Of a DNA stretch of 64,000 nucleotides, positions 1-64,000 are shown in pieces (positions within the stretch are counted from its first letter, which is position 1; the number at the start of each line of letters is the position of its first letter). The notes beneath the pieces were generated by a model, which ran no database searches, was not told where the DNA came from, and saw only the letters and a list, made by a program, of their open reading frames with translations. Position numbers and translations under genes: made by a program. This stretch comes from Leisingera sp. ANG1 (lineage in GTDB: Bacteria; Pseudomonadota; Alphaproteobacteria; Rhodobacterales; Rhodobacteraceae): contig NZ_AFCF02000008.1 of NCBI RefSeq assembly GCF_000203975.2, positions 642,983 through 706,982 on the forward strand, given 5' to 3'.

Positions 1-1
1 G

Positions 2-670
2 GCGCAGGCCAGGTCCCTGTGCCAGGATCTGCATGCGCTGCCTGGCTGCCGGGAGCTGCCCCTTGTCTACTGTACTGGCGGCCAGCTGCTTGCCGACTAC
101 CAGGCACTGCAAAGCTGCAAGACCGTGCATATTCTGATGAAGCCCGCTCGCGGCAGGCTTCTTCTCCGGACACTGCAGAAGGCGCTGAACACAGGGCCAG
201 TTCAGGCCGCCGCCACCCGCCAGACAGGGTCCGGGCACTCAGCTGGCCAGTTCAGCGGCCTCCGGGTCCTGGCGGCAGAGGACAACCGCACCAACCAGTT
301 GGTGCTGAAGAAGATGCTTGCCCCGACCGGCATTCAGCTTACCATTTGCAGTAACGGTCAAGAGGCCGTTGATACCTATGCCGCTCAGAACTTCGACCTG
401 GTGCTGATGGACATGTCGATGCCGGTCATGGACGGGCTGGAGGCAACCCGGCGCCTGCGGGACTGGGAGCGGGAAAACGGGCGCAGCCCTTGCCCGATTG
501 TGGCGCTTACCGCCAATGTCCTGAGCACCGATGAAGCCGCCTGCCGCGCGGCCGGAATGGTTGGGTTCCTGTCCAAGCCCGTGCGCAAGAAGGAACTGCT
601 GGACCAGATTGCCAAATGGACGCAAAAACCGGCCGAAGAACAGCCAGAAACCCAGGCCAAACAGGCCTGA
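2..670 (+). CDS. Hybrid sensor kinase/response regulator, C-terminal part (5' truncated by window)
   Basis: The frame is open from base 2, so the gene begins upstream of the window. The visible part holds the end of one receiver-like domain (the LMKP tail near residue 48 carries the conserved Lys) and a complete second receiver domain from about residue 80. That domain has the acidic pair (AAEDN), the phospho-acceptor Asp in LVLMDMSMP, the Thr/Ala of VALTAN and the Lys of LSKPV. Such tandem receivers normally end hybrid histidine kinases; the kinase part is not seen here. The last 20 residues are polar and Lys/Glu/Gln-rich. The input signal and partners cannot be told from this fragment. Confidence 0.85.
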   Translation, partial: AQARSLCQDLHALPGCRELPLVYCTGGQLLADYQALQSCKTVHILMKPARGRLLLRTLQKALNTGPVQAAATRQTGSGHSAGQFSGLRVLAAEDNRTNQLVLKKMLAPTGIQLTICSNGQEAVDTYAAQNFDLVLMDMSMPVMDGLEATRRLRDWERENGRSPCPIVALTANVLSTDEAACRAAGMVGFLSKPVRKKELLDQIAKWTQKPAEEQPETQAKQA

Positions 671-905
671 ATCCGGCGCGGCACGCACAACTCAACTGAT
701 TATCAGGCTGTTATTTAAGCCAAAAAAAATACATCACGAAAACTCACAATCAGTCACAAAAATATGATAAACTGAAAGGTGATCCTGTGCTCCAGCAGTG
801 TTTTTTCGCTTGGAGCCGGCAGGTGATAAGCCGCCGCTGCGCGCTGGGGAGTGTGCATGGCGCGGCGGCGTTTCTAGTGAAAGTAACGAGTGATTGGGGG
901 ATCAC

Positions 906-2993
906 ATGTCCAATTTGAAGATTGGGGCCGCGCGCCCCGCCGATGGCACTTCCGCAAATCCTGACCATCCTGACTGGGGCGCCACGAACACGGCGCTGAT
1001 GCATATGGCACCCAGCGGCCTGGGACCAAACGGCGAGATGGCCGGTGAAGACCGGCCCAACCCGCGCGAAGTTTCGAACATTCTGTCACAGCAGCACGGC
1101 ACCACGCACACTGCCGGCGGCGCCTCTGATTTCCTGTGGATCTGGGGCCAGTTCCTGGACCACGACCTGTCACTCTCCGGTGCGGAAAGCGAGATCACCG
1201 CACATATTGAAGTACCGGCAGGCGATCCGTTTTTTGACCCGTTCGGCACCGGCCAGGCCATCATTCCCTTTACCCGGGTCGAGCACCATCACGACGGCTA
1301 TCACAACGAGATCACCGCCTATATCGACGCCTCGATGATCTATGGATCGACCGTAGAGATGGTCAGCGCAATGCGCGATGCCGGCGGCAAACTGAAAATG
1401 ACCAAGGATGATCTTCTGCACCGTGACGGCGACGGCTTTTTAACCGGCGATGTCCGTGCGGCCGAAAATGTCGCCTTGACATCGATGCACACCCTGTTCA
1501 CGCGCGAGCATAACAGGCTGGTCGACGAACTGGCAGCAAAAGACCCGATGCTGTCGGATGATGACCTTTTCGAAGCCGCCCGCGCCCGGGTGGAGGCTCT
1601 GGTGCAATCCATCACCTTCAAGGAATTCCTGCCCATTCTGATCGGCAAGGATGCCTTCGACGACTACCAAGGTTATGACAAGGACGTGAACCCGGGGATT
1701 GCGATCGAGTTTTCTACCGCTGTTTACCGTTTGGGGCACACTCTGCTGTCCTCCAATCTGCAGCGGGTCACCGAGAGCGGCAAAGAGCTGGATCCGCTGG
1801 CTCTGCGCGATGCGTTTTTCCAGCCGCATCTGGTCAGCCAGAAAAACATGATCGAAAACGTGCTGCGCGGCGCGGCCACTCAAACCTCGGAGGCCATCGA
1901 CACCAAGGTGGTTGAGGACGTGCGTTCCTTCCTGTTCGGGCCGCCGGGCGCCGGCGGTCTTGACCTGGCAGCTCTGAACATCCAGCGTGGCCGCGACATG
2001 GGTGTCGCCAGCTACAACGACCTGCGCGAGGCCCTGGGCCTGTCGCGGGCCGAAAAATTCTCTGACATCACCTCAGACACAACGCTGGCAGCAAAGCTCA
2101 AGGAGGCCTATGGCGATACCGACCTGCTGGACGCCTGGATTGGCGGCCTGGCCGAAGATCCCCACGGTAAGGGCCTGTTGGGTGAAACCTTCACAATTGT
2201 GATGATTGATCAATTCACCCGGTTGCGTGACGGCGATCCTTACTGGAGCGAAGGGCGCGATGGCATTCCAAAGCGTGAGCTCGCAGATCTCTGGGACACC
2301 AGCCTATCGGACGTCATCGTGCGCAACACTGATGTCCAACTGCTGCAAAAGGACGTTTTTGCCGCGATGGAGCGCATCATCGGCACCAAGGGCGATGACG
2401 ACCTGTTCGGCACCAGCGGGCGCGACTTCATGCACGGTCGCATCGGCTCAGATTTCCTGAAGGGGCGCGCCGGAGATGATGACCTGCAAGGCGGCGGCGG
2501 CAACGACACGCTGATCGGCAACAAGGGCGACGACTGCCTGGATGGCGGCGGCGGCCTGGACCTGCTTCTGGGCGGCTCTGGTGACGATTTCATCTTTGGC
2601 GGCTCCCATAAGGATACGCTCAGTGGCGGCAGCGGCAATGACGAGCTTGAAGGCGGCAACGGCCACGATCTTCTGCGCGGCAACAAGGGGAATGACACCC
2701 TGGACGGCGGCCGCCACAATGACGTGCTGGTTGGCGGTGAGGGCGATGACCTGCTCACGGGCGGCACCGGTGCCGACGTATTCCTGTTCAAGACATCCCA
2801 CACCGGTGAGGACACCATCACGGACTTCGAACTTGGCAAGGACTTCATCAAAGCTGAAGGCCCGACACGCAATGCGCTGCAGATCACGGACCTGGGAGAC
2901 GATCTTGAGGTTTCCGATGGCGGCAACTGGTCTGTGGTCCTGGAGGGCATCAGCCTGCAAGACTGGCAGAACTCCGGCTTCAGCCTGTTCTGA
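906..2993 (+). CDS. Animal-type haem peroxidase with C-terminal RTX repeats, probably type I secreted
   Basis: A 695-residue protein. Residues 20-490 match the animal haem peroxidase (peroxinectin/myeloperoxidase) superfamily: distal His86 in GQFLDHD, catalytic Arg200 in TLFTREHNRL, proximal His278 in YRLGHTLL, and the NIQRGRD motif near 358 (followed by Met where His is usual). Residues 495-625 are glycine/aspartate nonapeptides (GGxGxDxLx) that bind Ca2+ and mark type I secretion substrates. The tail is hydrophobic, ending SLF, and there is no N-terminal signal peptide. Family knowledge predicts oxidation of halides or phenols with H2O2 outside the cell. The ATG at 906 follows GGGGG; a TTG at 894 is possible. 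The upstream 230 bp is AT-rich. No secretion-system genes are nearby. Confidence 0.9.
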   Translation: MSNLKIGAARPADGTSANPDHPDWGATNTALMHMAPSGLGPNGEMAGEDRPNPREVSNILSQQHGTTHTAGGASDFLWIWGQFLDHDLSLSGAESEITAHIEVPAGDPFFDPFGTGQAIIPFTRVEHHHDGYHNEITAYIDASMIYGSTVEMVSAMRDAGGKLKMTKDDLLHRDGDGFLTGDVRAAENVALTSMHTLFTREHNRLVDELAAKDPMLSDDDLFEAARARVEALVQSITFKEFLPILIGKDAFDDYQGYDKDVNPGIAIEFSTAVYRLGHTLLSSNLQRVTESGKELDPLALRDAFFQPHLVSQKNMIENVLRGAATQTSEAIDTKVVEDVRSFLFGPPGAGGLDLAALNIQRGRDMGVASYNDLREALGLSRAEKFSDITSDTTLAAKLKEAYGDTDLLDAWIGGLAEDPHGKGLLGETFTIVMIDQFTRLRDGDPYWSEGRDGIPKRELADLWDTSLSDVIVRNTDVQLLQKDVFAAMERIIGTKGDDDLFGTSGRDFMHGRIGSDFLKGRAGDDDLQGGGGNDTLIGNKGDDCLDGGGGLDLLLGGSGDDFIFGGSHKDTLSGGSGNDELEGGNGHDLLRGNKGNDTLDGGRHNDVLVGGEGDDLLTGGTGADVFLFKTSHTGEDTITDFELGKDFIKAEGPTRNALQITDLGDDLEVSDGGNWSVVLEGISLQDWQNSGFSLF

Positions 2994-3239
2994 GCCTGTA
3001 GGACAGATAATCCCCAATGGGCGAGCGGCCGGTTCAGGCCCCTCGCCTTATCAGGCACATGATGACGCCAATCGGAAACTTCCCGGCCGGCGCTCCGGCC
3101 GGATGTCGTAACTCCCCAAAACGCTGACGCAATCGAAAGACAGCACGGAACCCCACCACGCCTAACATTCCCGACCAAACTGCCGCGTGGACATTGATCC
3201 CTACCCGGCGGCAAGCAGCTTCGGGGAGGAGGCGACGCC

Positions 3240-5171
3240 ATGAAAGACAAGACAACCACGACCGAACAGGCAATGGCGCTGATCCGCGACGGCGACGTCG
3301 TGACAACCACCGGCTTTGTGCAAAGCTGCATACCGGAAATGCTGCACGCGGCGCTGGAAAAGCGCTTCCTGGCCGAAGGCGCCCCCCGCGACCTCACCCT
3401 GATCATGTGCGCGGGCGCCGGCGACAGCAAGGGGCTGGGCACCGGGCGGCTGCATCACGACGGCCTCTTGCGGCGGGTGATTGCCGGCAACTTCGGCCGC
3501 ATGCCCAAGGTTGCCCAGGCCGCCCAGGAGAACAAGATCTGCGGCTACAACTTGCCTCAGGGGGTGATCTCGCAGCTCTACCGCGCCTGCGCCGCCGGCC
3601 AGCCCGGCCTGTTCTCCAAGGTCGGCCTGCATACCTATGTCGACCCGCGCCACGGCGGCGGCAAGGTCAACAAAGTGACCGAGGAGGACATCGTCCGCTA
3701 CCACGAAGTCGATGGCGAGGAATGGCTGTTCTACAAGGCCACCAAGATCGACGTCGCCTTCATTCGCGGCACCAGCGCCGACCGCTCCGGCAACATCAGC
3801 ATGGAGCGCGAGGCGCTGACGCTGGACTGCCTGGCCCAGGCGATGGCCGCCCACAACAACGGCGGCATCGTCATCGCCCAGGTGGAACGCATCGTCGAGG
3901 ACGGCTCGATCAAGCCCAAGGATGTGAAGATCCCCGGCCTGCTGGTGGACTGCGTCTGCGTCGCCGACGACCCGGACATGCACCGGATGAATTACGGCGT
4001 GCAGCATAATCCCGCGCTTTCCGGCGAAATCCGGGTCCCGGTGGAAGGCATCGCCAAGATGCCGCTGGATCAACGCAAGATCATCGCCCGCCGCGCCGCG
4101 TTTGAGCTGCCGCCCAACGGTGCGGTGAACCTTGGCGTCGGGGCGCCCGATGGTGTGGCCGCCGTGGCAAACGAGGAAAAAGCCACCCCCTACATCACCC
4201 TCACCACCGAGGCCGGCGCCGTCGGCGGGGTGCTGGCAGGCGGCTCCAGCTTCGGCTCTTCTGCCAATGCCGACGCCATCATCGATCAGAACCAGATGTT
4301 TGATTTCTACGACGGCGGCGGGCTTGACCTCACCTGCCTCGGCATGGCCGAATGCGACGCCGAGGGCAGCGTCAACGCCTCCCGCTTCGGCGGCCGTCTG
4401 AACGGCTGCGGTGGCTTCATCAACATCTCCCAGAATTCCCGCGCCGTGGTCTTTGCCGGCACCTTCACCGCCGGCGGGCTGAAGGTTGCGGTGGAAAACG
4501 GCGAACTGCGCATTGTGCAGGAAGGCCGCAACAAGAAATTCGTGCGCCTGATCGAGCAGATCACCTTCTCGGGCCCTTATGCCTCCAAGCGATCGCAGCC
4601 GGTGCTCTACGTGACCGAGCGCTGCGTGCTGCAGCTGACCCCCAAGGGGCTGGAACTGATTGAGATTGCCCCCGGCATCGACTTGCAGCGCGACATTCTG
4701 GATCAGATGGAGTTCAAGCCGATCATTGAAAACGTCGCCCTGATGGATGCCCGCATCTTCCGGGACGAGCCGATGGGTCTGATGAACGACCTGTTGAACT
4801 TCAACCTTTCAGAACGGGTCACCTATGACGCCGCCCGCCACACCATGTTCCTCAACCTCGAAGGCTGGAGCGTCCGCAAGAAACAGGACGTCGAGGATCT
4901 GGACCGCGTTCTGCAGGATGCCTTTGCCAAAAGCGGCCGCGATGTCAGCATGGTGATGAACCAGAACGGCTTCCGCATCGCCGAAGATCTGCAGGACGAC
5001 TACGCAAACTCTGTTGGTCAGACTCTGGAGGCGTATTCGTCTTCGATCGCCCACTACACCACCAGCGCCTTCATGCGCCTGAAGATGCAGGGTGAGCTCG
5101 CCAGCCGCGGCGTGCAGCCGCATATCTTCGAAAGCGGCGAGGAAGCGCATCAGGCGATCTGGGGCTCCTGA
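3240..5171 (+). CDS. Acyl-CoA:acetate/3-ketoacid CoA-transferase, single-chain with C-terminal extension
   Basis: A 643-residue fused alpha-beta CoA-transferase of the YdiF/propionate CoA-transferase type, which moves CoA between an acyl-CoA and a free carboxylate through a glutamyl-CoA intermediate. The alpha half (1-270) has the glycine-rich NNGGIVIAQV region; the beta half (280-520) has the catalytic Glu324 in TLTTEAGAVGG and the GGGLDLTCLGMAE stretch. YdiF-type enzymes usually end near 520-530 residues; here about 110 more follow, a mixed alpha/beta segment I do not recognise as catalytic. The gene stands alone, preceded by a GGGGAGGAGG ribosome-binding site. The substrate cannot be deduced. 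Confidence 0.88.
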   Translation: MKDKTTTTEQAMALIRDGDVVTTTGFVQSCIPEMLHAALEKRFLAEGAPRDLTLIMCAGAGDSKGLGTGRLHHDGLLRRVIAGNFGRMPKVAQAAQENKICGYNLPQGVISQLYRACAAGQPGLFSKVGLHTYVDPRHGGGKVNKVTEEDIVRYHEVDGEEWLFYKATKIDVAFIRGTSADRSGNISMEREALTLDCLAQAMAAHNNGGIVIAQVERIVEDGSIKPKDVKIPGLLVDCVCVADDPDMHRMNYGVQHNPALSGEIRVPVEGIAKMPLDQRKIIARRAAFELPPNGAVNLGVGAPDGVAAVANEEKATPYITLTTEAGAVGGVLAGGSSFGSSANADAIIDQNQMFDFYDGGGLDLTCLGMAECDAEGSVNASRFGGRLNGCGGFINISQNSRAVVFAGTFTAGGLKVAVENGELRIVQEGRNKKFVRLIEQITFSGPYASKRSQPVLYVTERCVLQLTPKGLELIEIAPGIDLQRDILDQMEFKPIIENVALMDARIFRDEPMGLMNDLLNFNLSERVTYDAARHTMFLNLEGWSVRKKQDVEDLDRVLQDAFAKSGRDVSMVMNQNGFRIAEDLQDDYANSVGQTLEAYSSSIAHYTTSAFMRLKMQGELASRGVQPHIFESGEEAHQAIWGS

Positions 5172-5441
5172 CAGCGGCACCGTCAGGGCCGCCCCCGCAG
5201 CGGGCCGACCCTTGCTCCCCACCGCAGCTTCGCGCCTTTTCCGCCGTCATCCGCGGCCTCCGCAACGTCGCATTTCCGGGCCGCCCGCCCCCCGAAACCG
5301 CCTCCCGGATGATCGACCATCGCATTGAATCAACACTGTTTTTCAACATCTTTCAGCACCCGGCCCGGTACCTCAGCGCGGACAACGGGGCGATTTCCGG
5401 AGCCGCCGAAAGAAGATCTGCATTTTTTTTCAAAAACCCTC
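5172..5441. other. Intergenic region without a gene
   Basis: With the tRNA promoter this makes about 310 bp between the CoA-transferase stop and the tRNA. No convincing reading frame, terminator or repeat is visible. It becomes AT-rich with an eight-T run at about 5422-5430 just before the tRNA promoter. Confidence 0.6.
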
Positions 5442-5470
5442 TTGCACCCCCCCGAAACAAACTTTAGACA
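5442..5470 (+). promoter_or_regulatory. Putative sigma-70 type promoter of tRNA-Gln
   Basis: TTGCAC at 5442-5447, a 17-bp spacer and TAGACA at 5465-5470, placing the start about 6 nt before the mature tRNA 5' end at 5483. A T/A-rich stretch lies directly upstream. Prediction from spacing and consensus only. Confidence 0.5.
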
Positions 5471-5482
5471 GCGCCTCACCGA

Positions 5483-5557
5483 TGGGGTGTAGCCAAGTGG
5501 TAAGGCAGCGGTTTTTGGTACCGTGTACCGTAGGTTCGAATCCTACCACCCCAGCCA
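5483..5557 (+). tRNA. tRNA-Gln (anticodon TTG)
   Basis: A complete 75-nt cloverleaf including an encoded CCA. The acceptor stem TGGGGTG pairs with CACCCCA, the discriminator is G, and the T-arm contains GGTTCGAATCC. The anticodon stem GCGGT/ACCGT encloses the loop TTTTGGT with anticodon TTG, reading CAA glutamine codons. It lies between the CoA-transferase gene and a convergent LysR gene. Confidence 0.97.
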
Positions 5558-5627
5558 TCGGCCTCCTGACATAGCGAAACAAGGTAAAAATCGGCTTCAA
5601 AGAGCTGGTTCTTGCTCTGCACAGGCT

Positions 5628-6500
5628 TCAGATGCCAGCTTGGCGGCTGAGCCAGGCGGTGAAACTGCGGGCCTCCGGGCGGAGCACGCCTTTGCGGGTT
5701 GCAATGTGATAGCCTAAGTTTTCGCCTTCGGTGAACAGGGCCAGCAGGCGGCCGGTCTGCAGGTCCTCGGCGACAAATGCCTGCACGCTGACCGCAACCC
5801 CCTGCCCCGCACGGACCGCCTGCATCAGCAGGTTACCGGGCAGCCGGGTTCGAGGGCCGCGCAGACTGTCCTTGACGCCCCGCGATTCCAGCCAGCGCGA
5901 AGCCTCCGTCGTGCCCAGCTCCTCCAGCCAGGGCAGATCCAGCAAGTCCTCCGGTGCCGCCACCCGGCGCCCGCGCAGCAGGCTGTCCGCCGCGATCACA
6001 ACCATTGGCGACTGGAGCAGCATCCGGGCCTCCAGCCCTGGCCACGCTCCACCGCCATAACGGATCGCAATGTCGATACCGCCGGGCTTCAGCTCGACGA
6101 TCTCGCCTCTCGGGTCGAGCACCAGATCGATCTCGGGATGCGCCGCCTGAAAATCCGCCAGCCGCGGCATCAGCCAATGGGCCGCAAACATCGGCGTGCA
6201 GGTGACATGCAGCGGCCGGGCGGCGCCGGCGGCAGAGATATCCAGCACCGCCGCTTCGATCGCGCCGAACCCCAGTTGCAGCGCCCGCGCCAGATGCTCG
6301 CCGTCAGCGGTCAGCGCCAGCGCCCGGCCGCTGCGGTCCAAGAGCGCTGCGCCCAGATGCGCCTCCAGCGCCCGCAGCTGCTGGCTGATGGCAGCGTGAC
6401 TCACATTCAGTGCAGCGCCCGCCTGCACCACATTTCCGGTCTCGGCAAAGGCAGCAAAGGCTCTGAGCGCCGCAAGCGGCGGCATGTGCATCCAATCCAT
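5628..6500 (-). CDS. LysR-family transcriptional regulator, GcvA-like
   Basis: About 290 residues. The N-terminal winged helix-turn-helix starts at PPLAALRAFAAFAETGN and includes NVSHAAISQQLRALE; a type 2 periplasmic-binding-like effector domain fills residues 90-290. This is the GcvA/AmpR-like branch of LysR regulators, which usually control a neighbouring gene. I chose the ATG at 6500, preceded by AAGG at moderate distance; an ATG at 6527 adds nine residues. It is divergent from a 66-codon gene (6599) and shares a roughly 100-bp promoter region with it. The effector is unknown. Confidence 0.85.
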   Translation of the reverse strand: MDWMHMPPLAALRAFAAFAETGNVVQAGAALNVSHAAISQQLRALEAHLGAALLDRSGRALALTADGEHLARALQLGFGAIEAAVLDISAAGAARPLHVTCTPMFAAHWLMPRLADFQAAHPEIDLVLDPRGEIVELKPGGIDIAIRYGGGAWPGLEARMLLQSPMVVIAADSLLRGRRVAAPEDLLDLPWLEELGTTEASRWLESRGVKDSLRGPRTRLPGNLLMQAVRAGQGVAVSVQAFVAEDLQTGRLLALFTEGENLGYHIATRKGVLRPEARSFTAWLSRQAGI

Positions 6501-6598
6501 ATGTAACTGCACCTTACATAGCGACATTCTTCTTAACTCGCAGGAATCGCCTGTTCAGGCAAGAGTCAGGACCACACGCCAGAACAGGAGGCCGTGAC

Positions 6599-6799
6599 AT
6601 GCTGAATGATATCTATGCCCGCTCGATGATGACCGCCGCCCGCCAGGACTGTGTGCGGCTGCGCGATCTGCCGCCGGCAAAACCGCTGCCGCGCGCCTAT
6701 CAGGCCCCGCCGCGCGCACCGGGGCTGCTGGCCAGGCTCGCTGCCTGGCTGCGCGGCCGACCGATGCAGGTCCGCTGCGTCAACCCGCAGAAGATTTGA
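6599..6799 (+). CDS. Small basic protein of unknown function (66 aa)
   Basis: A short gene with a strong ribosome-binding site (AGGAGG at 6586-6591, 7 nt before the ATG). The product is Pro/Arg-rich and basic, with a central PLPRAYQAPPRAPG segment and a short amphipathic GLLARLAAWLRG helix. It has no signal peptide and only two cysteines. It is transcribed divergently from the LysR gene at 5628-6500, so it may be a target of that regulator. I do not recognise a family. The ribosome-binding site and position support a real gene. Confidence 0.55.
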   Translation: MLNDIYARSMMTAARQDCVRLRDLPPAKPLPRAYQAPPRAPGLLARLAAWLRGRPMQVRCVNPQKI

Positions 6800-6803
6800 G
6801 ACG

Positions 6804-6855
6804 AAAAAAGCGCCGGTTTTCCAGGAAACGCGCGAACAGATCGGAAAACCGGCGC
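6804..6855 (-). terminator. Rho-independent terminator, minus strand
   Basis: GCGCCGGTTTTCC at 6810-6822 pairs perfectly with GGAAAACCGGCGC at 6843-6855 around a 20-nt loop. The six-A run at 6804-6809 becomes a U-tract only on the minus strand. No minus-strand gene ends here, which motivates the small-RNA prediction. It may also stop read-through from 6599-6799. Confidence 0.65.
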
Positions 6856-6937
6856 ATGGCCCGTTTGGCCTGCACGTCGGCCTCGCGGGATTTCTTGCTG
6901 CCCAGGAGGGGTACTAGCCAAGCAGCAATCTCTTTCA
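6804..6937 (-). ncRNA. Candidate FNR-activated small RNA (prediction)
   Basis: On the minus strand the FNR box at 6972-6985 is followed after exactly 22 nt by TAAAAC (6949-6944), the spacing of a class II FNR-activated promoter, giving a start near 6937. The transcript would end at a strong hairpin (13-bp arms 6843-6855 and 6810-6822) followed by six Us (6809-6804), about 134 nt. A 53-codon frame from 6938 runs through the hairpin to 6780, so a non-coding RNA fits better than a message. No homology is known to me. Confidence 0.35.
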
Positions 6938-6971
6938 TCTGCGGTTTTACCCCGATTGCGGCATCTGCAGT

Positions 6972-6985
6972 TTGATGCGGATCAA
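6972..6985. promoter_or_regulatory. FNR/FnrL box with overlapping divergent promoter elements
   Basis: TTGATGCGGATCAA is a perfect TTGAT-N4-ATCAA site. On the plus strand its left half doubles as a -35 element (TTGATG), with AATAAT at 6995-7000 after 17 bp, directing the DUF2270 gene; FNR there would overlap RNA polymerase and could repress. On the minus strand the geometry suits activation. fnrL itself lies at 16321-17061. Confidence 0.75.
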
Positions 6986-7035
6986 ACTGGCGCAAATAAT
7001 TTGCCCGGCTGCGCCAAAAAACTTACCCTTGTTTC

Positions 7036-7728
7036 ATGGACACGTCACAGCGCGAACAGACGGCGGCCGGTGCCCGCGCACCGCTGTCAGCGGATGAAGT
7101 CGGTGCGCTGGCGCATCTTTACCGCGGCGAGATTTACCGCAGCACGGTCTGGCGCACCCGGCTCGACACCACCACCAACTGGTCGGTGGTGACGCTGGGC
7201 GTGGCGCTGTCGATCTCCTATTCCTCGCCGGAGGCCTCGCCGCTGCCGCTGATCCTGGTGGGCGTGCTGATCATCTTCTTCCTGATGCTGGAGGCCCGCC
7301 GCTACCGCTATTTCAACGTGTTCCGCGCCCGTGCCCGCTGGCTGGAGACGCATTTCTACACCCCGATGCTGATCGAGGGCGACCTGCATCTGGAGGAGCA
7401 CTGGCAGGACGTTCTGGCCGCTGATTATTTGCGGCCCGAGTACCATGTCGGCGTGATGACTGCGATCGGGCGGCGGATCCGGCGCAACTATTTCTGGATC
7501 CTGCTGATCCAGTCACTGGCCTATGCGGGCAAGCTGGCGGTGCACCCCACCGGTGTGACCTCCTGGCAGCAGGCCTTGGACCGTGCCGACATCGGCCCCT
7601 TCCCGGGGGAGATGGTGCTGGCCACAGGCGTCTTCTACGTTGTGCTCTGGGGCGGCATCGCCTGGTGGAGCGCCCGCTCAGACGCCGCCCGCGCCAGCAA
7701 ACGCAGATCAATGACCTCGATGGGCTGA
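7036..7728 (+). CDS. DUF2270 integral membrane protein
   Basis: A 230-residue protein matching the DUF2270 family of predicted membrane proteins of unknown function. Membrane segments lie at about 48-64 and 69-86 (VTLGVALSISYS and LILVGVLIIFFLML), with another pair near 150-165 and 193-212. The soluble stretch between contains RARARWLETHFYTPML. The start at 7036 is 36 bp after the predicted -10 element, and an FNR box sits in the promoter, linking it to oxygen status. The next gene is convergent. Confidence 0.8.
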   Translation: MDTSQREQTAAGARAPLSADEVGALAHLYRGEIYRSTVWRTRLDTTTNWSVVTLGVALSISYSSPEASPLPLILVGVLIIFFLMLEARRYRYFNVFRARARWLETHFYTPMLIEGDLHLEEHWQDVLAADYLRPEYHVGVMTAIGRRIRRNYFWILLIQSLAYAGKLAVHPTGVTSWQQALDRADIGPFPGEMVLATGVFYVVLWGGIAWWSARSDAARASKRRSMTSMG

Positions 7729-7734
7729 GGCCGC

Positions 7735-8751
7735 TCAGACGGGCCACAGCCACCAGACATAGGCACCATATCCTGCCAGCAGCACCGCCCCCTCGCGCCG
7801 GGACACTTGCAGGCCAGTCCAGGCCAAGGCCAGAAACGCCACTGTAACGCCCAGCATGACCACGTTGCCGAAACCGGCAATCCGCTCCGGCACCTCTGAC
7901 GGGGCGATCAATGCAGTGGCGCCGCCGATGCCCATCAGGTTGTAAATGTTGGAACCGATGATGTTGCCGAATGCCATCTCTCCCTGCCGCCGCAGCGCGG
8001 CTGCAACCGAGGTCGCAAATTCCGGTGCCGAGGTGCCTACCGCCACAATCGTCAGGCCGATCACCGTTTCGGACACCTGCATCATCCGCGCCAGCTGCAC
8101 CGCCCCGTCGACCAGCAGCCCGCCGCCGCCGAGCACCAGCACCAGCCCGCCCAGCGTCGTGGCAAGCGGGCGCCACAGCGGCAGTCTGGCCGTGTGTGCA
8201 GGTGAAACTGCCGGATCCACCCCCTCCAGCGCGGCGGCCTTGTCAAACAATGCTCCGTGCTCTGCAGCAGGTGCTGTCCGTTCCTGCCGGATGGCGAACC
8301 AGACATAGACCGCCAGTGCCAGCACAAAGGCCAGTCCGGCAGTCCGCGTCACCGGAACCGTTGCGGCAAGCGCAGCAAAGATCACCGTAGCCGCCAGCAT
8401 GACACCGCCATCGCGCCGCAGCGCCGCCGACTGCACCGCTATCGGTGCGATCAGCGCCGACACGCCGGCAATCAGCAGTATATTGGCAATGTTGGAACCG
8501 GTGATATTGCCATAGGCGATCCCCGGCGCCCCGGCCAGCGCTGCCCGGACCGAGGTCACCAGTTCCGGCGCAGAGGTGCCAAAGCCCACCAGGGTCAGGC
8601 CAATCACCAGCGGCGACACCCTGAACCGCTCCGCCACGCGCACGGCGCCGCGCACCAGAAACTCGCCGCCAAGGATCAGCAGCAACATCCCGCCCAGAAG
8701 CGGCAGCCAGACTTCAAACACGAGAAACGTCTCCAAGGTCGGCCATGTCAT
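7735..8751 (-). CDS. Calcium/sodium antiporter, CaCA family (YrbG-like)
   Basis: A 338-residue inner-membrane protein with the two inverted alpha repeats of the CaCA family: VGFGTSAPELVTSV near residue 55 with GNITGSNIANILL, and VAVGTSAPEFATSV near 227 with GNIIGSNIYNLMG. The acidic residues of the two GTSAPE motifs coordinate the exchanged cation. About ten membrane segments flank a hydrophilic central loop near 155-190, as in the family, which exchanges Ca2+ for Na+ or H+. The ATG at 8751 is used; a GTG at 8781 would add ten residues, and neither has a strong ribosome-binding site. It overlaps nothing and is convergent with the DUF2270 gene 6 bp away. Confidence 0.9.
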   Translation of the reverse strand: MTWPTLETFLVFEVWLPLLGGMLLLILGGEFLVRGAVRVAERFRVSPLVIGLTLVGFGTSAPELVTSVRAALAGAPGIAYGNITGSNIANILLIAGVSALIAPIAVQSAALRRDGGVMLAATVIFAALAATVPVTRTAGLAFVLALAVYVWFAIRQERTAPAAEHGALFDKAAALEGVDPAVSPAHTARLPLWRPLATTLGGLVLVLGGGGLLVDGAVQLARMMQVSETVIGLTIVAVGTSAPEFATSVAAALRRQGEMAFGNIIGSNIYNLMGIGGATALIAPSEVPERIAGFGNVVMLGVTVAFLALAWTGLQVSRREGAVLLAGYGAYVWWLWPV

Positions 8752-8934
8752 GTCCAAGGCCGCACAGCCTGCACCGCTCACCTGCCGGTCCGGCGATGCC
8801 TGCGCCGGGCGCTTTCAGTGGGTGCCTGCGCAGAAAATGATATCGCACCCCATCCGGTTTCAAGGGGCTTGCAATAAATCCGCTTTCCCCGGCTCCCAGA
8901 TCAGGATCCGCTCATCCTGCACCGCCGGCGCAAC

Positions 8935-8966
8935 GAAAAAGGGCCGCCCTCGGGGGCAGCCCTTTC
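8935..8966 (-). terminator. Terminator of the ccoNOQP operon
   Basis: On the minus strand an AAAGGGCTGCC/GGGCGGCCCTTT hairpin with a short loop runs into TTTTT, about 27 nt after the ccoP stop codon. Its position and U-tract fit the end of the ccoNOQP transcript. Confidence 0.75.
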
Positions 8967-8992
8967 TGCTTTCCCGCCAATCCGGGCCTGGC

Positions 8993-9862
8993 TTATTCGC
9001 CACCGCCCAGCTGGTGGACATAGGCCGACACCGCGCGGATCTGCGCCTCTGTCAGGCGGGTATTCCAGGCCGGCATCACGCCATAGCGCGAGTTGCTGAC
9101 AGTCTCGGTCAGCGTGCCGTAGTCGCCGCCATAGAGCCAGATCGCATCCGCCAGGTTCGGCGCGCCCTGCGCGCGGTCGCCGGTGCCGTCTTCCATGTGG
9201 CAGGAGGCACAGTTGTCGGCAAAGACAACCGAACCGGCTTCGACCTTGGACGCATCCTGAGGCTCGCCCGACAGCGACATCACATAGTTGACCACCTGAG
9301 AGATCTCTTCCTTCTCAAGCAGCTCGTCGCGGCCGAATGCAGGCATCTCGGAATAGCGCGCTTCGTCGCTGTCCTCGTTGCGGATGCCGTGGGTGATGGT
9401 GGCGTGAATATCCTCCACCGAGCCGCCCCAGAGCCAGTCGTCGTCCAACAGGTTCGGATAGCCCTTGGCGCCAGCCGCACCAGAACCGTGACACTGGGCG
9501 CACCAGGTCTTGAACACGGCAGAACCCGCGGATACCGCATAGGGACCCAGTTCCGCATCTTCCGCGATGGCGGTCAGCTCAGCCGCCTCCAGCTTGGCAT
9601 TGACCGGCGCGTTGGCTTCTTCCACCGCAGTGATCTCCGCCGCGACATCGGCCCGGGTCGACCAGCCAAGCACCCCCGCGGTGGCGCCGTTGATCAGCGG
9701 CCAGGCCGGATAGGCGACGGTGTACAGAACGCCCCAGATGATGGTGGCATAGAAGGTCCACAGCCACCAGCGCGGCATCGGGTTGTCGAATTCCTCGATC
9801 CCGTCCCACTCATGGCCGGTGGTGTTCGGATCGCCTTCGAATTTCTGCGATTTCTTGCTCAT
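8993..9862 (-). CDS. ccoP: cbb3-type cytochrome c oxidase subunit III (dihaem)
   Basis: CcoP, 289 residues: an N-terminal domain with a membrane anchor (residues 34-60, [18 protein letters not shown]) and two cytochrome c domains with CAQCH near 145 and CASCH near 233. These haems pass electrons from the bc1 complex to CcoO and CcoN. The start overlaps the ccoQ stop by 4 nt, so translation is probably coupled. Fourth gene of ccoNOQP; the maturation genes ccoGHIS do not follow. Confidence 0.97.
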
Positions 9863-10065
9863 GCCCTCGCCTCCTTAGTCGCGGCGGGTTGGTCCTGGCT
9901 GGGCGCAGGTGCGTCGTCATGCCGGAACGGAATGTTTGCGGTGTCCTTGTAGGCCTTGGTGCTGCCCGGGCGGAACGCCCAGACAATCACACCAATGAAA
10001 AAGGTGAACAGGAACAGCAGCATCCAGCTGTCGGCGAACTGCCTGAGGAGTGTGTAGAGTTCCAT
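9859..10065 (-). CDS. ccoQ: cbb3-type cytochrome c oxidase subunit IV
   Basis: CcoQ, 68 residues, with one membrane helix ([18 protein letters not shown]) followed by a polar tail rich in Ala, Pro and Asp. In the family this small subunit stabilises the cbb3 complex and is often poorly conserved. It lies 11 bp after ccoO and overlaps ccoP, in the standard operon order. Identification rests on position and topology more than sequence. Confidence 0.92.
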
Positions 10066-10076
10066 ACCATCCTCCC

Positions 10077-10805
10077 TCAGCGGCTCGCGTCCGGGGTGAA
10101 GGTCGAGAAGTCGACCAGCGTGCCCAGCATCTGCAGATAAGCGATCAGCGCATCGGCCTCGGAGATCCCCGGCTTGCCATCAAAGTTACGCACATTGATG
10201 TCCTCGCCATAACGCTCCAGCAGCCCGTCATAGTCGCTGTCCGGGTCGGCCTGGGCGCGGAAGTCAGCCTGCGCAGCCTCGATCATCTCGTCGCTGTAGG
10301 GCGTGCCCAAGAGCGCGTTGGTGGCCATGATGTCGCCGATGTATTTGCCGTCGATCTTCTTCTCTTCGAGGAAGCCGTACTTCGGCATCACCGATTCCGG
10401 CACCACCGACTGCGGGTCGCGCAGGTGGTCTGCGTGCCACTCATCCGAGTAGCGGCCGCCGACGCGGGCCAGATCCGGCCCGGTCCGCTTGGAACCCCAC
10501 TGGAACGGACGGTCGTACATCGACTCCGCTGCCAGCGAGTAGTGGCCGTAACGCTCGACCTCGTCGCGCATCGGACGGATCATCTGGCTGTGGCAGACAT
10601 AGCAGCCTTCCCGGATGTAGACCTCGCGGCCCGCCATCTCGAGCGGGGTGTAGGGACGCATGCCCTCCACCTTCTCGATGGTGTTTTCCAGGTAGAACAG
10701 CGGTGCGATCTGCACCAGGCCGCCGATGGTCACGACCAGGAAGCTGAAGATCAGCAGCAGGGTCGCGTTGGTCTCGAGGATCTTATGTTTGTCGAGAATA
10801 GACAT
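10077..10805 (-). CDS. ccoO: cbb3-type cytochrome c oxidase subunit II (monohaem)
   Basis: CcoO, 242 residues. An N-terminal membrane anchor ([20 protein letters not shown]) is followed by a periplasmic monohaem cytochrome c domain with [12 protein letters not shown] near 67 and a conserved [17 protein letters not shown] region near 140-158, typical of this subunit. It relays electrons from CcoP to the binuclear centre of CcoN. It starts 14 bp after ccoN ends. Confidence 0.97.
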
Positions 10806-10819
10806 AGCTTCCTGGCTCC

Positions 10820-12430
10820 TTATTCAGCCGGGACCTGGACCGTCAGGCTGGCCTCTTTGGCCGGCGCCTTACGGACCGTCATCCACAGGTTGTAGCACAT
10901 GATGATGGAACCCGCGAGGAACATCACCCCGCCCAAGCCCCGCACCACATACATCGGGAACTTCGCTGCCACGGTGTCGGCAAAGGAGTTCACCAGGAAG
11001 CCGTTGGCGTCCACTTCACGCCACATCAGGCCTTCCATGATACCGGTCACCCACATCGATGCGGCATAGAGAATGATGCCCATGGTGGCGAGCCAGAAGT
11101 GCCAGGAGACCAGGCGCAGGCTGTACAGGCTCTCGCGCTTCCACAGCGCCGGCACCAGATAGTAGAGCGCGCCGAAGGTGATCATGCCGTTCCAGCCCAG
11201 CGCGCCGGAATGCACGTGGCCAATGGTCCAGTCGGTGTAGTGCGACAGCGAGTTCACCGCGCGGATCGACATCATCGGCCCCTCAAAGGTGGACATGCCG
11301 TAGAAGCCCAGCGAGATCACCATCATCCGGATCACCGGGTCGGTGCGCAGCTTGTCCCAAGCGCCCGACAGGGTCATCAGGCCGTTGATCATGCCGCCCC
11401 AGGAGGGCATCCACAGGATCACCGACATCACCATGCCCAGGGTCGAGGCCCAATCCGGCAGCGCGGTGTAGTGCAGGTGGTGCGGACCGGCCCAGATATA
11501 GAGGAAGATCAGCGCCCAGAAGTGGATGATCGACAGCTTGTAGGAGAACACCGGACGCTCGGCCTGTTTCGGGATGAAGTAATACATCATGCCCAGGAAG
11601 CCCGCGGTCAGGAAGAAGCCCACAGCGTTGTGGCCGTACCACCACTGGATCATAGCATCCTGCACGCCCGGCCACACGATGACCGACTTGGAGCCCCAGA
11701 TCGAAACCGGGATGGTCATGTTGTTGATCAGGTGCAGCATCGCCACGGTGACGATGAAGGACAGGTAGAACCAGTTCGCCACATAGATATGCGGCTCCTT
11801 GCGCTTGATGATGGTGCCCAGGAACACTGCCAGATAGGCCACCCAGACGATGGTCAGCCACAGGTCGACGTACCATTCGGGCTCGGCGTATTCCTTAGAT
11901 TGGGTGCCGCCCAGCAGATAGCCGGTCGCCGCCAGCACGATGAACAGCTGGTAGCCCCAGAACACGAACCAGGCCAGGTTGCCGCCCCAAAGGCGCGCCG
12001 CGGAGGTCCGCTGCACCACATAAAAGGAGGTCGCAATCAGCGCGTTGCCGCCAAAGGCAAAGATCACCGCAGAGGTGTGCAGCGGGCGCAGGCGGCCAAA
12101 GTTGGCCAGGCCCTCGGCCCATTCGAAGTTCAGCGCCGGAAACGCCAGCTGAAACGCGATGAAGGTCCCCGCCAGGAACCCGACCACACCCCAGAAGGCG
12201 GTTGCAATCGTGCCAGCGCGGATCACGCTGTCGAAATACTCATTTTCCAGACCGGCGGGTGCCATTTTCGGCTCGTCGGTTCTGCGCAAAGTGTAGAGAA
12301 ACAGGCCGCCAGCCACGATCATCACGATGATCGCGTGCACCTGGTAAGCCAGATCCCGCGCGTAATTGGTGCCGATCATCGCAAACAGCGTGACCAAACC
12401 AAGCGCTATCAGCTTGATATAATTAGACAT
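10820..12430 (-). CDS. ccoN: cbb3-type cytochrome c oxidase subunit I
   Basis: CcoN, 536 residues and about twelve membrane helices, the catalytic subunit that reduces oxygen at the haem b3-CuB centre with very high affinity. Conserved features include [18 protein letters not shown] with the CuB-ligand region, the HHLHYT loop and the [11 protein letters not shown] segment with late haem ligands. The ATG at 12430 (MSNYIKL) has GGGA six nt upstream. A perfect FNR box lies 93-106 bp upstream, as expected of an FnrL-activated low-oxygen oxidase operon. Confidence 0.97.
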
Positions 12431-12522
12431 CTTGCGTCCCTTTGCCATGCCCCCGCGATTCTTGCGAAACCGGAGACGTTATTAGACCGCGCCCTTCATG
12501 CAAAACGCGCCTTTCTGCCGCC

Positions 12523-12536
12523 TTGATCTGCATCAA
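12523..12536. promoter_or_regulatory. FNR/FnrL box between ccoN and usp
   Basis: TTGATCTGCATCAA, a perfect TTGAT-N4-ATCAA palindrome. It sits 93 bp before ccoN on one side and 99 bp before the universal stress protein gene on the other, so it can serve either or both. FnrL activation of cbb3 oxidase is established in Rhodobacter; here it is inferred. No convincing -10 hexamer lies at ideal distance on either side. Confidence 0.85.
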
Positions 12537-12635
12537 GACATTTCCGGGCAACATGTGACACTTCTTCCCGAGCAGTGAAACTCCACGCACCAGCACCCGT
12601 CAGGATTGCGGTGCACTTTCCGCCGAGAGGTGTCA

Positions 12636-13475
12636 ATGTCCTACAAGTCCTTACTTACCGTTCTGACAGCTGCGGACACCGCAGCGGCGCCTTTGGCGCA
12701 AATTGCGGCCCTGGCTGAGGAATTCGGCGCCCATGCCGATGCGCTCTGCCTCGGAGTGGACCGCACCCAGACAGGATACTACTATGCCGGCGCCAATGCG
12801 ATGGTGCTGCAGGAAACCCTGGCCCGAGCGCAGGAAGAGGCCGAAGAGGTTCAGGCCCGGGCCGATGCGATCCTGCAGCAGGCGGGCGTGGCCTACGGCA
12901 CCGACAGCGGCGTTGCCCAAATCGCAGACATCGGCCGCCATGTGGCGCGCCAGGCACGGTTCTCCGACCTGGTGGTGCTGGGCCAGCCCTATGGATCCGG
13001 CAAACGTGCCGAGGCAGAACCGATCGTCGAAGCCGCCCTGTTCGAGGGCCGCGCGCCGGTGCTGGTGGTGCCGGACAAGGGCGCGCCGCTGAAGCAGCCC
13101 AAGACTGTACTGGTCGCGTGGAACGAAAGCATCGAGGCAATGACCTCGATCCGCCGTGCGATGCCGTTCCTGCAGGGCGCGGAACTGGTCCGCATCGCGG
13201 TGATCGACCCGCCGCAGCATGGCCCCGAACGCTCCGATCCCGGCGGCATGCTGGCGCAGATGCTGGCCCGCCACGGGGTCAATTGCGAGATCGACGTGCT
13301 CAGCAAGACGCTGACCCGGGTGTCGGACGTGCTGAACCGCCACGCCGCCGACACCGCCGCCGACTTGATCGTGATGGGCGCCTATGGCCACTCCCGCTTC
13401 CGCGAGGCGATCCTGGGCGGCGCCACCCGCAACATGCTGGAGCAGGCCGCGGTACCGGTGCTGATGGCGCACTAG
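12636..13475 (+). CDS. Universal stress protein, tandem UspA domains
   Basis: A 279-residue cytoplasmic protein with two Usp folds. The second domain keeps the ATP-binding pattern GAYGHSRFREAILGGATRN (G-2x-G-9x-G-[S/T]); the first is degenerate (VLGQPYGSGKR). GAGAGG precedes the ATG at 12636 by 6 nt. The gene is divergent from ccoN and shares an FNR-box promoter region with it, which points to induction under low oxygen, a common setting for Usp proteins near cbb3 oxidase genes. The precise activity is unknown. Confidence 0.9.
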   Translation: MSYKSLLTVLTAADTAAAPLAQIAALAEEFGAHADALCLGVDRTQTGYYYAGANAMVLQETLARAQEEAEEVQARADAILQQAGVAYGTDSGVAQIADIGRHVARQARFSDLVVLGQPYGSGKRAEAEPIVEAALFEGRAPVLVVPDKGAPLKQPKTVLVAWNESIEAMTSIRRAMPFLQGAELVRIAVIDPPQHGPERSDPGGMLAQMLARHGVNCEIDVLSKTLTRVSDVLNRHAADTAADLIVMGAYGHSRFREAILGGATRNMLEQAAVPVLMAH

Positions 13476-13497
13476 GGCCAGCCAGGTTACACAACAG

Positions 13498-13524
13498 AAA
13501 GGCGCTCCGCAGGGCGCCTTTTTT
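13498..13524 (+). terminator. Terminator after usp
   Basis: AAAGGCGC, a short loop and GGCGCCTTTTTT, 22 nt after the usp stop codon, with a six-T run on the plus strand. The As before the stem would give weaker termination for the convergent glsB-like gene. Confidence 0.8.
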
Positions 13525-13540
13525 GTTTCCGCGGCTGGAC

Positions 13541-13798
13541 CTAGCTTGCCTTGCGTATCAGGCCGATCAGGAACAGCAGGATCACCGCGCCGATGGTGGC
13601 GTGGATCAGCGACCAGAAAAAGCCGCCGCCCGCGGCAAACCCCAGCGCCGGAAAGATGGTGCCGGCCAGGAAGGCACCGACCACGCCGACAATGATATTG
13701 CCAAGGATGCCAAAGCCGCGCCCCTGCATGATCTTGCCCGACAGCCAGCCCGCCAGCGCCCCGATGATCAGCATCCCGATCAGACTTCCAAACTGCAT
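13541..13798 (-). CDS. GlsB/YeaQ/YmgE-family stress response membrane protein
   Basis: An 85-residue protein with three membrane helices and the glycine-rich pattern of the transglycosylase-associated family: GALAGWLSGKIMQGRGFG, then ILGNIIVGVVGAFLAG. Members are small inner-membrane proteins linked to envelope stress; no enzymatic role is established. GGAGG six nt before the ATG at 13798 favours this start over the ATG at 13810. It is convergent with usp. Confidence 0.85.
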   Translation of the reverse strand: MQFGSLIGMLIIGALAGWLSGKIMQGRGFGILGNIIVGVVGAFLAGTIFPALGFAAGGGFFWSLIHATIGAVILLFLIGLIRKAS

Positions 13799-13883
13799 TG
13801 CCGCCTCCATGTGTTGTTACCGCAATAGTAGAACACAACCGCGGCTCCGGGTCACCCGCTGCCGTCAGGTCCGTAAATCCAAG

Positions 13884-13964
13884 CTTCTCCCGCCCGTCGT
13901 CCGCCTTTCCTGCGAAAGGCGCCCTCCCGTTGGGCCGGGCACGTGCGGGCGCGGGAGAGCCCCG
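13884..13964. repeat. Dispersed GC-rich intergenic repeat, copy 1
   Basis: Begins CTTCTCCCGCCCGTCG, contains CGCCTTTC..GAAAGGCG and CTCCCGTTGGGC, and ends TGCGGGCGCGGGAGAGCC. The same landmarks in the same order recur at 18500-18637, and the right-hand part at 40402-40484. The ends are imperfect inverted repeats of each other. It lies between the start of the glsB-like gene and the end of the SHMT-like gene. Confidence 0.65.
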
Positions 13965-13988
13965 TTTTAGCGTCCCGCCTGTCTGGCC

Positions 13989-15308
13989 TCAGCGCACGTA
14001 GTGCATGCCCTGGAAGGCGGCGCGGAATTCGGCAACCTCTGCTGCCATGGCTGCCGGGTCCTCCGTCCGCAAGGCCCGGGTGATCAGCTCCGCCAGCTGG
14101 GGCGCATGCTTCACGGTGACGCCGCGGCGCACCAGTTCCGGCGTGCCGATGCGCAGCCCGTTCATGTCGCCCGGCACCTCCGCGATGGGCAGGCCGATGC
14201 CGCAGGCCAGGAAGCCCGCCTTGCGCAGATGCTTCGACGCCGCCTGGCCACCGCCGAACTCCGCCGCCTCCAGTGCAAACTGATGCGACTGGGTCATGCC
14301 GCGCGCAGCGGCAAAGACCGGCAGCCCCTGCCCGGCCAGCGCCTCGGCCAGGGCCAGCGACAGATCTGCCATTGCCTTGGCATAGTCCGCGCCATGCTCC
14401 ACCCAGTCCAAGAGGCTCATCGCCAGTGCCGCCGATTTGGCCGCATCAAAGTTCGCGGTCATGCCGGGAAAGGCGATGGCATCCAGCCGCTCGGCGATGT
14501 CCGCATCGTTGGTGACGATCAGCCCGCCAGCCGGGCCGCCCAGGCTCTTGTAGGTGCTCATCGTCATCAGATGCGCGCCCTGCTCCAGCGGGTTGCCCCA
14601 ATGGCCGCCCGCGATCATGCCGCACTGGTGGGCTGCGTCGAACAGCACCTTGGCGCCCACCTCATCCGCAATCGCCCGTATCTCCGGCACCGGATGCGGG
14701 AACAGATTGAGGCTGCCGCCGATGGTGATCAGTTTGGGCTGCACCTCGCGCGCCAGATCGCGCAGCGCGTCCAGATCGACGGTGTAGCCATCGCCGTCCA
14801 CCGGCGCCGGATGGGTTTGCAGCCCGTAAAGCCCGGCACAGCCGCCCGCGTGATGGGTTACATGCCCGCCCACCGCGGCGGGCGGTGCAATGATTGCATC
14901 ACCGGGTTTGGTCAGCGCCATGAAGCCATAGAGATTGGCCAGCGCGCCAGATCCCACCCGGATCTCCGCATAGCGCGCATTGAAGACCTGTGCCGCGACC
15001 TCAGCGGCGATCACCTCGATCTCCTCGATGGCTTCCAGCCCCATCTCGTATTTGTCGCCGGGGTAACCCAGCGACGGGCGGCTTCCAAGGCCGGTTGCCA
15101 GCAACGCCTCAGCCGCCGGGTTCATCACATTGGTGGCCGGGTTCAGGTTGAAACAGTCGCGGTCGTGGATTTCCGCATTGCGGTCCGCCAGCGCGGTCAG
15201 CCGCGCAGCGGTCTCTGCACTGGTGGCAGCGGCGGTCTTGGCGGCCACGGTCTGCACGTAGTCTTCGCAGGCGGCGGGCACCCAGTTGCGGCGGGCAAGC
15301 TCTGTCAT
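13989..15308 (-). CDS. SHMT-family PLP enzyme with altered catalytic residues
   Basis: A 439-residue fold-type I PLP enzyme resembling serine hydroxymethyltransferase: GSGALANLYGFMALTKPGD, GGHVTHH, DAAHQCG (Asp224 and His227) and the PLP lysine in STYKSLGGPAGG (Lys254). Positions that in true SHMT read Glu57 (AEGYPG), His228 (THK) and Arg235 (GPRGG) are here Leu80, Tyr253 and Ala260, so a folate-dependent serine reaction is doubtful; an aldolase or transaldolase acting on a beta-hydroxy amino acid is a better guess. GAAGGAGA precedes the ATG at 15308. It is divergent from a LysR gene that probably regulates it. Confidence 0.8.
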   Translation of the reverse strand: MTELARRNWVPAACEDYVQTVAAKTAAATSAETAARLTALADRNAEIHDRDCFNLNPATNVMNPAAEALLATGLGSRPSLGYPGDKYEMGLEAIEEIEVIAAEVAAQVFNARYAEIRVGSGALANLYGFMALTKPGDAIIAPPAAVGGHVTHHAGGCAGLYGLQTHPAPVDGDGYTVDLDALRDLAREVQPKLITIGGSLNLFPHPVPEIRAIADEVGAKVLFDAAHQCGMIAGGHWGNPLEQGAHLMTMSTYKSLGGPAGGLIVTNDADIAERLDAIAFPGMTANFDAAKSAALAMSLLDWVEHGADYAKAMADLSLALAEALAGQGLPVFAAARGMTQSHQFALEAAEFGGGQAASKHLRKAGFLACGIGLPIAEVPGDMNGLRIGTPELVRRGVTVKHAPQLAELITRALRTEDPAAMAAEVAEFRAAFQGMHYVR

Positions 15309-15383
15309 GGTCTGTCTCCTTCGCGCAGTGGCGGGTTTCTCTCTGCCCCCATCAAACCGCCAATGCCCCCTTGCGCGCAAATC

Positions 15384-15399
15384 AGTTTTCCAGAAAACT
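15384..15399. promoter_or_regulatory. Candidate LysR operator
   Basis: AGTTTTC-CA-GAAAACT, seven-bp perfect arms with a two-base centre, in the 117-bp divergent promoter between the SHMT-like gene and its LysR neighbour. It is 27 bp before the LysR start codon. Position and symmetry suggest the regulator's own binding site; not tested. Confidence 0.45.
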
Positions 15400-15425
15400 A
15401 GGGCTAGAAAAATTGAGGCTAAGCC

Positions 15426-16298
15426 ATGGCTGTTTCCCCGCCCCCTGCCCAATCGCTGCCGCTGACCGCCTTGCGCGCCTTTGAGGCCGCCGCCCGGCTC
15501 GGCGGGTTCTCTGCGGCCGCGCAGGAGCTGGGGGTGACCCCCGGCGCGGTCTCGGCCCAGATCAAATCGCTGGAGGACGCGCTGCAGGCGCAGTTGTTCC
15601 ATCGCCGCCCCAAGCAGGTGACGCTGACGCCAATTGGCGCGCGGGTGCTGCCGGAATTCTCCGCCGCCTTCGACCAATTGAACGCCGCCACCCGCACCTT
15701 GCGCGAAGAAGCCCAGCCATGCACCGTCCACATCGCCACCCTGCCCGCGATTGCCCAGTTCTGGCTGTCGCCGCGCCTGCCTGCCTTGCGCGCGGCGATG
15801 CCGGAGATGGTGGTGTCGGTCACGGCCACCGAGGAGCCCCCGAACCTCAAGCGCACGCCCTATGACCTGTGCCTGTTCTTCGGCGGCGGCCAGGGCGAAG
15901 TGATAGACCAGGACGTAATATTCCCGGTCTGCGCCCCCGCGCTGGCAGAGCAGCTGCGCACTCCTGCGGACCTGCAGAACGTGCCCTGCCTGTCAGACGC
16001 GGTCTGGGTGCAGGATTGGGAATATTGGCTGCAGGCCGCCTGCCCCGGCGAGACCCTGCACCTGCGGGGGCCGGAATACTCGCTCTACTCGCTGGCAGTG
16101 GAGGAGACCGTCAATGGTGCGGGTGTATTGATCGGCCATCAGGCGCTGGTTGCGCCGCTGCTGGACAGCGGCAAGCTGGTGGCGCCGTTTGCGGTCAAAG
16201 CAGAGCTGCCCCGCGAATTGAGGCTATGGAGCCTGCGCCCCTCCGGCCCGCGCAGCCCGGCAGCAAGGGTGGCGCGCTGGCTGGCGGAAAACGGTTAG
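15426..16298 (+). CDS. LysR-family regulator divergent from the SHMT-like gene
   Basis: A 290-residue GcvA-like LysR protein. The helix-turn-helix lies at residues 12-65 (LTALRAFEAAARLGGFS, then VTPGAVSAQIKSLE), and the substrate-binding domain follows from about 95. By position it should control the divergent SHMT-like enzyme gene, with the substrate or product as likely effector. The start at 15426 fits the family N-terminus. Confidence 0.87.
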   Translation: MAVSPPPAQSLPLTALRAFEAAARLGGFSAAAQELGVTPGAVSAQIKSLEDALQAQLFHRRPKQVTLTPIGARVLPEFSAAFDQLNAATRTLREEAQPCTVHIATLPAIAQFWLSPRLPALRAAMPEMVVSVTATEEPPNLKRTPYDLCLFFGGGQGEVIDQDVIFPVCAPALAEQLRTPADLQNVPCLSDAVWVQDWEYWLQAACPGETLHLRGPEYSLYSLAVEETVNGAGVLIGHQALVAPLLDSGKLVAPFAVKAELPRELRLWSLRPSGPRSPAARVARWLAENG

Positions 16299-16320
16299 AG
16301 AGAACGCGGATTAAGCTGGG

Positions 16321-17061
16321 TCAGCCGAGGAAGCCGCCGTCGCTGTCGTCGCCCGCTTCTTCCATCAGGCGGCGCATATCCGGCACGGTCACATGACGCT
16401 TGCCTTCCAGCTCGATAATGCCGTCCCGCTTCAGCGCGGAGATCTGGCGGCTCACGGTTTCCAGCGTCAGGCCCAGGTAGTCTGCCATCGCCTCCCGCGT
16501 CAGCGGCAGGTCGAACACCATCCGGTTGGTGGCGCCGCCCGGCGTCAGCGTGGCATCACGCCGCGCGATGATTGCCAAGAGGCTCGCGATCTTTTCCCGC
16601 GCGGTCTTGCGGCCCAGCACCAGCATCCACTCGCGCGCGGCGTCGAGTTCATCCAGGGTCATCTCCAGCAGCCGGTGGGCGATATGCGGCGTGCGCTCCA
16701 TCAGCTCCTCAAACGGCTTCTTGCGGAAACAGCACATCACCACATCGGTGGTCGCCGCCACATCGTAAGCCGCGCCTTCACGGCCCGGACGGCCGACAAA
16801 ATCGCTGGGCAGCAGCAGGCCCACCATCTGGGTGCGCCCGTCCTCCATCGTCTGGGTCAGGGAAGCGATGCCGGAAACCACGGAGCCCACGAAGTTCATC
16901 ACGTCACCGGACCAGATGATCGGCTGGCCAGCCTCATAGGTGCGGTAGTATTTGATCGCGTCCAGCGCTTCCAGCTCATCCGCGTTGCAGCGCGCGCACA
17001 CGGCACGGTGACGGATCGGGCAATCGCCGCATCTGGATTGTGACATAATGGGAGCGTTCAT
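16321..17061 (-). CDS. fnrL: FNR-type oxygen-responsive regulator FnrL
   Basis: A 246-residue Crp/Fnr protein. N-terminal cysteines 11, 14, 22 and 25 (CGDCPIRHRAVCARC) plus Cys110/111 supply ligands for an oxygen-labile [4Fe-4S] cluster. Residues 30-150 form the cyclic-nucleotide-type barrel, followed by a dimer helix and the C-terminal helix-turn-helix LTLETVSRQISALKRDG, whose E-SR residues read TTGAT half-sites. In Rhodobacter, FnrL activates hemN and cbb3 oxidase; both are present here with FNR boxes. An ATG at 17046 is an alternative start. Confidence 0.95.
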   Translation of the reverse strand: MNAPIMSQSRCGDCPIRHRAVCARCNADELEALDAIKYYRTYEAGQPIIWSGDVMNFVGSVVSGIASLTQTMEDGRTQMVGLLLPSDFVGRPGREGAAYDVAATTDVVMCCFRKKPFEELMERTPHIAHRLLEMTLDELDAAREWMLVLGRKTAREKIASLLAIIARRDATLTPGGATNRMVFDLPLTREAMADYLGLTLETVSRQISALKRDGIIELEGKRHVTVPDMRRLMEEAGDDSDGGFLG

Positions 17062-17073
17062 TCGCTGGTCCGT

Positions 17074-17087
17074 TTGATCTGGGTCAA
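17074..17087. promoter_or_regulatory. FNR/FnrL box between fnrL and hemN
   Basis: TTGATCTGGGTCAA, one mismatch from TTGAT-N4-ATCAA. It lies 36 bp before the hemN ATG with CATAAC (17108-17113) 20 bp downstream as a possible -10. It is only 13 bp from the fnrL ATG at 17061, so binding could also block fnrL transcription (autoregulation). Confidence 0.8.
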
Positions 17088-17122
17088 GGCTCTGGTTCGC
17101 GCGCTGCCATAACGGTAATTGA

Positions 17123-18478
17123 ATGGAACAGAAAGCTCAATTGGCCGAACTGGGTTTGTTTGACGCCAAAGTGCCGCGCTACACCAGCTATCCCACCGCG
17201 CCGCACTTCGGCAAGGACACTGATTCCGCGCTGTTTTCCAATTGGGTTTCAAAGATTTCACCGGGCAGCAGCATCTCGCTGTATTTGCATGTGCCCTTCT
17301 GCCGCAGGTTGTGCTGGTTTTGCGCCTGCCGAACGCAGGGCACCCATTCCGACGCCCCGGTTGAGGCCTATGTTCAGGTTCTGAAAGCCGAGATTGCGCT
17401 CTTGAAGGCGCAGTTGCCGGAGGGCATCACCCTGTCGCGCCTGCATTGGGGCGGCGGCACCCCGACTTTGCTGAGTGCGGATATAATCCGTGAACTGGCG
17501 AGCACGATCGCCACGGCCATTCCTCTGGCGCCGCGGGCCGAGTTCTCGGTTGAGATCGACCCGAACGAGATCGGGGACCGGCGGCTGGACGCGCTGGCCG
17601 AGGCAGGCATGAACCGCGCTTCTGTCGGGGTGCAGGATTTTGACAGCACCATCCAGCAGGCGATCGGCCGTATCCAGAGTTTTGAGGCCACACGCGCCGC
17701 CATTGAGCAGCTGCGCGCACATGGGATCCGCAGCCTCAATGCCGATATCCTCTATGGCCTGCCGCATCAGACATCCGCGATCATGACCGAAAGCGTGCAG
17801 AAGCTGCTGTCGCTGACGCCGGACCGGGTGGCGGTCTACGGCTATGCCCATGTGCCCTGGATGGCCGGGCGGCAGACCATGATCCGCTCCGATGCGCTGC
17901 CCACCCCAGAGGCGCGGCTGGAACTGTTCGAAACCGCCCGCCAGCTGTTCCAGTGGGACGGCTACCGGGAGATCGGCATCGACCATTTCGCGCGGCCGCA
18001 CGACGGGCTGGCGGTGGCGCAGCGGACCGGGCGCCTGCGCCGCAATTTCCAGGGCTACACCGACGATCCGGAAGAGGTGCTGATCGGCATCGGCGCCTCA
18101 GCCATTTCGAGGTTCCCGCAAGGCTATGCGCAAAACGCGCCTGCGACCTCGGCCTATGTGCGCGCCATCCGCGACGGGCAATTCGCCACCGCCCGCGGCC
18201 ATGCCTTTGGCGGCGAGGACCTGTTGCGGGCGCGGCTGATTGAGGCGCTGATGTGCGATTTCCGCATCTGCCGCGAGGAGATACTGTCGCGGTTTGCCGT
18301 TGTCGAGGCGGACCTGGACCGGTTGTTTGCCGCGGCCGGCGCAGCCTTTCCGGGGATGCTGGAGGTCTCTGCCAAGGGGCTGGATATCCGTGAGGAAGCC
18401 CGCCCGCTGACCCGGATGATCGCCCGCAGCTTTGACGCCTATGACCTGAACCACGCAGGCCACAGCACCGCCATCTGA
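17123..18478 (+). CDS. hemN: Oxygen-independent coproporphyrinogen III oxidase
   Basis: A 451-residue radical-SAM enzyme that decarboxylates coproporphyrinogen III to protoporphyrinogen IX without oxygen in haem synthesis. The [4Fe-4S]/SAM motif CRRLCWFC (CX3CX2C) is at about residue 59, followed by LHWGGGTPTLL and EIDPNE, with the HemN C-terminal domain after residue 350. It is divergent from fnrL with an FNR box between, so it should be induced at low oxygen together with the cbb3 oxidase that needs haem. Confidence 0.96.
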   Translation: MEQKAQLAELGLFDAKVPRYTSYPTAPHFGKDTDSALFSNWVSKISPGSSISLYLHVPFCRRLCWFCACRTQGTHSDAPVEAYVQVLKAEIALLKAQLPEGITLSRLHWGGGTPTLLSADIIRELASTIATAIPLAPRAEFSVEIDPNEIGDRRLDALAEAGMNRASVGVQDFDSTIQQAIGRIQSFEATRAAIEQLRAHGIRSLNADILYGLPHQTSAIMTESVQKLLSLTPDRVAVYGYAHVPWMAGRQTMIRSDALPTPEARLELFETARQLFQWDGYREIGIDHFARPHDGLAVAQRTGRLRRNFQGYTDDPEEVLIGIGASAISRFPQGYAQNAPATSAYVRAIRDGQFATARGHAFGGEDLLRARLIEALMCDFRICREEILSRFAVVEADLDRLFAAAGAAFPGMLEVSAKGLDIREEARPLTRMIARSFDAYDLNHAGHSTAI

Positions 18479-18499
18479 TCCCTTTCTGCCGGGGAGGAG

Positions 18500-18637
18500 T
18501 TCTCCCGCCCGTCGCCGCCGCGCCTTTGGGCGCAGCGCTCCCGTTGGGCGAGGCTCAGCGCCCTGGGCGCTGAGCCTCGCCCAAGGCCGCCAAGGGGTCC
18601 TGGCGCAGCCGGGGCACTTGCGGGCGCGGGAGGGTTC
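18500..18637. repeat. Dispersed GC-rich intergenic repeat, copy 2, with a 19-bp-arm hairpin
   Basis: Starts TTCTCCCGCCCGTCG and ends CTTGCGGGCGCGGGAGGG, matching copy 1. It carries an extra internal perfect inverted repeat with 19-bp arms (18544-18562 and 18566-18584) around CTG. The segment CGCCCAAGGCCGCCAAGGGG is nearly identical to copy 3 at 40402-40484. It follows the hemN stop codon. Together with the palindrome at 18681 it fills most of a 318-bp gap. Confidence 0.7.
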
Positions 18638-18680
18638 CGGTGCTTTTCAACGGCCTCTTAATAGGTCAGCAATGCTGTCT

Positions 18681-18704
18681 AAATGTTTCGCGCGCGAAAC
18701 ATTT
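18681..18704. repeat. Perfect 24-bp palindrome resembling a widened parS site
   Basis: Twelve-base arms: AAATGTTTCGCG followed by its exact reverse complement. The core TGTTTC-GCGCGC-GAAACA has the outer bases of the chromosomal ParB site (TGTTTC-ACGT-GAAACA) with a six-base rather than four-base centre. It lies in the non-coding gap between hemN and the end of yejF. No second copy was seen in the window. Function unknown. Confidence 0.6.
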
Positions 18705-18796
18705 GGTCAACCGCGCTGCCGCAATTTCTGGGCGTTGCGTGAAGTGCGAACGCATAGATGCTGCAAAGCCTGCCAGAGGGTTAACTCGGGAGCGGT

Positions 18797-20389
<1,593 letters not shown>

Positions 20390-20522
20390 TCTTTTGCGGC
20401 TCCCTTGCCCCACTCTTTGCCCGGGACGCTTGCGGCCCGGGCTGTGCCTGCCTGCCCCCCGGCAGGCGCATTCGCGCCAGCCCAGGCAGACGCTGCCCTA
20501 ATGTCAGGCAATCCCGTGCCAA

Positions 20523-21629
20523 TCATGAAAACGTCTTCCGTGGATCAAAGGCATCGCGCACGCCTTCAAAGATGAAGATCAGCAGCGACAGCATGATGGC
20601 AAAGGTGAAGAAGGCGGTGAAGGCCAGCCAGGGCGCCTCGAGGTTCTGCTTGGCCTGCAGGGTCAGCTCACCCAAGCTCGGCGCCGAGGACGGCAGGCCG
20701 AAGCCAAGGAAATCCAGCCCCGCCAGCAGGCCAATGGTGCCGGTGATGATGAAGGGCAGCATCGTCAGCGTCGCCACCATCGCGTTGGGCAGCATGTGGC
20801 GGAACATGATTGTCAGGTTGCCGACTCCCAGCGCCTTGGCGGCGCGGACGTATTCCAGGTTGCGGGCGCGCAGGAATTCGGCCCGGACCACGTCGACCAG
20901 AGACGTCCAGCCAAACAGCACCATCAGGAACACCAAGAGCCAGAAACTGCGGCCCAGGATCGCAAACATGATGATGATGACGTAGAGCGAGTTGACCGAC
21001 CGCCAGACTTCGATCACCCGCTGGAACATCAAGTCGGTGAAACCGCCAAAATAGCCCTGGACCGCACCGGCCAGAATGCCAATGAGGCTGGCCGCACCCG
21101 TCACCATCAGAGTGAACAGGATCGACAGGCGGAAGCCGTAGATCACCCGCGCCAGCACATCGCGCTTGGTATCATCGGTGCCCAGGAGGTTCAGCCCGCC
21201 GGGCGGCAGCGGGGCCGCGCCGGGGCGGTCCACGGTGGTGTCAAAGCTGTAGGGGATCGGCGGCCACAGGGTCCAGCCTTCGGCGAACCCATCCGCCGCA
21301 TAGGTGCCAGCGGCGATCTCCTCCAGGATGGTGTCCGGCTCGTCAAAGCAGTCCTCGATGCCGCCGGAACGGATCAGGCATTCGACCTCGGGGTCGCTGT
21401 AGACGGCTTCGGTCTGGAAATCGCCGCCGAACTGGGTCTCCGGGTAGAACTTGAACACCGGCGCATGGATTTCGCCGCGGTAGCTGACGAGGATCGGCTT
21501 GTCGTTGGCGATGAACTCGGCAAACAGCGACAGTCCGAACAGCACCGCGAAGATCCACAGCGACCAGTAGGCGCGGCGGTTGCGGCAGAAGTTGCGCCAG
21601 CGGCGCTGGTTCAGCGGGGAGAGCTTCAT
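20523..21629 (-). CDS. yejE: Peptide ABC transporter permease YejE
   Basis: A 368-residue DppC/OppC-type permease. A cytoplasmic N-terminus (NQRRWRNFCRNRRAYWSL) precedes the first helix; the long periplasmic loop (50-160) has the YejE-typical ETQFGGDFQTEAVY region; five further helices follow, with the ATPase-contact EAA loop at about 256-285 (ARNLEYVRAAKALGVGN). It forms the channel with YejB, whose stop codon is 3 bp upstream, implying coupled translation. A TTG at 21632 is an alternative start. Confidence 0.93.
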   Translation of the reverse strand: MKLSPLNQRRWRNFCRNRRAYWSLWIFAVLFGLSLFAEFIANDKPILVSYRGEIHAPVFKFYPETQFGGDFQTEAVYSDPEVECLIRSGGIEDCFDEPDTILEEIAAGTYAADGFAEGWTLWPPIPYSFDTTVDRPGAAPLPPGGLNLLGTDDTKRDVLARVIYGFRLSILFTLMVTGAASLIGILAGAVQGYFGGFTDLMFQRVIEVWRSVNSLYVIIIMFAILGRSFWLLVFLMVLFGWTSLVDVVRAEFLRARNLEYVRAAKALGVGNLTIMFRHMLPNAMVATLTMLPFIITGTIGLLAGLDFLGFGLPSSAPSLGELTLQAKQNLEAPWLAFTAFFTFAIMLSLLIFIFEGVRDAFDPRKTFS

Positions 21630-21632
21630 CAA

Positions 21633-22718
21633 TCAGCCCTCCCGCTTTTCAAAGTCGATGCGCGGGTCGACCACCACATACATCAGGTCGGAGATGATGC
21701 CGACCACCAGCCCCATCAGGCCGAAGATATACATGGTGCCGAACATCACCGGGTAATCGCGCGCCACCGCGGCCTCGAACCCGAGGCGGCCAAGGCCGTC
21801 GAGCGAGAAGATCGTCTCGATAATCAGCGAGCCGGCGAAGAACACGCCGATGAACACCGCCGGGAAGCCCGCGATCACGATCAGCATCGCGTTGCGGAAC
21901 ACATGGCCGTAAAGAACCCGGTTCTCGCTCAGGCCCTTGGCGCGGGCGGTCATCACGTATTGCTTCTTGATCTCGTCAAGGAAGGAGTTCTTGGTCAGCA
22001 GCGTCAGCGTCGCAAAGGCCGCGATAGTGGAGGCGGTGACCGGCAGCGCGATGTGCCAGAAATAGTCCATGACCTTGCCGAACAGGCTGAGGCTTTCCCA
22101 GTTGTCGGATGTCAGGCCGCGCAAAGGGAAGATCTGCCAGTAGGAGCCGCCGGCAAACAGCACCAGCAGCATGATGGCAAACAGGAAGCCGGGGATTGCA
22201 TAGGCGGCGATGATCACACCGCTGGTCCAGGTGTCAAAAGGCGAGCCGTCGCGCATCGCCTTGCGGATGCCCATCGGGATTGAGATCAGATAGGCAATCA
22301 GCGTTGACCACAGGCCCAGCGAGATCGAAACCGGCATCTTCTCCAGCACCAGATCGGTGACGTCGATCTTGCGGAAATAGCTCTCGCCGAAATCAAAGCG
22401 GGCGTAGTTGCCGAGCATGGTCAGAAAGCGTTCCAAGGGCGGCTTGTCGAGGCCGAACTGTTCTTCCAGCTCCTTGATCAGCTCCGGCGGCAGGCCCTGG
22501 CGGCCGGCGTAATTGTCATTGGAGCTGATCGCCTCGGTGCCAGTATCGCCGCCGCCGCCGGCAAAGCCCTCGAATACGTCGCCGCCGCCCTCGAGCTGGG
22601 CGATGATCTGCTCCACGGGGCCGCCGGGCACAAACTGAACCAAGGCAAAGTTCACCACAAGGATGCCGAACAGCGTCGGGATCACCAGCAGCAGACGCCG
22701 GAGGATATAGGCTGCCAT
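21633..22718 (-). CDS. yejB: Peptide ABC transporter permease YejB
   Basis: A 361-residue DppB-type permease with six helices. The first is at residues 8-27 ([20 protein letters not shown]), and the EAA loop contains [17 protein letters not shown]. The insertion near residues 40-90, rich in Gly and Glu, is typical of YejB compared with DppB. The ATG at 22718 lies 10 bp after the yejA stop, in operon order yejA-yejB-yejE-yejF. Confidence 0.93.
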
Positions 22719-22728
22719 CTCAGGTCCC

Positions 22729-24642
22729 TTACCGCAGCGCGCCGGCGGCTTTGAGTTCCGCCTCGCGCGCCGCATCAATCCACCACAGGTCCAGCAGGCC
22801 GGTGTCATAGGGCGGCAGGTTTTCCGGCTGGCGGTACATGTCCCAATAGGCAACCCAGTTCACATCCAGATACCAGGTTGGCACCATGAACCTCTTGGCC
22901 CGCAGCACCCGGTCCAAAGCACGCACATTAGCACGCAGGTCTTCCAGGGTTTTGGCCTCGATAACGCCATCAATCAGCACGTCTACTGCCGGATCGGCCA
23001 GCCCGGCCGGGTTGAACACCGAATACTCATGCGCCTCCGAGCCGAAATACTGTTGCAGACCGGTCGACGGCTCCAATGACATCGGGAAAGCAGTGAAAAT
23101 CATGTCGATCTCCTTTTCCCGGCGGCGGCTGGTAAACTGGGCGTAATCGACCCGGTTGACCACCGCATCCACACCCATGGTGCGCAGGTTCGCGACATAG
23201 GGCTGCACGATGCGCTCGATGGTGGGGCTGTCCACAAGGAATTCGATCTTCAGCGGTGTGCCTTCTGCGTTGCGGCGCATGCCGTCATCGCCGACGGTCC
23301 AGCCGGCCTCGTCCAGCAGCTTCATTCCCCGGCGCAGGTTCTTGCGGTCGCCGGGGCGCGACGCCTTGGAGGCATGCGCCATCACCGGCTCCGACGTCAA
23401 AATAGACGGGTCGATCTGATCGCCGAGCGCCTCCAGCAACTCTTTCTCGCGGCCCTCTGGCAGGCCGGTGGCAGCCAGTGGCGTGTCCTGCCAGAAAGAG
23501 GAGCGATGCCGGAACAGCCCGTATTGCAGGCTTTCGTTGGTCCATTCGAAATTGAACGCCAGCTGCATCGCCTCGCGCACACGGATGTCCTGAAACTTGG
23601 GCCTCAGCAGGTTCATCACGAAACCGGCGGCAGCAGGCACATTTCCGTCTGGAATTTCCGCTTTGATTACCAGACCGTTGTCAACCGCGGCAAAGTCATA
23701 AGCGGTTGCCCAGCTCTTCGAATTGCTTTCCGTACGCAGCGTGTAGACACCAGCCTTGAAGCCTTCCATTGCAGCGATTGCATCGCCGAAGTACTCGACC
23801 CGGATGCGGTCGTAGTTGTGGCGGCCGGTATTCACGTTCAGATCCTTGCCCCAGTAGTCCGGGTTGCGCTTGTAAACGATGCGTTGGTTCACATCAGCGC
23901 TTTCCAGCACATAAGGCCCGGAGCCGATGCCCGGATCGAGGCGTGGCTCGTCAATGCGGCGGTTTTCCGGGTCCGCCTCGAACCAGGCTTTGGAAAACAC
24001 TGGCGTGCCACCAACCTGGGAGATCATCGCCCGGCGCGGAAAATCCGGGGAAAAGTGGAATTTGACCCGGTGCGGGCCCAGCGCCTCTGCCTTGGGGATG
24101 CGTTTGCGGACGGCCTCGGCATAAGACTTCAGCCCCTGATCCAGCAGGATGTTGTGGGAGAATACGACGTCCTCGGCGGTGACAGGTGTACCGTCGGAGA
24201 ACCTGGCCTCAGGCCGCAGGTTGAAGATCACCCAGTCCTGGCTTTCGGGGTATTCCAGGCTTTCCGCGACCAGCCCGTAATATGAACCGGGCTCATCATA
24301 GGATTCAACCAGCAGGCTTTCGTAGTGGCTGGAGGCAAGCATCCCGGCGCGGCCCTTGCGGGTGAACGGGTTCATGCTGTCAAAGGTGCCGACTGCGGAA
24401 ATCGACAGTTCACCGCCTTTGGGGGCTTCTGGATTGACGTAATCGAAATGAGCGAAACCTTCCGGGTATTTCAGCTCCCCGAACTCGGCAAAGCCATGCG
24501 CCTTGATGATAGTCTCATCCGCCCTAGCCAGCGTCGCGGCGGCCAGCGCCAGGATCATACCAAAAGCAAGCGCGGCGGCGGCCTGCAGCGGGGTCACTCT
24601 GTCCTTGGCGCGCACCCGCGCCGCTGCTCGAGCGGTGTTCAT
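22729..24642 (-). CDS. yejA: Periplasmic peptide-binding protein of the Yej system
   Basis: A 637-residue extracellular solute-binding protein family 5 member. An N-terminal export signal ([21 protein letters not shown]) is cleaved near residue 41, leaving a large two-lobed binding domain with the family motifs [18 protein letters not shown] and [19 protein letters not shown]. It delivers peptides to YejBE. AAGGAGG ends nine nt before the ATG. It is the first gene of the cluster; its promoter should lie in the 24643-24858 spacer. Confidence 0.93.
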
Positions 24643-24858
24643 CTGCCATGACCTCCTTTTTCCGGAATTCGCGCCCGGATTTCTCGCCCCAAGCTAATGG
24701 CCGGGGGTGGTAACATTCAAGTTGAGATTAGGTGATATCCCCGGCTCTCTTGGCACAAAGCAGCCGAAAACCATGCTTTTTCAAGGCCGCGCTTGCCCGC
24801 AATAAAATTGCCTGCCAGCCTCATATCACGATTGCGTTATGAAACGAGGGAGTTTGCG

Positions 24859-25095
24859 ATGCTGAAGTCAATGAGATTTGCCGCCCTTGCGGTTGCCGGG
24901 GCCGCAGCGCTCAGCGCCTGCGCCCAGCAGGAAGAGGAAGTCGTCTACACCAGCCCGGAAGAGGCCTATTGCGTGCAGACCGGCGGCAGTTACGTGCTGC
25001 GCAGCGGCAAGGCGGGCACCATCGGCGTCTGCATCCTGCCCGACGGCACAGAGCGCGACGCGCTGGCCTATTACCGGGAAAACAACCCGGCCTGA
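24859..25095 (+). CDS. Small DUF333-family lipoprotein
   Basis: A 78-residue protein. The signal AALAVAGAAALSAC has a lipobox with Cys22 as the lipidated residue. The rest matches DUF333 (YoaF-like, misnamed putative hemolysin): two cysteines in AYCVQTGG and IGVCILPDG and the ending ALAYYREN. Function is unknown; members are anchored in the outer or inner membrane facing the periplasm. GAGGGAG precedes the ATG. It is followed by a good terminator shared with the convergent cycM. Confidence 0.85.
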   Translation: MLKSMRFAALAVAGAAALSACAQQEEEVVYTSPEEAYCVQTGGSYVLRSGKAGTIGVCILPDGTERDALAYYRENNPA

Positions 25096-25131
25096 TCCGG
25101 CCGCTCACGGAACACCACTCACGCGAACATC

Positions 25132-25165
25132 AAAAAAAAGCCGCTGCGGTTTGCAGCGGCTTTTT
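25132..25165. terminator. Bidirectional terminator between DUF333 gene and cycM
   Basis: GCCGCTGC-GGTTT-GCAGCGGC, eight-bp arms flanked by eight As on the left and five Ts on the right, so it carries a U-tract on both strands. It sits 36 bp after the lipoprotein stop and 30 bp after the cycM stop. Confidence 0.9.
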
Positions 25166-25194
25166 CAATTGGAGTGCTGGGACAGCGGTCCGGC

Positions 25195-25704
25195 TTAGCC
25201 GTCCAGGCTGTCCAGATAGGCGATGAGGTTCACCCGGTCGGCCTGCTTTTTCAGGCCGGAGAACGACATGGTGGTGCCGGAGGCATAGGCCGACGGCTTG
25301 GCTAGGAAGGCGTCCAGCTCTTCCGGGGTCCAGGCCTTGCCGGCCAGGCCGGTCAGCGCGCCGGAGTAGCCGAAGCCGGATGCGGAAGCGATATCGCGGC
25401 CAACCACACCGTAGAGATACGGGCCGGTTGCGTTGGCGCCGTCTTCCAGCTTGTGGCAGGCGGAGCACTTCTTGAATACCTTGGCGCCTTTGGCGGCGTC
25501 GGCGGAGGCCATCAGCTCTTCAAAGCTGACTTCCGGCTCGTCGCTGCCGGCATCTTCGGCCGAGGCGACTTCGATCACATAGGAAGCCTCACCGTGGCTG
25601 TCCATGTGATACAGTACTTCTGCGCCCCATTTGCCCAGAAGGAATACCAGGAACGCGCCGCAGATGCCTGCGGTCGCTTTGGTGAGGGTCATCGTGTCAA
25701 ACAT
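25195..25704 (-). CDS. cycM: Membrane-anchored cytochrome c552 (CycM-like)
   Basis: A 169-residue cytochrome. An uncleaved N-terminal helix (AGICGAFLVFLLGKWGAEVL) anchors it; a Glu/Ala-rich linker follows, then a class I cytochrome c domain with KCSACH near residue 80, the GPYLYGVVGR loop and the distal methionine in GTTMSF. In Paracoccus and Rhodobacter such proteins carry electrons between bc1 and the aa3 oxidase. The ATG at 25704 fits the family start MFDTMTL. Confidence 0.92.
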   Translation of the reverse strand: MFDTMTLTKATAGICGAFLVFLLGKWGAEVLYHMDSHGEASYVIEVASAEDAGSDEPEVSFEELMASADAAKGAKVFKKCSACHKLEDGANATGPYLYGVVGRDIASASGFGYSGALTGLAGKAWTPEELDAFLAKPSAYASGTTMSFSGLKKQADRVNLIAYLDSLDG

Positions 25705-25822
25705 GATCGCGAGTCCATTTAGCTGTCTGCAGGGGTGTCTAAGGCTTCCCCTCCCAAGTGGCAAGGTATAGACAGCGCGACGAAACGCCCAATTCTTGAA
25801 GTTTTGCACGGGGAACACACCC

Positions 25823-26656
25823 ATGAGCCGCAAAATCGCCATTCAGGGGGAGCTTGGCTCCTACAGCCACGAGGCCTGCCGCATTGCCCGCCCCGGTATG
25901 GAGGTGCTGCCCTGCCGCACGTTCGAGGAGATTCTGGAGGCGGTGCGCAGCGGCGAGGCGGAGCAGGCGATGCTGCCGGTGGAGAACTCCACCTACGGGC
26001 GGGTGGCCGACAGCCACCGGCTGCTGCCGCACAGCGGGCTGCACATCATCGACGAGGCCTTTGTGCGGGTGCATATCAACCTGCTGGCGGTGCCGGGGGC
26101 GAAACTGGAGGATATCCGCGAGGCGCATTCGCATCTGGTGCTGCTGCCGCAATGCGGAACCTTTCTGCGCGAACACGGCATCCGCGGCCGCGTCAGCCCC
26201 GACAACGCCCGCGCCGCCCGCGATGTGGCCGAGGCCGGCGACATCCACTCTGCCGCGCTGGCCAGCGAATTGGCGGGCGAGATCTACGGCCTGGACGTGC
26301 TGGCCCGCCATATCGAGGACAATGGCGACAACACCACCCGTTTTCTGATCATGGCCAAGGATATTGATTACACCCGCCGCGGCGCCCACAACATGATCAC
26401 CAGCTTCGTCTTTCAGGTGCGCAACATCCCGGCGGCGCTCTACAAGGCGATGGGCGGCTTTGCCACCAACGGCATCAACATGACCAAGCTGGAAAGCTAC
26501 ATGGTGGACGGCTCGTTCACCGCAACCCAGTTCTATGCCGATATCGAGGGCCACCCCGATGACGCCAATGTGCAGCTGGCAATGGACGAGCTGAGCTATT
26601 TCACCACCAATGTGGAAATTCTCGGCGTCTATCCGGCAGACAACGGCCGGTTCTAG
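25823..26656 (+). CDS. pheA: Prephenate dehydratase
   Basis: A 277-residue monofunctional prephenate dehydratase that makes phenylpyruvate for phenylalanine synthesis. The catalytic domain (1-180) starts KIAIQGELGSYSHEA and contains the NTTRFLIM motif, whose Thr is catalytic; the C-terminal ACT domain (195-270) has SFVFQVRNIPAALYKA and the MTKLESY motif that binds phenylalanine for feedback inhibition. No chorismate mutase part is fused. Divergent from cycM; ATG at 25823. Confidence 0.96.
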   Translation: MSRKIAIQGELGSYSHEACRIARPGMEVLPCRTFEEILEAVRSGEAEQAMLPVENSTYGRVADSHRLLPHSGLHIIDEAFVRVHINLLAVPGAKLEDIREAHSHLVLLPQCGTFLREHGIRGRVSPDNARAARDVAEAGDIHSAALASELAGEIYGLDVLARHIEDNGDNTTRFLIMAKDIDYTRRGAHNMITSFVFQVRNIPAALYKAMGGFATNGINMTKLESYMVDGSFTATQFYADIEGHPDDANVQLAMDELSYFTTNVEILGVYPADNGRF

Positions 26657-26660
26657 GCCA

Positions 26661-26730
26661 GCCGGAATTCGGCGCGAATTCCGGCCAGGAAAAATCGATT
26701 TTCCTGGCCGTTTTCCTCGCAGGAAAACGG
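26661..26730. repeat. Three stacked palindromes after pheA
   Basis: Three abutting inverted repeats directly after the pheA stop: 26661-26685 (GCCGGAATTC arms), 26683-26709 (GGCCAGGAAAA arms) and 26708-26730 (CCGTTTTCCT arms). Neighbouring arms share two or three bases. It lies between pheA and the convergent SRP RNA gene and probably ends transcription from one or both sides. Similar stacks occur at 37591 and 62461. Confidence 0.7.
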
Positions 26731-26760
26731 TGCCTTGATCACAAAACGGCGGGGATAAGT

Positions 26761-26854
26761 GAGAGGCTGGACATCGACCCAAGCGGGGCTCGTTGTGGCT
26801 GCTTCCTTCCGGACCTGACCAGGTTGGCGAGGCGCTTGCCCGCGCCAACCTCTC
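26761..26854 (-). ncRNA. ffs: Signal recognition particle RNA, small (4.5S) bacterial type
   Basis: The minus strand carries the SRP apical signature CAGGTCCGGAAGGAAGCAGCC, including the GGAA tetraloop and the asymmetric Ffh-binding loop. The ends pair (GAGAGGTTGG with CCAGCCTCTC), giving about 94 nt. This RNA binds Ffh to target membrane proteins. Boundaries are set by the terminal helix and may be off by a few bases. Confidence 0.95.
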
Positions 26855-26918
26855 GAATCCCGATATAAGGACCGCTGCCGGGATTGGCAAGGGCCACTCC
26901 GGCACCTCCTTTGGATGC

Positions 26919-28820
26919 TTAAAGCTGCAGCTCCAGCTCCCAGAATCCGCCGCTGTTGAAACCGCGCGGCGCGGCCAGCCCGGCGGGCAGTTCCTGCAGG
27001 TGCTCCGCTGCGCCAGGGCCGGTCACGGCCACTGCGCTGGTGCCCGGCACCGGCGCCAGCTGCCAGGGATAGGGCATCTCTGCCAGCGGCTCCGGCGGCA
27101 AACGCCCGGCAATGTAGTCGCGGATCGCCTGGCGGATACGGACCGGCGGCAGCGGCAGCACTTCCGCCTCCTCGAGCATCCGGAACCGGCCGCCGCCGCT
27201 GACCCGGTAGCTGTTGAGCGCAACCGCAAAGCGCTGGCCGGGGTCCACCGGACGGCCCTGCCAGCAAAGATCGGTGATCCGCCGGGCCTCAGGATTGAGA
27301 AGATCCCCTGATGCGGAATACCGCGGCGGCTGGGAGACGTCGATCCGGTAGCTGAGGCCGAAAATCACATCGAAGTTGTGCCCGGCCCGCAGCGGATCGG
27401 TCAGCCGCTGGCCGGAGCTGCCCGGCGCAATCCGGTTGAACAGCCCGGCTGACATTTCCAGCCAATCCCGCAGCTGTGCGCCAGTAACGGCCACCGCCCG
27501 CAATTCGTTCGGGAAGACCTGCAAATCCGCAATATTGCGGGCACAAAGCCCGCCGGCCGCAATGTCGGTGTAGGATTGCGGCCCGGAGCGGCCTCCGAAT
27601 TTGCCCGGTGCCGCTGCGGACAAGAGCGGCAGGTCTTCGGCGGCAGTGCCGCGCAGCAGCACCCGCGCCGCGGCGGCCTGGGCGCAGGCAGCCAGTGTCA
27701 GGCCCCGGTCCGGGGCGAAGAAAGTGAAGTAGGAATGCATCGCGACCGGGCTGTGGCCCGCCGGTTCCTGCATCCGCTCCTGAGTGCAGGTATGATCCTC
27801 TGCCAGCGCCTGCACAAGGACAGGATCCTCTTTTGCCAGCGGAGTTGCGGTGCCGGCTGCGCCAGGCTGCGAGACCGGCTGCAAACAGGCAGAGCCGCCA
27901 GCCATCTGCCAGCCGCCAGCAGCATACTCCAGCTCCAGCCGGATCACCCCCAGATGCGACCCATGCGCACCGGGCATCACCACTGGCTTAGCAAAGGGGT
28001 GGTCCGGGTGCGGCAGTGTCAGGTGGGTGTGTCCGCCGACCACGGCGTCGATCTCCGCCAGGGCTGCCAAGTCTTCCAATGCGTTTTCGCTGCTGTCTCC
28101 GCCCGCCGCTGCCAGCCCGGTATGCGCCAGCGCCAGCACCAGATCGCAGCCTTCCGCCTTCAGCTGCCGCGCCCGCTCTGCTGCGGCTTCAATAATGCCG
28201 TCTGCCCGCAGCTGCCCCTCCAGCGCTTGCCGGCACCAGGCCAGCGTCTGCGGCGGCAGCACAGAGATCACTCCGATTTGCACCGGAGGCAGGTCCGGGC
28301 AGCAAGGCACTGTCCGCTCCAGCACGGCCGAGGCTGCAAAGGGCAGCGCGCGGCCGGGATCAGCCGCTGACAGGTTGGAGCACAGGACCGGACAGGGCGC
28401 GTCCTGCAGCACATTTGCCAGCGCCTCCAGCCCGGAATCGAAATCGTGATTGCCCAGGCCGGCGGCATCATATTCCAGAACCTGGAATGCACGCACCAGC
28501 GGATGCGGACCGGACGCCTGCGGCAGAACATCTCCCAGCGGCGCCCCCTGCAAACCATCGCCATTGTCGACCAGGATACAGGCCGCCCCGCTTTGCGCAG
28601 CCTCAGCACGCGCTTGAGAAATCAGGGTTGCGACCCGCGACAGTCCAATGGCCGGATCCGGCCTGTTGGCATAGTAATCATGGCTCAGCAGATTGCAGTG
28701 CAGGTCCGTGGTGGCCAGCACATGCAATTCCCCGGCACTGCGGGGCTTGGAGGCCGCCGGCCCGCCTGTCATGTCCAAAATACTGCTGACACCGCCTGCC
28801 CGCCGCTCCTCTCGCACCAT
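26919..28820 (-). CDS. cpdB: Bifunctional 2',3'-cyclic-nucleotide 2'-phosphodiesterase/3'-nucleotidase family protein
   Basis: About 633 residues. The metallophosphatase domain has ATTDLHCNL, DNGDGLQG, GNHDFDSG and GGHTHLTLPHPDH metal-ligand motifs; the C-terminal 5'-nucleotidase domain has NLADLQVFPNELRAV-type and SYRVSGGGRF substrate-pocket motifs. Family enzymes hydrolyse cyclic and 3'-nucleotides in the periplasm to scavenge phosphate and nucleosides. Unusually, no signal peptide is visible from either ATG (28820 or 28772); the frame stays open to 29003 without a clear ribosome-binding site, so the start is uncertain. Confidence 0.85.
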   Translation of the reverse strand: MVREERRAGGVSSILDMTGGPAASKPRSAGELHVLATTDLHCNLLSHDYYANRPDPAIGLSRVATLISQARAEAAQSGAACILVDNGDGLQGAPLGDVLPQASGPHPLVRAFQVLEYDAAGLGNHDFDSGLEALANVLQDAPCPVLCSNLSAADPGRALPFAASAVLERTVPCCPDLPPVQIGVISVLPPQTLAWCRQALEGQLRADGIIEAAAERARQLKAEGCDLVLALAHTGLAAAGGDSSENALEDLAALAEIDAVVGGHTHLTLPHPDHPFAKPVVMPGAHGSHLGVIRLELEYAAGGWQMAGGSACLQPVSQPGAAGTATPLAKEDPVLVQALAEDHTCTQERMQEPAGHSPVAMHSYFTFFAPDRGLTLAACAQAAAARVLLRGTAAEDLPLLSAAAPGKFGGRSGPQSYTDIAAGGLCARNIADLQVFPNELRAVAVTGAQLRDWLEMSAGLFNRIAPGSSGQRLTDPLRAGHNFDVIFGLSYRIDVSQPPRYSASGDLLNPEARRITDLCWQGRPVDPGQRFAVALNSYRVSGGGRFRMLEEAEVLPLPPVRIRQAIRDYIAGRLPPEPLAEMPYPWQLAPVPGTSAVAVTGPGAAEHLQELPAGLAAPRGFNSGGFWELELQL

Positions 28821-29106
28821 TCGGCGCCATTCTTGTTCGGCGCTATTTGAATCAGCGTTTTCAGAATTTGCAAAGAATCCTTTTCTCTGCGTATTAACTT
28901 TTTCGTAGACGCCCTGAGGCGGCGGCGCGGATGCCCCTGTTCTGCTGCAAAATGACCCTACGTCAACGATGCCAGGTGTGGCGGCACTGCGACAGGCAAG
29001 CACAGATCGCAGGCAAATGCTGGCAACGGCTGCGGCACACTGTCATGCATTGCCGCATTTCCCCGTTGAGCGCGGCCAGACGTCCGCCAGCCATAGGAGA
29101 ATTGCC

Positions 29107-30090
29107 ATGAAACGCGCGGAACAGGTGACCTTTGGCGGCGGCGGGCTGGAGCGCGCGGCGCATCTGCGCACGGACACGGCGGCGCTGGAGGCGGCCTGGA
29201 ACAGCTCTGAGGCGCAGGTGCTGCTGATGTGGCGCGGCAAGCCGCTCACGCGGCGTGCAGCGGAGGGAGATCTGCCCTGCGGCCTGGCTTGGACCCCGCC
29301 CTCGCATCCGCTGGCGGCGGACCGCAAGGGTGACGCAATTTACCTGGGCCAGGCCCCCGGCGGCACGCATTGCTTTGCCTGCGACATCAGCGATTGGCAG
29401 CCGCAGGACCTGGACCAGGATGCTCTCAACAGCTTTGCCGACGCCAGCGAGCAGCAGCATCCTGAGCTGCCGGACACACATGTATTTGCAGAGCTGCGCC
29501 GGATCATGACCCGCCTCACCCCGCTGGAGGCGGAACTGGCCACCACCGCCAAGGCACTCTTGGCATGGCACCGCAGCCACCGGTTCTGCGCATGCTGCGG
29601 CGCGCCCAGTGACATGGCGCAGGCGGGCTGGCAGCGCGTCTGCCCGTCCTGCAAGGCCCCGCATTTCCCGCGCACCGACCCGGTGGTGATCATGCTGATC
29701 ACCCATGGCGACAGCGTCCTGATGGGCCGCTCCCCCGGTTGGCCTGAAGGCATGTACTCGCTGCTGGCAGGCTTCGTCGAACCGGGCGAGACGCTGGAGG
29801 CCGCGGTGCGCCGTGAGGTGCTGGAGGAAACCGGCGTGCGGGTCGGCCCGGTCAGCTACCTGTCCAGCCAGCCCTGGGCCTTTCCGATGTCGCTGATGTT
29901 CGGCTGCGCAGGCGAGGCGCTGAGCCGTGAGATCACCATAGACCCGGAAGAGATCGAGGACGCCATGTGGATCAGCCGCCAGGAGATGATGACTGTCTTT
30001 GCAGGCGAACACCCGGTTCTGAAACCCGCACGCAAAGGCGCGATTGCGCAGTTTTTGATCAAGAACTGGCTTGCAGACACGCTGGACTAA
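29107..30090 (+). CDS. nudC: NAD(+) diphosphatase/NADH pyrophosphatase (Nudix)
   Basis: A 327-residue NudC-type enzyme that hydrolyses NAD(H) to NMN(H) and AMP and, in E. coli, removes NAD caps from RNA. Features in order: an N-terminal domain, a zinc ribbon (CACCGAPSDMAQ..CPSC), the Nudix box (GFVEPGETLEAAVRREVLEE) and the NudC signature SQPWAFPMSLM. AGGAG lies 7 nt before the ATG at 29107. It is divergent from the cpdB-like gene, so two nucleotide-degrading enzymes share a promoter region. Confidence 0.95.
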   Translation: MKRAEQVTFGGGGLERAAHLRTDTAALEAAWNSSEAQVLLMWRGKPLTRRAAEGDLPCGLAWTPPSHPLAADRKGDAIYLGQAPGGTHCFACDISDWQPQDLDQDALNSFADASEQQHPELPDTHVFAELRRIMTRLTPLEAELATTAKALLAWHRSHRFCACCGAPSDMAQAGWQRVCPSCKAPHFPRTDPVVIMLITHGDSVLMGRSPGWPEGMYSLLAGFVEPGETLEAAVRREVLEETGVRVGPVSYLSSQPWAFPMSLMFGCAGEALSREITIDPEEIEDAMWISRQEMMTVFAGEHPVLKPARKGAIAQFLIKNWLADTLD

Positions 30091-30146
30091 GGCGCATATT
30101 TGCCGGAAACGGCACCGATCCCAAGCCGCAGACGAGGCAGGCGAAC

Positions 30147-30614
30147 ATGGAATTTCACAGCAAGGAAGACATCGAAGCCCCGATTGCAGAGGTGTTTGCG
30201 GCGATCTCCGACTTCGGCACGCTGGAGCGGTCTGCCCTGCGGCGCGGCATCGAGCTGCAGCGCACCGGCGACCCTGCCCATCCGGGAAATGGCCTGGCCT
30301 GGGACCTGTCCTTCAGCTTCCGCGGCAAACCGCGCGCGATCAAGCTGACGATGGCCTCCTACACGCCGCCGTCAGGCATGGCGCTGGATGGCAGCGGCAG
30401 CGGGGTTGACGGGCGGATGGAAGTCGAGCTGCTGGCGCTGTCGCCGCAACGGACCCGGATGGCGGTCCGGCTCAAGCTGTCGCCCACCACCCTGACAGGG
30501 CGCTTGCTGGTGCAATCGCTGAAACTGGCGCGCAGCAACCTCAATCGCCGCTTCAAACTGCGGCTGGCGGATTATGCCCGCTTGACTGAAGAGCGTCTGA
30601 GCCGGACAGCCTGA
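30147..30614 (+). CDS. SRPBCC/polyketide cyclase-like protein
   Basis: A 155-residue single-domain protein of the START-like SRPBCC fold: the N-terminal strand FHSKEDIEAPIAEVFAAISDF, a curved sheet, and a long C-terminal helix (GRLLVQSLKLARSNLNRRF). Members bind hydrophobic ligands or lipids; no ligand can be named. It starts 56 bp after nudC in the same direction and may be cotranscribed. GAGGCAGG precedes the ATG. Confidence 0.75.
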   Translation: MEFHSKEDIEAPIAEVFAAISDFGTLERSALRRGIELQRTGDPAHPGNGLAWDLSFSFRGKPRAIKLTMASYTPPSGMALDGSGSGVDGRMEVELLALSPQRTRMAVRLKLSPTTLTGRLLVQSLKLARSNLNRRFKLRLADYARLTEERLSRTA

Positions 30615-30625
30615 GGAAGCCCCGG

Positions 30626-31504
30626 TCAGGCCTGCGGCAGCAGCCGCGGCCACAGCGCGGCATTGGCGCGGGCAAAGGCGCCCAGATGGCCGATTTTCTG
30701 GACGCCGGCCTGCTGCGGATCCAGCACAATCCGGCGCTGCGGCACATCTCCATAGGCATCGCTCAGCCGCCAGACCGCTGGCGGCGGCACCACGTCGTCA
30801 TCCGCCATCGCAAACAGATCCACCGGGATGCCGGTTTCCGCCCAGCGGGGCTGCGGCAGCGTGGTGCCGGTCTCCGGCAGGTAGCTGCCCGGCGTGGTGC
30901 ACCAGCGCCGCCACTGCCAGTAGACACCAGCCGGCAAGTCGGCCCCGACCCCCACCGCGCGCCCGGGCAGATAGCCCAAGGCACGGACCAGCGCCGGCAC
31001 ATGGCCGAACCAGAAGGCCAGCGCCAGCGCGCGGTAGGGCCAGGGATGATCGTGGTGATGCACCAAGCCGCCCGCAACCACGATCATGCGGGCGACGTCC
31101 GTCAGGCCTTCCTGCAGGGGCATCAGCATCGCCCCCAGAGAATGGCCAATCACATACATCGGCACGCCCGCATAGTGCCGCTGCATTTCTGTCCGGGCGG
31201 CTGGCTGATCCGCCAGCGCCCAATCACCCATGGTGGCCTGTGACCGGCGCGGGTGCATGCGCGCCGAGGCCCCGAAGTCCCGGTAATCGTAGGTTAGGCA
31301 AGCCATCTGCCGCTCTGCCGCCAGCCAGCGCGCGAAATGCCGGTAGTAGCCCTGCGGCACCCCGGTTGCGCCATTCAGCACCACCGCTGCCCTGGCAGGT
31401 CCCGCAGGGTGATAGAGCCGCCCGGCCAGCGCCGCATCTCCGGCAGCAAAGCGCACGTCCTCCACCCGGATATCCGCGCTGTGTTCTGCATGGCTGTCGA
31501 GCAT
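30626..31504 (-). CDS. Alpha/beta hydrolase
   Basis: A 292-residue alpha/beta-hydrolase. The nucleophile elbow is GHSLGA (Ser near 119), the acid probably in ADDDVVPP near 231 and the histidine in GHLGAF near 275. A cap region (150-205) is rich in aromatic residues (HHHDHPWPY, FWFGHVP). The substrate is unknown. It is divergent from a TetR regulator; one TetR-type operator overlaps its AGGAGGG ribosome-binding region, so it is the probable regulated target. Confidence 0.85.
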   Translation of the reverse strand: MLDSHAEHSADIRVEDVRFAAGDAALAGRLYHPAGPARAAVVLNGATGVPQGYYRHFARWLAAERQMACLTYDYRDFGASARMHPRRSQATMGDWALADQPAARTEMQRHYAGVPMYVIGHSLGAMLMPLQEGLTDVARMIVVAGGLVHHHDHPWPYRALALAFWFGHVPALVRALGYLPGRAVGVGADLPAGVYWQWRRWCTTPGSYLPETGTTLPQPRWAETGIPVDLFAMADDDVVPPPAVWRLSDAYGDVPQRRIVLDPQQAGVQKIGHLGAFARANAALWPRLLPQA

Positions 31505-31514
31505 GGCACCCTCC

Positions 31515-31530
31515 TAGACCGATTGGTCTA
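31515..31530. promoter_or_regulatory. TetR-type operator, site 1
   Basis: TAGACC-GATT-GGTCTA, a perfect palindrome lying 10 bp from the hydrolase ATG and overlapping its ribosome-binding region. It is paired with a second near-identical site 25 bp away in the divergent hydrolase/TetR promoter. Confidence 0.75.
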
Positions 31531-31539
31531 TTCCACCTC

Positions 31540-31555
31540 TGGACCATTCGGTCTA
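31540..31555. promoter_or_regulatory. TetR-type operator, site 2
   Basis: TGGACC-ATTC-GGTCTA, one mismatch from a perfect palindrome with site 1 as consensus, centre-to-centre 25 bp. It ends 19 bp before the TetR start codon, fitting autorepression. Confidence 0.7.
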
Positions 31556-31574
31556 ATGCTGTCAACCTGCCGCC

Positions 31575-32195
31575 ATGACTGACGTGACGACACCCTCTGC
31601 CGCCCCGGACGGCCCCGTCCCAACCCGCGAGCGGCTGCTGCGGGCGGCCGCCGGCCTGTTCCGCAACAAGGGCTACAGCGGCACCGGCCTGGCGGAATTG
31701 CTGGCCGCGGCGGAGGCGCCGAAGGGCTCGCTCTACCACCATTTCCCGAACGGCAAATCCGATCTGGCCCTGGCAGCGGCGGACTGGGCGTCGGAGCAGA
31801 TGCTGGTGCTGATCGACGCGTCTTTCACTCCTGCCCCGACGTTTCAGGAAGGCGCCAAGACGGTCTGTTACAAACTGGCGAAACTCTTTGACAAACAGGG
31901 CAAATGGAGCGGCTGCCCGGTCTCCGCCACTCTGTTCGAGGGGCCGGAAAACGAGGCGTTTCACCAGCACGCCGCCAAACTGTTTGAAGGCTGGATCACT
32001 GAAACTTCGACCCACGCCCAGCGCCTCGGCCTGGCAGAGGCAGAGGCCCGCGCGGCCGCTGAGAACTTTTATATCCTGCTGCAGGGCGGCTGGCAGCTGG
32101 CCCGGGTGCGGCGCGATTCGGATGTGATCCGGGGGCTGCACCTTCAGATGCACAGGCCCCTCCCCGCCCATGTGCAGCCGCAGAAAAACGATTGA
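31575..32195 (+). CDS. TetR-family repressor, LmrA/YxaF-like
   Basis: A 206-residue TetR protein. The helix-turn-helix is at residues 18-62 (LLRAAAGLFRNKGYSG, LAAAEAPKGSLYHHFPNGK); the C-terminal domain resembles the LmrA/YxaF group, with SGCPVSATLFEG near 115. It should repress the divergent alpha/beta hydrolase and itself through the two TAGACC-N4-GGTCTA sites. The inducer is unknown. Confidence 0.9.
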   Translation: MTDVTTPSAAPDGPVPTRERLLRAAAGLFRNKGYSGTGLAELLAAAEAPKGSLYHHFPNGKSDLALAAADWASEQMLVLIDASFTPAPTFQEGAKTVCYKLAKLFDKQGKWSGCPVSATLFEGPENEAFHQHAAKLFEGWITETSTHAQRLGLAEAEARAAAENFYILLQGGWQLARVRRDSDVIRGLHLQMHRPLPAHVQPQKND

Positions 32196-32227
32196 CGACT
32201 CGAGGCGGAAGCCGCTACCGCTTGTGG

Positions 32228-32420
32228 CGATGGTTCCCGCGCCACAGAATCTTGTGTCCGGGATGAAAAGGGAACACGGTGCGGCCCGCCTCCGGCGACG
32301 CCAATTCCGCGACTGCCCCCGCAACTGTAAGCGGCGAGCGACCCCGATAGAGCCACTGGCCCTCTAAGAGGCCGGGAAGGATCGGGAAAGCTGCGACCCG
32401 CAAGTCAGGAGACCTGCCAT
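32228..32420 (+). promoter_or_regulatory. Cobalamin (B12) riboswitch
   Basis: Contains the cobalamin aptamer landmarks in order: GAAAAGGGAACACGGTG, CCCCCGCAACTGTAAGCGG, GCCACTGG, GGGAAGG and the B12 box AAGTCAGGAGACCTGCC (32402-32418). It occupies the 348-bp gap between the TetR gene and the cysteine-rich protein gene at 32544. Adenosylcobalamin binding normally lowers expression of the downstream gene. I could not define the expression platform. Confidence 0.93.
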
Positions 32421-32543
32421 CGAATGTGAAACTCGAACCCGGGCGGGGTGTCCGGACAGGGTCTGATGGCACCGCGGGCTTTCCGCTTTTTCATCCGGTC
32501 TCTTGTCCCCAAAACCCCCGCACCACGCGCGGAGGGCGCAAAC

Positions 32544-32948
32544 ATGATGTGGACGGACAAGACGCATTTCTATGCGGCAACGGATTGCAAATACCTGGGG
32601 CGGCCCTGCCCCGCAGCGGAGCGGATGATCGCCAAACTGGCCGAGGCGATGACCAAGGCCAAGCCGCTGACCCAGGAAGATTTCGAAATCACCGGCACCA
32701 GCGCGCTGGACGGATGCCCGCGCAACTGCCCGGCGCAGTTCGTGGCCAGCCATGACCGGATCCGGCTGTTCTGCGGTGTCGGAGAAGAGGCCCCGCGCGA
32801 GGGGCTGGACCGGTTTGCCGATGCGATCCTCAGCCGCGACGGCACCGGTTTTGCAGCGTCAAAACTGGACGCCCGCCCCTGCGCGCTGATGGAGGCGCTG
32901 CCGAAAACGGCAAAGGCGCATCAGGCAGAGCAGATGCTGGCGCTTTAG
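32544..32948 (+). CDS. Cysteine-rich DUF1636-like metal-binding protein under B12 riboswitch
   Basis: A 134-residue soluble protein. Cysteines at 15, 22, 58, 62 and 77 (C-x6-C, GCPRNC, LFCGVG) suggest a thioredoxin-like [2Fe-2S] or other metal site, and the pattern resembles DUF1636. GGAGGG precedes the ATG pair at 32544. It is the only gene downstream of the cobalamin riboswitch before the next gene on the opposite strand, so B12 shortage should raise its level. A role in cobalamin synthesis, cobalt handling or a B12-independent substitute is inference only. Confidence 0.65.
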   Translation: MMWTDKTHFYAATDCKYLGRPCPAAERMIAKLAEAMTKAKPLTQEDFEITGTSALDGCPRNCPAQFVASHDRIRLFCGVGEEAPREGLDRFADAILSRDGTGFAASKLDARPCALMEALPKTAKAHQAEQMLAL

Positions 32949-33002
32949 GCCAGCAGTCAGGGCACAGAAACAAGGTTCGGCAGGCCGCACTGGGCTGCCG
33001 CC

Positions 33003-33557
33003 TTATTGCGGCCGGAACCCCGCGGAACGACCAGCGTAGGCCCATTCCATCTGAGCCTGCGTCTCCACCGCGCAGGGGCGCACGGCCCGCAGCCGGGCCA
33101 GCGCCTGCGCGGGATCTTCGCCGCTTTCAATCATCAGCCGCAGCACCGCCATGCCGGAGCGGCCGCAGCCGCCTTTGCAATGCACCAGCACCCGGCCGCC
33201 GCCCTCCAGCGCCATCCGCGCCGAAGCGCTGGCCTTGGGCCATTTCATTGCCACCTGCCGGGATGGCACGTCGAAATCCGGCACAGGCAGATGCACCCAG
33301 CGGCAGGCCATGCTTTGAATGTCGCAGCCCAGCCGGTGACTGCCCGCTGCCGCGTGTTCCTCAGCCGTGGTCATGGAGATCACGAGCCCGGGTTTCCAGG
33401 CATTGATCCGGCCCATGTCGCCAGGGTAGTCGCCGCCCTTGCCAGGCAAGGGGCACAGCGCCAGCATCCCGCCCGCGACGGGCACCTCGTATATGGAAAT
33501 GTTCACAGGCACAGGCATCTCCTGCGCCGCAGTCCCAGAGACTTCGTCAGATCGCAT
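33003..33557 (-). CDS. Protein tyrosine/dual-specificity phosphatase-like protein
   Basis: A 184-residue protein of the cysteine-phosphatase fold. The P-loop VHCKGGCGRSG (HCX5R) carries Cys127 and Arg133, and PVPDFDVP near 94 offers the general-acid Asp. Family members dephosphorylate phosphotyrosine, phosphoserine/threonine or phosphoinositides; the substrate is unknown. The ATG at 33557 is used although the frame stays open upstream. It lies tail to tail with the riboswitch-controlled gene. Confidence 0.85.
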   Translation of the reverse strand: MRSDEVSGTAAQEMPVPVNISIYEVPVAGGMLALCPLPGKGGDYPGDMGRINAWKPGLVISMTTAEEHAAAGSHRLGCDIQSMACRWVHLPVPDFDVPSRQVAMKWPKASASARMALEGGGRVLVHCKGGCGRSGMAVLRLMIESGEDPAQALARLRAVRPCAVETQAQMEWAYAGRSAGFRPQ

Positions 33558-33755
33558 GCCGCCTCCTCGCGTTGCGTTCCAATTCCCACTCCCGCCCAGG
33601 GTCTTGCAAGGGGATTCTAACCGCCAAACCCGCCAAATCCAAAACCTTTTCTTGGCTGGCCGGCACTTGCCCATCAGCGGTGGACGAACCGGCTGCGCTT
33701 GAATACCCTGCGCGGAACGCGGGACACCCGCACATCGAATCCGGCACGAGACATC

Positions 33756-35552
33756 ATGAACGATACCCCCAGCGGCACCACCCCTTCCCAATACCAGGTT
33801 CTGGCCCGCAAATACCGGCCAGAGACCTTTGCCGATCTGGTGGGCCAGGACGCCATGGTGCGGACGCTGAAAAACGCCTTTGCCGCCGACCGGATTGCCC
33901 AGGCCTTCATCATGACCGGCATCCGCGGCACCGGTAAGACCACCACCGCCCGGATCATCGCCAAGGGTATGAACTGCGTCGGCGAGGACGGCCAGGGCGG
34001 CCCCACCACCGATCCTTGCGGCAAATGCGAGCATTGCACAGCGATCATGGAAGGCCGCCATGTCGACGTGATGGAGATGGACGCGGCCTCGCGCACTGGC
34101 GTCAATGACATCCGCGAGATCATCGACTCGGTGCAGTACCGCGCCGCTTCGGCCCGCTACAAGATCTACATCATCGACGAAGTTCACATGCTGTCGACCT
34201 CCGCCTTTAACGCGCTGTTGAAGACGCTGGAGGAGCCGCCCGCGCATGTGAAGTTCATCTTCGCCACTACGGAAATCCGCAAGGTGCCGGTGACGGTGCT
34301 GTCGCGCTGCCAGCGGTTCGACCTGCGCCGGATCGAGCCGGAGGTGATGATTGCCCTGTTGCGCAAGATCGCCACTGCCGAAGGCGCCGAAATCGCAGAG
34401 GATGCGCTGGCGCTGATCACACGCGCCGCCGAGGGCTCTGCCCGGGATGCGACCTCGCTCTTGGATCAGGCGATTTCACACGGCGCTGGTGAGACCACTG
34501 CCGATCAGGTGCGCGCCATGCTGGGCCTTGCGGACCGCGGCCGGGTGCTGGACCTGATGGACATGATCCTGCGCGGCGATGCGGCGGCGGCGCTGACGGA
34601 ACTCAGCGGCCAGTATGCCGAGGGCGCCGACCCGCTGGCGGTGCTGCGCGATCTGGCAGAGATCACCCATTGGGTCTCGGTGGTGAAGATCACGCCTGAT
34701 GCGGCCGAGGACCCCACCGTCAGCCCCGATGAACGCGCCCGCGGCAAGGCGATGGCGGATGCGCTGGCAATGCGCGTCCTCACCCGCATGTGGCAGATGC
34801 TGCTGAAAGCGCTGGAGGAAGTGGCCGCCGCCCCCAACGCAATGATGGCCGCGGAAATGGCGGTGATCCGGCTGACCCATGTGGCCGACCTGCCCTCGCC
34901 CGAGGAGCTGATCCGCAAGCTGCAGGACACGCCCCCGCCGCCCCCCGGCCCGGGCGGCCCCGGCGGCGGCGTGCAGATGCAGGGCATGGGCGCCCAGGCG
35001 CTTGGCGGTGCTGCACCGCAAAGCGGCCCGGCAGGCGGCGCGCCCGGCGGTTCACCCGTGGCCCATAGCGGCGGCGGCACGGTGACAGCGCTGGCGCCGC
35101 AGGTCAGCTCTGCCCTGGCCCGCTATCCGTCTTTTGAACATGTGGTTGAACTGATCCGCACCAACCGCGACGTGAAACTGCTGGTTGAGGTGGAAACCGG
35201 CGTACGCCTGGTCTCCTACCAGCCCGGGCGGATCGAATTCACCCCCTCGGCCCAGGCGCCGCGCGATCTGGCCGCACGGCTCGGCTCGGCGCTGCAGAAC
35301 TGGACCGGCGCCCGCTGGGTGGTCTCCATCGCGCCAGACGGCGAGGCGCCCACCATTGCCGAGATCCGCGACGCGGCTGAGAACGCTTTGCGTGAAAAAG
35401 CCACCGCGCATCCGCTGGTGCAGGCGGTTCTGGAAAGCTTCCCCAAGGCCAAGATCACCCGCATCCGCACGCCCGAGGAACTGGCCGCCGAAGTCGCCGC
35501 CGAGGCCCTGCCCGAAGTGGAAGACGAATGGGATCCCTTCGAGGACGGGTGA
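33756..35552 (+). CDS. dnaX: DNA polymerase III subunit gamma/tau
   Basis: A 598-residue clamp-loader ATPase. Walker A is GIRGTGKTTTAR near 48, a zinc module CGKCEHC near 90, Walker B YIIDEVHMLS and the sensor LSRCQRF; domain III ends near 360. A Pro/Gly-rich linker (405-455) leads to the tau C-terminal region that contacts the polymerase. I see no A-rich slippery site of the E. coli type, so a shortened gamma form is not predicted. The ATG at 33756 begins MNDTPSG. Confidence 0.97.
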   Translation: MNDTPSGTTPSQYQVLARKYRPETFADLVGQDAMVRTLKNAFAADRIAQAFIMTGIRGTGKTTTARIIAKGMNCVGEDGQGGPTTDPCGKCEHCTAIMEGRHVDVMEMDAASRTGVNDIREIIDSVQYRAASARYKIYIIDEVHMLSTSAFNALLKTLEEPPAHVKFIFATTEIRKVPVTVLSRCQRFDLRRIEPEVMIALLRKIATAEGAEIAEDALALITRAAEGSARDATSLLDQAISHGAGETTADQVRAMLGLADRGRVLDLMDMILRGDAAAALTELSGQYAEGADPLAVLRDLAEITHWVSVVKITPDAAEDPTVSPDERARGKAMADALAMRVLTRMWQMLLKALEEVAAAPNAMMAAEMAVIRLTHVADLPSPEELIRKLQDTPPPPPGPGGPGGGVQMQGMGAQALGGAAPQSGPAGGAPGGSPVAHSGGGTVTALAPQVSSALARYPSFEHVVELIRTNRDVKLLVEVETGVRLVSYQPGRIEFTPSAQAPRDLAARLGSALQNWTGARWVVSIAPDGEAPTIAEIRDAAENALREKATAHPLVQAVLESFPKAKITRIRTPEELAAEVAAEALPEVEDEWDPFEDG

Positions 35553-35926
35553 CGGCGGGCCTGACGGCGCCCTTGCTCACATTGCCGGCAACTGCCTTCG
35601 CCACCACTTGCTTTGCCACAGGTGAAGCACATGAAAGCGCGTGGGATGTGCTTCTGCGGCTCTCGGCCAAACCTGTTGTTTTGGCCCTCTTCGCCCTTGC
35701 CGGATTCGCGCTCTGCAGCAGAAAGCGCGTGCCGTTTGCAATTTCCGGCGCACTTTGGGGCCTGCTGGCGCTGCTGATTGCCGTGGATAACCATGAACTT
35801 TTCTTTGATGATAAGAAGGCCTTGGGCATAATCGAAGACTGCACGGCCTCCCCCCACTTGTTCATCGCGCTCGCAATTGCGATATGTGCCGGGATGACTT
35901 ACGGCGCCCTGCGCCCCCGCACTTAG
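35528..35926 (+). CDS. Small membrane protein overlapping the dnaX 3' end
   Basis: A 132-residue protein starting 25 nt inside dnaX in another frame, with GGAAG four nt before the ATG. It has a signal-like N-terminus (TAPLLTLPATAFA) and three hydrophobic segments (VVLALFALAGFALC, ISGALWGLLALLIAV and LFIALAIAICAGMTY). No family recognised. The overlap and its position between dnaX and ybaB suggest cotranscription. Base usage is less GC-rich than its neighbours. Confidence 0.55.
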   Translation: MGSLRGRVTAGLTAPLLTLPATAFATTCFATGEAHESAWDVLLRLSAKPVVLALFALAGFALCSRKRVPFAISGALWGLLALLIAVDNHELFFDDKKALGIIEDCTASPHLFIALAIAICAGMTYGALRPRT

Positions 35927-35936
35927 GAGAAGACAC

Positions 35937-36281
35937 ATGCTCAAAGGCCTCGGCGGTCTTGGCGACATGGCCAAGATGATGAAATCGGCACAGGAACTGC
36001 AGACCAAGATGGCGCAGATGCAGGAAGACCTGCACAACGTCATGGTGACCGGCGAGGCCGGCGCCGGCCTGGTCAAGGCAACCGCCTCCGCCAAGGGCGA
36101 CCTGAAAGCCCTGGACATCGACCCGTCGATCTTCAACGGCGACGACAAGGAAGTGGTCGAGGACTTGATTCTGGCCGCGATCAAGGACGCCCAGGCAAAA
36201 GCGGCGGAAAAGGCGCAGGACGAGATGGCCAAGCTGACCGAAAGCATGGGTCTTCCCAAGGACATCAAGCTGCCGTTCTAA
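35937..36281 (+). CDS. ybaB: YbaB/EbfC nucleoid-associated protein
   Basis: A 114-residue YbaB/EbfC-family DNA-binding protein: MLKGLGGLGDMAKMMKSAQ at the N-terminus, a tweezer-like dimer sheet with KGDLKALDIDPS, and a C-terminal helix ending GLPKDIKLPF. It coats the nucleoid and in many bacteria is encoded between dnaX and recR, as here. AGGAGA precedes the ATG. Confidence 0.96.
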   Translation: MLKGLGGLGDMAKMMKSAQELQTKMAQMQEDLHNVMVTGEAGAGLVKATASAKGDLKALDIDPSIFNGDDKEVVEDLILAAIKDAQAKAAEKAQDEMAKLTESMGLPKDIKLPF

Positions 36282-36301
36282 GAACCGGCAAGCAGATAGC
36301 G

Positions 36302-36332
36302 AAAAGGCGGCCCGTCAGGTGCCGCCTTTTTC
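36302..36332. terminator. Terminator between ybaB and the convergent GNAT gene
   Basis: AAAAGGCGGC, a nine-nt loop and GCCGCCTTTTTC, 20 nt after the ybaB stop codon and just before the GNAT stop on the other strand. U-tracts are present on both strands. Confidence 0.85.
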
Positions 36333-36341
36333 TTTTCCGCC

Positions 36342-36845
36342 TCAGCCCGTCTCGAGCCGGAACTTCAAAAAGCGCCGGCCCTCGTATTGCACCTCCCCGG
36401 TCAGCACCGCCCCCAGCCGCATCAGCGGCCGCAGGTGCCGCCGCGTCGGCGGCAGCAGGAAGGTGACAAAGGGAATGCGCGGATCCTGGCGGGCAAACGC
36501 CAGTGCCTTGCGCGCGATGGCGGGGCCAAGGCCAAAACAGTCCGCCCGCAGCACCAGCCCGAAATCCCACTCTGCGCCTTCTTTCTGGAACCCGCCCCAG
36601 CCGAGGTAATCTTCCCCGCGCAAAAACGCCCAATGGCCCAGCCCGTCGCGCTGCCAGCAGGCCTCCTTGGCCGCCACGAAACCCTTGGCCGCCTCCTCAT
36701 CCCACGCCCCTGTCAGCAGCGGCATATGCTCGGCCATCCGCGGGTCTGACATGTGGCGGGCAATTTCCTGCGGCGGCACCTCCGTCAGCCGGGCAAAACG
36801 CAACTGGGGAACGTCTCCTGCGTCTCGCGCAATCCTGCCGTCCAT
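36342..36845 (-). CDS. GNAT-family N-acetyltransferase
   Basis: A 167-residue acetyltransferase of the RimJ/RimL-like GNAT group. The acetyl-CoA-binding region is LVLRADCFGLGPAIARKAL (the usual Gly-rich loop is modified), and the C-terminal PLMRLGAVLTGEVQYEGR is typical. The substrate is unknown. GGAGGG six nt before the ATG at 36845 favours this start over the frame opening at 36899. It is inserted in opposite orientation between ybaB and recR. Confidence 0.8.
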   Translation of the reverse strand: MDGRIARDAGDVPQLRFARLTEVPPQEIARHMSDPRMAEHMPLLTGAWDEEAAKGFVAAKEACWQRDGLGHWAFLRGEDYLGWGGFQKEGAEWDFGLVLRADCFGLGPAIARKALAFARQDPRIPFVTFLLPPTRRHLRPLMRLGAVLTGEVQYEGRRFLKFRLETG

Positions 36846-36980
36846 TCCGAACCCTCCGCCTTTGCAGGCAAGGCATAGCGCCGCGCGCCAGAAAAACAAA
36901 CCCCGAACATTTTGCCGCCCTGCCCTTGCGCTTCCCTGTCCCGATCAGCCTATATGGCTGGGAAGCAAAGGGCCCAAGGC

Positions 36981-37580
36981 ATGATCAAGAACTCCACCAC
37001 CGGCATCGAAGACCTGATTGACCTGATGGCCAAGCTGCCGGGGCTGGGGCCGCGCTCGGCGCGCCGCGCGGTGCTGCATCTGATCCGCAAGCGGGCGCTG
37101 CTGCTGACCCCGCTGGCTGACGTGATGAGCGAAGTGGCGGCGACCGCCCGCGAATGCCTCAACTGCGGCAATGCCGGCACCAGCGAGATCTGCCCGATCT
37201 GCACCGACGAGGTGCGCGGCAACGGCGAGCTGTGCGTGGTCGAGGATGTGGCTGACCTCTGGGCGATGGAACGCTCAGGCGTGTTCAAGGGCCGCTACCA
37301 TGTGCTCGGCGGCACGCTCTCCGCGCTGGACGCGGTGGGACCAGAGGATCTGCGCATCCCGCGGCTGGTGGACCGGGTGGCGACGGAGGGCATCCGCGAG
37401 GTGATCCTGGCGCTGAATGCCACCATCGACGGCCAGACCACGGCGCATTACATCGCCGACCAACTGCAGGGACAGGTGAAGCTCACCTCCCTGGCGCAGG
37501 GCGTGCCGATCGGCGGTGAGCTGGATTATCTGGACGACGGCACAATTTCCGCCGCGATGCAGGCCCGCAAGGAAATCTGA
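36981..37580 (+). CDS. recR: Recombination mediator RecR
   Basis: A 199-residue RecR. The helix-hairpin-helix is at [18 protein letters not shown], the zinc finger [12 protein letters not shown] at about 57-72, and the TOPRIM domain with [15 protein letters not shown] and [16 protein letters not shown] follows. It works with RecF/RecO to load RecA at single-strand gaps. Located near dnaX and ybaB as in many bacteria. Confidence 0.97.
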
Positions 37581-37590
37581 CGCCGCGGCC

Positions 37591-37648
37591 GGGCGCAGAA
37601 AATTCTTGATAAGAATTTTGGCCGGAAAATTCGAATTTTCCGGCGCCC
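37591..37648. repeat. Nested palindromes between recR and ltaE-like gene
   Basis: Two adjacent inverted repeats: AAAATTCTT-GAT-AAGAATTTT (37599-37619) and a perfect 22-bp palindrome CCGGAAAATTC plus its complement (37622-37643). An outer GGGCGC (37591-37596) pairs with GCGCCC (37643-37648), so the whole could fold as a multi-branched structure. It lies between convergent gene ends, 10 bp after the recR stop. Confidence 0.7.
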
Positions 37649-37652
37649 GCAG

Positions 37653-38702
37653 CTAGCCGTAGAAACGCCGCAACCCCTGCACCATCTGCGCCAGCGCGGC
37701 GTCATCCACATTCTTATGCAGCACCATGCGGATGGCACCGGAATTGCCGCCGCCGATCACCAAGCCCTCTGCCGCCAGGTGCATCCGCAGATCATCGTTG
37801 CGTCCGTCACCCGGCGTGAAGAACACCATGTTTGTGGCCTGGGACACGTCACCCGCGCCCAGGCCCCGCAGCACTCCGGCCAGTTCCGCCGCCCGCGCGT
37901 GATCCTCCGCCAGCCGTCCCGCGTTGTGCTCCAGCGCGTAAAGCCCGGCCGCCGCCAGCACGCCCGCCTGCCGCATGCCGCCGCCCAGCATCTTGCGCCA
38001 GCGCCGCGCCTTGGCGATCAGATCCGCTGGCCCGACCAACACTGATCCTGCAGGCGTGCCCAATCCCTTGGACAGGCAGACCGACACCGTATCCGCCAGC
38101 CCGGCCAGATCTGTTTCCGAACACCCCAGCGCGGTGACCGCGTTGAAGAACCGCGCCCCGTCCAGATGCACCGACAACCCGGCAGCCCGGCCCGCCTCTG
38201 CCGCCGCGGCCATATCCGCCAGCGGCACCGCCAGCCCGTTATGGGTGTTCTCCAGCGACAACAGGCGGCTGATGGGCAGGTGCGGATCATCCTCCTTCAC
38301 CGCAGCCCGGATCTCTGCCGGGTCCAGCGCCCCGTCCGCGCGCACCGGCAGAGGGCATAGCGCAATGCCGCCCAGCACCGAGGCGCCCGCCGCCTCATAG
38401 GCGTTCACATGATAACCCCTGCCGCAGATCACTTCCTCGCCGCGCTGGCAATGCGCCAGCATGGCAGTAAAATTGCTCATCGTGCCAGTAGGAAGGAAAA
38501 GGCCGGCCGCCTTGCCCAGACGCTCGGCCAGCGCAGCCTCCAGGCGGTTCACCGAAGGGTCCTCGCCAAAGACGTCATCGCCCAGTTCCGCCGCAGCCAT
38601 CGCCCGCAGCATGCCCGCATCGGGCCGCGTCACCGTATCGCTGCGCAGATCGCACAGGGGTGCATCGCCCCCTGCCCCCGCCAGCCCTGTGTATTGGCTC
38701 AT
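37653..38702 (-). CDS. Low-specificity threonine aldolase-like PLP enzyme
   Basis: A 349-residue fold-type I PLP enzyme of the L-threonine/beta-hydroxy-amino-acid aldolase family: SDTVTRPDAGML at the start, ENTHNGLAVPL near 151, VHLDGARFFNA near 178 and the PLP Lys212 in SVCLSKGLGTPAGS. His98 (GRGYHVNAYEAAG) matches the catalytic histidine. Such enzymes split beta-hydroxy-alpha-amino acids into glycine and an aldehyde. Its start overlaps the stop of the upstream dioxygenase gene by 4 nt, so the two are translated together and probably act in sequence. It could act mainly on a substrate other than threonine. Confidence 0.87.
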   Translation of the reverse strand: MSQYTGLAGAGGDAPLCDLRSDTVTRPDAGMLRAMAAAELGDDVFGEDPSVNRLEAALAERLGKAAGLFLPTGTMSNFTAMLAHCQRGEEVICGRGYHVNAYEAAGASVLGGIALCPLPVRADGALDPAEIRAAVKEDDPHLPISRLLSLENTHNGLAVPLADMAAAAEAGRAAGLSVHLDGARFFNAVTALGCSETDLAGLADTVSVCLSKGLGTPAGSVLVGPADLIAKARRWRKMLGGGMRQAGVLAAAGLYALEHNAGRLAEDHARAAELAGVLRGLGAGDVSQATNMVFFTPGDGRNDDLRMHLAAEGLVIGGGNSGAIRMVLHKNVDDAALAQMVQGLRRFYG

Positions 38703-39376
38703 TCTGTCACCTGCTCATAAGCCAGCGCCGCCACGATGTGGACGCGCCGGGTTTCGCCTCCGTTCAATGCGGTGTGGTAGCCGCGGGTGTCAGTGAAATA
38801 GACCGAACCGTCCGCTGGCAAGTGGGTGACGTGATGATTGACGATGAACAGGGAACCGGGGTTTGTGACAACCGGGATATGCAGCCGCGGCTCCGGGTCG
38901 CGGTGCCAGGAGTTGCAGTTATAAAGGCCCTTGGACAGCACCCGCGTGCGCCCGATCGGAAAGCGTTTGGCCAGCTCGGCATGCACATGCTCGAAATAGG
39001 TGCCGGCGAACTTCGGATTGAACTCAGAAAAATCCACCTCCGGCACCAGATCCTCGCGCGGCTCCTCGACATAGCGGTCGTCGGCGCGCAGCCAGTAACG
39101 GCCCGACAGGTCGTTGGCGGTCCACTCCGTCTGCCCGGGTCTCTGGGTCAGCGGCAGCGCGGCAAACCCCTGGTCTTGCATGCCGCCCATGAAGTCCTCG
39201 CGGCGCAGGCATTCCTCCAGCGCCTCTTGCAGCAGCTGGATGTCGAATGTCAGCTCCAGCCGCTGGATGCCCGGCCCCGGCACAAACTCCGCCACAGAGG
39301 CGGAGTCGGGCATGGTTTGCATGGCCCGGGCCACGGCCCCGGCATCAGCGTCGTTGATTTGCGGAACAAATGTCAT
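38699..39376 (-). CDS. Asp/Asn beta-hydroxylase-like 2-oxoglutarate dioxygenase
   Basis: A 225-residue soluble protein. Its C-terminal half matches the aspartyl/asparaginyl beta-hydroxylase family (cupin-fold Fe(II)/2-oxoglutarate oxygenases): WHRD (His158, Asp160), RLHIPVVTN, the distal His201 in DTRGYHTALNGG and Arg211 for 2-oxoglutarate in RRVHIV. Small bacterial members hydroxylate free amino acids or acylated amino acids. No membrane anchor is present. It is the first gene of a two-gene operon with the aldolase and is divergent from a LysR gene. Substrate unknown; beta-hydroxylation is inferred from its partner. Confidence 0.78.
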   Translation of the reverse strand: MTFVPQINDADAGAVARAMQTMPDSASVAEFVPGPGIQRLELTFDIQLLQEALEECLRREDFMGGMQDQGFAALPLTQRPGQTEWTANDLSGRYWLRADDRYVEEPREDLVPEVDFSEFNPKFAGTYFEHVHAELAKRFPIGRTRVLSKGLYNCNSWHRDPEPRLHIPVVTNPGSLFIVNHHVTHLPADGSVYFTDTRGYHTALNGGETRRVHIVAALAYEQVTE

Positions 39377-39469
39377 GCCGCGCGCTCCCAAATTTCGTGC
39401 TGTACGTGAGTGGTGATGCATTCGGCGCCATCGTTGCAGGCAGATACGTCTGAATAAAGCCGGGCTTTC

Positions 39470-39494
39470 GCAAATAGTATTGCAAAAAATGCAA
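39470..39494. promoter_or_regulatory. Candidate tandem LysR operator
   Basis: Two overlapping dyads: GCAA-ATAGTA-TTGC (39470-39483) and TTGCA-AAAAA-TGCAA (39480-39494), the latter a T-N11-A type LysR box inside a 15-bp palindrome. They sit 19 bp before the LysR ATG and 94 bp before the dioxygenase start, in the shared divergent promoter. Confidence 0.55.
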
Positions 39495-39513
39495 CAAGTG
39501 GCAGGGTACCCCC

Positions 39514-40401
39514 ATGCGCCGCAAGATCCCGCCCATCTCCGCCCTCTTGTGTTTCGAGGCCGCCGCCCGCTCCGGCAGCTTTGCCCAGGGCGCCCGCGCA
39601 ATGAACCTGTCGCAAAGCGCCTTCAGCCGCCAGATCCAGGGGCTGGAGGCACAGACCGGCCAGACCCTGTTCAAGCGCGAACGCCAGCGGGTGCAGCTGA
39701 CCGGTGCGGGCGAAATGCTGCTGCAGGAGCTGGCGCCGCAGCTGGAGGCGCTGGAGGCCACGTTTTACCGGCTGCGCACCCGCGACAACCCCTATGGCGC
39801 GCTCAACATCGGCACCTACCCGACACTGGGCAGCCGCTGGCTGATGCCGCATCTGGCGCGGCTGGCGCAGGATCAGCCGCGGCTGACGGTCAACACCATC
39901 ACCTATCTGGACAATGCCCAGGTGGATGCCAGCCTGGTGGACCTGGCCATCGTGCAGGGTGATCCGCCCTGGCCGGGTTTCCGCGCCGACCTCCTGATGC
40001 CGGAAACCCTGGTGGCAGTGGCGGCGCCCGGCCTGCTGGAGGCACCACTGCAGGACGCCGCCCGGCTGCTGGATCATCCGGCACTGCAGCACACCACCCG
40101 CCCGCTCAGCTGGCAGATCTGGTTTGAGGATCTGGGCGAGGCGCTGCCCGCCCGCCCCGCCGGACCGCTGTTCAGCCAATTCGAAATGCTGATCGACGCG
40201 GTGAAGTACGGCCACGGCGTGGCGATCCTGCCGGAGCTGCTGGTCCGCCGCGAGCTGGCCGAAGGAACGCTGATCCTGGCCCACCCCCACCGCTGCACGC
40301 CTGCCAGTGCCTATTACCTGCTGACGCCGCAGGCCAAGGCCGGGACCAGCCGGATCGAACGGGTCCGGGCCTGGCTGCTGGAACAGGCGCCTTCCGGCTA
40401 G
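39514..40401 (+). CDS. LysR-family regulator of the dioxygenase-aldolase pair (GcvA-like)
   Basis: A 295-residue LysR protein: N-terminal helix-turn-helix (ISALLCFEAAARSGSFAQ, LSQSAFSRQIQGLE) and an effector domain from about 92. It is divergent from the dioxygenase gene with 137 bp between starts, containing a palindromic candidate operator. Divergent LysR genes usually activate their neighbour in response to the pathway substrate, so its ligand may be the amino acid processed by the pair. Confidence 0.88.
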   Translation: MRRKIPPISALLCFEAAARSGSFAQGARAMNLSQSAFSRQIQGLEAQTGQTLFKRERQRVQLTGAGEMLLQELAPQLEALEATFYRLRTRDNPYGALNIGTYPTLGSRWLMPHLARLAQDQPRLTVNTITYLDNAQVDASLVDLAIVQGDPPWPGFRADLLMPETLVAVAAPGLLEAPLQDAARLLDHPALQHTTRPLSWQIWFEDLGEALPARPAGPLFSQFEMLIDAVKYGHGVAILPELLVRRELAEGTLILAHPHRCTPASAYYLLTPQAKAGTSRIERVRAWLLEQAPSG

Positions 40402-40484
40402 ACGCTGGCGCGCCGCGCATCCGCGCGGCGCCACGCCCAAGGCTGCCAAGGGGGCCGCAGGGGCACCTGCAGGCGCGGGAGGCC
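40402..40484. repeat. Dispersed GC-rich intergenic repeat, copy 3 (right part)
   Basis: The end, from CGCCCAAGGCTGCCAAGGGG to GGCGCGGGAGG, follows copy 2 closely. The left part is a separate hairpin, TGGCGCGCCGCGC..GCGCGGCGCCA. It begins directly after the LysR stop codon and separates it from the convergent kinase gene. Confidence 0.6.
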
Positions 40485-40504
40485 ACCACCCGAACCTTTT
40501 ATCC

Positions 40505-42649
40505 CTAGCGGAACAGTGCCTTGTAGAGTTTTTCCTTGGTAAAGGGCTTATCCAGCACCTGCACGCCGTTCAGTTCCGGAAACCCCGCCTCCGCCGCGCT
40601 GAAGGCAAAACCGCTCATCATCACCGCGTTCAGCCCGGGCTGGACCTGCAGCAGCCGCGCCAGCGTCTCCCAGCCGCCCCGGCCCGGCATGCTCATGTCG
40701 ATCACCGCGCCGTCAAACGGTCCCTGCGCCTGCAGCTGCGCCAGCGCCGCGTCATAGCCGTCAGCCTGCACCACCTCGCAGCCGCGCAGCTGCAGCAAAC
40801 CTGCCACGGCCCGGCGCACCGTTTCCTCGTCATCGACCACCAGGAACCGCCGCGCCTGATCCCTGCGGAGAACCGGCCTGGCAGCGGCGTCAGGCGTCCG
40901 CTCCGCGTCTGCCGTGCCCGCCGGGAAATAGAAGCGGAAAATGCTGCCGCCGCCCTCCCGGCTGTCCACGGCCAGCCCGCCCCGGTGGCTGCTGATGATG
41001 CCCATGGCCGCCGCCAGCCCCAACCCGCGGCCGCCGGGCTTGGTGGTGTAGAACGGGTCGAATATCCGCGCCATCGTGTCCTGCCCCATGCCGCCGCCGG
41101 TGTCGCGCACCTCCAGCAGCAGGCAATCGCCCGCGGGCATCTTCCGTCCCTTCAGCAGCCGCCGCCGCTCCGCCGCACTCAGGCTGATGCGCCGGGTTGC
41201 GACCGTCACGGTGCCTGCGCCGGGGCCGATCGCCTCCACCGCATTCAGCACCGCCTGCATCAGCAGCTGGCCTGCCTGCGCCGGGTCGATCTGAGCAGTC
41301 AGCTCCCCGCCCGCCAGATCCAGCACCACCGCCTTGCCCAGCTTGCACTCTGACGGCACCAGTGCCAGCGTCTCACGTACGATCCGGTTCAGATCACAGG
41401 CCTCCGGCTGCGGCGTGCCGCCACCCCGGGCATAGCCCAGCAGCTGCCGCATCAGCCGGGCCGAGTCGCGCAGCCCGTCCCCCACCATCTGCACATGCGC
41501 AACCGCCGGGTGGGCCGCCTCCAGATGCGCCAGCGCCAGTTCGCTGCCACCCTGCATCGAGGCCAGCAGATTGTTGAATTCATGCGCGATGGTGCCTGCC
41601 AGAAGCCCCAGGCTTTCGGTCTTGTGGCGCAACAGCAGCGCCTGTTCCGCCTGGCGCCGCCGCAGTTCGGCCCGGCGGCGCTGCAGCACCAGGCCGGCCC
41701 GCCGGGCAAACACCCCGATCAGAGGGTCCTTGCTGATATCTTCCCCGATTTCCCGGTCGTGCAGCAGCGCAAAATGCCCGGCCAGCTGCCCCTCGGCATC
41801 CCGCAGCGGCACGCCCAGATAAGAGTGCAGCCCCGGCGCCCGCATGTGCGCCTGCGCCGGAAACACCTCCTGCAGCCCCTCCGGCACCAGGAACGGCTCC
41901 CCCTCCCGCAGGAAACTGCAGGGGGTGCCCTGATAGGGCACAACGGCATCCTCAATCCCGGCCACGGTCGTCCCGCCCTCGCAGGCGGCCAGCACCCGGT
42001 AACCGTCAGAGCGGTCCGCATTGAATTCAGCTATGAAGGCAAACCGCACCCGGAAGGCCTTCTGCAACTGCTCCGCCAGCTGCTGCAGCGCCGCCCGCAG
42101 CGGCAGGCTGCCCGGCCCCTGGGCAAGCGCCGTCAGCGCCGCCACCTGCTGCAGCCCGGCCAGCTCCGCCCCCAGGCGCGGGGCAAACTGCTGCATGTGA
42201 GCCACAGCCTCCGCTGCCAGTGCCTCTCCCGGCTCCTGCCGCCAGGCCGCCTGCACCAGGCCGACCACGGCGCCAGCGGCATTTTTCAGCGGCACCCCGG
42301 CATAGCTGTTGATGTTTTCCTCGATGAACATCGCGTCTTCGGGATACAGCTGCTGCACCCGGTCCGGAACAACCTGTGCCGCACCGCTCAGCACCACATC
42401 GTGGCACGGCGCCCCGCGCGCGTCATATTCGAAGTCCCCCAGCTGCAGCCCGTCAAACCAGCTGGCCACCACCTTCAGGTAGTCGGCCTCCGCGACCTGC
42501 AGCAGGCTCACCGTGACCAGATCCGCGCCAAATCCCAGCGCCATCTGATCCGTGAATGCCTGGCAAAACTCCCGGCCGCTCAAGACCGACAATTGCCTTA
42601 GATCCAAGCGGCCGCTTTCCCCAAGCGCCGCACCCCCGGATGCGTCCAT
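40505..42649 (-). CDS. GAF-GAF hybrid sensor histidine kinase with C-terminal receiver
   Basis: A 714-residue cytoplasmic protein without membrane helices. Two GAF-like sensor domains (about 15-160 and 170-310) are followed by a histidine kinase core with the H-box LAGTIAHEFNNLLA near 360, N-box AVLNAVEAIGPG, G1 box DTGGGMGQDTMARIFDPFY and G2 GGRGLGLA, and then a receiver domain (600-714) with phospho-acceptor in DGAVIDMSMPG and Lys in LDKPFTK. GAF domains imply a soluble ligand or redox cue. AGGAG nine nt before the ATG at 42649 sets the start. No separate response-regulator gene is adjacent. Confidence 0.92.
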   Translation of the reverse strand: MDASGGAALGESGRLDLRQLSVLSGREFCQAFTDQMALGFGADLVTVSLLQVAEADYLKVVASWFDGLQLGDFEYDARGAPCHDVVLSGAAQVVPDRVQQLYPEDAMFIEENINSYAGVPLKNAAGAVVGLVQAAWRQEPGEALAAEAVAHMQQFAPRLGAELAGLQQVAALTALAQGPGSLPLRAALQQLAEQLQKAFRVRFAFIAEFNADRSDGYRVLAACEGGTTVAGIEDAVVPYQGTPCSFLREGEPFLVPEGLQEVFPAQAHMRAPGLHSYLGVPLRDAEGQLAGHFALLHDREIGEDISKDPLIGVFARRAGLVLQRRRAELRRRQAEQALLLRHKTESLGLLAGTIAHEFNNLLASMQGGSELALAHLEAAHPAVAHVQMVGDGLRDSARLMRQLLGYARGGGTPQPEACDLNRIVRETLALVPSECKLGKAVVLDLAGGELTAQIDPAQAGQLLMQAVLNAVEAIGPGAGTVTVATRRISLSAAERRRLLKGRKMPAGDCLLLEVRDTGGGMGQDTMARIFDPFYTTKPGGRGLGLAAAMGIISSHRGGLAVDSREGGGSIFRFYFPAGTADAERTPDAAARPVLRRDQARRFLVVDDEETVRRAVAGLLQLRGCEVVQADGYDAALAQLQAQGPFDGAVIDMSMPGRGGWETLARLLQVQPGLNAVMMSGFAFSAAEAGFPELNGVQVLDKPFTKEKLYKALFR

Positions 42650-42890
42650 AACCAATACTCCTGCCATCCCTGCACGGACCGGCCCAAGAGACCGGACCTT
42701 TGGCATAACTCGCTAACCACTGTCCCTTTCACATCGCGCAACGGCCCCTTTTCCAGAGACCTGCCCCGCAAACAAAACACCCCGCAGGCGGCCTGGAACA
42801 CGGCCGCACTGCAACATCATGCTGCGCGAAAAACCAGCGCGCAGTCAACATCTTGTATGATTGAGACTCAATTCTAACAGAAAAAGCCGC
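42650..42890. other. Intergenic region upstream of the hybrid kinase
   Basis: With the adjacent terminator this is a roughly 325-bp gap between the kinase start and the trcR stop. It should hold the kinase promoter on the minus strand. I see no gene, repeat copy or recognised operator in it. Confidence 0.5.
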
Positions 42891-42920
42891 AAATCCGGAG
42901 CATCGGATCTGCGGCTTTTT
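42891..42920 (-). terminator. Terminator of trcR
   Basis: AAAAAGCCGCA with TGCGGCTTTTT, eleven-bp arms around an eight-base loop that can itself pair in part (ATCCG/CGGAT). On the minus strand it follows the trcR stop by 55 nt and ends in five Us. Confidence 0.8.
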
Positions 42921-42974
42921 ACAGATTTTCCGTTTGCCGGGCAGCCCGGCTGCCCTAGGCCGGACAGATCCGGA

Positions 42975-43745
42975 TCAGAAGCGGTTGTCCTCTTCGTCAT
43001 CCTCGTCATCGCCGCCGGACGGCAGGTTGAAGAAGCTGTCGGCGTCCAGGACGTTCTCTTCCTTCTTCTCTTCGTCGTCGTCGTTGAGGCCGCCGCCCAG
43101 GGTGAAGGTTTCCAGCCCCTCGATGGCGCTCGGGATCTTCGGTTCGGCATCCATCTCCAGCGACTGCTCGGTCGACACCAGCTTGCGGCGCTCGTCGTCG
43201 CTCATCACGCCGCCTTCGGCTGCCTTCTTGGCCGCGGCCTTCTGCACGGCAGAGTCCAGCTCGGACTGTTTGCACAGGCCCAGCGCCACCGGGTCGATCG
43301 GCTGCATGTTGGCAATGTTCCAGTGGGTGCGCTCGCGGATCGACTGGATGGTCGGCTTGGTGGTGCCCACCAGCTTGGCAATCTGGCCGTCGCTGAGTTC
43401 CGGGTGGAACTTGACCAGCCACAGGATCGAGTTCGGACGGTCCTGACGCTTGGACAGCGGGGTGTAGCGCGGACCGCGGCGCTTTTCCTCGCCGGCCGCG
43501 GCCGGGTTGAACTTGAGCTTCAGCTTGTGCAGCGGATTGGCCTGCGCCTTGTCGATCTCTTCCTGGGTCAGCTGGTTGTTCGCCATCGGGTCGAACCCTT
43601 TGACGCCGACCGCCACTTCACCGTCGGCGATGCCCTGGATCTCCAGCTCGTGCATGCCCACGAAATCCGCGATTTGCTTGAAGCTGATCGTGGTATTGTC
43701 CACCAGCCACACGGCGGTTGCCTTGGCCATCAACGGTTTTGCCAT
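42975..43745 (-). CDS. trcR: Cell cycle transcriptional regulator TrcR (DUF1013)
   Basis: A 256-residue protein of the alphaproteobacterial DUF1013/TrcR family. It opens MAKPLMAKATAVWLVDNTTISFKQIADF with a first helix-turn-helix-like region; a second is at SDGQIAKLVGTTKPTIQSIRER near 143. The C-terminal 50 residues are very acidic (DDDEEKKEEN). In Caulobacter the homologue is implicated in cell-cycle transcription. AAGGAGA precedes the ATG at 43745; an in-frame ATG at 43730 is less likely. Confidence 0.9.
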   Translation of the reverse strand: MAKPLMAKATAVWLVDNTTISFKQIADFVGMHELEIQGIADGEVAVGVKGFDPMANNQLTQEEIDKAQANPLHKLKLKFNPAAAGEEKRRGPRYTPLSKRQDRPNSILWLVKFHPELSDGQIAKLVGTTKPTIQSIRERTHWNIANMQPIDPVALGLCKQSELDSAVQKAAAKKAAEGGVMSDDERRKLVSTEQSLEMDAEPKIPSAIEGLETFTLGGGLNDDDEEKKEENVLDADSFFNLPSGGDDEDDEEDNRF

Positions 43746-43891
43746 GTGCTCATCTCCTTAAAACACCTTTGATCCCCGGATACATCTCTCCCGCCGCCTG
43801 AAATGGCGTCCCCGGCGTTCCGGGGCAGGTTTCCGTTGTCGGGGAACTTCCGCCCTATATAGTCGGCATCATTGCATAAGGAAAGAGGCCA

Positions 43892-44539
43892 ATGCGCAAG
43901 TTGTTCACAGGTGTTTTTGCGGCCCTTCTTGCCTTGCTGCCCGCCCTTGCCGCGGCAGACGGCGAAACTGCGGGCGACTTCGACTATTACGTGCTGTCGC
44001 TCAGCTGGTCGCCGAACTGGTGTGCGCTGGAAGGTGATGCACGCAATGCGGACCAGTGTGACGCCCGCCATGACTACGGCTGGACCCTGCATGGCCTCTG
44101 GCCGCAATACCACCGCGGCTGGCCCAGCTACTGCCGCACCGCAGAGGCGCCGCCCAGCCGTGCAATGAGCCGGGACATGGCCGGCATCATGGGCAGCGCC
44201 GGCCTCGCCTGGCACCAGTGGAAAAAACACGGCACTTGCTCTGGCCTCAGCGCGCGGGACTATTACACAGCCATGCGCGAAGCCTACGGGCGCATCACCC
44301 GCCCCGCAGCCTTCCGCAGGCTTGAGAAGCCCGTGACCCTGCCCGCCTCTGTCGTTGAACAGGCGTTCCTGCAGGAAAACCCGGACCTGACGCGCGACAG
44401 CCTGACCATCACCTGCCGCGACGGCGCCATCCAGGAGGCCCGCATCTGCCTGTCCAAGGCACTGGAGCCGGTGCCCTGCGGGCGGGACGTGATCAAGGAC
44501 TGCACGCTGAAGAACGCCCGCTTTGCTCCTATGCGCTGA
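43892..44539 (+). CDS. Secreted ribonuclease T2-family protein with Glu-to-Gln active-site change
   Basis: A 215-residue protein with a signal peptide (LFTGVFAALLALLPALAAA). The two T2 active-site segments are present: HGLWPQY near 69 and HQWKKHGTCSGL near 110. In the family the second reads H-E-W/F-x-K-H, with Glu assisting catalysis; here Glu is Gln (codon CAG), while the histidines and lysine are kept. Such a change lowers activity in studied T2 enzymes, so this may be a slow RNase or a binding protein. Six cysteines fit disulphide formation in the periplasm. Start set by GAAAGAGG. Confidence 0.88.
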   Translation: MRKLFTGVFAALLALLPALAAADGETAGDFDYYVLSLSWSPNWCALEGDARNADQCDARHDYGWTLHGLWPQYHRGWPSYCRTAEAPPSRAMSRDMAGIMGSAGLAWHQWKKHGTCSGLSARDYYTAMREAYGRITRPAAFRRLEKPVTLPASVVEQAFLQENPDLTRDSLTITCRDGAIQEARICLSKALEPVPCGRDVIKDCTLKNARFAPMR

Positions 44540-44614
44540 GACCACCTGCTGTTTTCGGGGGACCGATGACACACTCGCGCCAGTTTGCTAGACTGTTGCG
44601 CAGGAGAAATTACG

Positions 44615-45151
44615 ATGAGGGTCCTCTTTGCGCTTCTGCTGACAGTCGCTGCGGCGCCATCCTCTGCGCAGGACAGGCTGACTGCAGGCCGCATTTCCTG
44701 TCTTGCGGTCGGCAGCGACTATGTTGCCACGGACGGACCCCGGCCCGGCGGAAAAACCGGGCACAGCAGGATAATTCCGGCAGATACCTCCCTGATCTTT
44801 GAGTACCTGCTCGATCATTCCGGTCGCCTGGACGTCTTTTTCAGAGAAGAAAACCACGAAGCCGTGTATTTTGAGGATCCATTTCTGGCTCAGGGGTTCG
44901 AAGGCTTCTTGCCCTTTGCCGGGGTGGCGGAGTTCAATTCAAACTACCGTGAGTTCTCCTTGGGGCGCCACCACATCAACTACAGCGGCAACGACCAGCT
45001 CTTTCTGAAAAGATGCTCCGGAACGGGCTGGCGCGGCCACTATGTCCAGACGTTTTTCGGGGGCCATAGCACGCAGGTCACCAAACTGCTGTGCGAAACC
45101 GAAGTGGAGGCAATTGACGAGGTTCTCGCCCGCCTTGGAGCATTGAACTGA
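44615..45151 (+). CDS. Exported protein of unknown function
   Basis: A 178-residue protein with a cleavable signal peptide (LFALLLTVAAAPSSAQ). The mature part is beta-rich with three cysteines (ISCLAVG, LKRCSG, LLCETE) and many aromatic residues; no known motif is seen. CAGGAGA precedes the ATG at 44615. It follows the RNase T2 gene by 75 bp in the same direction and may share a transcript. Its GC content is lower than that of its neighbours. Confidence 0.6.
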   Translation: MRVLFALLLTVAAAPSSAQDRLTAGRISCLAVGSDYVATDGPRPGGKTGHSRIIPADTSLIFEYLLDHSGRLDVFFREENHEAVYFEDPFLAQGFEGFLPFAGVAEFNSNYREFSLGRHHINYSGNDQLFLKRCSGTGWRGHYVQTFFGGHSTQVTKLLCETEVEAIDEVLARLGALN

Positions 45152-45285
45152 TCCAAGACAATTTTACCGGCAGTAAATAGCCTGTGAAGCGGAAATCGCC
45201 GCATTTCGTGCTACAATTACCCTTGTGCCGCGCCCGGCCCTGCCTGAACGGCACTCCGTTTTGGTCAGCGAGAAGGAGGAAGCGC

Positions 45286-46143
45286 ATGGCAAAAACAATC
45301 GGTAACCCGCTCAGCTGGCTTCTGCAGGGTGCAGAGACCACCTCCCACCACGTTGGCCAAACAGTCGGCGAGATGCGCAGCACCGGCGCCGCGGCAATGC
45401 CCGAAGCACGCAAGCTCAGCATGGACGACATCATCCATTCGCTGGCCGCCGGGCTGGAGGATTTTGCCGCCTGCCGCTCCGACGCGATGTTCCTGGTGCT
45501 GTTTTACCCAATCATCGGCATCGCGCTCATCGTGATGAGCCTGTCGATGAACCTGCTGCCGCTCATCGTGCCGATGATCATGGGCTTCGCCATTCTCGGA
45601 CCCGTCGCAGCGGTCGGGCTTTATGAAATGTCCTCGCGCCGCGAGGCCGGGCTGGAGACCCGCTGGATGGACGCCTTTGCGGTGATCCGCTCGCCCTCCT
45701 TTGGTGCTATCCTGGTGCTGGGCCTGTATCTGGCAGCCCTGTTCATCATCTGGCTTGTGGCGGCGGACATGATCTACAGCCGCACCCTGGGTCCGGAGCC
45801 GCCGGCCTCGATCATGGGCTTTATCGGCGATGTGCTGACCACCCGCGAGGGCTGGATGATGTCGATCAGCGGCGGCATCGTGGGCGCGGTTTTTGCCTTT
45901 GCCGCATTGGCGATGAGTCTGGTGTCCTTCCCGCTCCTGATGGACCGCCATGTCGGCCTGCCGGTGGCGGTGGCAACCTCGATCAAGGTTCTGCGCAAGA
46001 ACCCGATGGTCTGCATGGCTTGGGGTGTGATCGTCGGCGTTTCGCTGATCGTCGGATCAATCCCCTTCCTGGCCGGGCTGATCATCGTAGTGCCGGTGCT
46101 GGGGCATGCAACCTGGCATCTGTACCGGCGCGCGGTGGAGTGA
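45286..46143 (+). CDS. DUF2189 integral membrane protein
   Basis: A 285-residue inner-membrane protein matching the DUF2189 (COG5473) family. A soluble N-terminus with KLSMDDIIHSLAAGLEDF precedes about six hydrophobic segments in pairs, including LFYPIIGIALIVMSLSMN and VCMAWGVIVGVSLIVGSI. The motif GPVAAVGLYEMSSRREAG between helices is typical. The biochemical role of the family is unknown. AAGGAGGA precedes the ATG. Confidence 0.85.
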   Translation: MAKTIGNPLSWLLQGAETTSHHVGQTVGEMRSTGAAAMPEARKLSMDDIIHSLAAGLEDFAACRSDAMFLVLFYPIIGIALIVMSLSMNLLPLIVPMIMGFAILGPVAAVGLYEMSSRREAGLETRWMDAFAVIRSPSFGAILVLGLYLAALFIIWLVAADMIYSRTLGPEPPASIMGFIGDVLTTREGWMMSISGGIVGAVFAFAALAMSLVSFPLLMDRHVGLPVAVATSIKVLRKNPMVCMAWGVIVGVSLIVGSIPFLAGLIIVVPVLGHATWHLYRRAVE

Positions 46144-46164
46144 ACATGTGACGCCAAAAAAAAC

Positions 46165-46192
46165 AAGGGCCGGCGCATCCGCCGGCCCTTTG
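46165..46192 (+). terminator. Terminator after the DUF2189 gene
   Basis: AAGGGCCGGC-GCATCC-GCCGGCCCTTT, 21 nt after the stop codon, with a short T-run; an A-run upstream (46157-46163) gives a U-tract for the convergent qor-like gene as well. Confidence 0.8.
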
Positions 46193-46211
46193 CTGTGACT
46201 GATTGAGGCCG

Positions 46212-47195
46212 TCAGGCCACCTTCAGGACGATCTTGCCGATATGGCCGGAGCTTTCCATCCGGGCGTGGGCCGCAGCGGCCTCCTCCAGCGTAAATTCGC
46301 TGTCCATCACCGGCGCCACCTTGCCCGCTTCGATCAGCGGCCAGACCGCCTCCGCCAGATCCTGCGCAATCTGCGACTTGGCCAGGTCGCTCTGCGGGCG
46401 CAGGGTAGATCCGGTCAGCGTGAGCCGCTTGACCATCATCAGGGCAAAATTCAGCTCCACCTTGGGGCCTTGCAGAAAGGCGATCTGCACCAGCCGCCCG
46501 TCCTCGGCCATCGCCTTGATGTTGCGCGGGATGTAATCGCCGCCGACCATGTCCAGCACCAGATCGGCGCCGCCTTCCTCCCGCATCACCTTGACGAAGT
46601 CCTCGTCGCGGTAGTTGATCGCCCGCTCCGCGCCCAAGTCCAGGCAGGCCTGGCATTTTTCATCCGAACCCGCAGTTGCAAACACCCGCGCCCCGAACGC
46701 CCTGGCCAGCTGGATGGCGGTGGTGCCGATGCCGGACGAGCCGCCATGCACCAGAAACCGCTCCCCGGCTTTGAGACCACCGCGGGTGAAAACGTTGGAC
46801 CAGACGGTAAAGAAGGTCTCTGGCAAACACGCTGCCTGTTTCAGGTCCAGCCCTTCCGGCACCGGCAGGCAATGCGCCGCAGGCGTAGCCACATATTCCG
46901 CGTAACCGCCACCGGGCAGCAGCGCGCAGACCAGATCGCCCACCGCAAGGCCGCTGACGCCTGCGCCCACCGCCACCACCTCGCCGGAGGCTTCCAGCCC
47001 CGGCAGGTCGCTGGCGCCCTTGGGCGGATCATAGGCGCCTGCGCGCTGCAGCGCATCGGGGCGGTTCACGCCGGCGTAGGCCACCTTGATGACCACCTCG
47101 CCGTGGCCCGGCTGCGGCACCGGGCGCTGGCACAGCTGCAGCACCTCCGGCCCGCCGGGTTTGCTGATCTCCACCGCGCGCATCATCTCTGTCAT
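46212..47195 (-). CDS. NAD(P)H:quinone oxidoreductase, zeta-crystallin type
   Basis: A 327-residue zinc-free medium-chain dehydrogenase of the QOR/TED2 group: N-terminal GroES-like domain (YAGVNRPDALQRAG), an NADPH-binding Rossmann fold with the HGGSSGIGTTAIQLARAFGA motif near 145, and MVGGDYIPRN near 230. It reduces quinones or enones using NADPH. Zinc-ligand cysteines are absent. The ATG at 47195 follows AGGAGG. Confidence 0.9.
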   Translation of the reverse strand: MTEMMRAVEISKPGGPEVLQLCQRPVPQPGHGEVVIKVAYAGVNRPDALQRAGAYDPPKGASDLPGLEASGEVVAVGAGVSGLAVGDLVCALLPGGGYAEYVATPAAHCLPVPEGLDLKQAACLPETFFTVWSNVFTRGGLKAGERFLVHGGSSGIGTTAIQLARAFGARVFATAGSDEKCQACLDLGAERAINYRDEDFVKVMREEGGADLVLDMVGGDYIPRNIKAMAEDGRLVQIAFLQGPKVELNFALMMVKRLTLTGSTLRPQSDLAKSQIAQDLAEAVWPLIEAGKVAPVMDSEFTLEEAAAAHARMESSGHIGKIVLKVA

Positions 47196-47333
47196 CGGCT
47201 GATATCCTCCTGATCCTTGCCTCCTGCCTAGCATCCGGCCCGATGCGCGCAAACAGCAAAGGCGCCGCAGTTGGGGCGGAATGCGGACAGCGCCATCCCG
47301 GGGCCTTGCAACAGCAGGGCGGATTCCCCGTTG

Positions 47334-48149
47334 TCAGGGCTTGCGCAGGATATAGGACACGAAGTTGCAGGACCCGAAAAAGGTTCCCGCGGCTGAGGCT
47401 GCATGATGCGTCTCCGACCACTGCCGCGCTGCCGCTTCGCTGATGTGGCCCGCCGCCACCATCGCGGGCCTGTAGCTGTCCAGCATGCTCTCGAAAAACT
47501 CCGCCTTACCGGCCTCGGCGAGAATCTCAGGCAGGAAATCCGCCAATTCCAGGCCCGACCCGGCAACCAGTTCAGGGAACTGGCGCATCGCCCGCGGGTG
47601 GGCCACAACGGTTTTCAGCAACGCCTGCAGCGCTTCGTCATTCAGAGCCGGATCGCCTGCGCCGAGTGTGATCGAGGCATAGTCGCCGTCAAAGACCACC
47701 ACATGGCCACCCGAGGCAGTGACACGGGCGGCCTCCTTCAGAACCTGGGCGGGGCTGGTGACGTGGCTGAGCAGCGTATGCAGCACAACCAGGTCGTATT
47801 GGTCCTGATTTGCCTCGGTGCCGTGACTATCGGCAACGTCAAATGAGATCCGGCCGTCAAGACCCTCCTCGGCAGCCAGCCGCCGGGCCACCCCGATCAG
47901 CTCTGCGGAAAAGTCGGTTCCCGTCAAACGGGCCTCCCCGGGCAGACGCGCCGCCAAGGCTCGGGTGACAACGCCGGTTCCGCATCCCATATCGAGCACC
48001 TCGCGGCAGCGCTCCAGCGGCAGCCGGTCAAAATACCGTTCCCGCATGGCAACAAAAGGCGGGTAGGTGCCCCGGTACTCCAGGCGATCCACGACCATCT
48101 GCAGTTTTTCACTGTCGAGCGTATCGAGCGACTGAAAGATATCCGCCAT
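47334..48149 (-). CDS. Class I SAM-dependent methyltransferase
   Basis: A 271-residue methyltransferase. Motif I is VLDMGCGTGVVTRALA near 50-65, followed by the acidic GTDFSAEL, the DVADSHG post-motif and LVVLHTLLSHVTSP. This is the UbiE/Methyltransf_11 type; the substrate is not evident. The adjacent COQ9 gene makes a quinone role conceivable, but sequence alone does not show it. GAGAGG precedes the ATG. Confidence 0.82.
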   Translation of the reverse strand: MADIFQSLDTLDSEKLQMVVDRLEYRGTYPPFVAMRERYFDRLPLERCREVLDMGCGTGVVTRALAARLPGEARLTGTDFSAELIGVARRLAAEEGLDGRISFDVADSHGTEANQDQYDLVVLHTLLSHVTSPAQVLKEAARVTASGGHVVVFDGDYASITLGAGDPALNDEALQALLKTVVAHPRAMRQFPELVAGSGLELADFLPEILAEAGKAEFFESMLDSYRPAMVAAGHISEAAARQWSETHHAASAAGTFFGSCNFVSYILRKP

Positions 48150-48301
48150 CGTGTTTCCTCTCCAACCGGAATACCAAGTAAAGGGAACTTGGCACCAATT
48201 CTGGAATCACATCGGCATTCTGTCTACACCCGGTGCCCGCGGGCGGGTGAACCGGATTTCTCAATCCAGCGGGAAGCAGCAAACCGGGCCAGCCCGCTGC
48301 C

Positions 48302-49003
48302 CTACCGCCGGGGATCAACCGACCCCGGCAGATCATCGCGCCCCTTTGGCGGCTTGATCTGTTCGGCCAGCCAGTTCGGTCCCACCAACAAGGGCTTCAG
48401 GAGCGGGTTCTTCTGCAGACCGGCCTTCAGCTTCTCGAAGTCCATCACATTATCAATGCGCCGCTCCAGAAAATCCCAGGTCGCCTGATGCTCCAGGCTG
48501 TCATCACCCAGCCAGTACAGCACGGTGGCGGAATAGACACCGGCCAGCGAGGCGCGCTTGGTGTACCAGTTCAGATCGTCCGATCCGTCGCCCAGCGTGT
48601 CCCAGATCAGATCGCAGGTGGTCCAGATCGCCTTGACGCCATCGCCGGCATACTGCGGCAGCGCCAGCAGCGTGGTGCCGCGGCGCACCGCTTCCTTGTC
48701 CTCGACCGCCTCCAGCCGGTACCGCACCGCCGCCGCCACCTTGTCACGGAAGCGCATCCCGGACAGGTCTTCTGCCTGCAGCCGCGCCAGCATCCGCGAA
48801 TCACCGCGGGCGTGAAACGCCAGCGCCAGGTCGACCCCGCCGCGCGGGCAGACCGCGTGGGCCAGCACCTCCGGCACATCCGCATCCTGGCAGGCGGCGC
48901 GGAAGGTCACCTCCGACCAGCCGTCAAACGGCACATGATTCAGCGCCGCATCCAGCAGTTTATCCTTGATATCGTCCTGTGCGTGATCGTGGTCTTCGGT
49001 CAT
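48302..49003 (-). CDS. COQ9-family ubiquinone biosynthesis protein
   Basis: A 233-residue COQ9 homologue. The N-terminal part is TetR-like (LLDAALNHVPFDGWSEVTFRAA), followed by the COQ9 lipid-binding domain with LPQYAGDGVKAIWTTCDLIWD and GDGSDDLNWYTKRASLAGVY near 150-170. It presents ubiquinone intermediates to COQ7-type hydroxylases. GGGAGGG precedes the ATG at 49003. It is divergent from rpsU, a common arrangement in alphaproteobacteria. Confidence 0.93.
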   Translation of the reverse strand: MTEDHDHAQDDIKDKLLDAALNHVPFDGWSEVTFRAACQDADVPEVLAHAVCPRGGVDLALAFHARGDSRMLARLQAEDLSGMRFRDKVAAAVRYRLEAVEDKEAVRRGTTLLALPQYAGDGVKAIWTTCDLIWDTLGDGSDDLNWYTKRASLAGVYSATVLYWLGDDSLEHQATWDFLERRIDNVMDFEKLKAGLQKNPLLKPLLVGPNWLAEQIKPPKGRDDLPGSVDPRR

Positions 49004-49119
49004 CTCACCCTCCCGCTTGCGGCGTGCTGACACCCTACTAGACAAAATTTGCGCGCTTTGCTATACGGCCACCTCCTGCAAATCCTTGCAACTCAACTTA
49101 GAAAGGTGGTGAAAACCAC

Positions 49120-49326
49120 ATGCAGGTTAGTGTTCGCGACAACAACGTCGATCAGGCGCTCCGTGCCCTGAAGAAAAAGCTGCAGCGTGAAGGCGTCTTC
49201 CGCGAAATGAAGCTCAAGCAACATTTCGAAAAGCCGTCCGAGAAAAAAGCGCGCGAGAAAGCTGAAGCGATCCGCCGTGCCCGTAAACTGGCACGCAAGA
49301 AAGCCCAGCGCGAAGGTCTGCTCTAA
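49120..49326 (+). CDS. rpsU: 30S ribosomal protein S21
   Basis: A 68-residue S21, beginning [19 protein letters not shown] and continuing with the basic [20 protein letters not shown] helix and a Lys/Arg-rich C-terminus ([15 protein letters not shown]). It binds the small subunit near the anti-Shine-Dalgarno region. A likely promoter TTGCGC/TATACG lies about 70 bp upstream (about 49050-49070). Confidence 0.97.
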
Positions 49327-50063
49327 GCATACCCTTGCTCTCCAGCTTTGGACAGCACTACGGCAGATCCCCGGATCACGCCGGAACATACGTTCAGACG
49401 ACCCCCGCGGCCCTGCCCGGGGGTTTGTCATTTGCGGCACCCCTTTCGGATAGCCCAGCGCCCCGGCAGGCCGGTCTGCCTCCTTTGCGGCACACGTAAA
49501 AATATCAAATTGATTACAAATACATCTTTAGGGTGTATTTCCCTGCCACCTTCTGCTATACAGGGATCACGGCAGGGCAAGTCAGTTGCGTTTCCCTAAC
49601 CATTGCCCCGCCGGCCGGGCTTGGAACTCCCGGTTACCCGAAACCCTGGGCAGACGGCGCTTCCCCCCGATTACCGGCGCTGGTCTTGGTCCCTGCAAAC
49701 AAGGCTCGTCTCTCCCGGGTTTTCAATTTTACCGGACGCTGCCACCCCCCGGCAGCGTCCGGACCGTTTCCAGGCCTCTGATTCCATCCTCGCCGCCTGC
49801 CTGCTGCCCGTGCGCCAGGGCGAATCCCCCGCCCCCGTCAAGTGGCCGGCAAGGCAGCAGACAATTGCCGCCGGCCTCCGTGGCGGGGCCGCAACGGTCC
49901 AAACCGGCAAAACGCGCAGAAATCCGCGTACCGTCCGCCGCTCAACGGGCAGGCCTCCGCCGTAAAACCGCAAAACCGCCCCGTCCGACTTTCGGCGGAA
50001 ACAATTTCCTTTAACCGGATGGCGCACCGCCGGAGGTCCGGCACACTCATGGAGCAGTTAACG
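49327..50063. other. Long non-coding region upstream of the CAP-RTX gene
   Basis: 737 bp with no convincing gene. It includes an AT-rich island (about 49498-49562) with promoter-like TTGATT (49510) and TGTATT, then a C-rich stretch. At 49732-49762 a perfect 12-bp hairpin, CCGGACGCTGCC-ACCCCCC-GGCAGCGTCCGG, has no U-tract on either strand. If transcription starts in the AT island, the RTX gene would have a leader of about 500 nt. Confidence 0.5.
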
Positions 50064-51251
50064 ATGTCACAGGCAAGCGAACTCGAGCGGCAGATGCTCG
50101 AGCTGATCAACGCCGAGCGCACTTCGCGCGGGCTTAACCCGGTACAGCTGGAGCTGCGGCTCAATGATTCCGCCGAGGATCACAGCGAATGGATGCTGCA
50201 AGCGGATGTGTTCTCGCACACCGGTTCGGGCGGCTCCAGCGCCGGCGACCGGATGAAGGACGCGGGCTTTGTCTTCTCCGGCAGCTGGACCTGGGCGGAA
50301 AACATCGCCTGGCAAAGCGAGCGCGGCGCGCCCGGCCTGGCCGATGACGTGATCGACCTGCACAATTCGCTGATGAACAGCCCCGGCCACCGCGCCAACA
50401 TCCTGAACGCCAATGTCGAAGTGATCGGCATCGGCATCGAGCAGGGCAACTTCAAAGGCTGGGATGCCGTGATGGTCACCCAGAACTTCGCCAAGACCAG
50501 CGCCGAACTGCAGCTGGACACCGGGTCGGGCGGCGGCTCCGGCGGCGGTGGCGGTGGCGGCGGCACAAGCCAGCCCACCATGGGCGACGATGTCCTGACC
50601 CTGGGCAGCGCCGGTACGCTGGACGGCCTGGACGGCGACGACAAGCTGACCGGCAGCGGCGGCAACGACAGCCTCAAGGGCAACGAAGGCAATGACACCG
50701 TCTATGGCGAGGGCGGCAACGACAACCTGCGGGGCGGCAGCCAGGGCGACCGCATGTACGGCGGCACCGGACGCGACACCCTGCTCGGCGATGAAGGCTA
50801 CGACAAAATCTCCGGGAACGGCGGCGATGACTCCATCGGCGGCGGGGCCGGCTACGACCGGCTTTGGGGCGGCAGCGGCAACGACACCATGCGGGGCAGC
50901 TACGGCAATGACAAGCTGTGGGGCGGCACCGGCAATGACATTCTGTATGGCGGCAGCGGCAAGGATACCCTGGACGGCGACGACGGCAATGACCGCCTGA
51001 CCGGCAAGAGCGGCGCTGACCTGTTTATCTTCAGCAACGGCAATGACACCGTCACCGATTTCAGCGTGAACACCAGCGGCGAGCGGATCGACCTGGGCGA
51101 TGCCGACGGTATCACCAGCTACAGCGACCTGATGAACAACCACACCACTCAGACCGCTAACGGCCTGCTGATCACCGACAGCGATGGCGACAGTATGCTG
51201 CTGGCCGGCATCACAGAACAGCAGCTGAACTCCGGCGACTTCCTGTTCTGA
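50064..51251 (+). CDS. CAP/SCP-domain protein with C-terminal RTX repeats, probably type I secreted
   Basis: A 395-residue protein. Residues 5-145 form a CAP (SCP/PR-1-like) domain with the pocket residues His40, Glu79 (WAEN) and His109 (NSPGHRANIL). A glycine/serine linker (154-168) leads to about 150 residues of RTX nonapeptides (GGxGNDxLxG), then a C-terminal secretion region ending SGDFLF. There is no N-terminal signal, as expected for type I export. CAP domains bind lipids or act as proteases in a few cases; the role here is unknown. The ATG at 50064 has GGAG nine nt upstream; 50049 is an alternative. Confidence 0.88.
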   Translation: MSQASELERQMLELINAERTSRGLNPVQLELRLNDSAEDHSEWMLQADVFSHTGSGGSSAGDRMKDAGFVFSGSWTWAENIAWQSERGAPGLADDVIDLHNSLMNSPGHRANILNANVEVIGIGIEQGNFKGWDAVMVTQNFAKTSAELQLDTGSGGGSGGGGGGGGTSQPTMGDDVLTLGSAGTLDGLDGDDKLTGSGGNDSLKGNEGNDTVYGEGGNDNLRGGSQGDRMYGGTGRDTLLGDEGYDKISGNGGDDSIGGGAGYDRLWGGSGNDTMRGSYGNDKLWGGTGNDILYGGSGKDTLDGDDGNDRLTGKSGADLFIFSNGNDTVTDFSVNTSGERIDLGDADGITSYSDLMNNHTTQTANGLLITDSDGDSMLLAGITEQQLNSGDFLF

Positions 51252-51272
51252 TACTCCCACCGGGCAAACAAG

Positions 51273-51300
51273 AAAGGGGCGCGCCTAGGCACGCCCCTTT
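51273..51300. terminator. Terminator between the CAP-RTX and ppk2 genes
   Basis: AAAGGGGCG-CGCCTAGGCA-CGCCCCTTT between convergent stop codons, 22 nt after the RTX gene and 19 nt from the ppk2 stop. Short A and T runs flank it on both sides. Confidence 0.75.
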
Positions 51301-51318
51301 CTGCTGTTCCGTCATGTC

Positions 51319-52236
51319 TCAGTAGATCTTCGGCACATACAGCTCATCCGGCAGCACCTGGCGCTCGTAATCCGGATTGTACTTGCGGTCCGGCAGCTCG
51401 ACCTTCTCGTGCTGCACCTCTTCATAAGGAATCTTGGTCAGCAGGTGCTCGATGCAGTTCAGCCGCTCGCGCTTCTTGTCGTTGCCCTCGACAATGTACC
51501 AGGGCGCCTCGGGGATGTTTGTGCGCTTGAACATCGCCTCCTTGGCCTTGGTGTACTGTTCCCAGCGGATCCGGCTCTCCAGATCCATCGGCGACAGTTT
51601 CCACTGTTTCATCGGGTCGTGGATGCGCATCAAAAACCGCAGCTGCTGTTCCTCATCGGTGATCGAGAACCAGTACTTCAGCAGGATAATGCCAGAGCGC
51701 ACCAGCATCCGCTCGAATTCGGGAACGTCCTGAAAGAACTGTTCGACCTGGTCTTCGCTGGCAAAGCCCATCACCCGCTCAACGCCGGCCCGGTTATACC
51801 AGGAGCGGTCGAACAGCACGATCTCACCGCCTGCGGGCAGATGCGGCACATAGCGCTGGAAATACCACTGGCTTTGCTCGCGGCGGTTCGGCGCCGGCAG
51901 TGCCACAACCCGCGCCACCCGCGGGTCCAGCCGCTGGGTGATCCGCTTGATTACCCCGCCCTTGCCGGCGCTGTCGCGGCCTTCCATCAGAATGCAGACC
52001 TTGGCGCCGGTGTGCTGCACCCAGTCCTGCACCTTAATCAGCTCCGCCTGCAGCCGCAGCAGGTTGCGGAAATAAACCTGCCGGTCCAGCATCTCCGGGT
52101 GCTGCTCGCGGTAGACCTTGCGGATCTCCTGGCTCAGCATCGGCTCGGAAAACTCGATCTCGATGTCCTCGTCCAGCGTGTCCTGCAGTTCCGCTTCCAG
52201 CCAGTCGAGAGAGGCGGTCTCAAATTCGCGGGTCAC
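51319..52236 (-). CDS. ppk2: Polyphosphate kinase 2
   Basis: A 305-residue PPK2-family protein that transfers phosphate between polyphosphate and nucleotides. Walker A is MEGRDSAGKGG near 85, the lid arginines are in LPAPNRREQSQWYFQRYV, and Walker B is IVLFDRSWYNRAG near 140. Length and motifs fit a single-domain class I PPK2. The gene starts with GTG, preceded by GGAAGGAA. A phosphate-metabolism neighbour is lacking. Confidence 0.93.
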   Translation of the reverse strand: MTREFETASLDWLEAELQDTLDEDIEIEFSEPMLSQEIRKVYREQHPEMLDRQVYFRNLLRLQAELIKVQDWVQHTGAKVCILMEGRDSAGKGGVIKRITQRLDPRVARVVALPAPNRREQSQWYFQRYVPHLPAGGEIVLFDRSWYNRAGVERVMGFASEDQVEQFFQDVPEFERMLVRSGIILLKYWFSITDEEQQLRFLMRIHDPMKQWKLSPMDLESRIRWEQYTKAKEAMFKRTNIPEAPWYIVEGNDKKRERLNCIEHLLTKIPYEEVQHEKVELPDRKYNPDYERQVLPDELYVPKIY

Positions 52237-52429
52237 GGGCGGGTTCCTTCCTTGTCAGCTGGTGCAAGTGCTGCTGTCTAGCGGCTCTATATGACGGCTT
52301 GATGTCACCCGCCCGGCTGCAGCTTCCTTTAAGGCAAGCGGAATTCCCGGGCAGGTTCAAGCGCAAAAAGAGCAATGCCCCTGCGCCACCTGCTGGAAAC
52401 CGGGCAGATGAGCGTTTTATGTGCACGCC

Positions 52430-53269
52430 ATGAGCTTTGTTCTATCCTCCCTGCCCCAAACCTGGCCCTGGCTGATCCTGATGGCGGCGCTTGCTGCCGG
52501 CTGGAGCGGCCAGCGCGGACTGGCCTTTGCCCTGCTCGCGGTCTTCGGCGGCGTTGCTTTGGCCCTCGGGCATCTGGAACCAATCGCGCTGATGGCGCTG
52601 GCCACCGGGCTGCTGTTTGCCGCCTTCATCCCCCGCACCCGCGGCCCTGCCGGGCTGATCGGCCACGCGGTGCTGGTGCTGTGGTCGCTGGCGCTTGGCG
52701 CACATCTGCTGCCGGGAGTGCGCAACCTTCTGATCCTGGACCAGGTGCAGGCCGGTCCCGCCAGCGCGCCGTACTCCCTGCACCTGAACCTCGACAAGCC
52801 GCTGGTGGTCTTCGCTCTGCTGCTGGCCTGGCCTGCCCTGTTGCAGCGCAATGATCCGGCAGGCAGGCGCGCCTTGATCTCCGGCCTTCTGATCCTCGCC
52901 GCCCTGCTGCCGCTGGCCCTGCTCACCGGCGCGCTGGAACTGGAGCCATCGCTGCCGGACTGGCTCCCGCTGTGGATGGCCTCAAACCTGCTGCTCACCT
53001 GCCTGGCAGAGGAAGCCTTCTTCCGCGGCTACCTGCAGCAAGGCCTCAGCCGCCGCTTCGGCCCGGCGGCAGGCATCGCCGCCGCCAGCCTGCTGTTCGG
53101 CCTCGCCCACATCGGCGCCGGACCTGCAGTGGCCGCATTCGCCGCGCTTCTGGGGCTGGCCTGCGGGCTGGGCTATTGGGGCGCGGGGCGGTTTTACGTG
53201 CCGGTGCTGATGCACTTCGCCTTCAACCTCACCCACCTTTTGCTGTTCACTTACCCCGGCCCGGCCTGA
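52430..53269 (+). CDS. CPBP-family intramembrane metalloprotease
   Basis: A 279-residue protein with about eight membrane helices. The CPBP (Abi/CAAX protease-like) motifs are in the C-terminal half: EEAFFRGYLQQG near 189 (EExxxR), FGLAHIG near 222 and HFAFNLTH near 264. Family members cleave substrates within the membrane or serve in immunity to bacteriocins; the role here is unknown. No strong ribosome-binding site precedes the ATG at 52430 or the GTG at 52421. Confidence 0.88.
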   Translation: MSFVLSSLPQTWPWLILMAALAAGWSGQRGLAFALLAVFGGVALALGHLEPIALMALATGLLFAAFIPRTRGPAGLIGHAVLVLWSLALGAHLLPGVRNLLILDQVQAGPASAPYSLHLNLDKPLVVFALLLAWPALLQRNDPAGRRALISGLLILAALLPLALLTGALELEPSLPDWLPLWMASNLLLTCLAEEAFFRGYLQQGLSRRFGPAAGIAAASLLFGLAHIGAGPAVAAFAALLGLACGLGYWGAGRFYVPVLMHFAFNLTHLLLFTYPGPA

Positions 53270-53337
53270 AAATCCGCCTCCCCGGTGCACAGGGGGTGCA
53301 CAGGGGGTGCACGCATGCCACCCCCCAATATCCTGCC

Positions 53338-53796
53338 TCAGACCGGCAGCGCCGTGGTCTTGAACACCGTGCGCAATGCAAAACTGGACTGCATCTGCGC
53401 CACCCCCGGAAGCCGCGCCAGGTGCTGGCGGTGGATGCGAGCGAAATCCTCGGTGTTCTCCGCCACCACCTTGAGAATGTAATCCGCCGTCCCCGCCATC
53501 AGATGGCACTCCAGCACATCCGGAATCCGAGACACCGCCTTCTCAAACGCGTCCAGCACTTCATCCGCCTGGCCGGACAGGGTGATCTCCACAAACACCG
53601 TCGACGGCACGTTCATCTTGCGCGCATCCAACAAGGCAACATAATCGCGGATATAGCCCTCCGCCTCCAGCCGCTGCACCCGCCTGTGGCAGGCCGAGGC
53701 CGACAGGTTCACCCGCTCCGACAAGTCCGCGTTGGAGATGCGCCCCTGCTTTTGCAGAACCGAGAGAATGCGACGATCTGTTTCGTCCAGCGACAT
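53338..53796 (-). CDS. Lrp/AsnC-family transcriptional regulator
   Basis: A 152-residue Lrp-type regulator: helix-turn-helix DETDRRILSVLQKQGRISN and LSASACHRRVQRLEAEGYI, then an amino-acid-binding RAM domain (EITLSGQADEVLDAFE, MAGTADYILKVVAENT). AAGGA before the ATG at 53796 supports this start over 53826. It is divergent from alanine dehydrogenase, the usual partner of AldR/Lrp regulators, so alanine is a likely effector. Confidence 0.93.
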   Translation of the reverse strand: MSLDETDRRILSVLQKQGRISNADLSERVNLSASACHRRVQRLEAEGYIRDYVALLDARKMNVPSTVFVEITLSGQADEVLDAFEKAVSRIPDVLECHLMAGTADYILKVVAENTEDFARIHRQHLARLPGVAQMQSSFALRTVFKTTALPV

Positions 53797-53832
53797 TTTG
53801 CGAAGATCCTTGCTGTGTCCTGCCATATTACG

Positions 53833-53845
53833 CGAAGAATCTTCG
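53833..53845. promoter_or_regulatory. Candidate Lrp operator
   Basis: CGAAGA-A-TCTTCG, a 13-bp palindrome in the divergent lrp/ald promoter, with a half-similar GCGAAGATCC at 53799-53808. Lrp proteins often bind several phased sites; this assignment is positional inference. Confidence 0.5.
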
Positions 53846-53935
53846 AAACGCATGTTTTTATTCTGCCCAAATAAGCAGCACATTCCGGGCTGCCTGCGGC
53901 ATTATGACCGCAGAGAGTTTTGAGGAGATACTCAG

Positions 53936-55054
53936 ATGAAAATCGGCTGCCCCACCGAAATCAAACCGCAGGAATTCCGCGTCGGCATGACCCCGGACGC
54001 CGCCCGCGAGGCCGTCCTGCGCGGCCACGAGGTTGTCATCCAGCAAGGCGCCGGCCTGGGCGCAGGCTTCACCGACGAGGACTATGTCTCCGCCGGTGCC
54101 GTGATCCTGGACACTGCCGAGGAAATCTTTGCCACCGCCGACATGATCGTCAAGGTGAAGGAACCCCAGGCGGTTGAGCGCAAGATGCTGCGCGAAGGCC
54201 AGCTGCTGTTCACCTACCTGCACCTGGCACCCGATCCGGCACAGACCCACGACCTGCTGGAAAGCGGTTGTACCGCAATCGCTTACGAGACCGTCACCGA
54301 CGACCGCGGCGGCCTGCCGCTGCTGGCGCCGATGTCGGAAGTGGCCGGCCGTCTGGCACCGCAGGTTGGCTCGTACACCCTGCAGAAGGCCAACGGCGGC
54401 CGCGGCGTGCTGATGGGCGGCGTCCCCGGCGTGGCCCCGGCCAAGGTGGTGGTGATCGGCGGCGGTGTTGTCGGCACCCACGCAGCCAAGATCGCGGCTG
54501 GCATGGGCGCGGATGTCACCATCCTCGACCGTTCGCTGACCCGCCTGAAGTATCTGGACGACGTCTTCGGCCGCACCTTCAAGAACCAGTACTCCACCGC
54601 CGGCGCCACCGCCGAGCTGGTGCGCGACGCCGACATGGTAATCGGCGCGGTTCTGGTTCCCGGTGCGGCAGCGCCGAAACTGGTGTCCCGCGCACAGCTT
54701 TCTGAGATGAAGCCGGGCGCAGTGCTGGTGGACGTCGCCATCGACCAGGGCGGCTGCTTCGAGACCTCCAAGGCAACCACCCACGCCGACCCGATCTATG
54801 AGGTCGACGGCATCATGCACTACTGCGTGGCCAACATGCCGGGCGCCGTGGCACGCACCTCGACCCAGGCACTGGGCAACGCGACCCTGCCGTTCATGCT
54901 GAACCTGGCCAACAAGGGCTGGCGTCAGGCCTGCGCCGACGACCGTCACCTGCTGAACGGCCTGAACGTGCACGCCGGCAAGCTGACCTATGCCGCGGTC
55001 GGCGAGGCCCTGGGCCTGGACTGCATCTCTGCGGAAGACGCAATCAAGTTGTAA
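53936..55054 (+). CDS. ald: Alanine dehydrogenase
   Basis: A 372-residue NAD-dependent enzyme converting L-alanine to pyruvate and ammonia and back. It begins [20 protein letters not shown]; the substrate-site [10 protein letters not shown] includes the catalytic histidine near 96, and the Rossmann motif [20 protein letters not shown] is near 172. It is divergent from an Lrp-type regulator. The sequence ends in a strong terminator. GAGGAG precedes the ATG. Confidence 0.97.
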
Positions 55055-55083
55055 CTTCCCGCTGTACGGCAGGAAATCCAAAG

Positions 55084-55113
55084 AAAGCCCCGCCAAACCG
55101 GCGGGGCTTTTTC
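55084..55113 (+). terminator. Terminator after ald
   Basis: AAAGCCCCGCC-AAACC-GGCGGGGCTTTTT, 30 nt after the ald stop codon, with a five-T run. It should separate ald from the downstream LysE gene. Confidence 0.9.
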
Positions 55114-55192
55114 TGTGCCCCTTTGCGCAAGAACCGGATCGACCGGACCTGCGGAAATGGCGTTTCTGGAGCCGCACCAAGAGGTTTTCCAG

Positions 55193-55789
55193 ATGCTCCA
55201 GACCGCCGCCGCTCTGATCGTGTTTCTGTTTCCGCTGGCCTACAGCCCCGGTCCCGGCAACCTGTTCTTTGCCGCCAATGCCGCGCGCTTCGGCTTTGCT
55301 GCCACCGTTCCGGCCAATGCAGGCTACCACCTGGCGACCTGGATCGTGACAGCTGCGATCGGGCTGGGCTTCCTGACAGTTATGGACCAGGCGCCGCAGC
55401 TGTTTGCGGTGCTCAAGACCGCAGGTTCTCTCTATGTCCTGTGGCTCGCCTGGAAACTGGTCCGGGCCGGGGTGCTGAGCGGCGCACAGGAGCCGCAGCC
55501 GGCCGGTTTCACAGATGGGGCGGTGCTGTTGGTGCTGAACCCCAAGGCCTACGTGATCATCGCGCTGATGTTCTCGCAGTTCCTGGCCCAGGAGGAGGAC
55601 GGCCGGCTGCTGCCGGTGCTGCTGATCACAACCGTCTTCACTCTCAACAACCTGCTGGCCTTCACGGTCTGGGCCCTGGCCGACGGCAGGATCGCCAAGC
55701 TGTTCCGAACCTCCGCCGGCGCCCGCCGGCTGAATGTGCTGTTCGGCGCCGTTCTGGCGGCGGTTGCGGTCTGGATGCTGCTGCCCTGA
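55193..55789 (+). CDS. LysE-family amino-acid exporter-like protein
   Basis: A 198-residue membrane protein of the LysE/RhtB superfamily. It opens LIVFLFPLAYSPGPGNLFFA, the family signature, and has six hydrophobic helices with the VLLVLNPKAYVIIALMFSQF motif near 115. Such proteins export amino acids or related metabolites. AAGAGG eight nt before the ATG at 55193 sets the start; an ATG at 55157 is possible. Position after ald makes an amino-acid link attractive, but a terminator lies between them. Confidence 0.87.
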   Translation: MLQTAAALIVFLFPLAYSPGPGNLFFAANAARFGFAATVPANAGYHLATWIVTAAIGLGFLTVMDQAPQLFAVLKTAGSLYVLWLAWKLVRAGVLSGAQEPQPAGFTDGAVLLVLNPKAYVIIALMFSQFLAQEEDGRLLPVLLITTVFTLNNLLAFTVWALADGRIAKLFRTSAGARRLNVLFGAVLAAVAVWMLLP

Positions 55790-55982
55790 AGACCGGAACG
55801 ACTCATTTGCCGTTTACCCAATGGAGACAATCAGCCAGCTTTGTTCCCGCAGAGGTGGTTTTTAGTTCACCCCAATTTTGTTAAAAATGAGGCAAATTTG
55901 TGAAATTGCGGCATGTCCGGACAGCAGCGGCCGGCAGGGCAAGCCCGCGTAATCATTTCCGGTCACGAGTGAAAGCAAATCA

Positions 55983-56876
55983 ATGCCCGAGACTTCCAAG
56001 ATCTTTACCTACGCGGTGGACGGCCTTGCCTACACCGTCACCGTTTACGAGGAAAACGGCGAATTCTTTGCTGACATCACCGTCGACGAAGGCGCCATGG
56101 ACGTGAACGCCATCTATTTCGGGGATGATGATTTTTCCGGCTCCAGCGAGTCTCTGAGCGGCCCGCTGAACATGAACGGCACCCGCCTGGACGGCGAAAA
56201 GGTGCAATGGGACGAAGCCACGGAGCTGAGCGACCCCGGCCTGGGGCCGGAGGGCGAAGATAAGGAAACCTACCTGCAGACCGGTGACACGATGACGGTC
56301 TCGCTGGACATCGAAAGCCTGGACGAGATCGACATTTTCGGCATCCGCGCCACCTCCACCACCAATGACGCAGGCTCCATCAAAGGCGTGAGCGGCGATC
56401 CGGAGGAGCCGGAAGAGCCCGAGGACCCGGAAGAGCCCACTTATGAGAAGGTCTTCTTCGGCGAGGTGTTCTCGGACTCCGGCGACCCGCTGGGCGGCAC
56501 TTTCATCCTGGACGAAGAACCGGACCCGAACCCCTACAGCATCCCCGCCCTGCCCGAAGGCACGGAACCGACGTTTGACAACTACCTGTCCTACTTCCTG
56601 TCGGAAGATATCGGCGGTGACCTGTCCGCTGTGCAGTCGGTGGTGTTTTACGGAACCGGAGAGGACGGCGCGCAGGAAGAGCTGCACCGCATCGACGCGC
56701 CGGAGGGCGGCTTCCAAAGTGCGGACGACCTGCTGGCCGCCTATGACGACGCTCTCGAAGCCACCGGAGACCTGGCCGGTCAGGACCTGATGGCAGCACT
56801 GAGTTTGGAGGATCACGCAGAGGCAGATCCGGAGGCTGAAGAGGATCTGGGTGCAGACGAATTCGAGCTGCTATGA
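55983..56876 (+). CDS. Large acidic protein of unknown function
   Basis: A 297-residue strongly acidic protein (many Glu/Asp, few basic residues) without a signal peptide or membrane helix. It looks like two beta-rich domains (1-125 and 150-250) joined by an acidic hinge (GDPEEPEEPEDPEEPTY). The C-terminus is acidic then hydrophobic, ending DEFELL, the pattern of type I secretion signals; no RTX repeats are present. The preceding 120 bp is AT-rich. I do not recognise a family. Confidence 0.65.
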   Translation: MPETSKIFTYAVDGLAYTVTVYEENGEFFADITVDEGAMDVNAIYFGDDDFSGSSESLSGPLNMNGTRLDGEKVQWDEATELSDPGLGPEGEDKETYLQTGDTMTVSLDIESLDEIDIFGIRATSTTNDAGSIKGVSGDPEEPEEPEDPEEPTYEKVFFGEVFSDSGDPLGGTFILDEEPDPNPYSIPALPEGTEPTFDNYLSYFLSEDIGGDLSAVQSVVFYGTGEDGAQEELHRIDAPEGGFQSADDLLAAYDDALEATGDLAGQDLMAALSLEDHAEADPEAEEDLGADEFELL

Positions 56877-57022
56877 TCTCCCCAGGGGCGGCCCGGCGGC
56901 CGCCCCTTATGCCGCCCTGCGGTTGAGGCGTTTCCAGCCTGATATTCCCCGTTTACAGAGTGAAACGCCGCTCCTAGCCTGAAGCGCATAAACAGCGCGG
57001 CAGGGATGGAAAGGAAACGGAT

Positions 57023-57454
57023 ATGCTGGACGAGTTCAAGGCCTTCATTGCCAAGGGCAATGTGATGGATATGGCGGTGGGGATCATTATCGGTGCCGCT
57101 TTCACCGCGATCGTGAAGTCCATGGTTGATGATCTGATCAACCCGATCATCGGCCTGTTCACCGGCGGGGTGGATTTCACCAACAACTTCGCCGTGCTGG
57201 GTGGCGATGGCGCCAGCTACAGCTCGCTGGAGGCCGCGCGCGAAGCCGGTGCCTCGGTCTTTGCCTACGGCTCCTTCCTGATGGCGGTGCTGAACTTCCT
57301 GATCATCGCCTGGGTGGTGTTCCTGCTGATCAAATCCGTGAACCGCGCCCGCGACGCGATGGAGGGGCAGGAAGAGGCTCCGGCAGAGGAAGCGCCCGCC
57401 GGGCCGACAGAACTTGACGTGCTGCTGGAAATCCGCGACTCGCTGAAAAAATAA
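57023..57454 (+). CDS. mscL: Large-conductance mechanosensitive channel
   Basis: A 143-residue MscL: the N-terminal amphipathic helix [13 protein letters not shown], the pore helix [20 protein letters not shown], a periplasmic loop and TM2 ([20 protein letters not shown]), then the C-terminal bundle [16 protein letters not shown]. It opens under membrane tension during osmotic downshock. GGAAAGGAAAC precedes the ATG. mscS follows 78 bp later in the same direction. Confidence 0.97.
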
Positions 57455-57532
57455 CGCCGGTGCACCGGCATCAAGGAATTGCAAAGGGGCGGGCTTCCGC
57501 TCCTTTAGCGCGTTTGCAAGGGATTGAAACTG

Positions 57533-58339
57533 ATGGAACAATTGATTGAACAGGCCGGGGCCTACTGGCCGCTGCTGGTAAGCGGCGTCAAGGCGCTGGT
57601 GGTGCTGATCCTCGGCTGGATCGCCACCGGCTGGATCAGCGGCGCGGTGCGTAACCGCATCAATAGGACACCGCAGATCGACCCGACGCTCGGCAATTTC
57701 GCTGCCAGCATGATCCGCTGGGCGCTGCTGGCGGTGGTGCTGGTTGCCATCCTCGGCATCTTCGGCATTCAGGCCACCAGCCTGGTAGCGATGCTGGGCG
57801 CCGCCACACTGGCGATCGGCCTGGCGCTGCAGGGCACGCTTAGCGATCTGGCGGCGGGGTTCATGCTGATCCTGTTCCGCCCCTACAAGATCGGCCAGTA
57901 TGTGGACATCGGCGGCACCGCCGGCACGGTGAAGGACGTGAACCTGTTCGTGACCGAGCTGGCAACACCGGACAACGTGCAGATCATCGTCCCCAACGGC
58001 CAGGCCTGGGGCTCGGTCATCACCAACTTCTCGCACCACCCTACCCGCCGTGTCGACCTGGTGTTCGGCATCGACTATGGCGACAGCGCCGACACCGCCA
58101 AGGCGGTCATTCTGGCACAGGCCACCGCAGACGCACGGGTTCTGCAAGATCCGGAACCCTGGGTGCGGGTCACCAACCTGGGCGACAGCTCGGTCGATCT
58201 CACAGCGCGGGTCTGGTGCAAGGCGGATGATTACTGGGAGGTGAAATTCGCCCTCACTCAGGGCGTGAAGGAAGCCTTTGATGCCAAGGGCATCTCCATC
58301 CCCTACCCCCATGCGGTGGAAATCAAGAAAGCGGGCTGA
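57533..58339 (+). CDS. mscS: Small-conductance mechanosensitive channel, MscS family
   Basis: A 268-residue MscS: three N-terminal membrane helices, the glycine/alanine-rich TM3 pore helix (LVAMLGAATLAIGLALQGTL) near 85-105, the beta domain with IVPNGQAWGSVITNFS and the C-terminal alpha/beta domain. It releases solutes under osmotic shock. Its position directly after mscL forms an osmotic-release pair. The ATG at 57533 is used; TTG at 57524 is an alternative. Confidence 0.96.
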   Translation: MEQLIEQAGAYWPLLVSGVKALVVLILGWIATGWISGAVRNRINRTPQIDPTLGNFAASMIRWALLAVVLVAILGIFGIQATSLVAMLGAATLAIGLALQGTLSDLAAGFMLILFRPYKIGQYVDIGGTAGTVKDVNLFVTELATPDNVQIIVPNGQAWGSVITNFSHHPTRRVDLVFGIDYGDSADTAKAVILAQATADARVLQDPEPWVRVTNLGDSSVDLTARVWCKADDYWEVKFALTQGVKEAFDAKGISIPYPHAVEIKKAG

Positions 58340-58420
58340 GGCGCTCCCGCCTGACTTTGGCCCCTGCCGGGGCCGCACCCCGTTGGGCCTGGCGCCCCGC
58401 CTTTGGCGGGGCGTTTCCGC
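58340..58420. repeat. Dispersed GC-rich intergenic repeat, possible copy 4
   Basis: Directly after the mscS stop. It shares GCTCCCGCC and CCGTTGGGCCTGGC with the other copies and ends in the hairpin CGCCCCGCC-TTT-GGCGGGGCG. The right-hand terminal part of the other copies is missing. Confidence 0.45.
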
Positions 58421-58437
58421 GTTCCGGGTTCAGCGGA

Positions 58438-58974
58438 TCAACGTTCCCGCGCGGCCTGCATAGCGCGAACAGCCGCATTCCGGGCTCTGGCCTCCCGCGC
58501 GCGGTCCTGCACTCTGTTTTCAGGTTCTGCCGGCGGCCAGCCGGCCAGCACCTTGTACCCCTCAAGATCGGTAAACGCCCACTGCGCCGCAATAAGCTGG
58601 TAGCTCTTCACTTCCCAGCCGGAAGCGTCTGGCTGAAACCGGAAGCGCCAGGTGCCACGCACCTGCACCGGCAGCCGCAGCTGGCGGATCTGCATCATCG
58701 CCTGATGGCCGTTCAGGGCGGCACGCGCGCCCTGTGCCCGCAGCTTTCTCATCCGCTCCACCAGGCTGGCCGCTTCGCGCAGGCGGCGGCCGGCAAAGAT
58801 CACCTCAATCTCGGCGCCCGGGCTGACCAGCCCCTTCACCACCAGATCGCCGCGGTTGTTACGGCTGAACACCGGCACCAGCTCCACCGGCACATCGCGC
58901 ACCTCGCGCTTGAACAGCCCCGCATCTTCGACCAGCGGGGTGACTTGCATGGGAGGGCGGCGGCGGTTCGTCAT
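58438..58974 (-). CDS. Protein of unknown function (178 aa)
   Basis: A 178-residue soluble protein without signal or membrane segment. The middle has the strands DLVVKGLVSPGAEIEVIF followed by a basic helix (RRLREAASLVERMRKLRAQ), then RGTWRFRFQPDASGWEVKSY; the C-terminal 30 residues are a charged helix rich in Arg/Ala. I recognise no family. The start at 58974 has GGAGGG unusually far upstream, so 58950 is possible. Confidence 0.55.
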   Translation of the reverse strand: MTNRRRPPMQVTPLVEDAGLFKREVRDVPVELVPVFSRNNRGDLVVKGLVSPGAEIEVIFAGRRLREAASLVERMRKLRAQGARAALNGHQAMMQIRQLRLPVQVRGTWRFRFQPDASGWEVKSYQLIAAQWAFTDLEGYKVLAGWPPAEPENRVQDRAREARARNAAVRAMQAARER

Positions 58975-59149
58975 TCAGCAGTCCCGATCACCGCCCTCCG
59001 GAGAGAGCGGTGCCATTTCGATCTATTATTTGTCACGGGAAAACTAGCCCGCTCCCGTTAAAGAACCGTTGCTCCGTTCCAGCGATCACAGCTTTTCCAA
59101 GTGCAATTCGAACACCGCAAAACATTGAAATACAGGAATGTTTCCAGCT

Positions 59150-59677
59150 TCACCGGCTGACAGGCCGTTTCATGACCAAAGTTGGGTTGCCCCGATACAG
59201 GGCCTCGCCCGCAGGTGCATACCCCAGCTTCAGCGCCACCCGGTGCGACACCGTATGGGCCGGATCGAAGATGCAGGCGGTTTCCGCCCAGTCCGTGGCC
59301 TCTGCCGCCCACTCGTGGATGCACCCAACCGCTTCGGTAGCCATTCCCCGCCCATGCACTTCCGGCGCCAGCACCCAGCCCGCTTCCGGCACCCCTGCCA
59401 GCGGCGGCTCCATGCTGCGCTGGTAGTCGGCAAAACCCACCTCGCCGATGAACCGGCCGCTTTCCCGCAGGGTCACCGCCCAGTAGCCATAGCCCAGCGC
59501 CTGCCAGTGACCGATGTAACGCAGCAGCCTTGTCCAGCTTTCCTCCGGCGCCGAGGGTGTCCCGGAGATGAAACGCACCACCTCCGGCTCCGCCCAAAGT
59601 GCCGCCACGGCTTCGAAATCCTGCACCCCGTGCGGGCGCAGGATCAGCCGTTCCGTCTCAAGCACGGGAGGTGTCAT
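59150..59677 (-). CDS. GNAT-family N-acetyltransferase (RimJ/RimL-like)
   Basis: A 175-residue acetyltransferase. It begins LETERLILRPHGVQDFEAV, the acetyl-CoA loop is EVHGRGMATEAVG near 111, and the late motif is VSHRVALKLGYAPAGEAL. It resembles RimJ-like enzymes that acetylate small molecules or proteins. Its start codon overlaps the ytoQ stop by 4 nt (ATGA), so translation is coupled. Last gene of the three-gene operon. Confidence 0.87.
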   Translation of the reverse strand: MTPPVLETERLILRPHGVQDFEAVAALWAEPEVVRFISGTPSAPEESWTRLLRYIGHWQALGYGYWAVTLRESGRFIGEVGFADYQRSMEPPLAGVPEAGWVLAPEVHGRGMATEAVGCIHEWAAEATDWAETACIFDPAHTVSHRVALKLGYAPAGEALYRGNPTLVMKRPVSR

Positions 59678-60123
59678 GCAGGCAGCTTGCCGGTCAGCAC
59701 ATAGGTGAGGATTTCGACCACCTGGCGCGGCTCCTCTGCCACCGCCAGCGCAGCGGCATGAACCTCTTTCAGCGCATGCTGATGCTCCGGCGGGCTCAGG
59801 ACGATGATCGACTTGCCCAGCGCCGCGGCATAGCCCGCGTCAAAGGCCGCGTTCCACTGCTTGTACTTGTCCCCAAAGCGCACGACCACGACATCGGCGT
59901 CCGCAATCCCCTTGCGGGTGCGGATCGCGTTAACCATCGCGCCCTTGTGGTCGTGCCAGTACTTGTTCTCTTCGGCCCCCAGCACCGCCACGCCGCAATC
60001 ATCGCTGGCGTCGTGATCCGTCACCGGTGCGCTGAAGCTCACCTCCAGCCCTTTTGCACCCTCAACGATCTGTTCCCGCCAGTCCGTGTGAATCTCGCCC
60101 GAGAGATAAACATTCAATGCCAC
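59674..60123 (-). CDS. ytoQ: YtoQ-family protein
   Basis: A 149-residue protein of the YtoQ family, related to nucleoside 2-deoxyribosyltransferases: it begins NVYLSGEIHTDWREQI and contains GVAVLGAEENKYWHDHK, ADVVVVRFGDKYKQWN and DAGYAAALGKSIIVLS. The catalytic activity of the family is unknown to me. It overlaps the phosphoribosyltransferase gene by 10 nt upstream and the GNAT gene by 4 nt downstream. Confidence 0.88.
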   Translation of the reverse strand: MALNVYLSGEIHTDWREQIVEGAKGLEVSFSAPVTDHDASDDCGVAVLGAEENKYWHDHKGAMVNAIRTRKGIADADVVVVRFGDKYKQWNAAFDAGYAAALGKSIIVLSPPEHQHALKEVHAAALAVAEEPRQVVEILTYVLTGKLPA

Positions 60124-60776
60124 GTCTTGTCCTTTCCTGCGCCAGCGTCCGGGGCCGCGGCCAGTGCGGCCATGACCTCGTCATCGCTGGTTTGCGTAAA
60201 ATCCCTGTAATGCGCGCCGACCGCCCAAAACTCCTTGGGGCTCAGCAAACAGACCAGAGTATCCACCAAGGAGCCCAGTTCGTCCACCGCTTCCGGCGGT
60301 GCAACCGGAACCGCCAGGATCACCCCTGCGGGCTTGCGTTCCTTGAGCCAGAAATGCGCCGCCATAAAGGTCGCGCCAGTGGCAATCCCGTCGTCCACCA
60401 CGATCACAGTGCGGCCTTCCAGTTCCACCGGATCGCGGCCTTGCAAGTAGCTGGCACGGCGGGCGGCGTTCTCTTCCCGGGCCTGCGCGACATGGGGTGC
60501 AAAATCTTCCGGCTTCATGCCGGTGGCCTGCAAGAGCGCGCCATTGAAAATGGGATTGCTGCCTTCGGCCAAGGCCCCCGCAGCCAGCTCCGGGTTGGAG
60601 GGCATGCCGATCTTGCGGATCAGGATCAGATCCAGAGGCGCGCCCAGCTGCTGCGCAATGGGAAGTGCCACAGGCACCCCGCCCCGCGGCAGCGCCAGCA
60701 CCACGGGGTCCGTCATCGGCAGCTCAGCCAGTTTACCCGCCAGCTGAAGCCCGGCAGAAATCCGGTCCTCGAACAT
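60114..60776 (-). CDS. Phosphoribosyltransferase (COG1926-like)
   Basis: A 220-residue protein with the PRPP-binding signature VIVVDDGIATGATFMA near 115-130. It begins MFEDRISAGLQLAGKL and contains LALPRGGVPVALPIAQ, the pattern of COG1926 predicted phosphoribosyltransferases; the base substrate is unknown. GGAGG five nt before the ATG at 60776 sets the start (GTG at 60788 is the alternative). First gene of an operon with ytoQ and the GNAT gene. Confidence 0.88.
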   Translation of the reverse strand: MFEDRISAGLQLAGKLAELPMTDPVVLALPRGGVPVALPIAQQLGAPLDLILIRKIGMPSNPELAAGALAEGSNPIFNGALLQATGMKPEDFAPHVAQAREENAARRASYLQGRDPVELEGRTVIVVDDGIATGATFMAAHFWLKERKPAGVILAVPVAPPEAVDELGSLVDTLVCLLSPKEFWAVGAHYRDFTQTSDDEVMAALAAAPDAGAGKDKTWH

Positions 60777-60823
60777 GTCGGCCTCCACCCCGTTACCTAG
60801 CGCGGAAGCTGCAAAGGCAAACC

Positions 60824-61459
60824 TCAGCGCCGCCGCGCCACCAGATACCGCCCGGGGGTATCGGCCGGGTAGTTCCCGGTCTCGATGATCTCGAACCCTG
60901 CCCTTTGCACCGCGGCCTCCAGCCTGCGGATATCGATGAAGTCCACAAAGCTGGGCGCCTTGCCTGCCAGCCGCATCAGCGGAATGGCGGCCGAAAACAG
61001 CCAGTATTTCCAGCTGCCCCGCATTTCGCCCAAGCAGGGAGTCTTTGAGATGAACAGCCCGCCGGGCTTCACCCGTGCCGCGACGCCGTCCAGGACCTCC
61101 TCCAGATCCGGCAGCAGATGCAGCAGGTTATGCGCCAGGACCGCATCAAACGGCCCCTCAGGCGCCTGCCCGGCACTGCAGCATTGAAACTCGACATTGC
61201 CGGCACCTGCATCCCAAGCCCGCTCTCGGCCGACCTCCAGCATCGCCTCAGACAGATCGGTTGCAAGAATTTTGGAGACGCCGCTGGCCAGCTCAATGGC
61301 GGTGGAGCCGGTGCCGCAGCCCAGTTCCAGCACCGTATCATCCGCCTTGAGATAGGACCGTGTCCGCTCCAGCGCATAGCGGTAGGCGTCCATGTCGCGG
61401 ATCTTGGACTTGGCGTATTTCGGGGCGATCTTGTTCCAAAAGCGGGCATCAGCGGTCAT
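60824..61459 (-). CDS. Class I SAM-dependent methyltransferase
   Basis: A 211-residue methyltransferase: motif I VLELGCGTGSTAIELA near 44-59, then LATDLSEAMLEVG, the post-motif FQCCSAGQAPEGPFDAVLA and NLLHLLPDLEEVL. A hydrophobic LFSAAIPLMRLAGKAPSF segment near 155 suggests a lipid-like or small-molecule substrate. A cotranscribed link with the downstream phosphoribosyltransferase operon (47 bp gap) is possible. Confidence 0.85.
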   Translation of the reverse strand: MTADARFWNKIAPKYAKSKIRDMDAYRYALERTRSYLKADDTVLELGCGTGSTAIELASGVSKILATDLSEAMLEVGRERAWDAGAGNVEFQCCSAGQAPEGPFDAVLAHNLLHLLPDLEEVLDGVAARVKPGGLFISKTPCLGEMRGSWKYWLFSAAIPLMRLAGKAPSFVDFIDIRRLEAAVQRAGFEIIETGNYPADTPGRYLVARRR

Positions 61460-61546
61460 CGCATGTCTCCTTGGCTGCCCGCACCCTATCTATACATTAA
61501 CCACGGATAAATTGCCGAAATCCGCAGGGGTGTTATACGTATTTGC

Positions 61547-62440
61547 ATGATTAGCCCCGACTGGAACCATATCCGTGCCTTTCTCGCCACTGCTGAAACC
61601 GGCTCACTGTCGGCAGCAGCACGCAAGCTTGGTCTCACCCAGCCGACATTGTCGCGCCAGGTTGCGGCACTGGAGGCAGAGCTGGGCGTGCTGCTGTTCG
61701 AACGCCTTGGCCGGTCACTGGCCCTCACCGAAGCCGGGCGGGAACTGCTGGCGCACAGCCGCAGGATGGGCGAGGCCGCCGACGGTCTGGCGCTGGCCGC
61801 GACCGGCCAGGCGCAGACCATCGAGGGGCTGGTGCGCATCACTGCCAGCGACGGCATCTCGGCCCATATCCTGCCCGGGGTGCTGGACCGGCTGCGCCAG
61901 CAGGCTCCGCGGCTGCGGATTGAGATTGTTGCGGCGGACGACATCCGCGACCTGCAACGCCGAGAGGCCGATATCGCGGTCCGCCACGTCCGCCCGGAAC
62001 AGCCGGAGCTGATCGCCCGCAAAATGCAGGACACCACTGCCCGCTTCTATGCCGCCCGCAGCTATCTGGAACGCCGCGGCACCCCGCGCAGCCGCGCCGA
62101 CCTCAGCACCCATGATTTCGTGTCCTTCGGCGACATTCCTCAGTTCCTCGGCTACCTGGAGCCGCTCGGCATCCGGCTGAGCGAAGGGAACTTCCCTGTC
62201 GGCTCCACCAGCGGCCTGGCGGCCTGGGAACTGGTACGGCAGGGATTCGGCATTGTGCCGATGCTGGATGCCATCGCCCGCAAAAGCCCCGACGTGGAGC
62301 CCTTGGACCTGGAAGATTTGCCCACGCTGGAGTTCCCGTTGTGGCTGGCCACCCACCGCGAGCTGCACACCAGCCGCCGCATCCGCCTGGTGTTCGACAT
62401 TCTGGCCGACTACCTGACTGGGCTGAAGATGCGGTTCTGA
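61547..62440 (+). CDS. LysR-family transcriptional regulator
   Basis: A 297-residue LysR protein: helix-turn-helix DWNHIRAFLATAETGSLS and LTQPTLSRQVAALE, an effector domain from about 92. It is divergent from the methyltransferase gene at 60824-61459 (87 bp between starts), which may be its target. The intergenic region has ATACGTAT near 61534. Effector unknown. Confidence 0.88.
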   Translation: MISPDWNHIRAFLATAETGSLSAAARKLGLTQPTLSRQVAALEAELGVLLFERLGRSLALTEAGRELLAHSRRMGEAADGLALAATGQAQTIEGLVRITASDGISAHILPGVLDRLRQQAPRLRIEIVAADDIRDLQRREADIAVRHVRPEQPELIARKMQDTTARFYAARSYLERRGTPRSRADLSTHDFVSFGDIPQFLGYLEPLGIRLSEGNFPVGSTSGLAAWELVRQGFGIVPMLDAIARKSPDVEPLDLEDLPTLEFPLWLATHRELHTSRRIRLVFDILADYLTGLKMRF

Positions 62441-62460
62441 ACCGCCGCCGCAAAGGAAAA

Positions 62461-62534
62461 GGGCGGCCCCGGAACCGGGAGCCGCCCAAAAGTTTTCCTC
62501 AAAACTTTTGCCAAGGCTTTTCAAAAAGCCTTGG
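62461..62534. repeat. Three stacked hairpins between LysR and pheT
   Basis: Three abutting inverted repeats: GGGCGGC arms with an inner CCCGG-AA-CCGGG (62461-62487), AAAAGTTTT-CCTC-AAAACTTTT (62488-62509) and CCAAGGCTTTT with its complement (62511-62534). They sit just after the pheT stop codon on the minus strand and the LysR stop on the plus strand; the GC-rich one followed by TTTTCC fits termination of pheT. Confidence 0.7.
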
Positions 62535-62542
62535 ACCCGCCG

Positions 62543-64000
62543 TCACCCCCGCAGGGTGCCGCCGGTAGCCTTGCTCACTTTGGCAATGATCTTTTCGCTC
62601 ACCGCTTCGATGTCCTTTTCCTTCAGCGTCTTGTCGCTGGGCTGCAGCCGCACAGTGATCGCCAGCGATTTCTTGCCCTCGCCCAAGCTGCCGCCGATGA
62701 ACTCGTCAAAGACGCGCACACCCTCGATCAGCGCCTTATCGGCACCTGCCGCGGCATTGACCAGGGTCAGCGCTTCGACGCTATCATCGACGACAAAGGC
62801 AAAGTCCCGCTCCACCGCCTGCAGATCGCTGATTGCCAGCGCCGGGCGGGTGGCAGAGGATTTGCGCGGCAGCGGAATCTCATCCGGGAAGATGGTGAAG
62901 GCCACGGCGGCCCCCTTGATGCCCATCTCCTTCAGCACCTTCGGGTGCAGCTCGCCAAAGACGCCGAGGGTCTTTTTCGGCCCCAGACAGATGCGGCCAT
63001 GGCGGCCCGGGTGCCACCAGGCGGCACCTTCGCGCAGGACCTGCACCTTGGCCGGGGCGCCGATGGCCGCCAGAACCGCCTCGATGTCGGCCTTGGCATC
63101 ATAAAGATCCACTGCGCGCGAGGCCCCATGCACGTCCTTGGGCCCGGTGCGGCCAACCAGCAGGCCCGCAATCTGATTGACCTGCTCGCCCGGCTCACCG
63201 CCGGTGAAAGCAGGGCCTGCCTCGAACAGCGCCAGGTCCATGAAGCCGCGCGCCTGGTTGCGGGCCGCAGCCTGCAGCAGGCCTGCCAGCAGGTCCGGGC
63301 GCATATGCGACATCTCGGAAGAGATCGGGTTGGCCAGCATTGTGGCATCATCGCCGCCGCCGAACAGCGCAGCAGAGGCCTTGTCGATGAAGCTGTAGCT
63401 GACAACTTCGTTGTAGCCGAGGCTGGCGCAGGTGCGGCGTGCCATCTGCTGGCGGCGCTGCTGCGGTGTCATCACCGGCTTCGGGATGCCATCGGTCAGC
63501 CGCGGCAGCGGCTTGCCCACCAGCTTGGTCAGCGAAGCAATCCGCGCGACTTCTTCCACCAGGTCGGCCTCGCCCTGCACGTCCGGGCGCCAGCTGGGCA
63601 CATGCGCCATGCTGCCCTCCAGACGGAAGCCCAGGCGGGTCAGGGTCTGGCGCTGGTCGCTTTCCGGAATTTCCATCCCCACCAGCGATTGCACACGATC
63701 CGCATCCAGCTTGTACGCGCGGGAATGATCCGGCACGTCGCCCGCGATCACGACCTCGGACGGCTCGCCGCCGCACAGGTCCAGGATCATCTGGGTCGCG
63801 CGGTGCAGGCCCTCGATGGTGTATTCCGGATCGACACCGCGCTCAAAACGGTAGCGCGCGTCGGAGTTGATCTTGAGCGCCCGGCCCGCCATGGCGATCT
63901 GCACGTGATCCCAGAACGCGCTCTCCAGGAACACATCCACGGTTTCCTCGGTGCAGCCGGTCTCCTCGCCGCCCATGATGCCGCCGATGCTCTCGGGACC
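62543..64000 (-). CDS. pheT: Phenylalanine--tRNA ligase beta subunit, C-terminal part (5' truncated by window)
   Basis: The reading frame runs in from the window edge and ends at 62543, leaving about 485 residues. Seen in order: IGGIMGGEETGCTEET at the edge (B3/B4 domain), B5 with LVGMEIPESDQRQTLTRLGF, the aminoacyl-synthetase-like core (VSYSFIDKAS, HPGRHGRI) and the C-terminal anticodon-binding ferredoxin fold ending VSKATGGTLRG. With PheS it charges tRNA-Phe. The true start is outside the window. Confidence 0.96.
   Translation of the reverse strand, partial: GPESIGGIMGGEETGCTEETVDVFLESAFWDHVQIAMAGRALKINSDARYRFERGVDPEYTIEGLHRATQMILDLCGGEPSEVVIAGDVPDHSRAYKLDADRVQSLVGMEIPESDQRQTLTRLGFRLEGSMAHVPSWRPDVQGEADLVEEVARIASLTKLVGKPLPRLTDGIPKPVMTPQQRRQQMARRTCASLGYNEVVSYSFIDKASAALFGGGDDATMLANPISSEMSHMRPDLLAGLLQAAARNQARGFMDLALFEAGPAFTGGEPGEQVNQIAGLLVGRTGPKDVHGASRAVDLYDAKADIEAVLAAIGAPAKVQVLREGAAWWHPGRHGRICLGPKKTLGVFGELHPKVLKEMGIKGAAVAFTIFPDEIPLPRKSSATRPALAISDLQAVERDFAFVVDDSVEALTLVNAAAGADKALIEGVRVFDEFIGGSLGEGKKSLAITVRLQPSDKTLKEKDIEAVSEKIIAKVSKATGGTLRG

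What the first reader, a model, noticed from the sequence alone, without database searches (positions are those of the whole stretch)
37653..40401. Unassigned hydroxylase-aldolase-LysR unit: possible new amino-acid cleavage or biosynthesis pathway
Seen: an Asp/Asn-hydroxylase-type 2-oxoglutarate dioxygenase gene (all metal and 2-oxoglutarate residues present) overlaps a threonine-aldolase-type gene by 4 nt; both are divergent from a GcvA-like LysR with a 25-bp dyad (39470-39494) in the shared promoter. Known: this aldolase family splits beta-hydroxy-alpha-amino acids to glycine plus an aldehyde, and small members of the dioxygenase family hydroxylate free amino acids. Inference: the pair beta-hydroxylates an amino acid and cleaves it, logically similar to the first two steps of carnitine synthesis from trimethyllysine but with a different oxygenase family. 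It could also run toward a beta-hydroxy amino acid product.
Basis: partly seen in the sequence, partly recalled or inferred. Interest (0 to 1): 0.72.

Follow-up and report, generated by a model that had tools for sequence, protein, structure and literature searches.

The report
Hydroxylase-aldolase pair for splitting amino acids
Marine bacteria carry a two-gene unit that probably adds oxygen to a free amino acid and then cuts it into glycine and an aldehyde; the two genes often stay together across quite different bacteria, but which amino acid is cut is still unknown.

Summary
In a Leisingera-like Rhodobacteraceae genome, a 225-residue 2-oxoglutarate/Fe(II) oxygenase gene (DIOX) overlaps an L-threonine-aldolase-type gene (ALD) by ATGA, divergent from a GcvA-like LysR. 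The '25-bp dyad' is two overlapping inverted repeats; its TTGCA-N5-TGCAA part is conserved in close relatives.

In 295 Rhodobacteraceae genomes, all 8 with DIOX also have ALD (33 of 295 overall). DIOX's closest folds are Cpz10 (beta-hydroxylase of an amino-acid moiety) and free L-proline cis-4-hydroxylase; weaker matches include protein hydroxylases.

Best reading: beta-hydroxylation, then retro-aldol cleavage to glycine plus an aldehyde, catabolic. A MmgE/PrpD protein of unknown role is the most enriched further partner. Some loci also hold betaine-demethylation-type genes or a betaine-aldehyde-dehydrogenase-like gene, hinting at a trimethylammonium amino acid (trimethyllysine is one candidate). 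A supporting test for trimethyllysine collapsed: the apparent gamma-butyrobetaine dioxygenase examined is TmpA. The substrate is not established. The pathway logic is known; I found no description of it with this oxygenase family in the papers searched.

The parts
38699..39376 (-). DIOX: 225-aa 2-oxoglutarate/Fe(II) oxygenase, Cpz10-like
   Evidence: H158, D160, H201, R211 invariant in 49 sequences
37653..38702 (-). ALD: 349-aa PLP-dependent L-threonine-aldolase-type enzyme; PLP lysine read as K212
   Evidence: K212, H98 and R325 conserved in 47 of 47 linked copies, window included
38699..38702 (-). ATGA overlap (ALD start, DIOX stop)
   Evidence: the same ATGA in 40 of 80 related loci
39514..40401 (+). 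LysR-family regulator, GcvA-like
   Evidence: a LysR of at least 49% identity lies in 33 of 80 loci (counted)
39480..39494 (.). TTGCA-N5-TGCAA inverted repeat, candidate LysR site
39470..39483 (.). GCAA-N6-TTGC inverted repeat overlapping the former
   Evidence: Read; its conservation was not tested

Best explanation
DIOX uses O2 and 2-oxoglutarate to hydroxylate the beta-carbon of a free alpha-amino acid. ALD, translated from the same message, cleaves the 3-hydroxy product by retro-aldol into glycine and the aldehyde of the remaining side chain. The GcvA-like LysR probably controls the unit from the conserved TTGCA-N5-TGCAA site. The role is most likely catabolic: in relatives the pair is joined by ABC transporters of amino-acid or peptide type, by a MmgE/PrpD-family protein, and in a few by an aldehyde dehydrogenase that could oxidise the aldehyde. 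My guess for the substrate class is an amino acid with a methylated (trimethylammonium) side chain, for example N6-trimethyllysine. Shown: gene structure, family and active-site residues, conserved pairing, co-occurrence, enriched neighbours. Inferred: reaction order, beta position, catabolic direction. Conjecture: substrate class.
For: Adjacency in 46 of 80 loci, 40 with ATGA. All 8 DIOX genomes among 295 have ALD, against 25 of 287 without DIOX (Fisher 1e-8, relatedness not corrected). Of 21 DIOX genomes without linked ALD, 16 have an aldolase match of 264 residues or more at 46-58% identity elsewhere. Linked aldolases lie in several parts of the aldolase tree (at least 7 label changes forced). 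Best folds Cpz10 (8e-14) and L-proline cis-4-hydroxylase (7e-8); Cpz10 beta-hydroxylates an amino-acid moiety. Complete active-site residues in both enzymes. MmgE/PrpD in 28 of 80 loci; 19 of 41 against 0.42 expected. Substrate hint: MTTB and/or dimethylglycine-dehydrogenase-like genes near DIOX in 10 of 80 loci, GbcA/GbcB-like genes in L047, GbdR-like regulators in L045 and L088.
Against: 29 of 80 loci lack a linked ALD although 3 kb or more follow; of 21 such genomes searched, one has no aldolase match and four only distant, split or fragmentary ones (draft genomes). ALD occurs without DIOX in 25 of 287 genomes. No aldolase column marks the linked copies. The MmgE/PrpD protein has no place in the scheme. 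The aldehyde dehydrogenase is in only 5 of 80 loci, below every equivalog cut-off shown, and is also near aldolases of genomes without DIOX (L151, L155, L160). The betaine-type genes are all below equivalog cut-offs, MTTB genes are common (307 in 41 genomes), and DIOX-free PrpD relatives also sit beside them (L176, L178). The window has no such neighbour. No biochemical data.
Confidence: 0.5

Rival explanations
1. DIOX and ALD are linked but not sequential: ALD is a plain low-specificity L-threonine aldolase supplying glycine, and DIOX makes a hydroxylated product used by another enzyme, for example the MmgE/PrpD protein.
For: ALD passes the plain L-threonine aldolase cut-off; no specificity signature; 29 loci have DIOX without linked ALD, and in L059, L063, L068, L069 and L076 DIOX is followed directly by PrpD.
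Against: Tight overlap in 41 of 80 loci and 8 of 8 co-occurrence; linkage to aldolases of several branches.
Confidence: 0.25
2. DIOX hydroxylates a protein or peptide residue, as AspH does, and the aldolase neighbour is incidental or scavenges glycine.
For: Weak Asp_Arg_Hydrox match; AspH, a bacterial prolyl-4-hydroxylase and AlkB appear among weaker fold matches (3e-5 to 2e-4).
Against: The two best folds act on small amino-acid substrates and score far better (8e-14, 7e-8). Conserved pairing and transporter neighbours.
Confidence: 0.1
3. The pair makes a beta-hydroxy amino acid for a natural product or storage compound, the aldolase working in the synthetic direction or as editor.
For: Aldolases are reversible (general knowledge); a distant relative (29%) in a Streptomyces plasmid lies beside a non-ribosomal peptide synthetase.
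Against: Recurring neighbours in the loci are transporters and oxidative enzymes; two enzymes making and destroying one product in one operon would be futile.
Confidence: 0.06

Closest known systems
Carnitine synthesis, first two steps (trimethyllysine hydroxylase, then HTML aldolase)
   Same: Beta-hydroxylation of an amino acid, then PLP cleavage to glycine plus an aldehyde; threonine aldolases have HTML aldolase side activity (passages of PMC8085414)
   Different: DIOX matches no NCBIfam model, so not the trimethyllysine dioxygenase model TIGR02410; that paper says the pathway had not been observed in prokaryotes; substrate here unknown
Guanitoxin pathway aldolase GntG with its preceding oxygenase
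   Same: ALD passes the GntG subfamily cut-off (405 against 230); GntG does a retro-aldol step (passages of PMC10367076)
   Different: That subfamily model is broad, since ALD also passes the plain threonine aldolase model; the oxygenase of that pathway (GntD) is recalled only and was not compared
Cpz10, caprazamycin beta-hydroxylase (7v4f)
   Same: Best sequence (9e-19) and fold match (8e-14); same iron and 2-oxoglutarate residues; beta-hydroxylation of an amino-acid moiety
   Different: About 30% identity; Cpz10 acts on a nucleoside-antibiotic intermediate and was described in a biosynthetic cluster; W157 and Y200 here stand where Cpz10 has V and L
L-proline cis-4-hydroxylase (4p7x) and proline 3-hydroxylase (1e5r)
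   Same: Further fold matches (7e-8 and 1e-4); free amino acid substrates
   Different: 17% and 15% identity; a hydroxyproline is a secondary amine and not an expected PLP-aldolase substrate (recalled chemistry)

Membership tests
Asp_Arg_Hydrox (PF05118) | Score above Pfam's curated cut-off | tested here: not met
   16.5 against 22.6 bits
2-oxoglutarate/Fe(II) oxygenases | HxD...H iron triad and 2-oxoglutarate arginine | tested here: met
   H158, D160, H201, R211 by alignment with Cpz10; invariant in 49 sequences
Free-amino-acid hydroxylases | Activity on a free amino acid | not testable with these tools
   Only fold similarity
L-threonine aldolase family | Curated model score and PLP lysine | tested here: met
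   369 against 312 bits; 4lnj at 8e-95; K212 in 47 of 47 linked copies
L-threonine aldolase family | Physiological cleavage of L-threonine | not testable with these tools
   No activity data
Trimethyllysine dioxygenase (TIGR02410) | Match to the family model | tested here: not met
   DIOX has no NCBIfam match at E<=1
GcvA | Score above the curated cut-off | tested here: not met
   214.7 against 288 bits: GcvA-like only
Betaine-aldehyde dehydrogenase (neighbour in a few loci) | Score above the TIGR01804 cut-off | tested here: not met
   L030 copy 416 and L131 copy 398 against 668.6 bits

The most novel reading that the evidence does not exclude
A bacterial, non-homologous counterpart of the first half of carnitine synthesis: a small Cpz10-like oxygenase beta-hydroxylates a trimethylammonium amino acid (such as N6-trimethyllysine, known from seaweeds as laminine; recalled), a threonine aldolase releases glycine and the trimethylamino-aldehyde, a betaine-aldehyde-dehydrogenase-like enzyme oxidises it, and Gbc-, MTTB- and dimethylglycine-dehydrogenase-type enzymes strip the methyl groups. 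Marine bacteria would thereby feed on methylated amino acids of algal origin.
Probability: 0.18. Interest if true: 0.85.

Novelty: new variant of a known kind. Interest (0 to 1): 0.58.

Why it matters
A conserved two-enzyme unit that turns an unidentified amino acid into glycine would be a new entry point for dissolved organic nitrogen in marine bacteria. It offers an easily expressed enzyme pair with a simple read-out (glycine plus aldehyde), and its partner genes narrow the list of substrates. If the substrate is a trimethylated amino acid, the oxygenase-aldolase logic of carnitine synthesis was invented at least twice with different oxygenases. It would also give a role to an orphan, strongly conserved oxygenase family that NCBIfam does not name.

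Tried and rejected
1. Trimethyllysine through gamma-butyrobetaine dioxygenase. TIGR02409 matched 78 of 295 Rhodobacteraceae genomes, among them 6 of the 8 with DIOX (Fisher 0.005), and 29 of 41 DIOX genomes. Withdrawn as evidence: the strong match near DIOX in L045 is TmpA (596 bits against a cut-off of 400; 413.1 against 414.75 for TIGR02409), and the best hit of the window genome lies beside a TmpB (368 against 300). Only these were checked, so the other hits are unclassified. A paralogue near DIOX in L032 (257 bits) is below the cut-offs of all three models it matched.

2. Phosphonate substrate. Kiloniella aldolases lie beside a phosphonate transporter (L133 scanned; L134 and L143 by clustering), but L093 has DIOX and ALD together at the same flanking genes without it, so I take the neighbour as incidental.

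3. Aldolase specificity. Position 102 (which I take as F87 of E. coli, recalled) is D in 26 of 47 linked copies, 7 of 16 unlinked copies in DIOX genomes and 5 of 17 copies of genomes without DIOX; no column cleanly separates the groups.

4. MTTB proximity. 8 of 41 against 1.29 expected, but four of the 8 are Kiloniella and a close relative; kept as a hint only.

5. A wider search with alignment A1 in 398 genomes of the phylum found only the window genome, so it gave no further contexts. Plasmid and phage collections gave one distant hit each.

6. Papers: 10 searches of an open-access library. 'asparaginyl beta-hydroxylase' with 'threonine aldolase', 'trimethyllysine' with 'Rhodobacteraceae', and a six-term combination gave no paper; 'trimethyllysine' with 'marine bacteria' gave two that look unrelated from the listing. 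Subscription papers are mostly not covered.

7. Fold search with the second aligner was not available; the substrate pocket was not modelled.
Full report
WHAT IS THERE. The window is G000:C19:642983-706982; the closest named DIOX is in Leisingera aquaemixtae (96% identical). ALD (37653-38702, -) and DIOX (38699-39376, -) overlap by ATGA; LysR (39514-40401, +) is divergent. By eye from the ORFs, not scanned, dnaX- and recR-type genes lie on the ALD side and a sensor-kinase-type gene beyond LysR.

THE OXYGENASE. Pfam gives a sub-threshold PF05118 match, NCBIfam nothing at E<=1. The nearest solved proteins by sequence are three Cpz10 sequences (9e-19 to 1e-17). From the Cpz10 paper (PMC9814697: outline with abstract; first part of section 8) iron is held by H115/D117/H160 and 2-oxoglutarate by R170; the equivalents H158/D160/H201/R211 are invariant in alignment A1. 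AlphaFold2 gave mean pLDDT 86.5. Foldseek ranks Cpz10 (8e-14) and L-proline cis-4-hydroxylase (7e-8) first; after a gap come a Pseudomonas prolyl-4-hydroxylase (3e-5), AlkB, proline 3-hydroxylase (1e-4) and AspH (1e-4). So the two best matches favour a small amino-acid substrate, while the weaker ones are mixed. W157 and Y200, beside the two iron-binding histidines and invariant here, are V and L in Cpz10. Mean column identity in A1 is 80%; in many loci DIOX is about 80% identical to the window while ALD is 53-62%.

THE ALDOLASE. ALD passes the cut-offs of the low-specificity L-threonine aldolase model and of the GntG subfamily and matches 4lnj at 8e-95. K212, H98 and R325 are kept in 47 of 47 linked copies, window included. 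The window genome has one other, distant homologue (30%).

CONSERVATION OF THE PAIR. The search for related loci found 203 relatives and kept the best 80 (L018-L097). ALD follows directly in 46 of 80: 40 by ATGA, L027 by GTGA, and L084, L085, L087, L093 and L097 without overlap. L082 has it more than 2 kb downstream; 29 have none although 3 kb or more follow; 4 are too short. L038, one of the 29, has a short aldolase start that runs into aldehyde-dehydrogenase-like sequence (deletion or assembly error, not resolved). By their titles, loci with adjacent ALD include Rhodobacteraceae, Neomegalonema, Rhizobiaceae, Kiloniellaceae, Rhodospirillales and two gammaproteobacteria; many are metagenome bins. 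In 295 Rhodobacteraceae genomes, 8 have DIOX and 33 have ALD at E<=1e-50; all 8 are among the 33 (Fisher 1e-8; nearly one genome per genus, relatedness not corrected). Of 21 DIOX genomes without linked ALD, 20 have some match: 16 of at least 264 residues at 46-58% identity, one split over two contigs, one in fragments, two only distant (26-28%); one has none. Aldolases of genomes without DIOX lie beside housekeeping-type genes in the cases scanned (urease accessory in L148, enolase in L149, trcR in L147). On the aldolase tree (80 rows) linked copies need 12 label changes, at least 7 forced by well-supported branches (L082 counted as linked). On the DIOX tree (79 rows) the ALD label needs 13 changes, at least 5 forced. 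A LysR of 49% identity or more is in 33 of 80 loci (counted).

OTHER PARTNERS. MmgE/PrpD-family protein: 28 of 80 loci; 19 of 41 genomes tested against 0.42 expected from the 93 PrpD genes of those genomes (not corrected for relatedness); 13 label changes, at least 6 forced. Its solved relatives (cis-aconitate decarboxylases, iminodisuccinate epimerase) are distant. In Rhodobacteraceae such proteins are common: 87 of 295 genomes at E<=1e-70, most without DIOX. A dipeptide-type ABC permease is in 16 of 80 loci; a polar-amino-acid-type ABC transporter near DIOX in L030, L039, L040, L041, L047, and its ATPase in L042. An aldehyde dehydrogenase is in 5 of 80 (L030; L039 86%, L038 52%, L035 35%, L033 34% identical to it), and beside unlinked aldolases in L131 and L132 of DIOX genomes but also in L151, L155 and L160 of genomes without DIOX. 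The two copies scanned resemble BADH most but are far below its cut-off.

THE METHYLATED-AMINE HINT. MTTB-family and/or dimethylglycine-dehydrogenase-like genes lie near DIOX in 10 of 80 loci by my label (L030, L039, L041, L045, L047, L066, L088-L090, L093); L038 and L058, with 30% dehydrogenase matches, were dropped. The label needs 6 changes on the DIOX tree, but only 2 are forced. L047 has GbcA-like (494 against 670 bits) and GbcB-like (352 against 500) genes; L045 and L088 have GbdR-like regulators (304 and 350 against 480). All are below equivalog cut-offs, and MTTB genes number 307 in the 41 genomes (8 of 41 loci against 1.29 expected). PrpD relatives without DIOX in the locus also sit beside such genes (L176, L178 of 10 contexts), so the methyl-amine link may belong to PrpD. 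The window has no such neighbour. The attempted confirmation through gamma-butyrobetaine dioxygenase failed, because the copies checked belong with TmpA/TmpB.

REGULATION. TTGCA-N5-TGCAA occurs once in 64 kb (0.12 expected) and stands at the same place in L018-L023, L025 and L027-L029, not in L024 or L026, nor in the 11 more distant divergent loci examined.

VERDICT. A real, conserved hydroxylase-aldolase unit, best read as beta-hydroxylation and retro-aldol cleavage of a free amino acid to glycine. The logic is known from carnitine synthesis (passages of PMC8085414) and guanitoxin synthesis (passages of PMC10367076) with other enzymes in front; searches showed no description of this pairing.

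Noticed in passing
L180:3887-4489 (MT647606.1, Pelagibacter phage Mosig): A phage gene annotated as Asp_Arg_Hydrox domain protein, 42% identical to DIOX residues 71-218, lies near baseplate genes, another 2OG-Fe(II) oxygenase and a phosphate transporter gene.
   Followed up: partly
L181:5965-6537 (NZ_CP108701.1, Streptomyces plasmid): A distant DIOX relative (29%) beside a non-ribosomal peptide synthetase and an ATP-grasp gene.
   Followed up: partly
L162:7078-8820 (G000:C1, outside the window): TmpA/TmpB-type genes for trimethylaminoethylphosphonate use in the window's genome; TmpB passes its cut-off, and the TmpA-type gene scores as gamma-butyrobetaine dioxygenase (425 bits), an easy misannotation.
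   Followed up: partly
L038:8675-9124: An aldolase start that runs into aldehyde-dehydrogenase-like sequence directly after DIOX: deletion or assembly error.
   Followed up: no
L045:11266-13930: After DIOX-ALD-PrpD come a short-chain dehydrogenase, a lactonase-like gene and an aminotransferase-fold gene that weakly resembles capreomycidine and enduracididine synthases, all below cut-offs.
   Followed up: no
L030 and L033: Two Leisingera strains (ANG-M1, ANG-Vp) carry a DIOX-ALD pair of another branch than the other Leisingera loci, with the genes in another setting; possible horizontal transfer.
   Followed up: no
window 43892-44539 (+): 215-aa ORF that by eye reads like a secreted ribonuclease T2-type protein (not scanned).
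   Followed up: no
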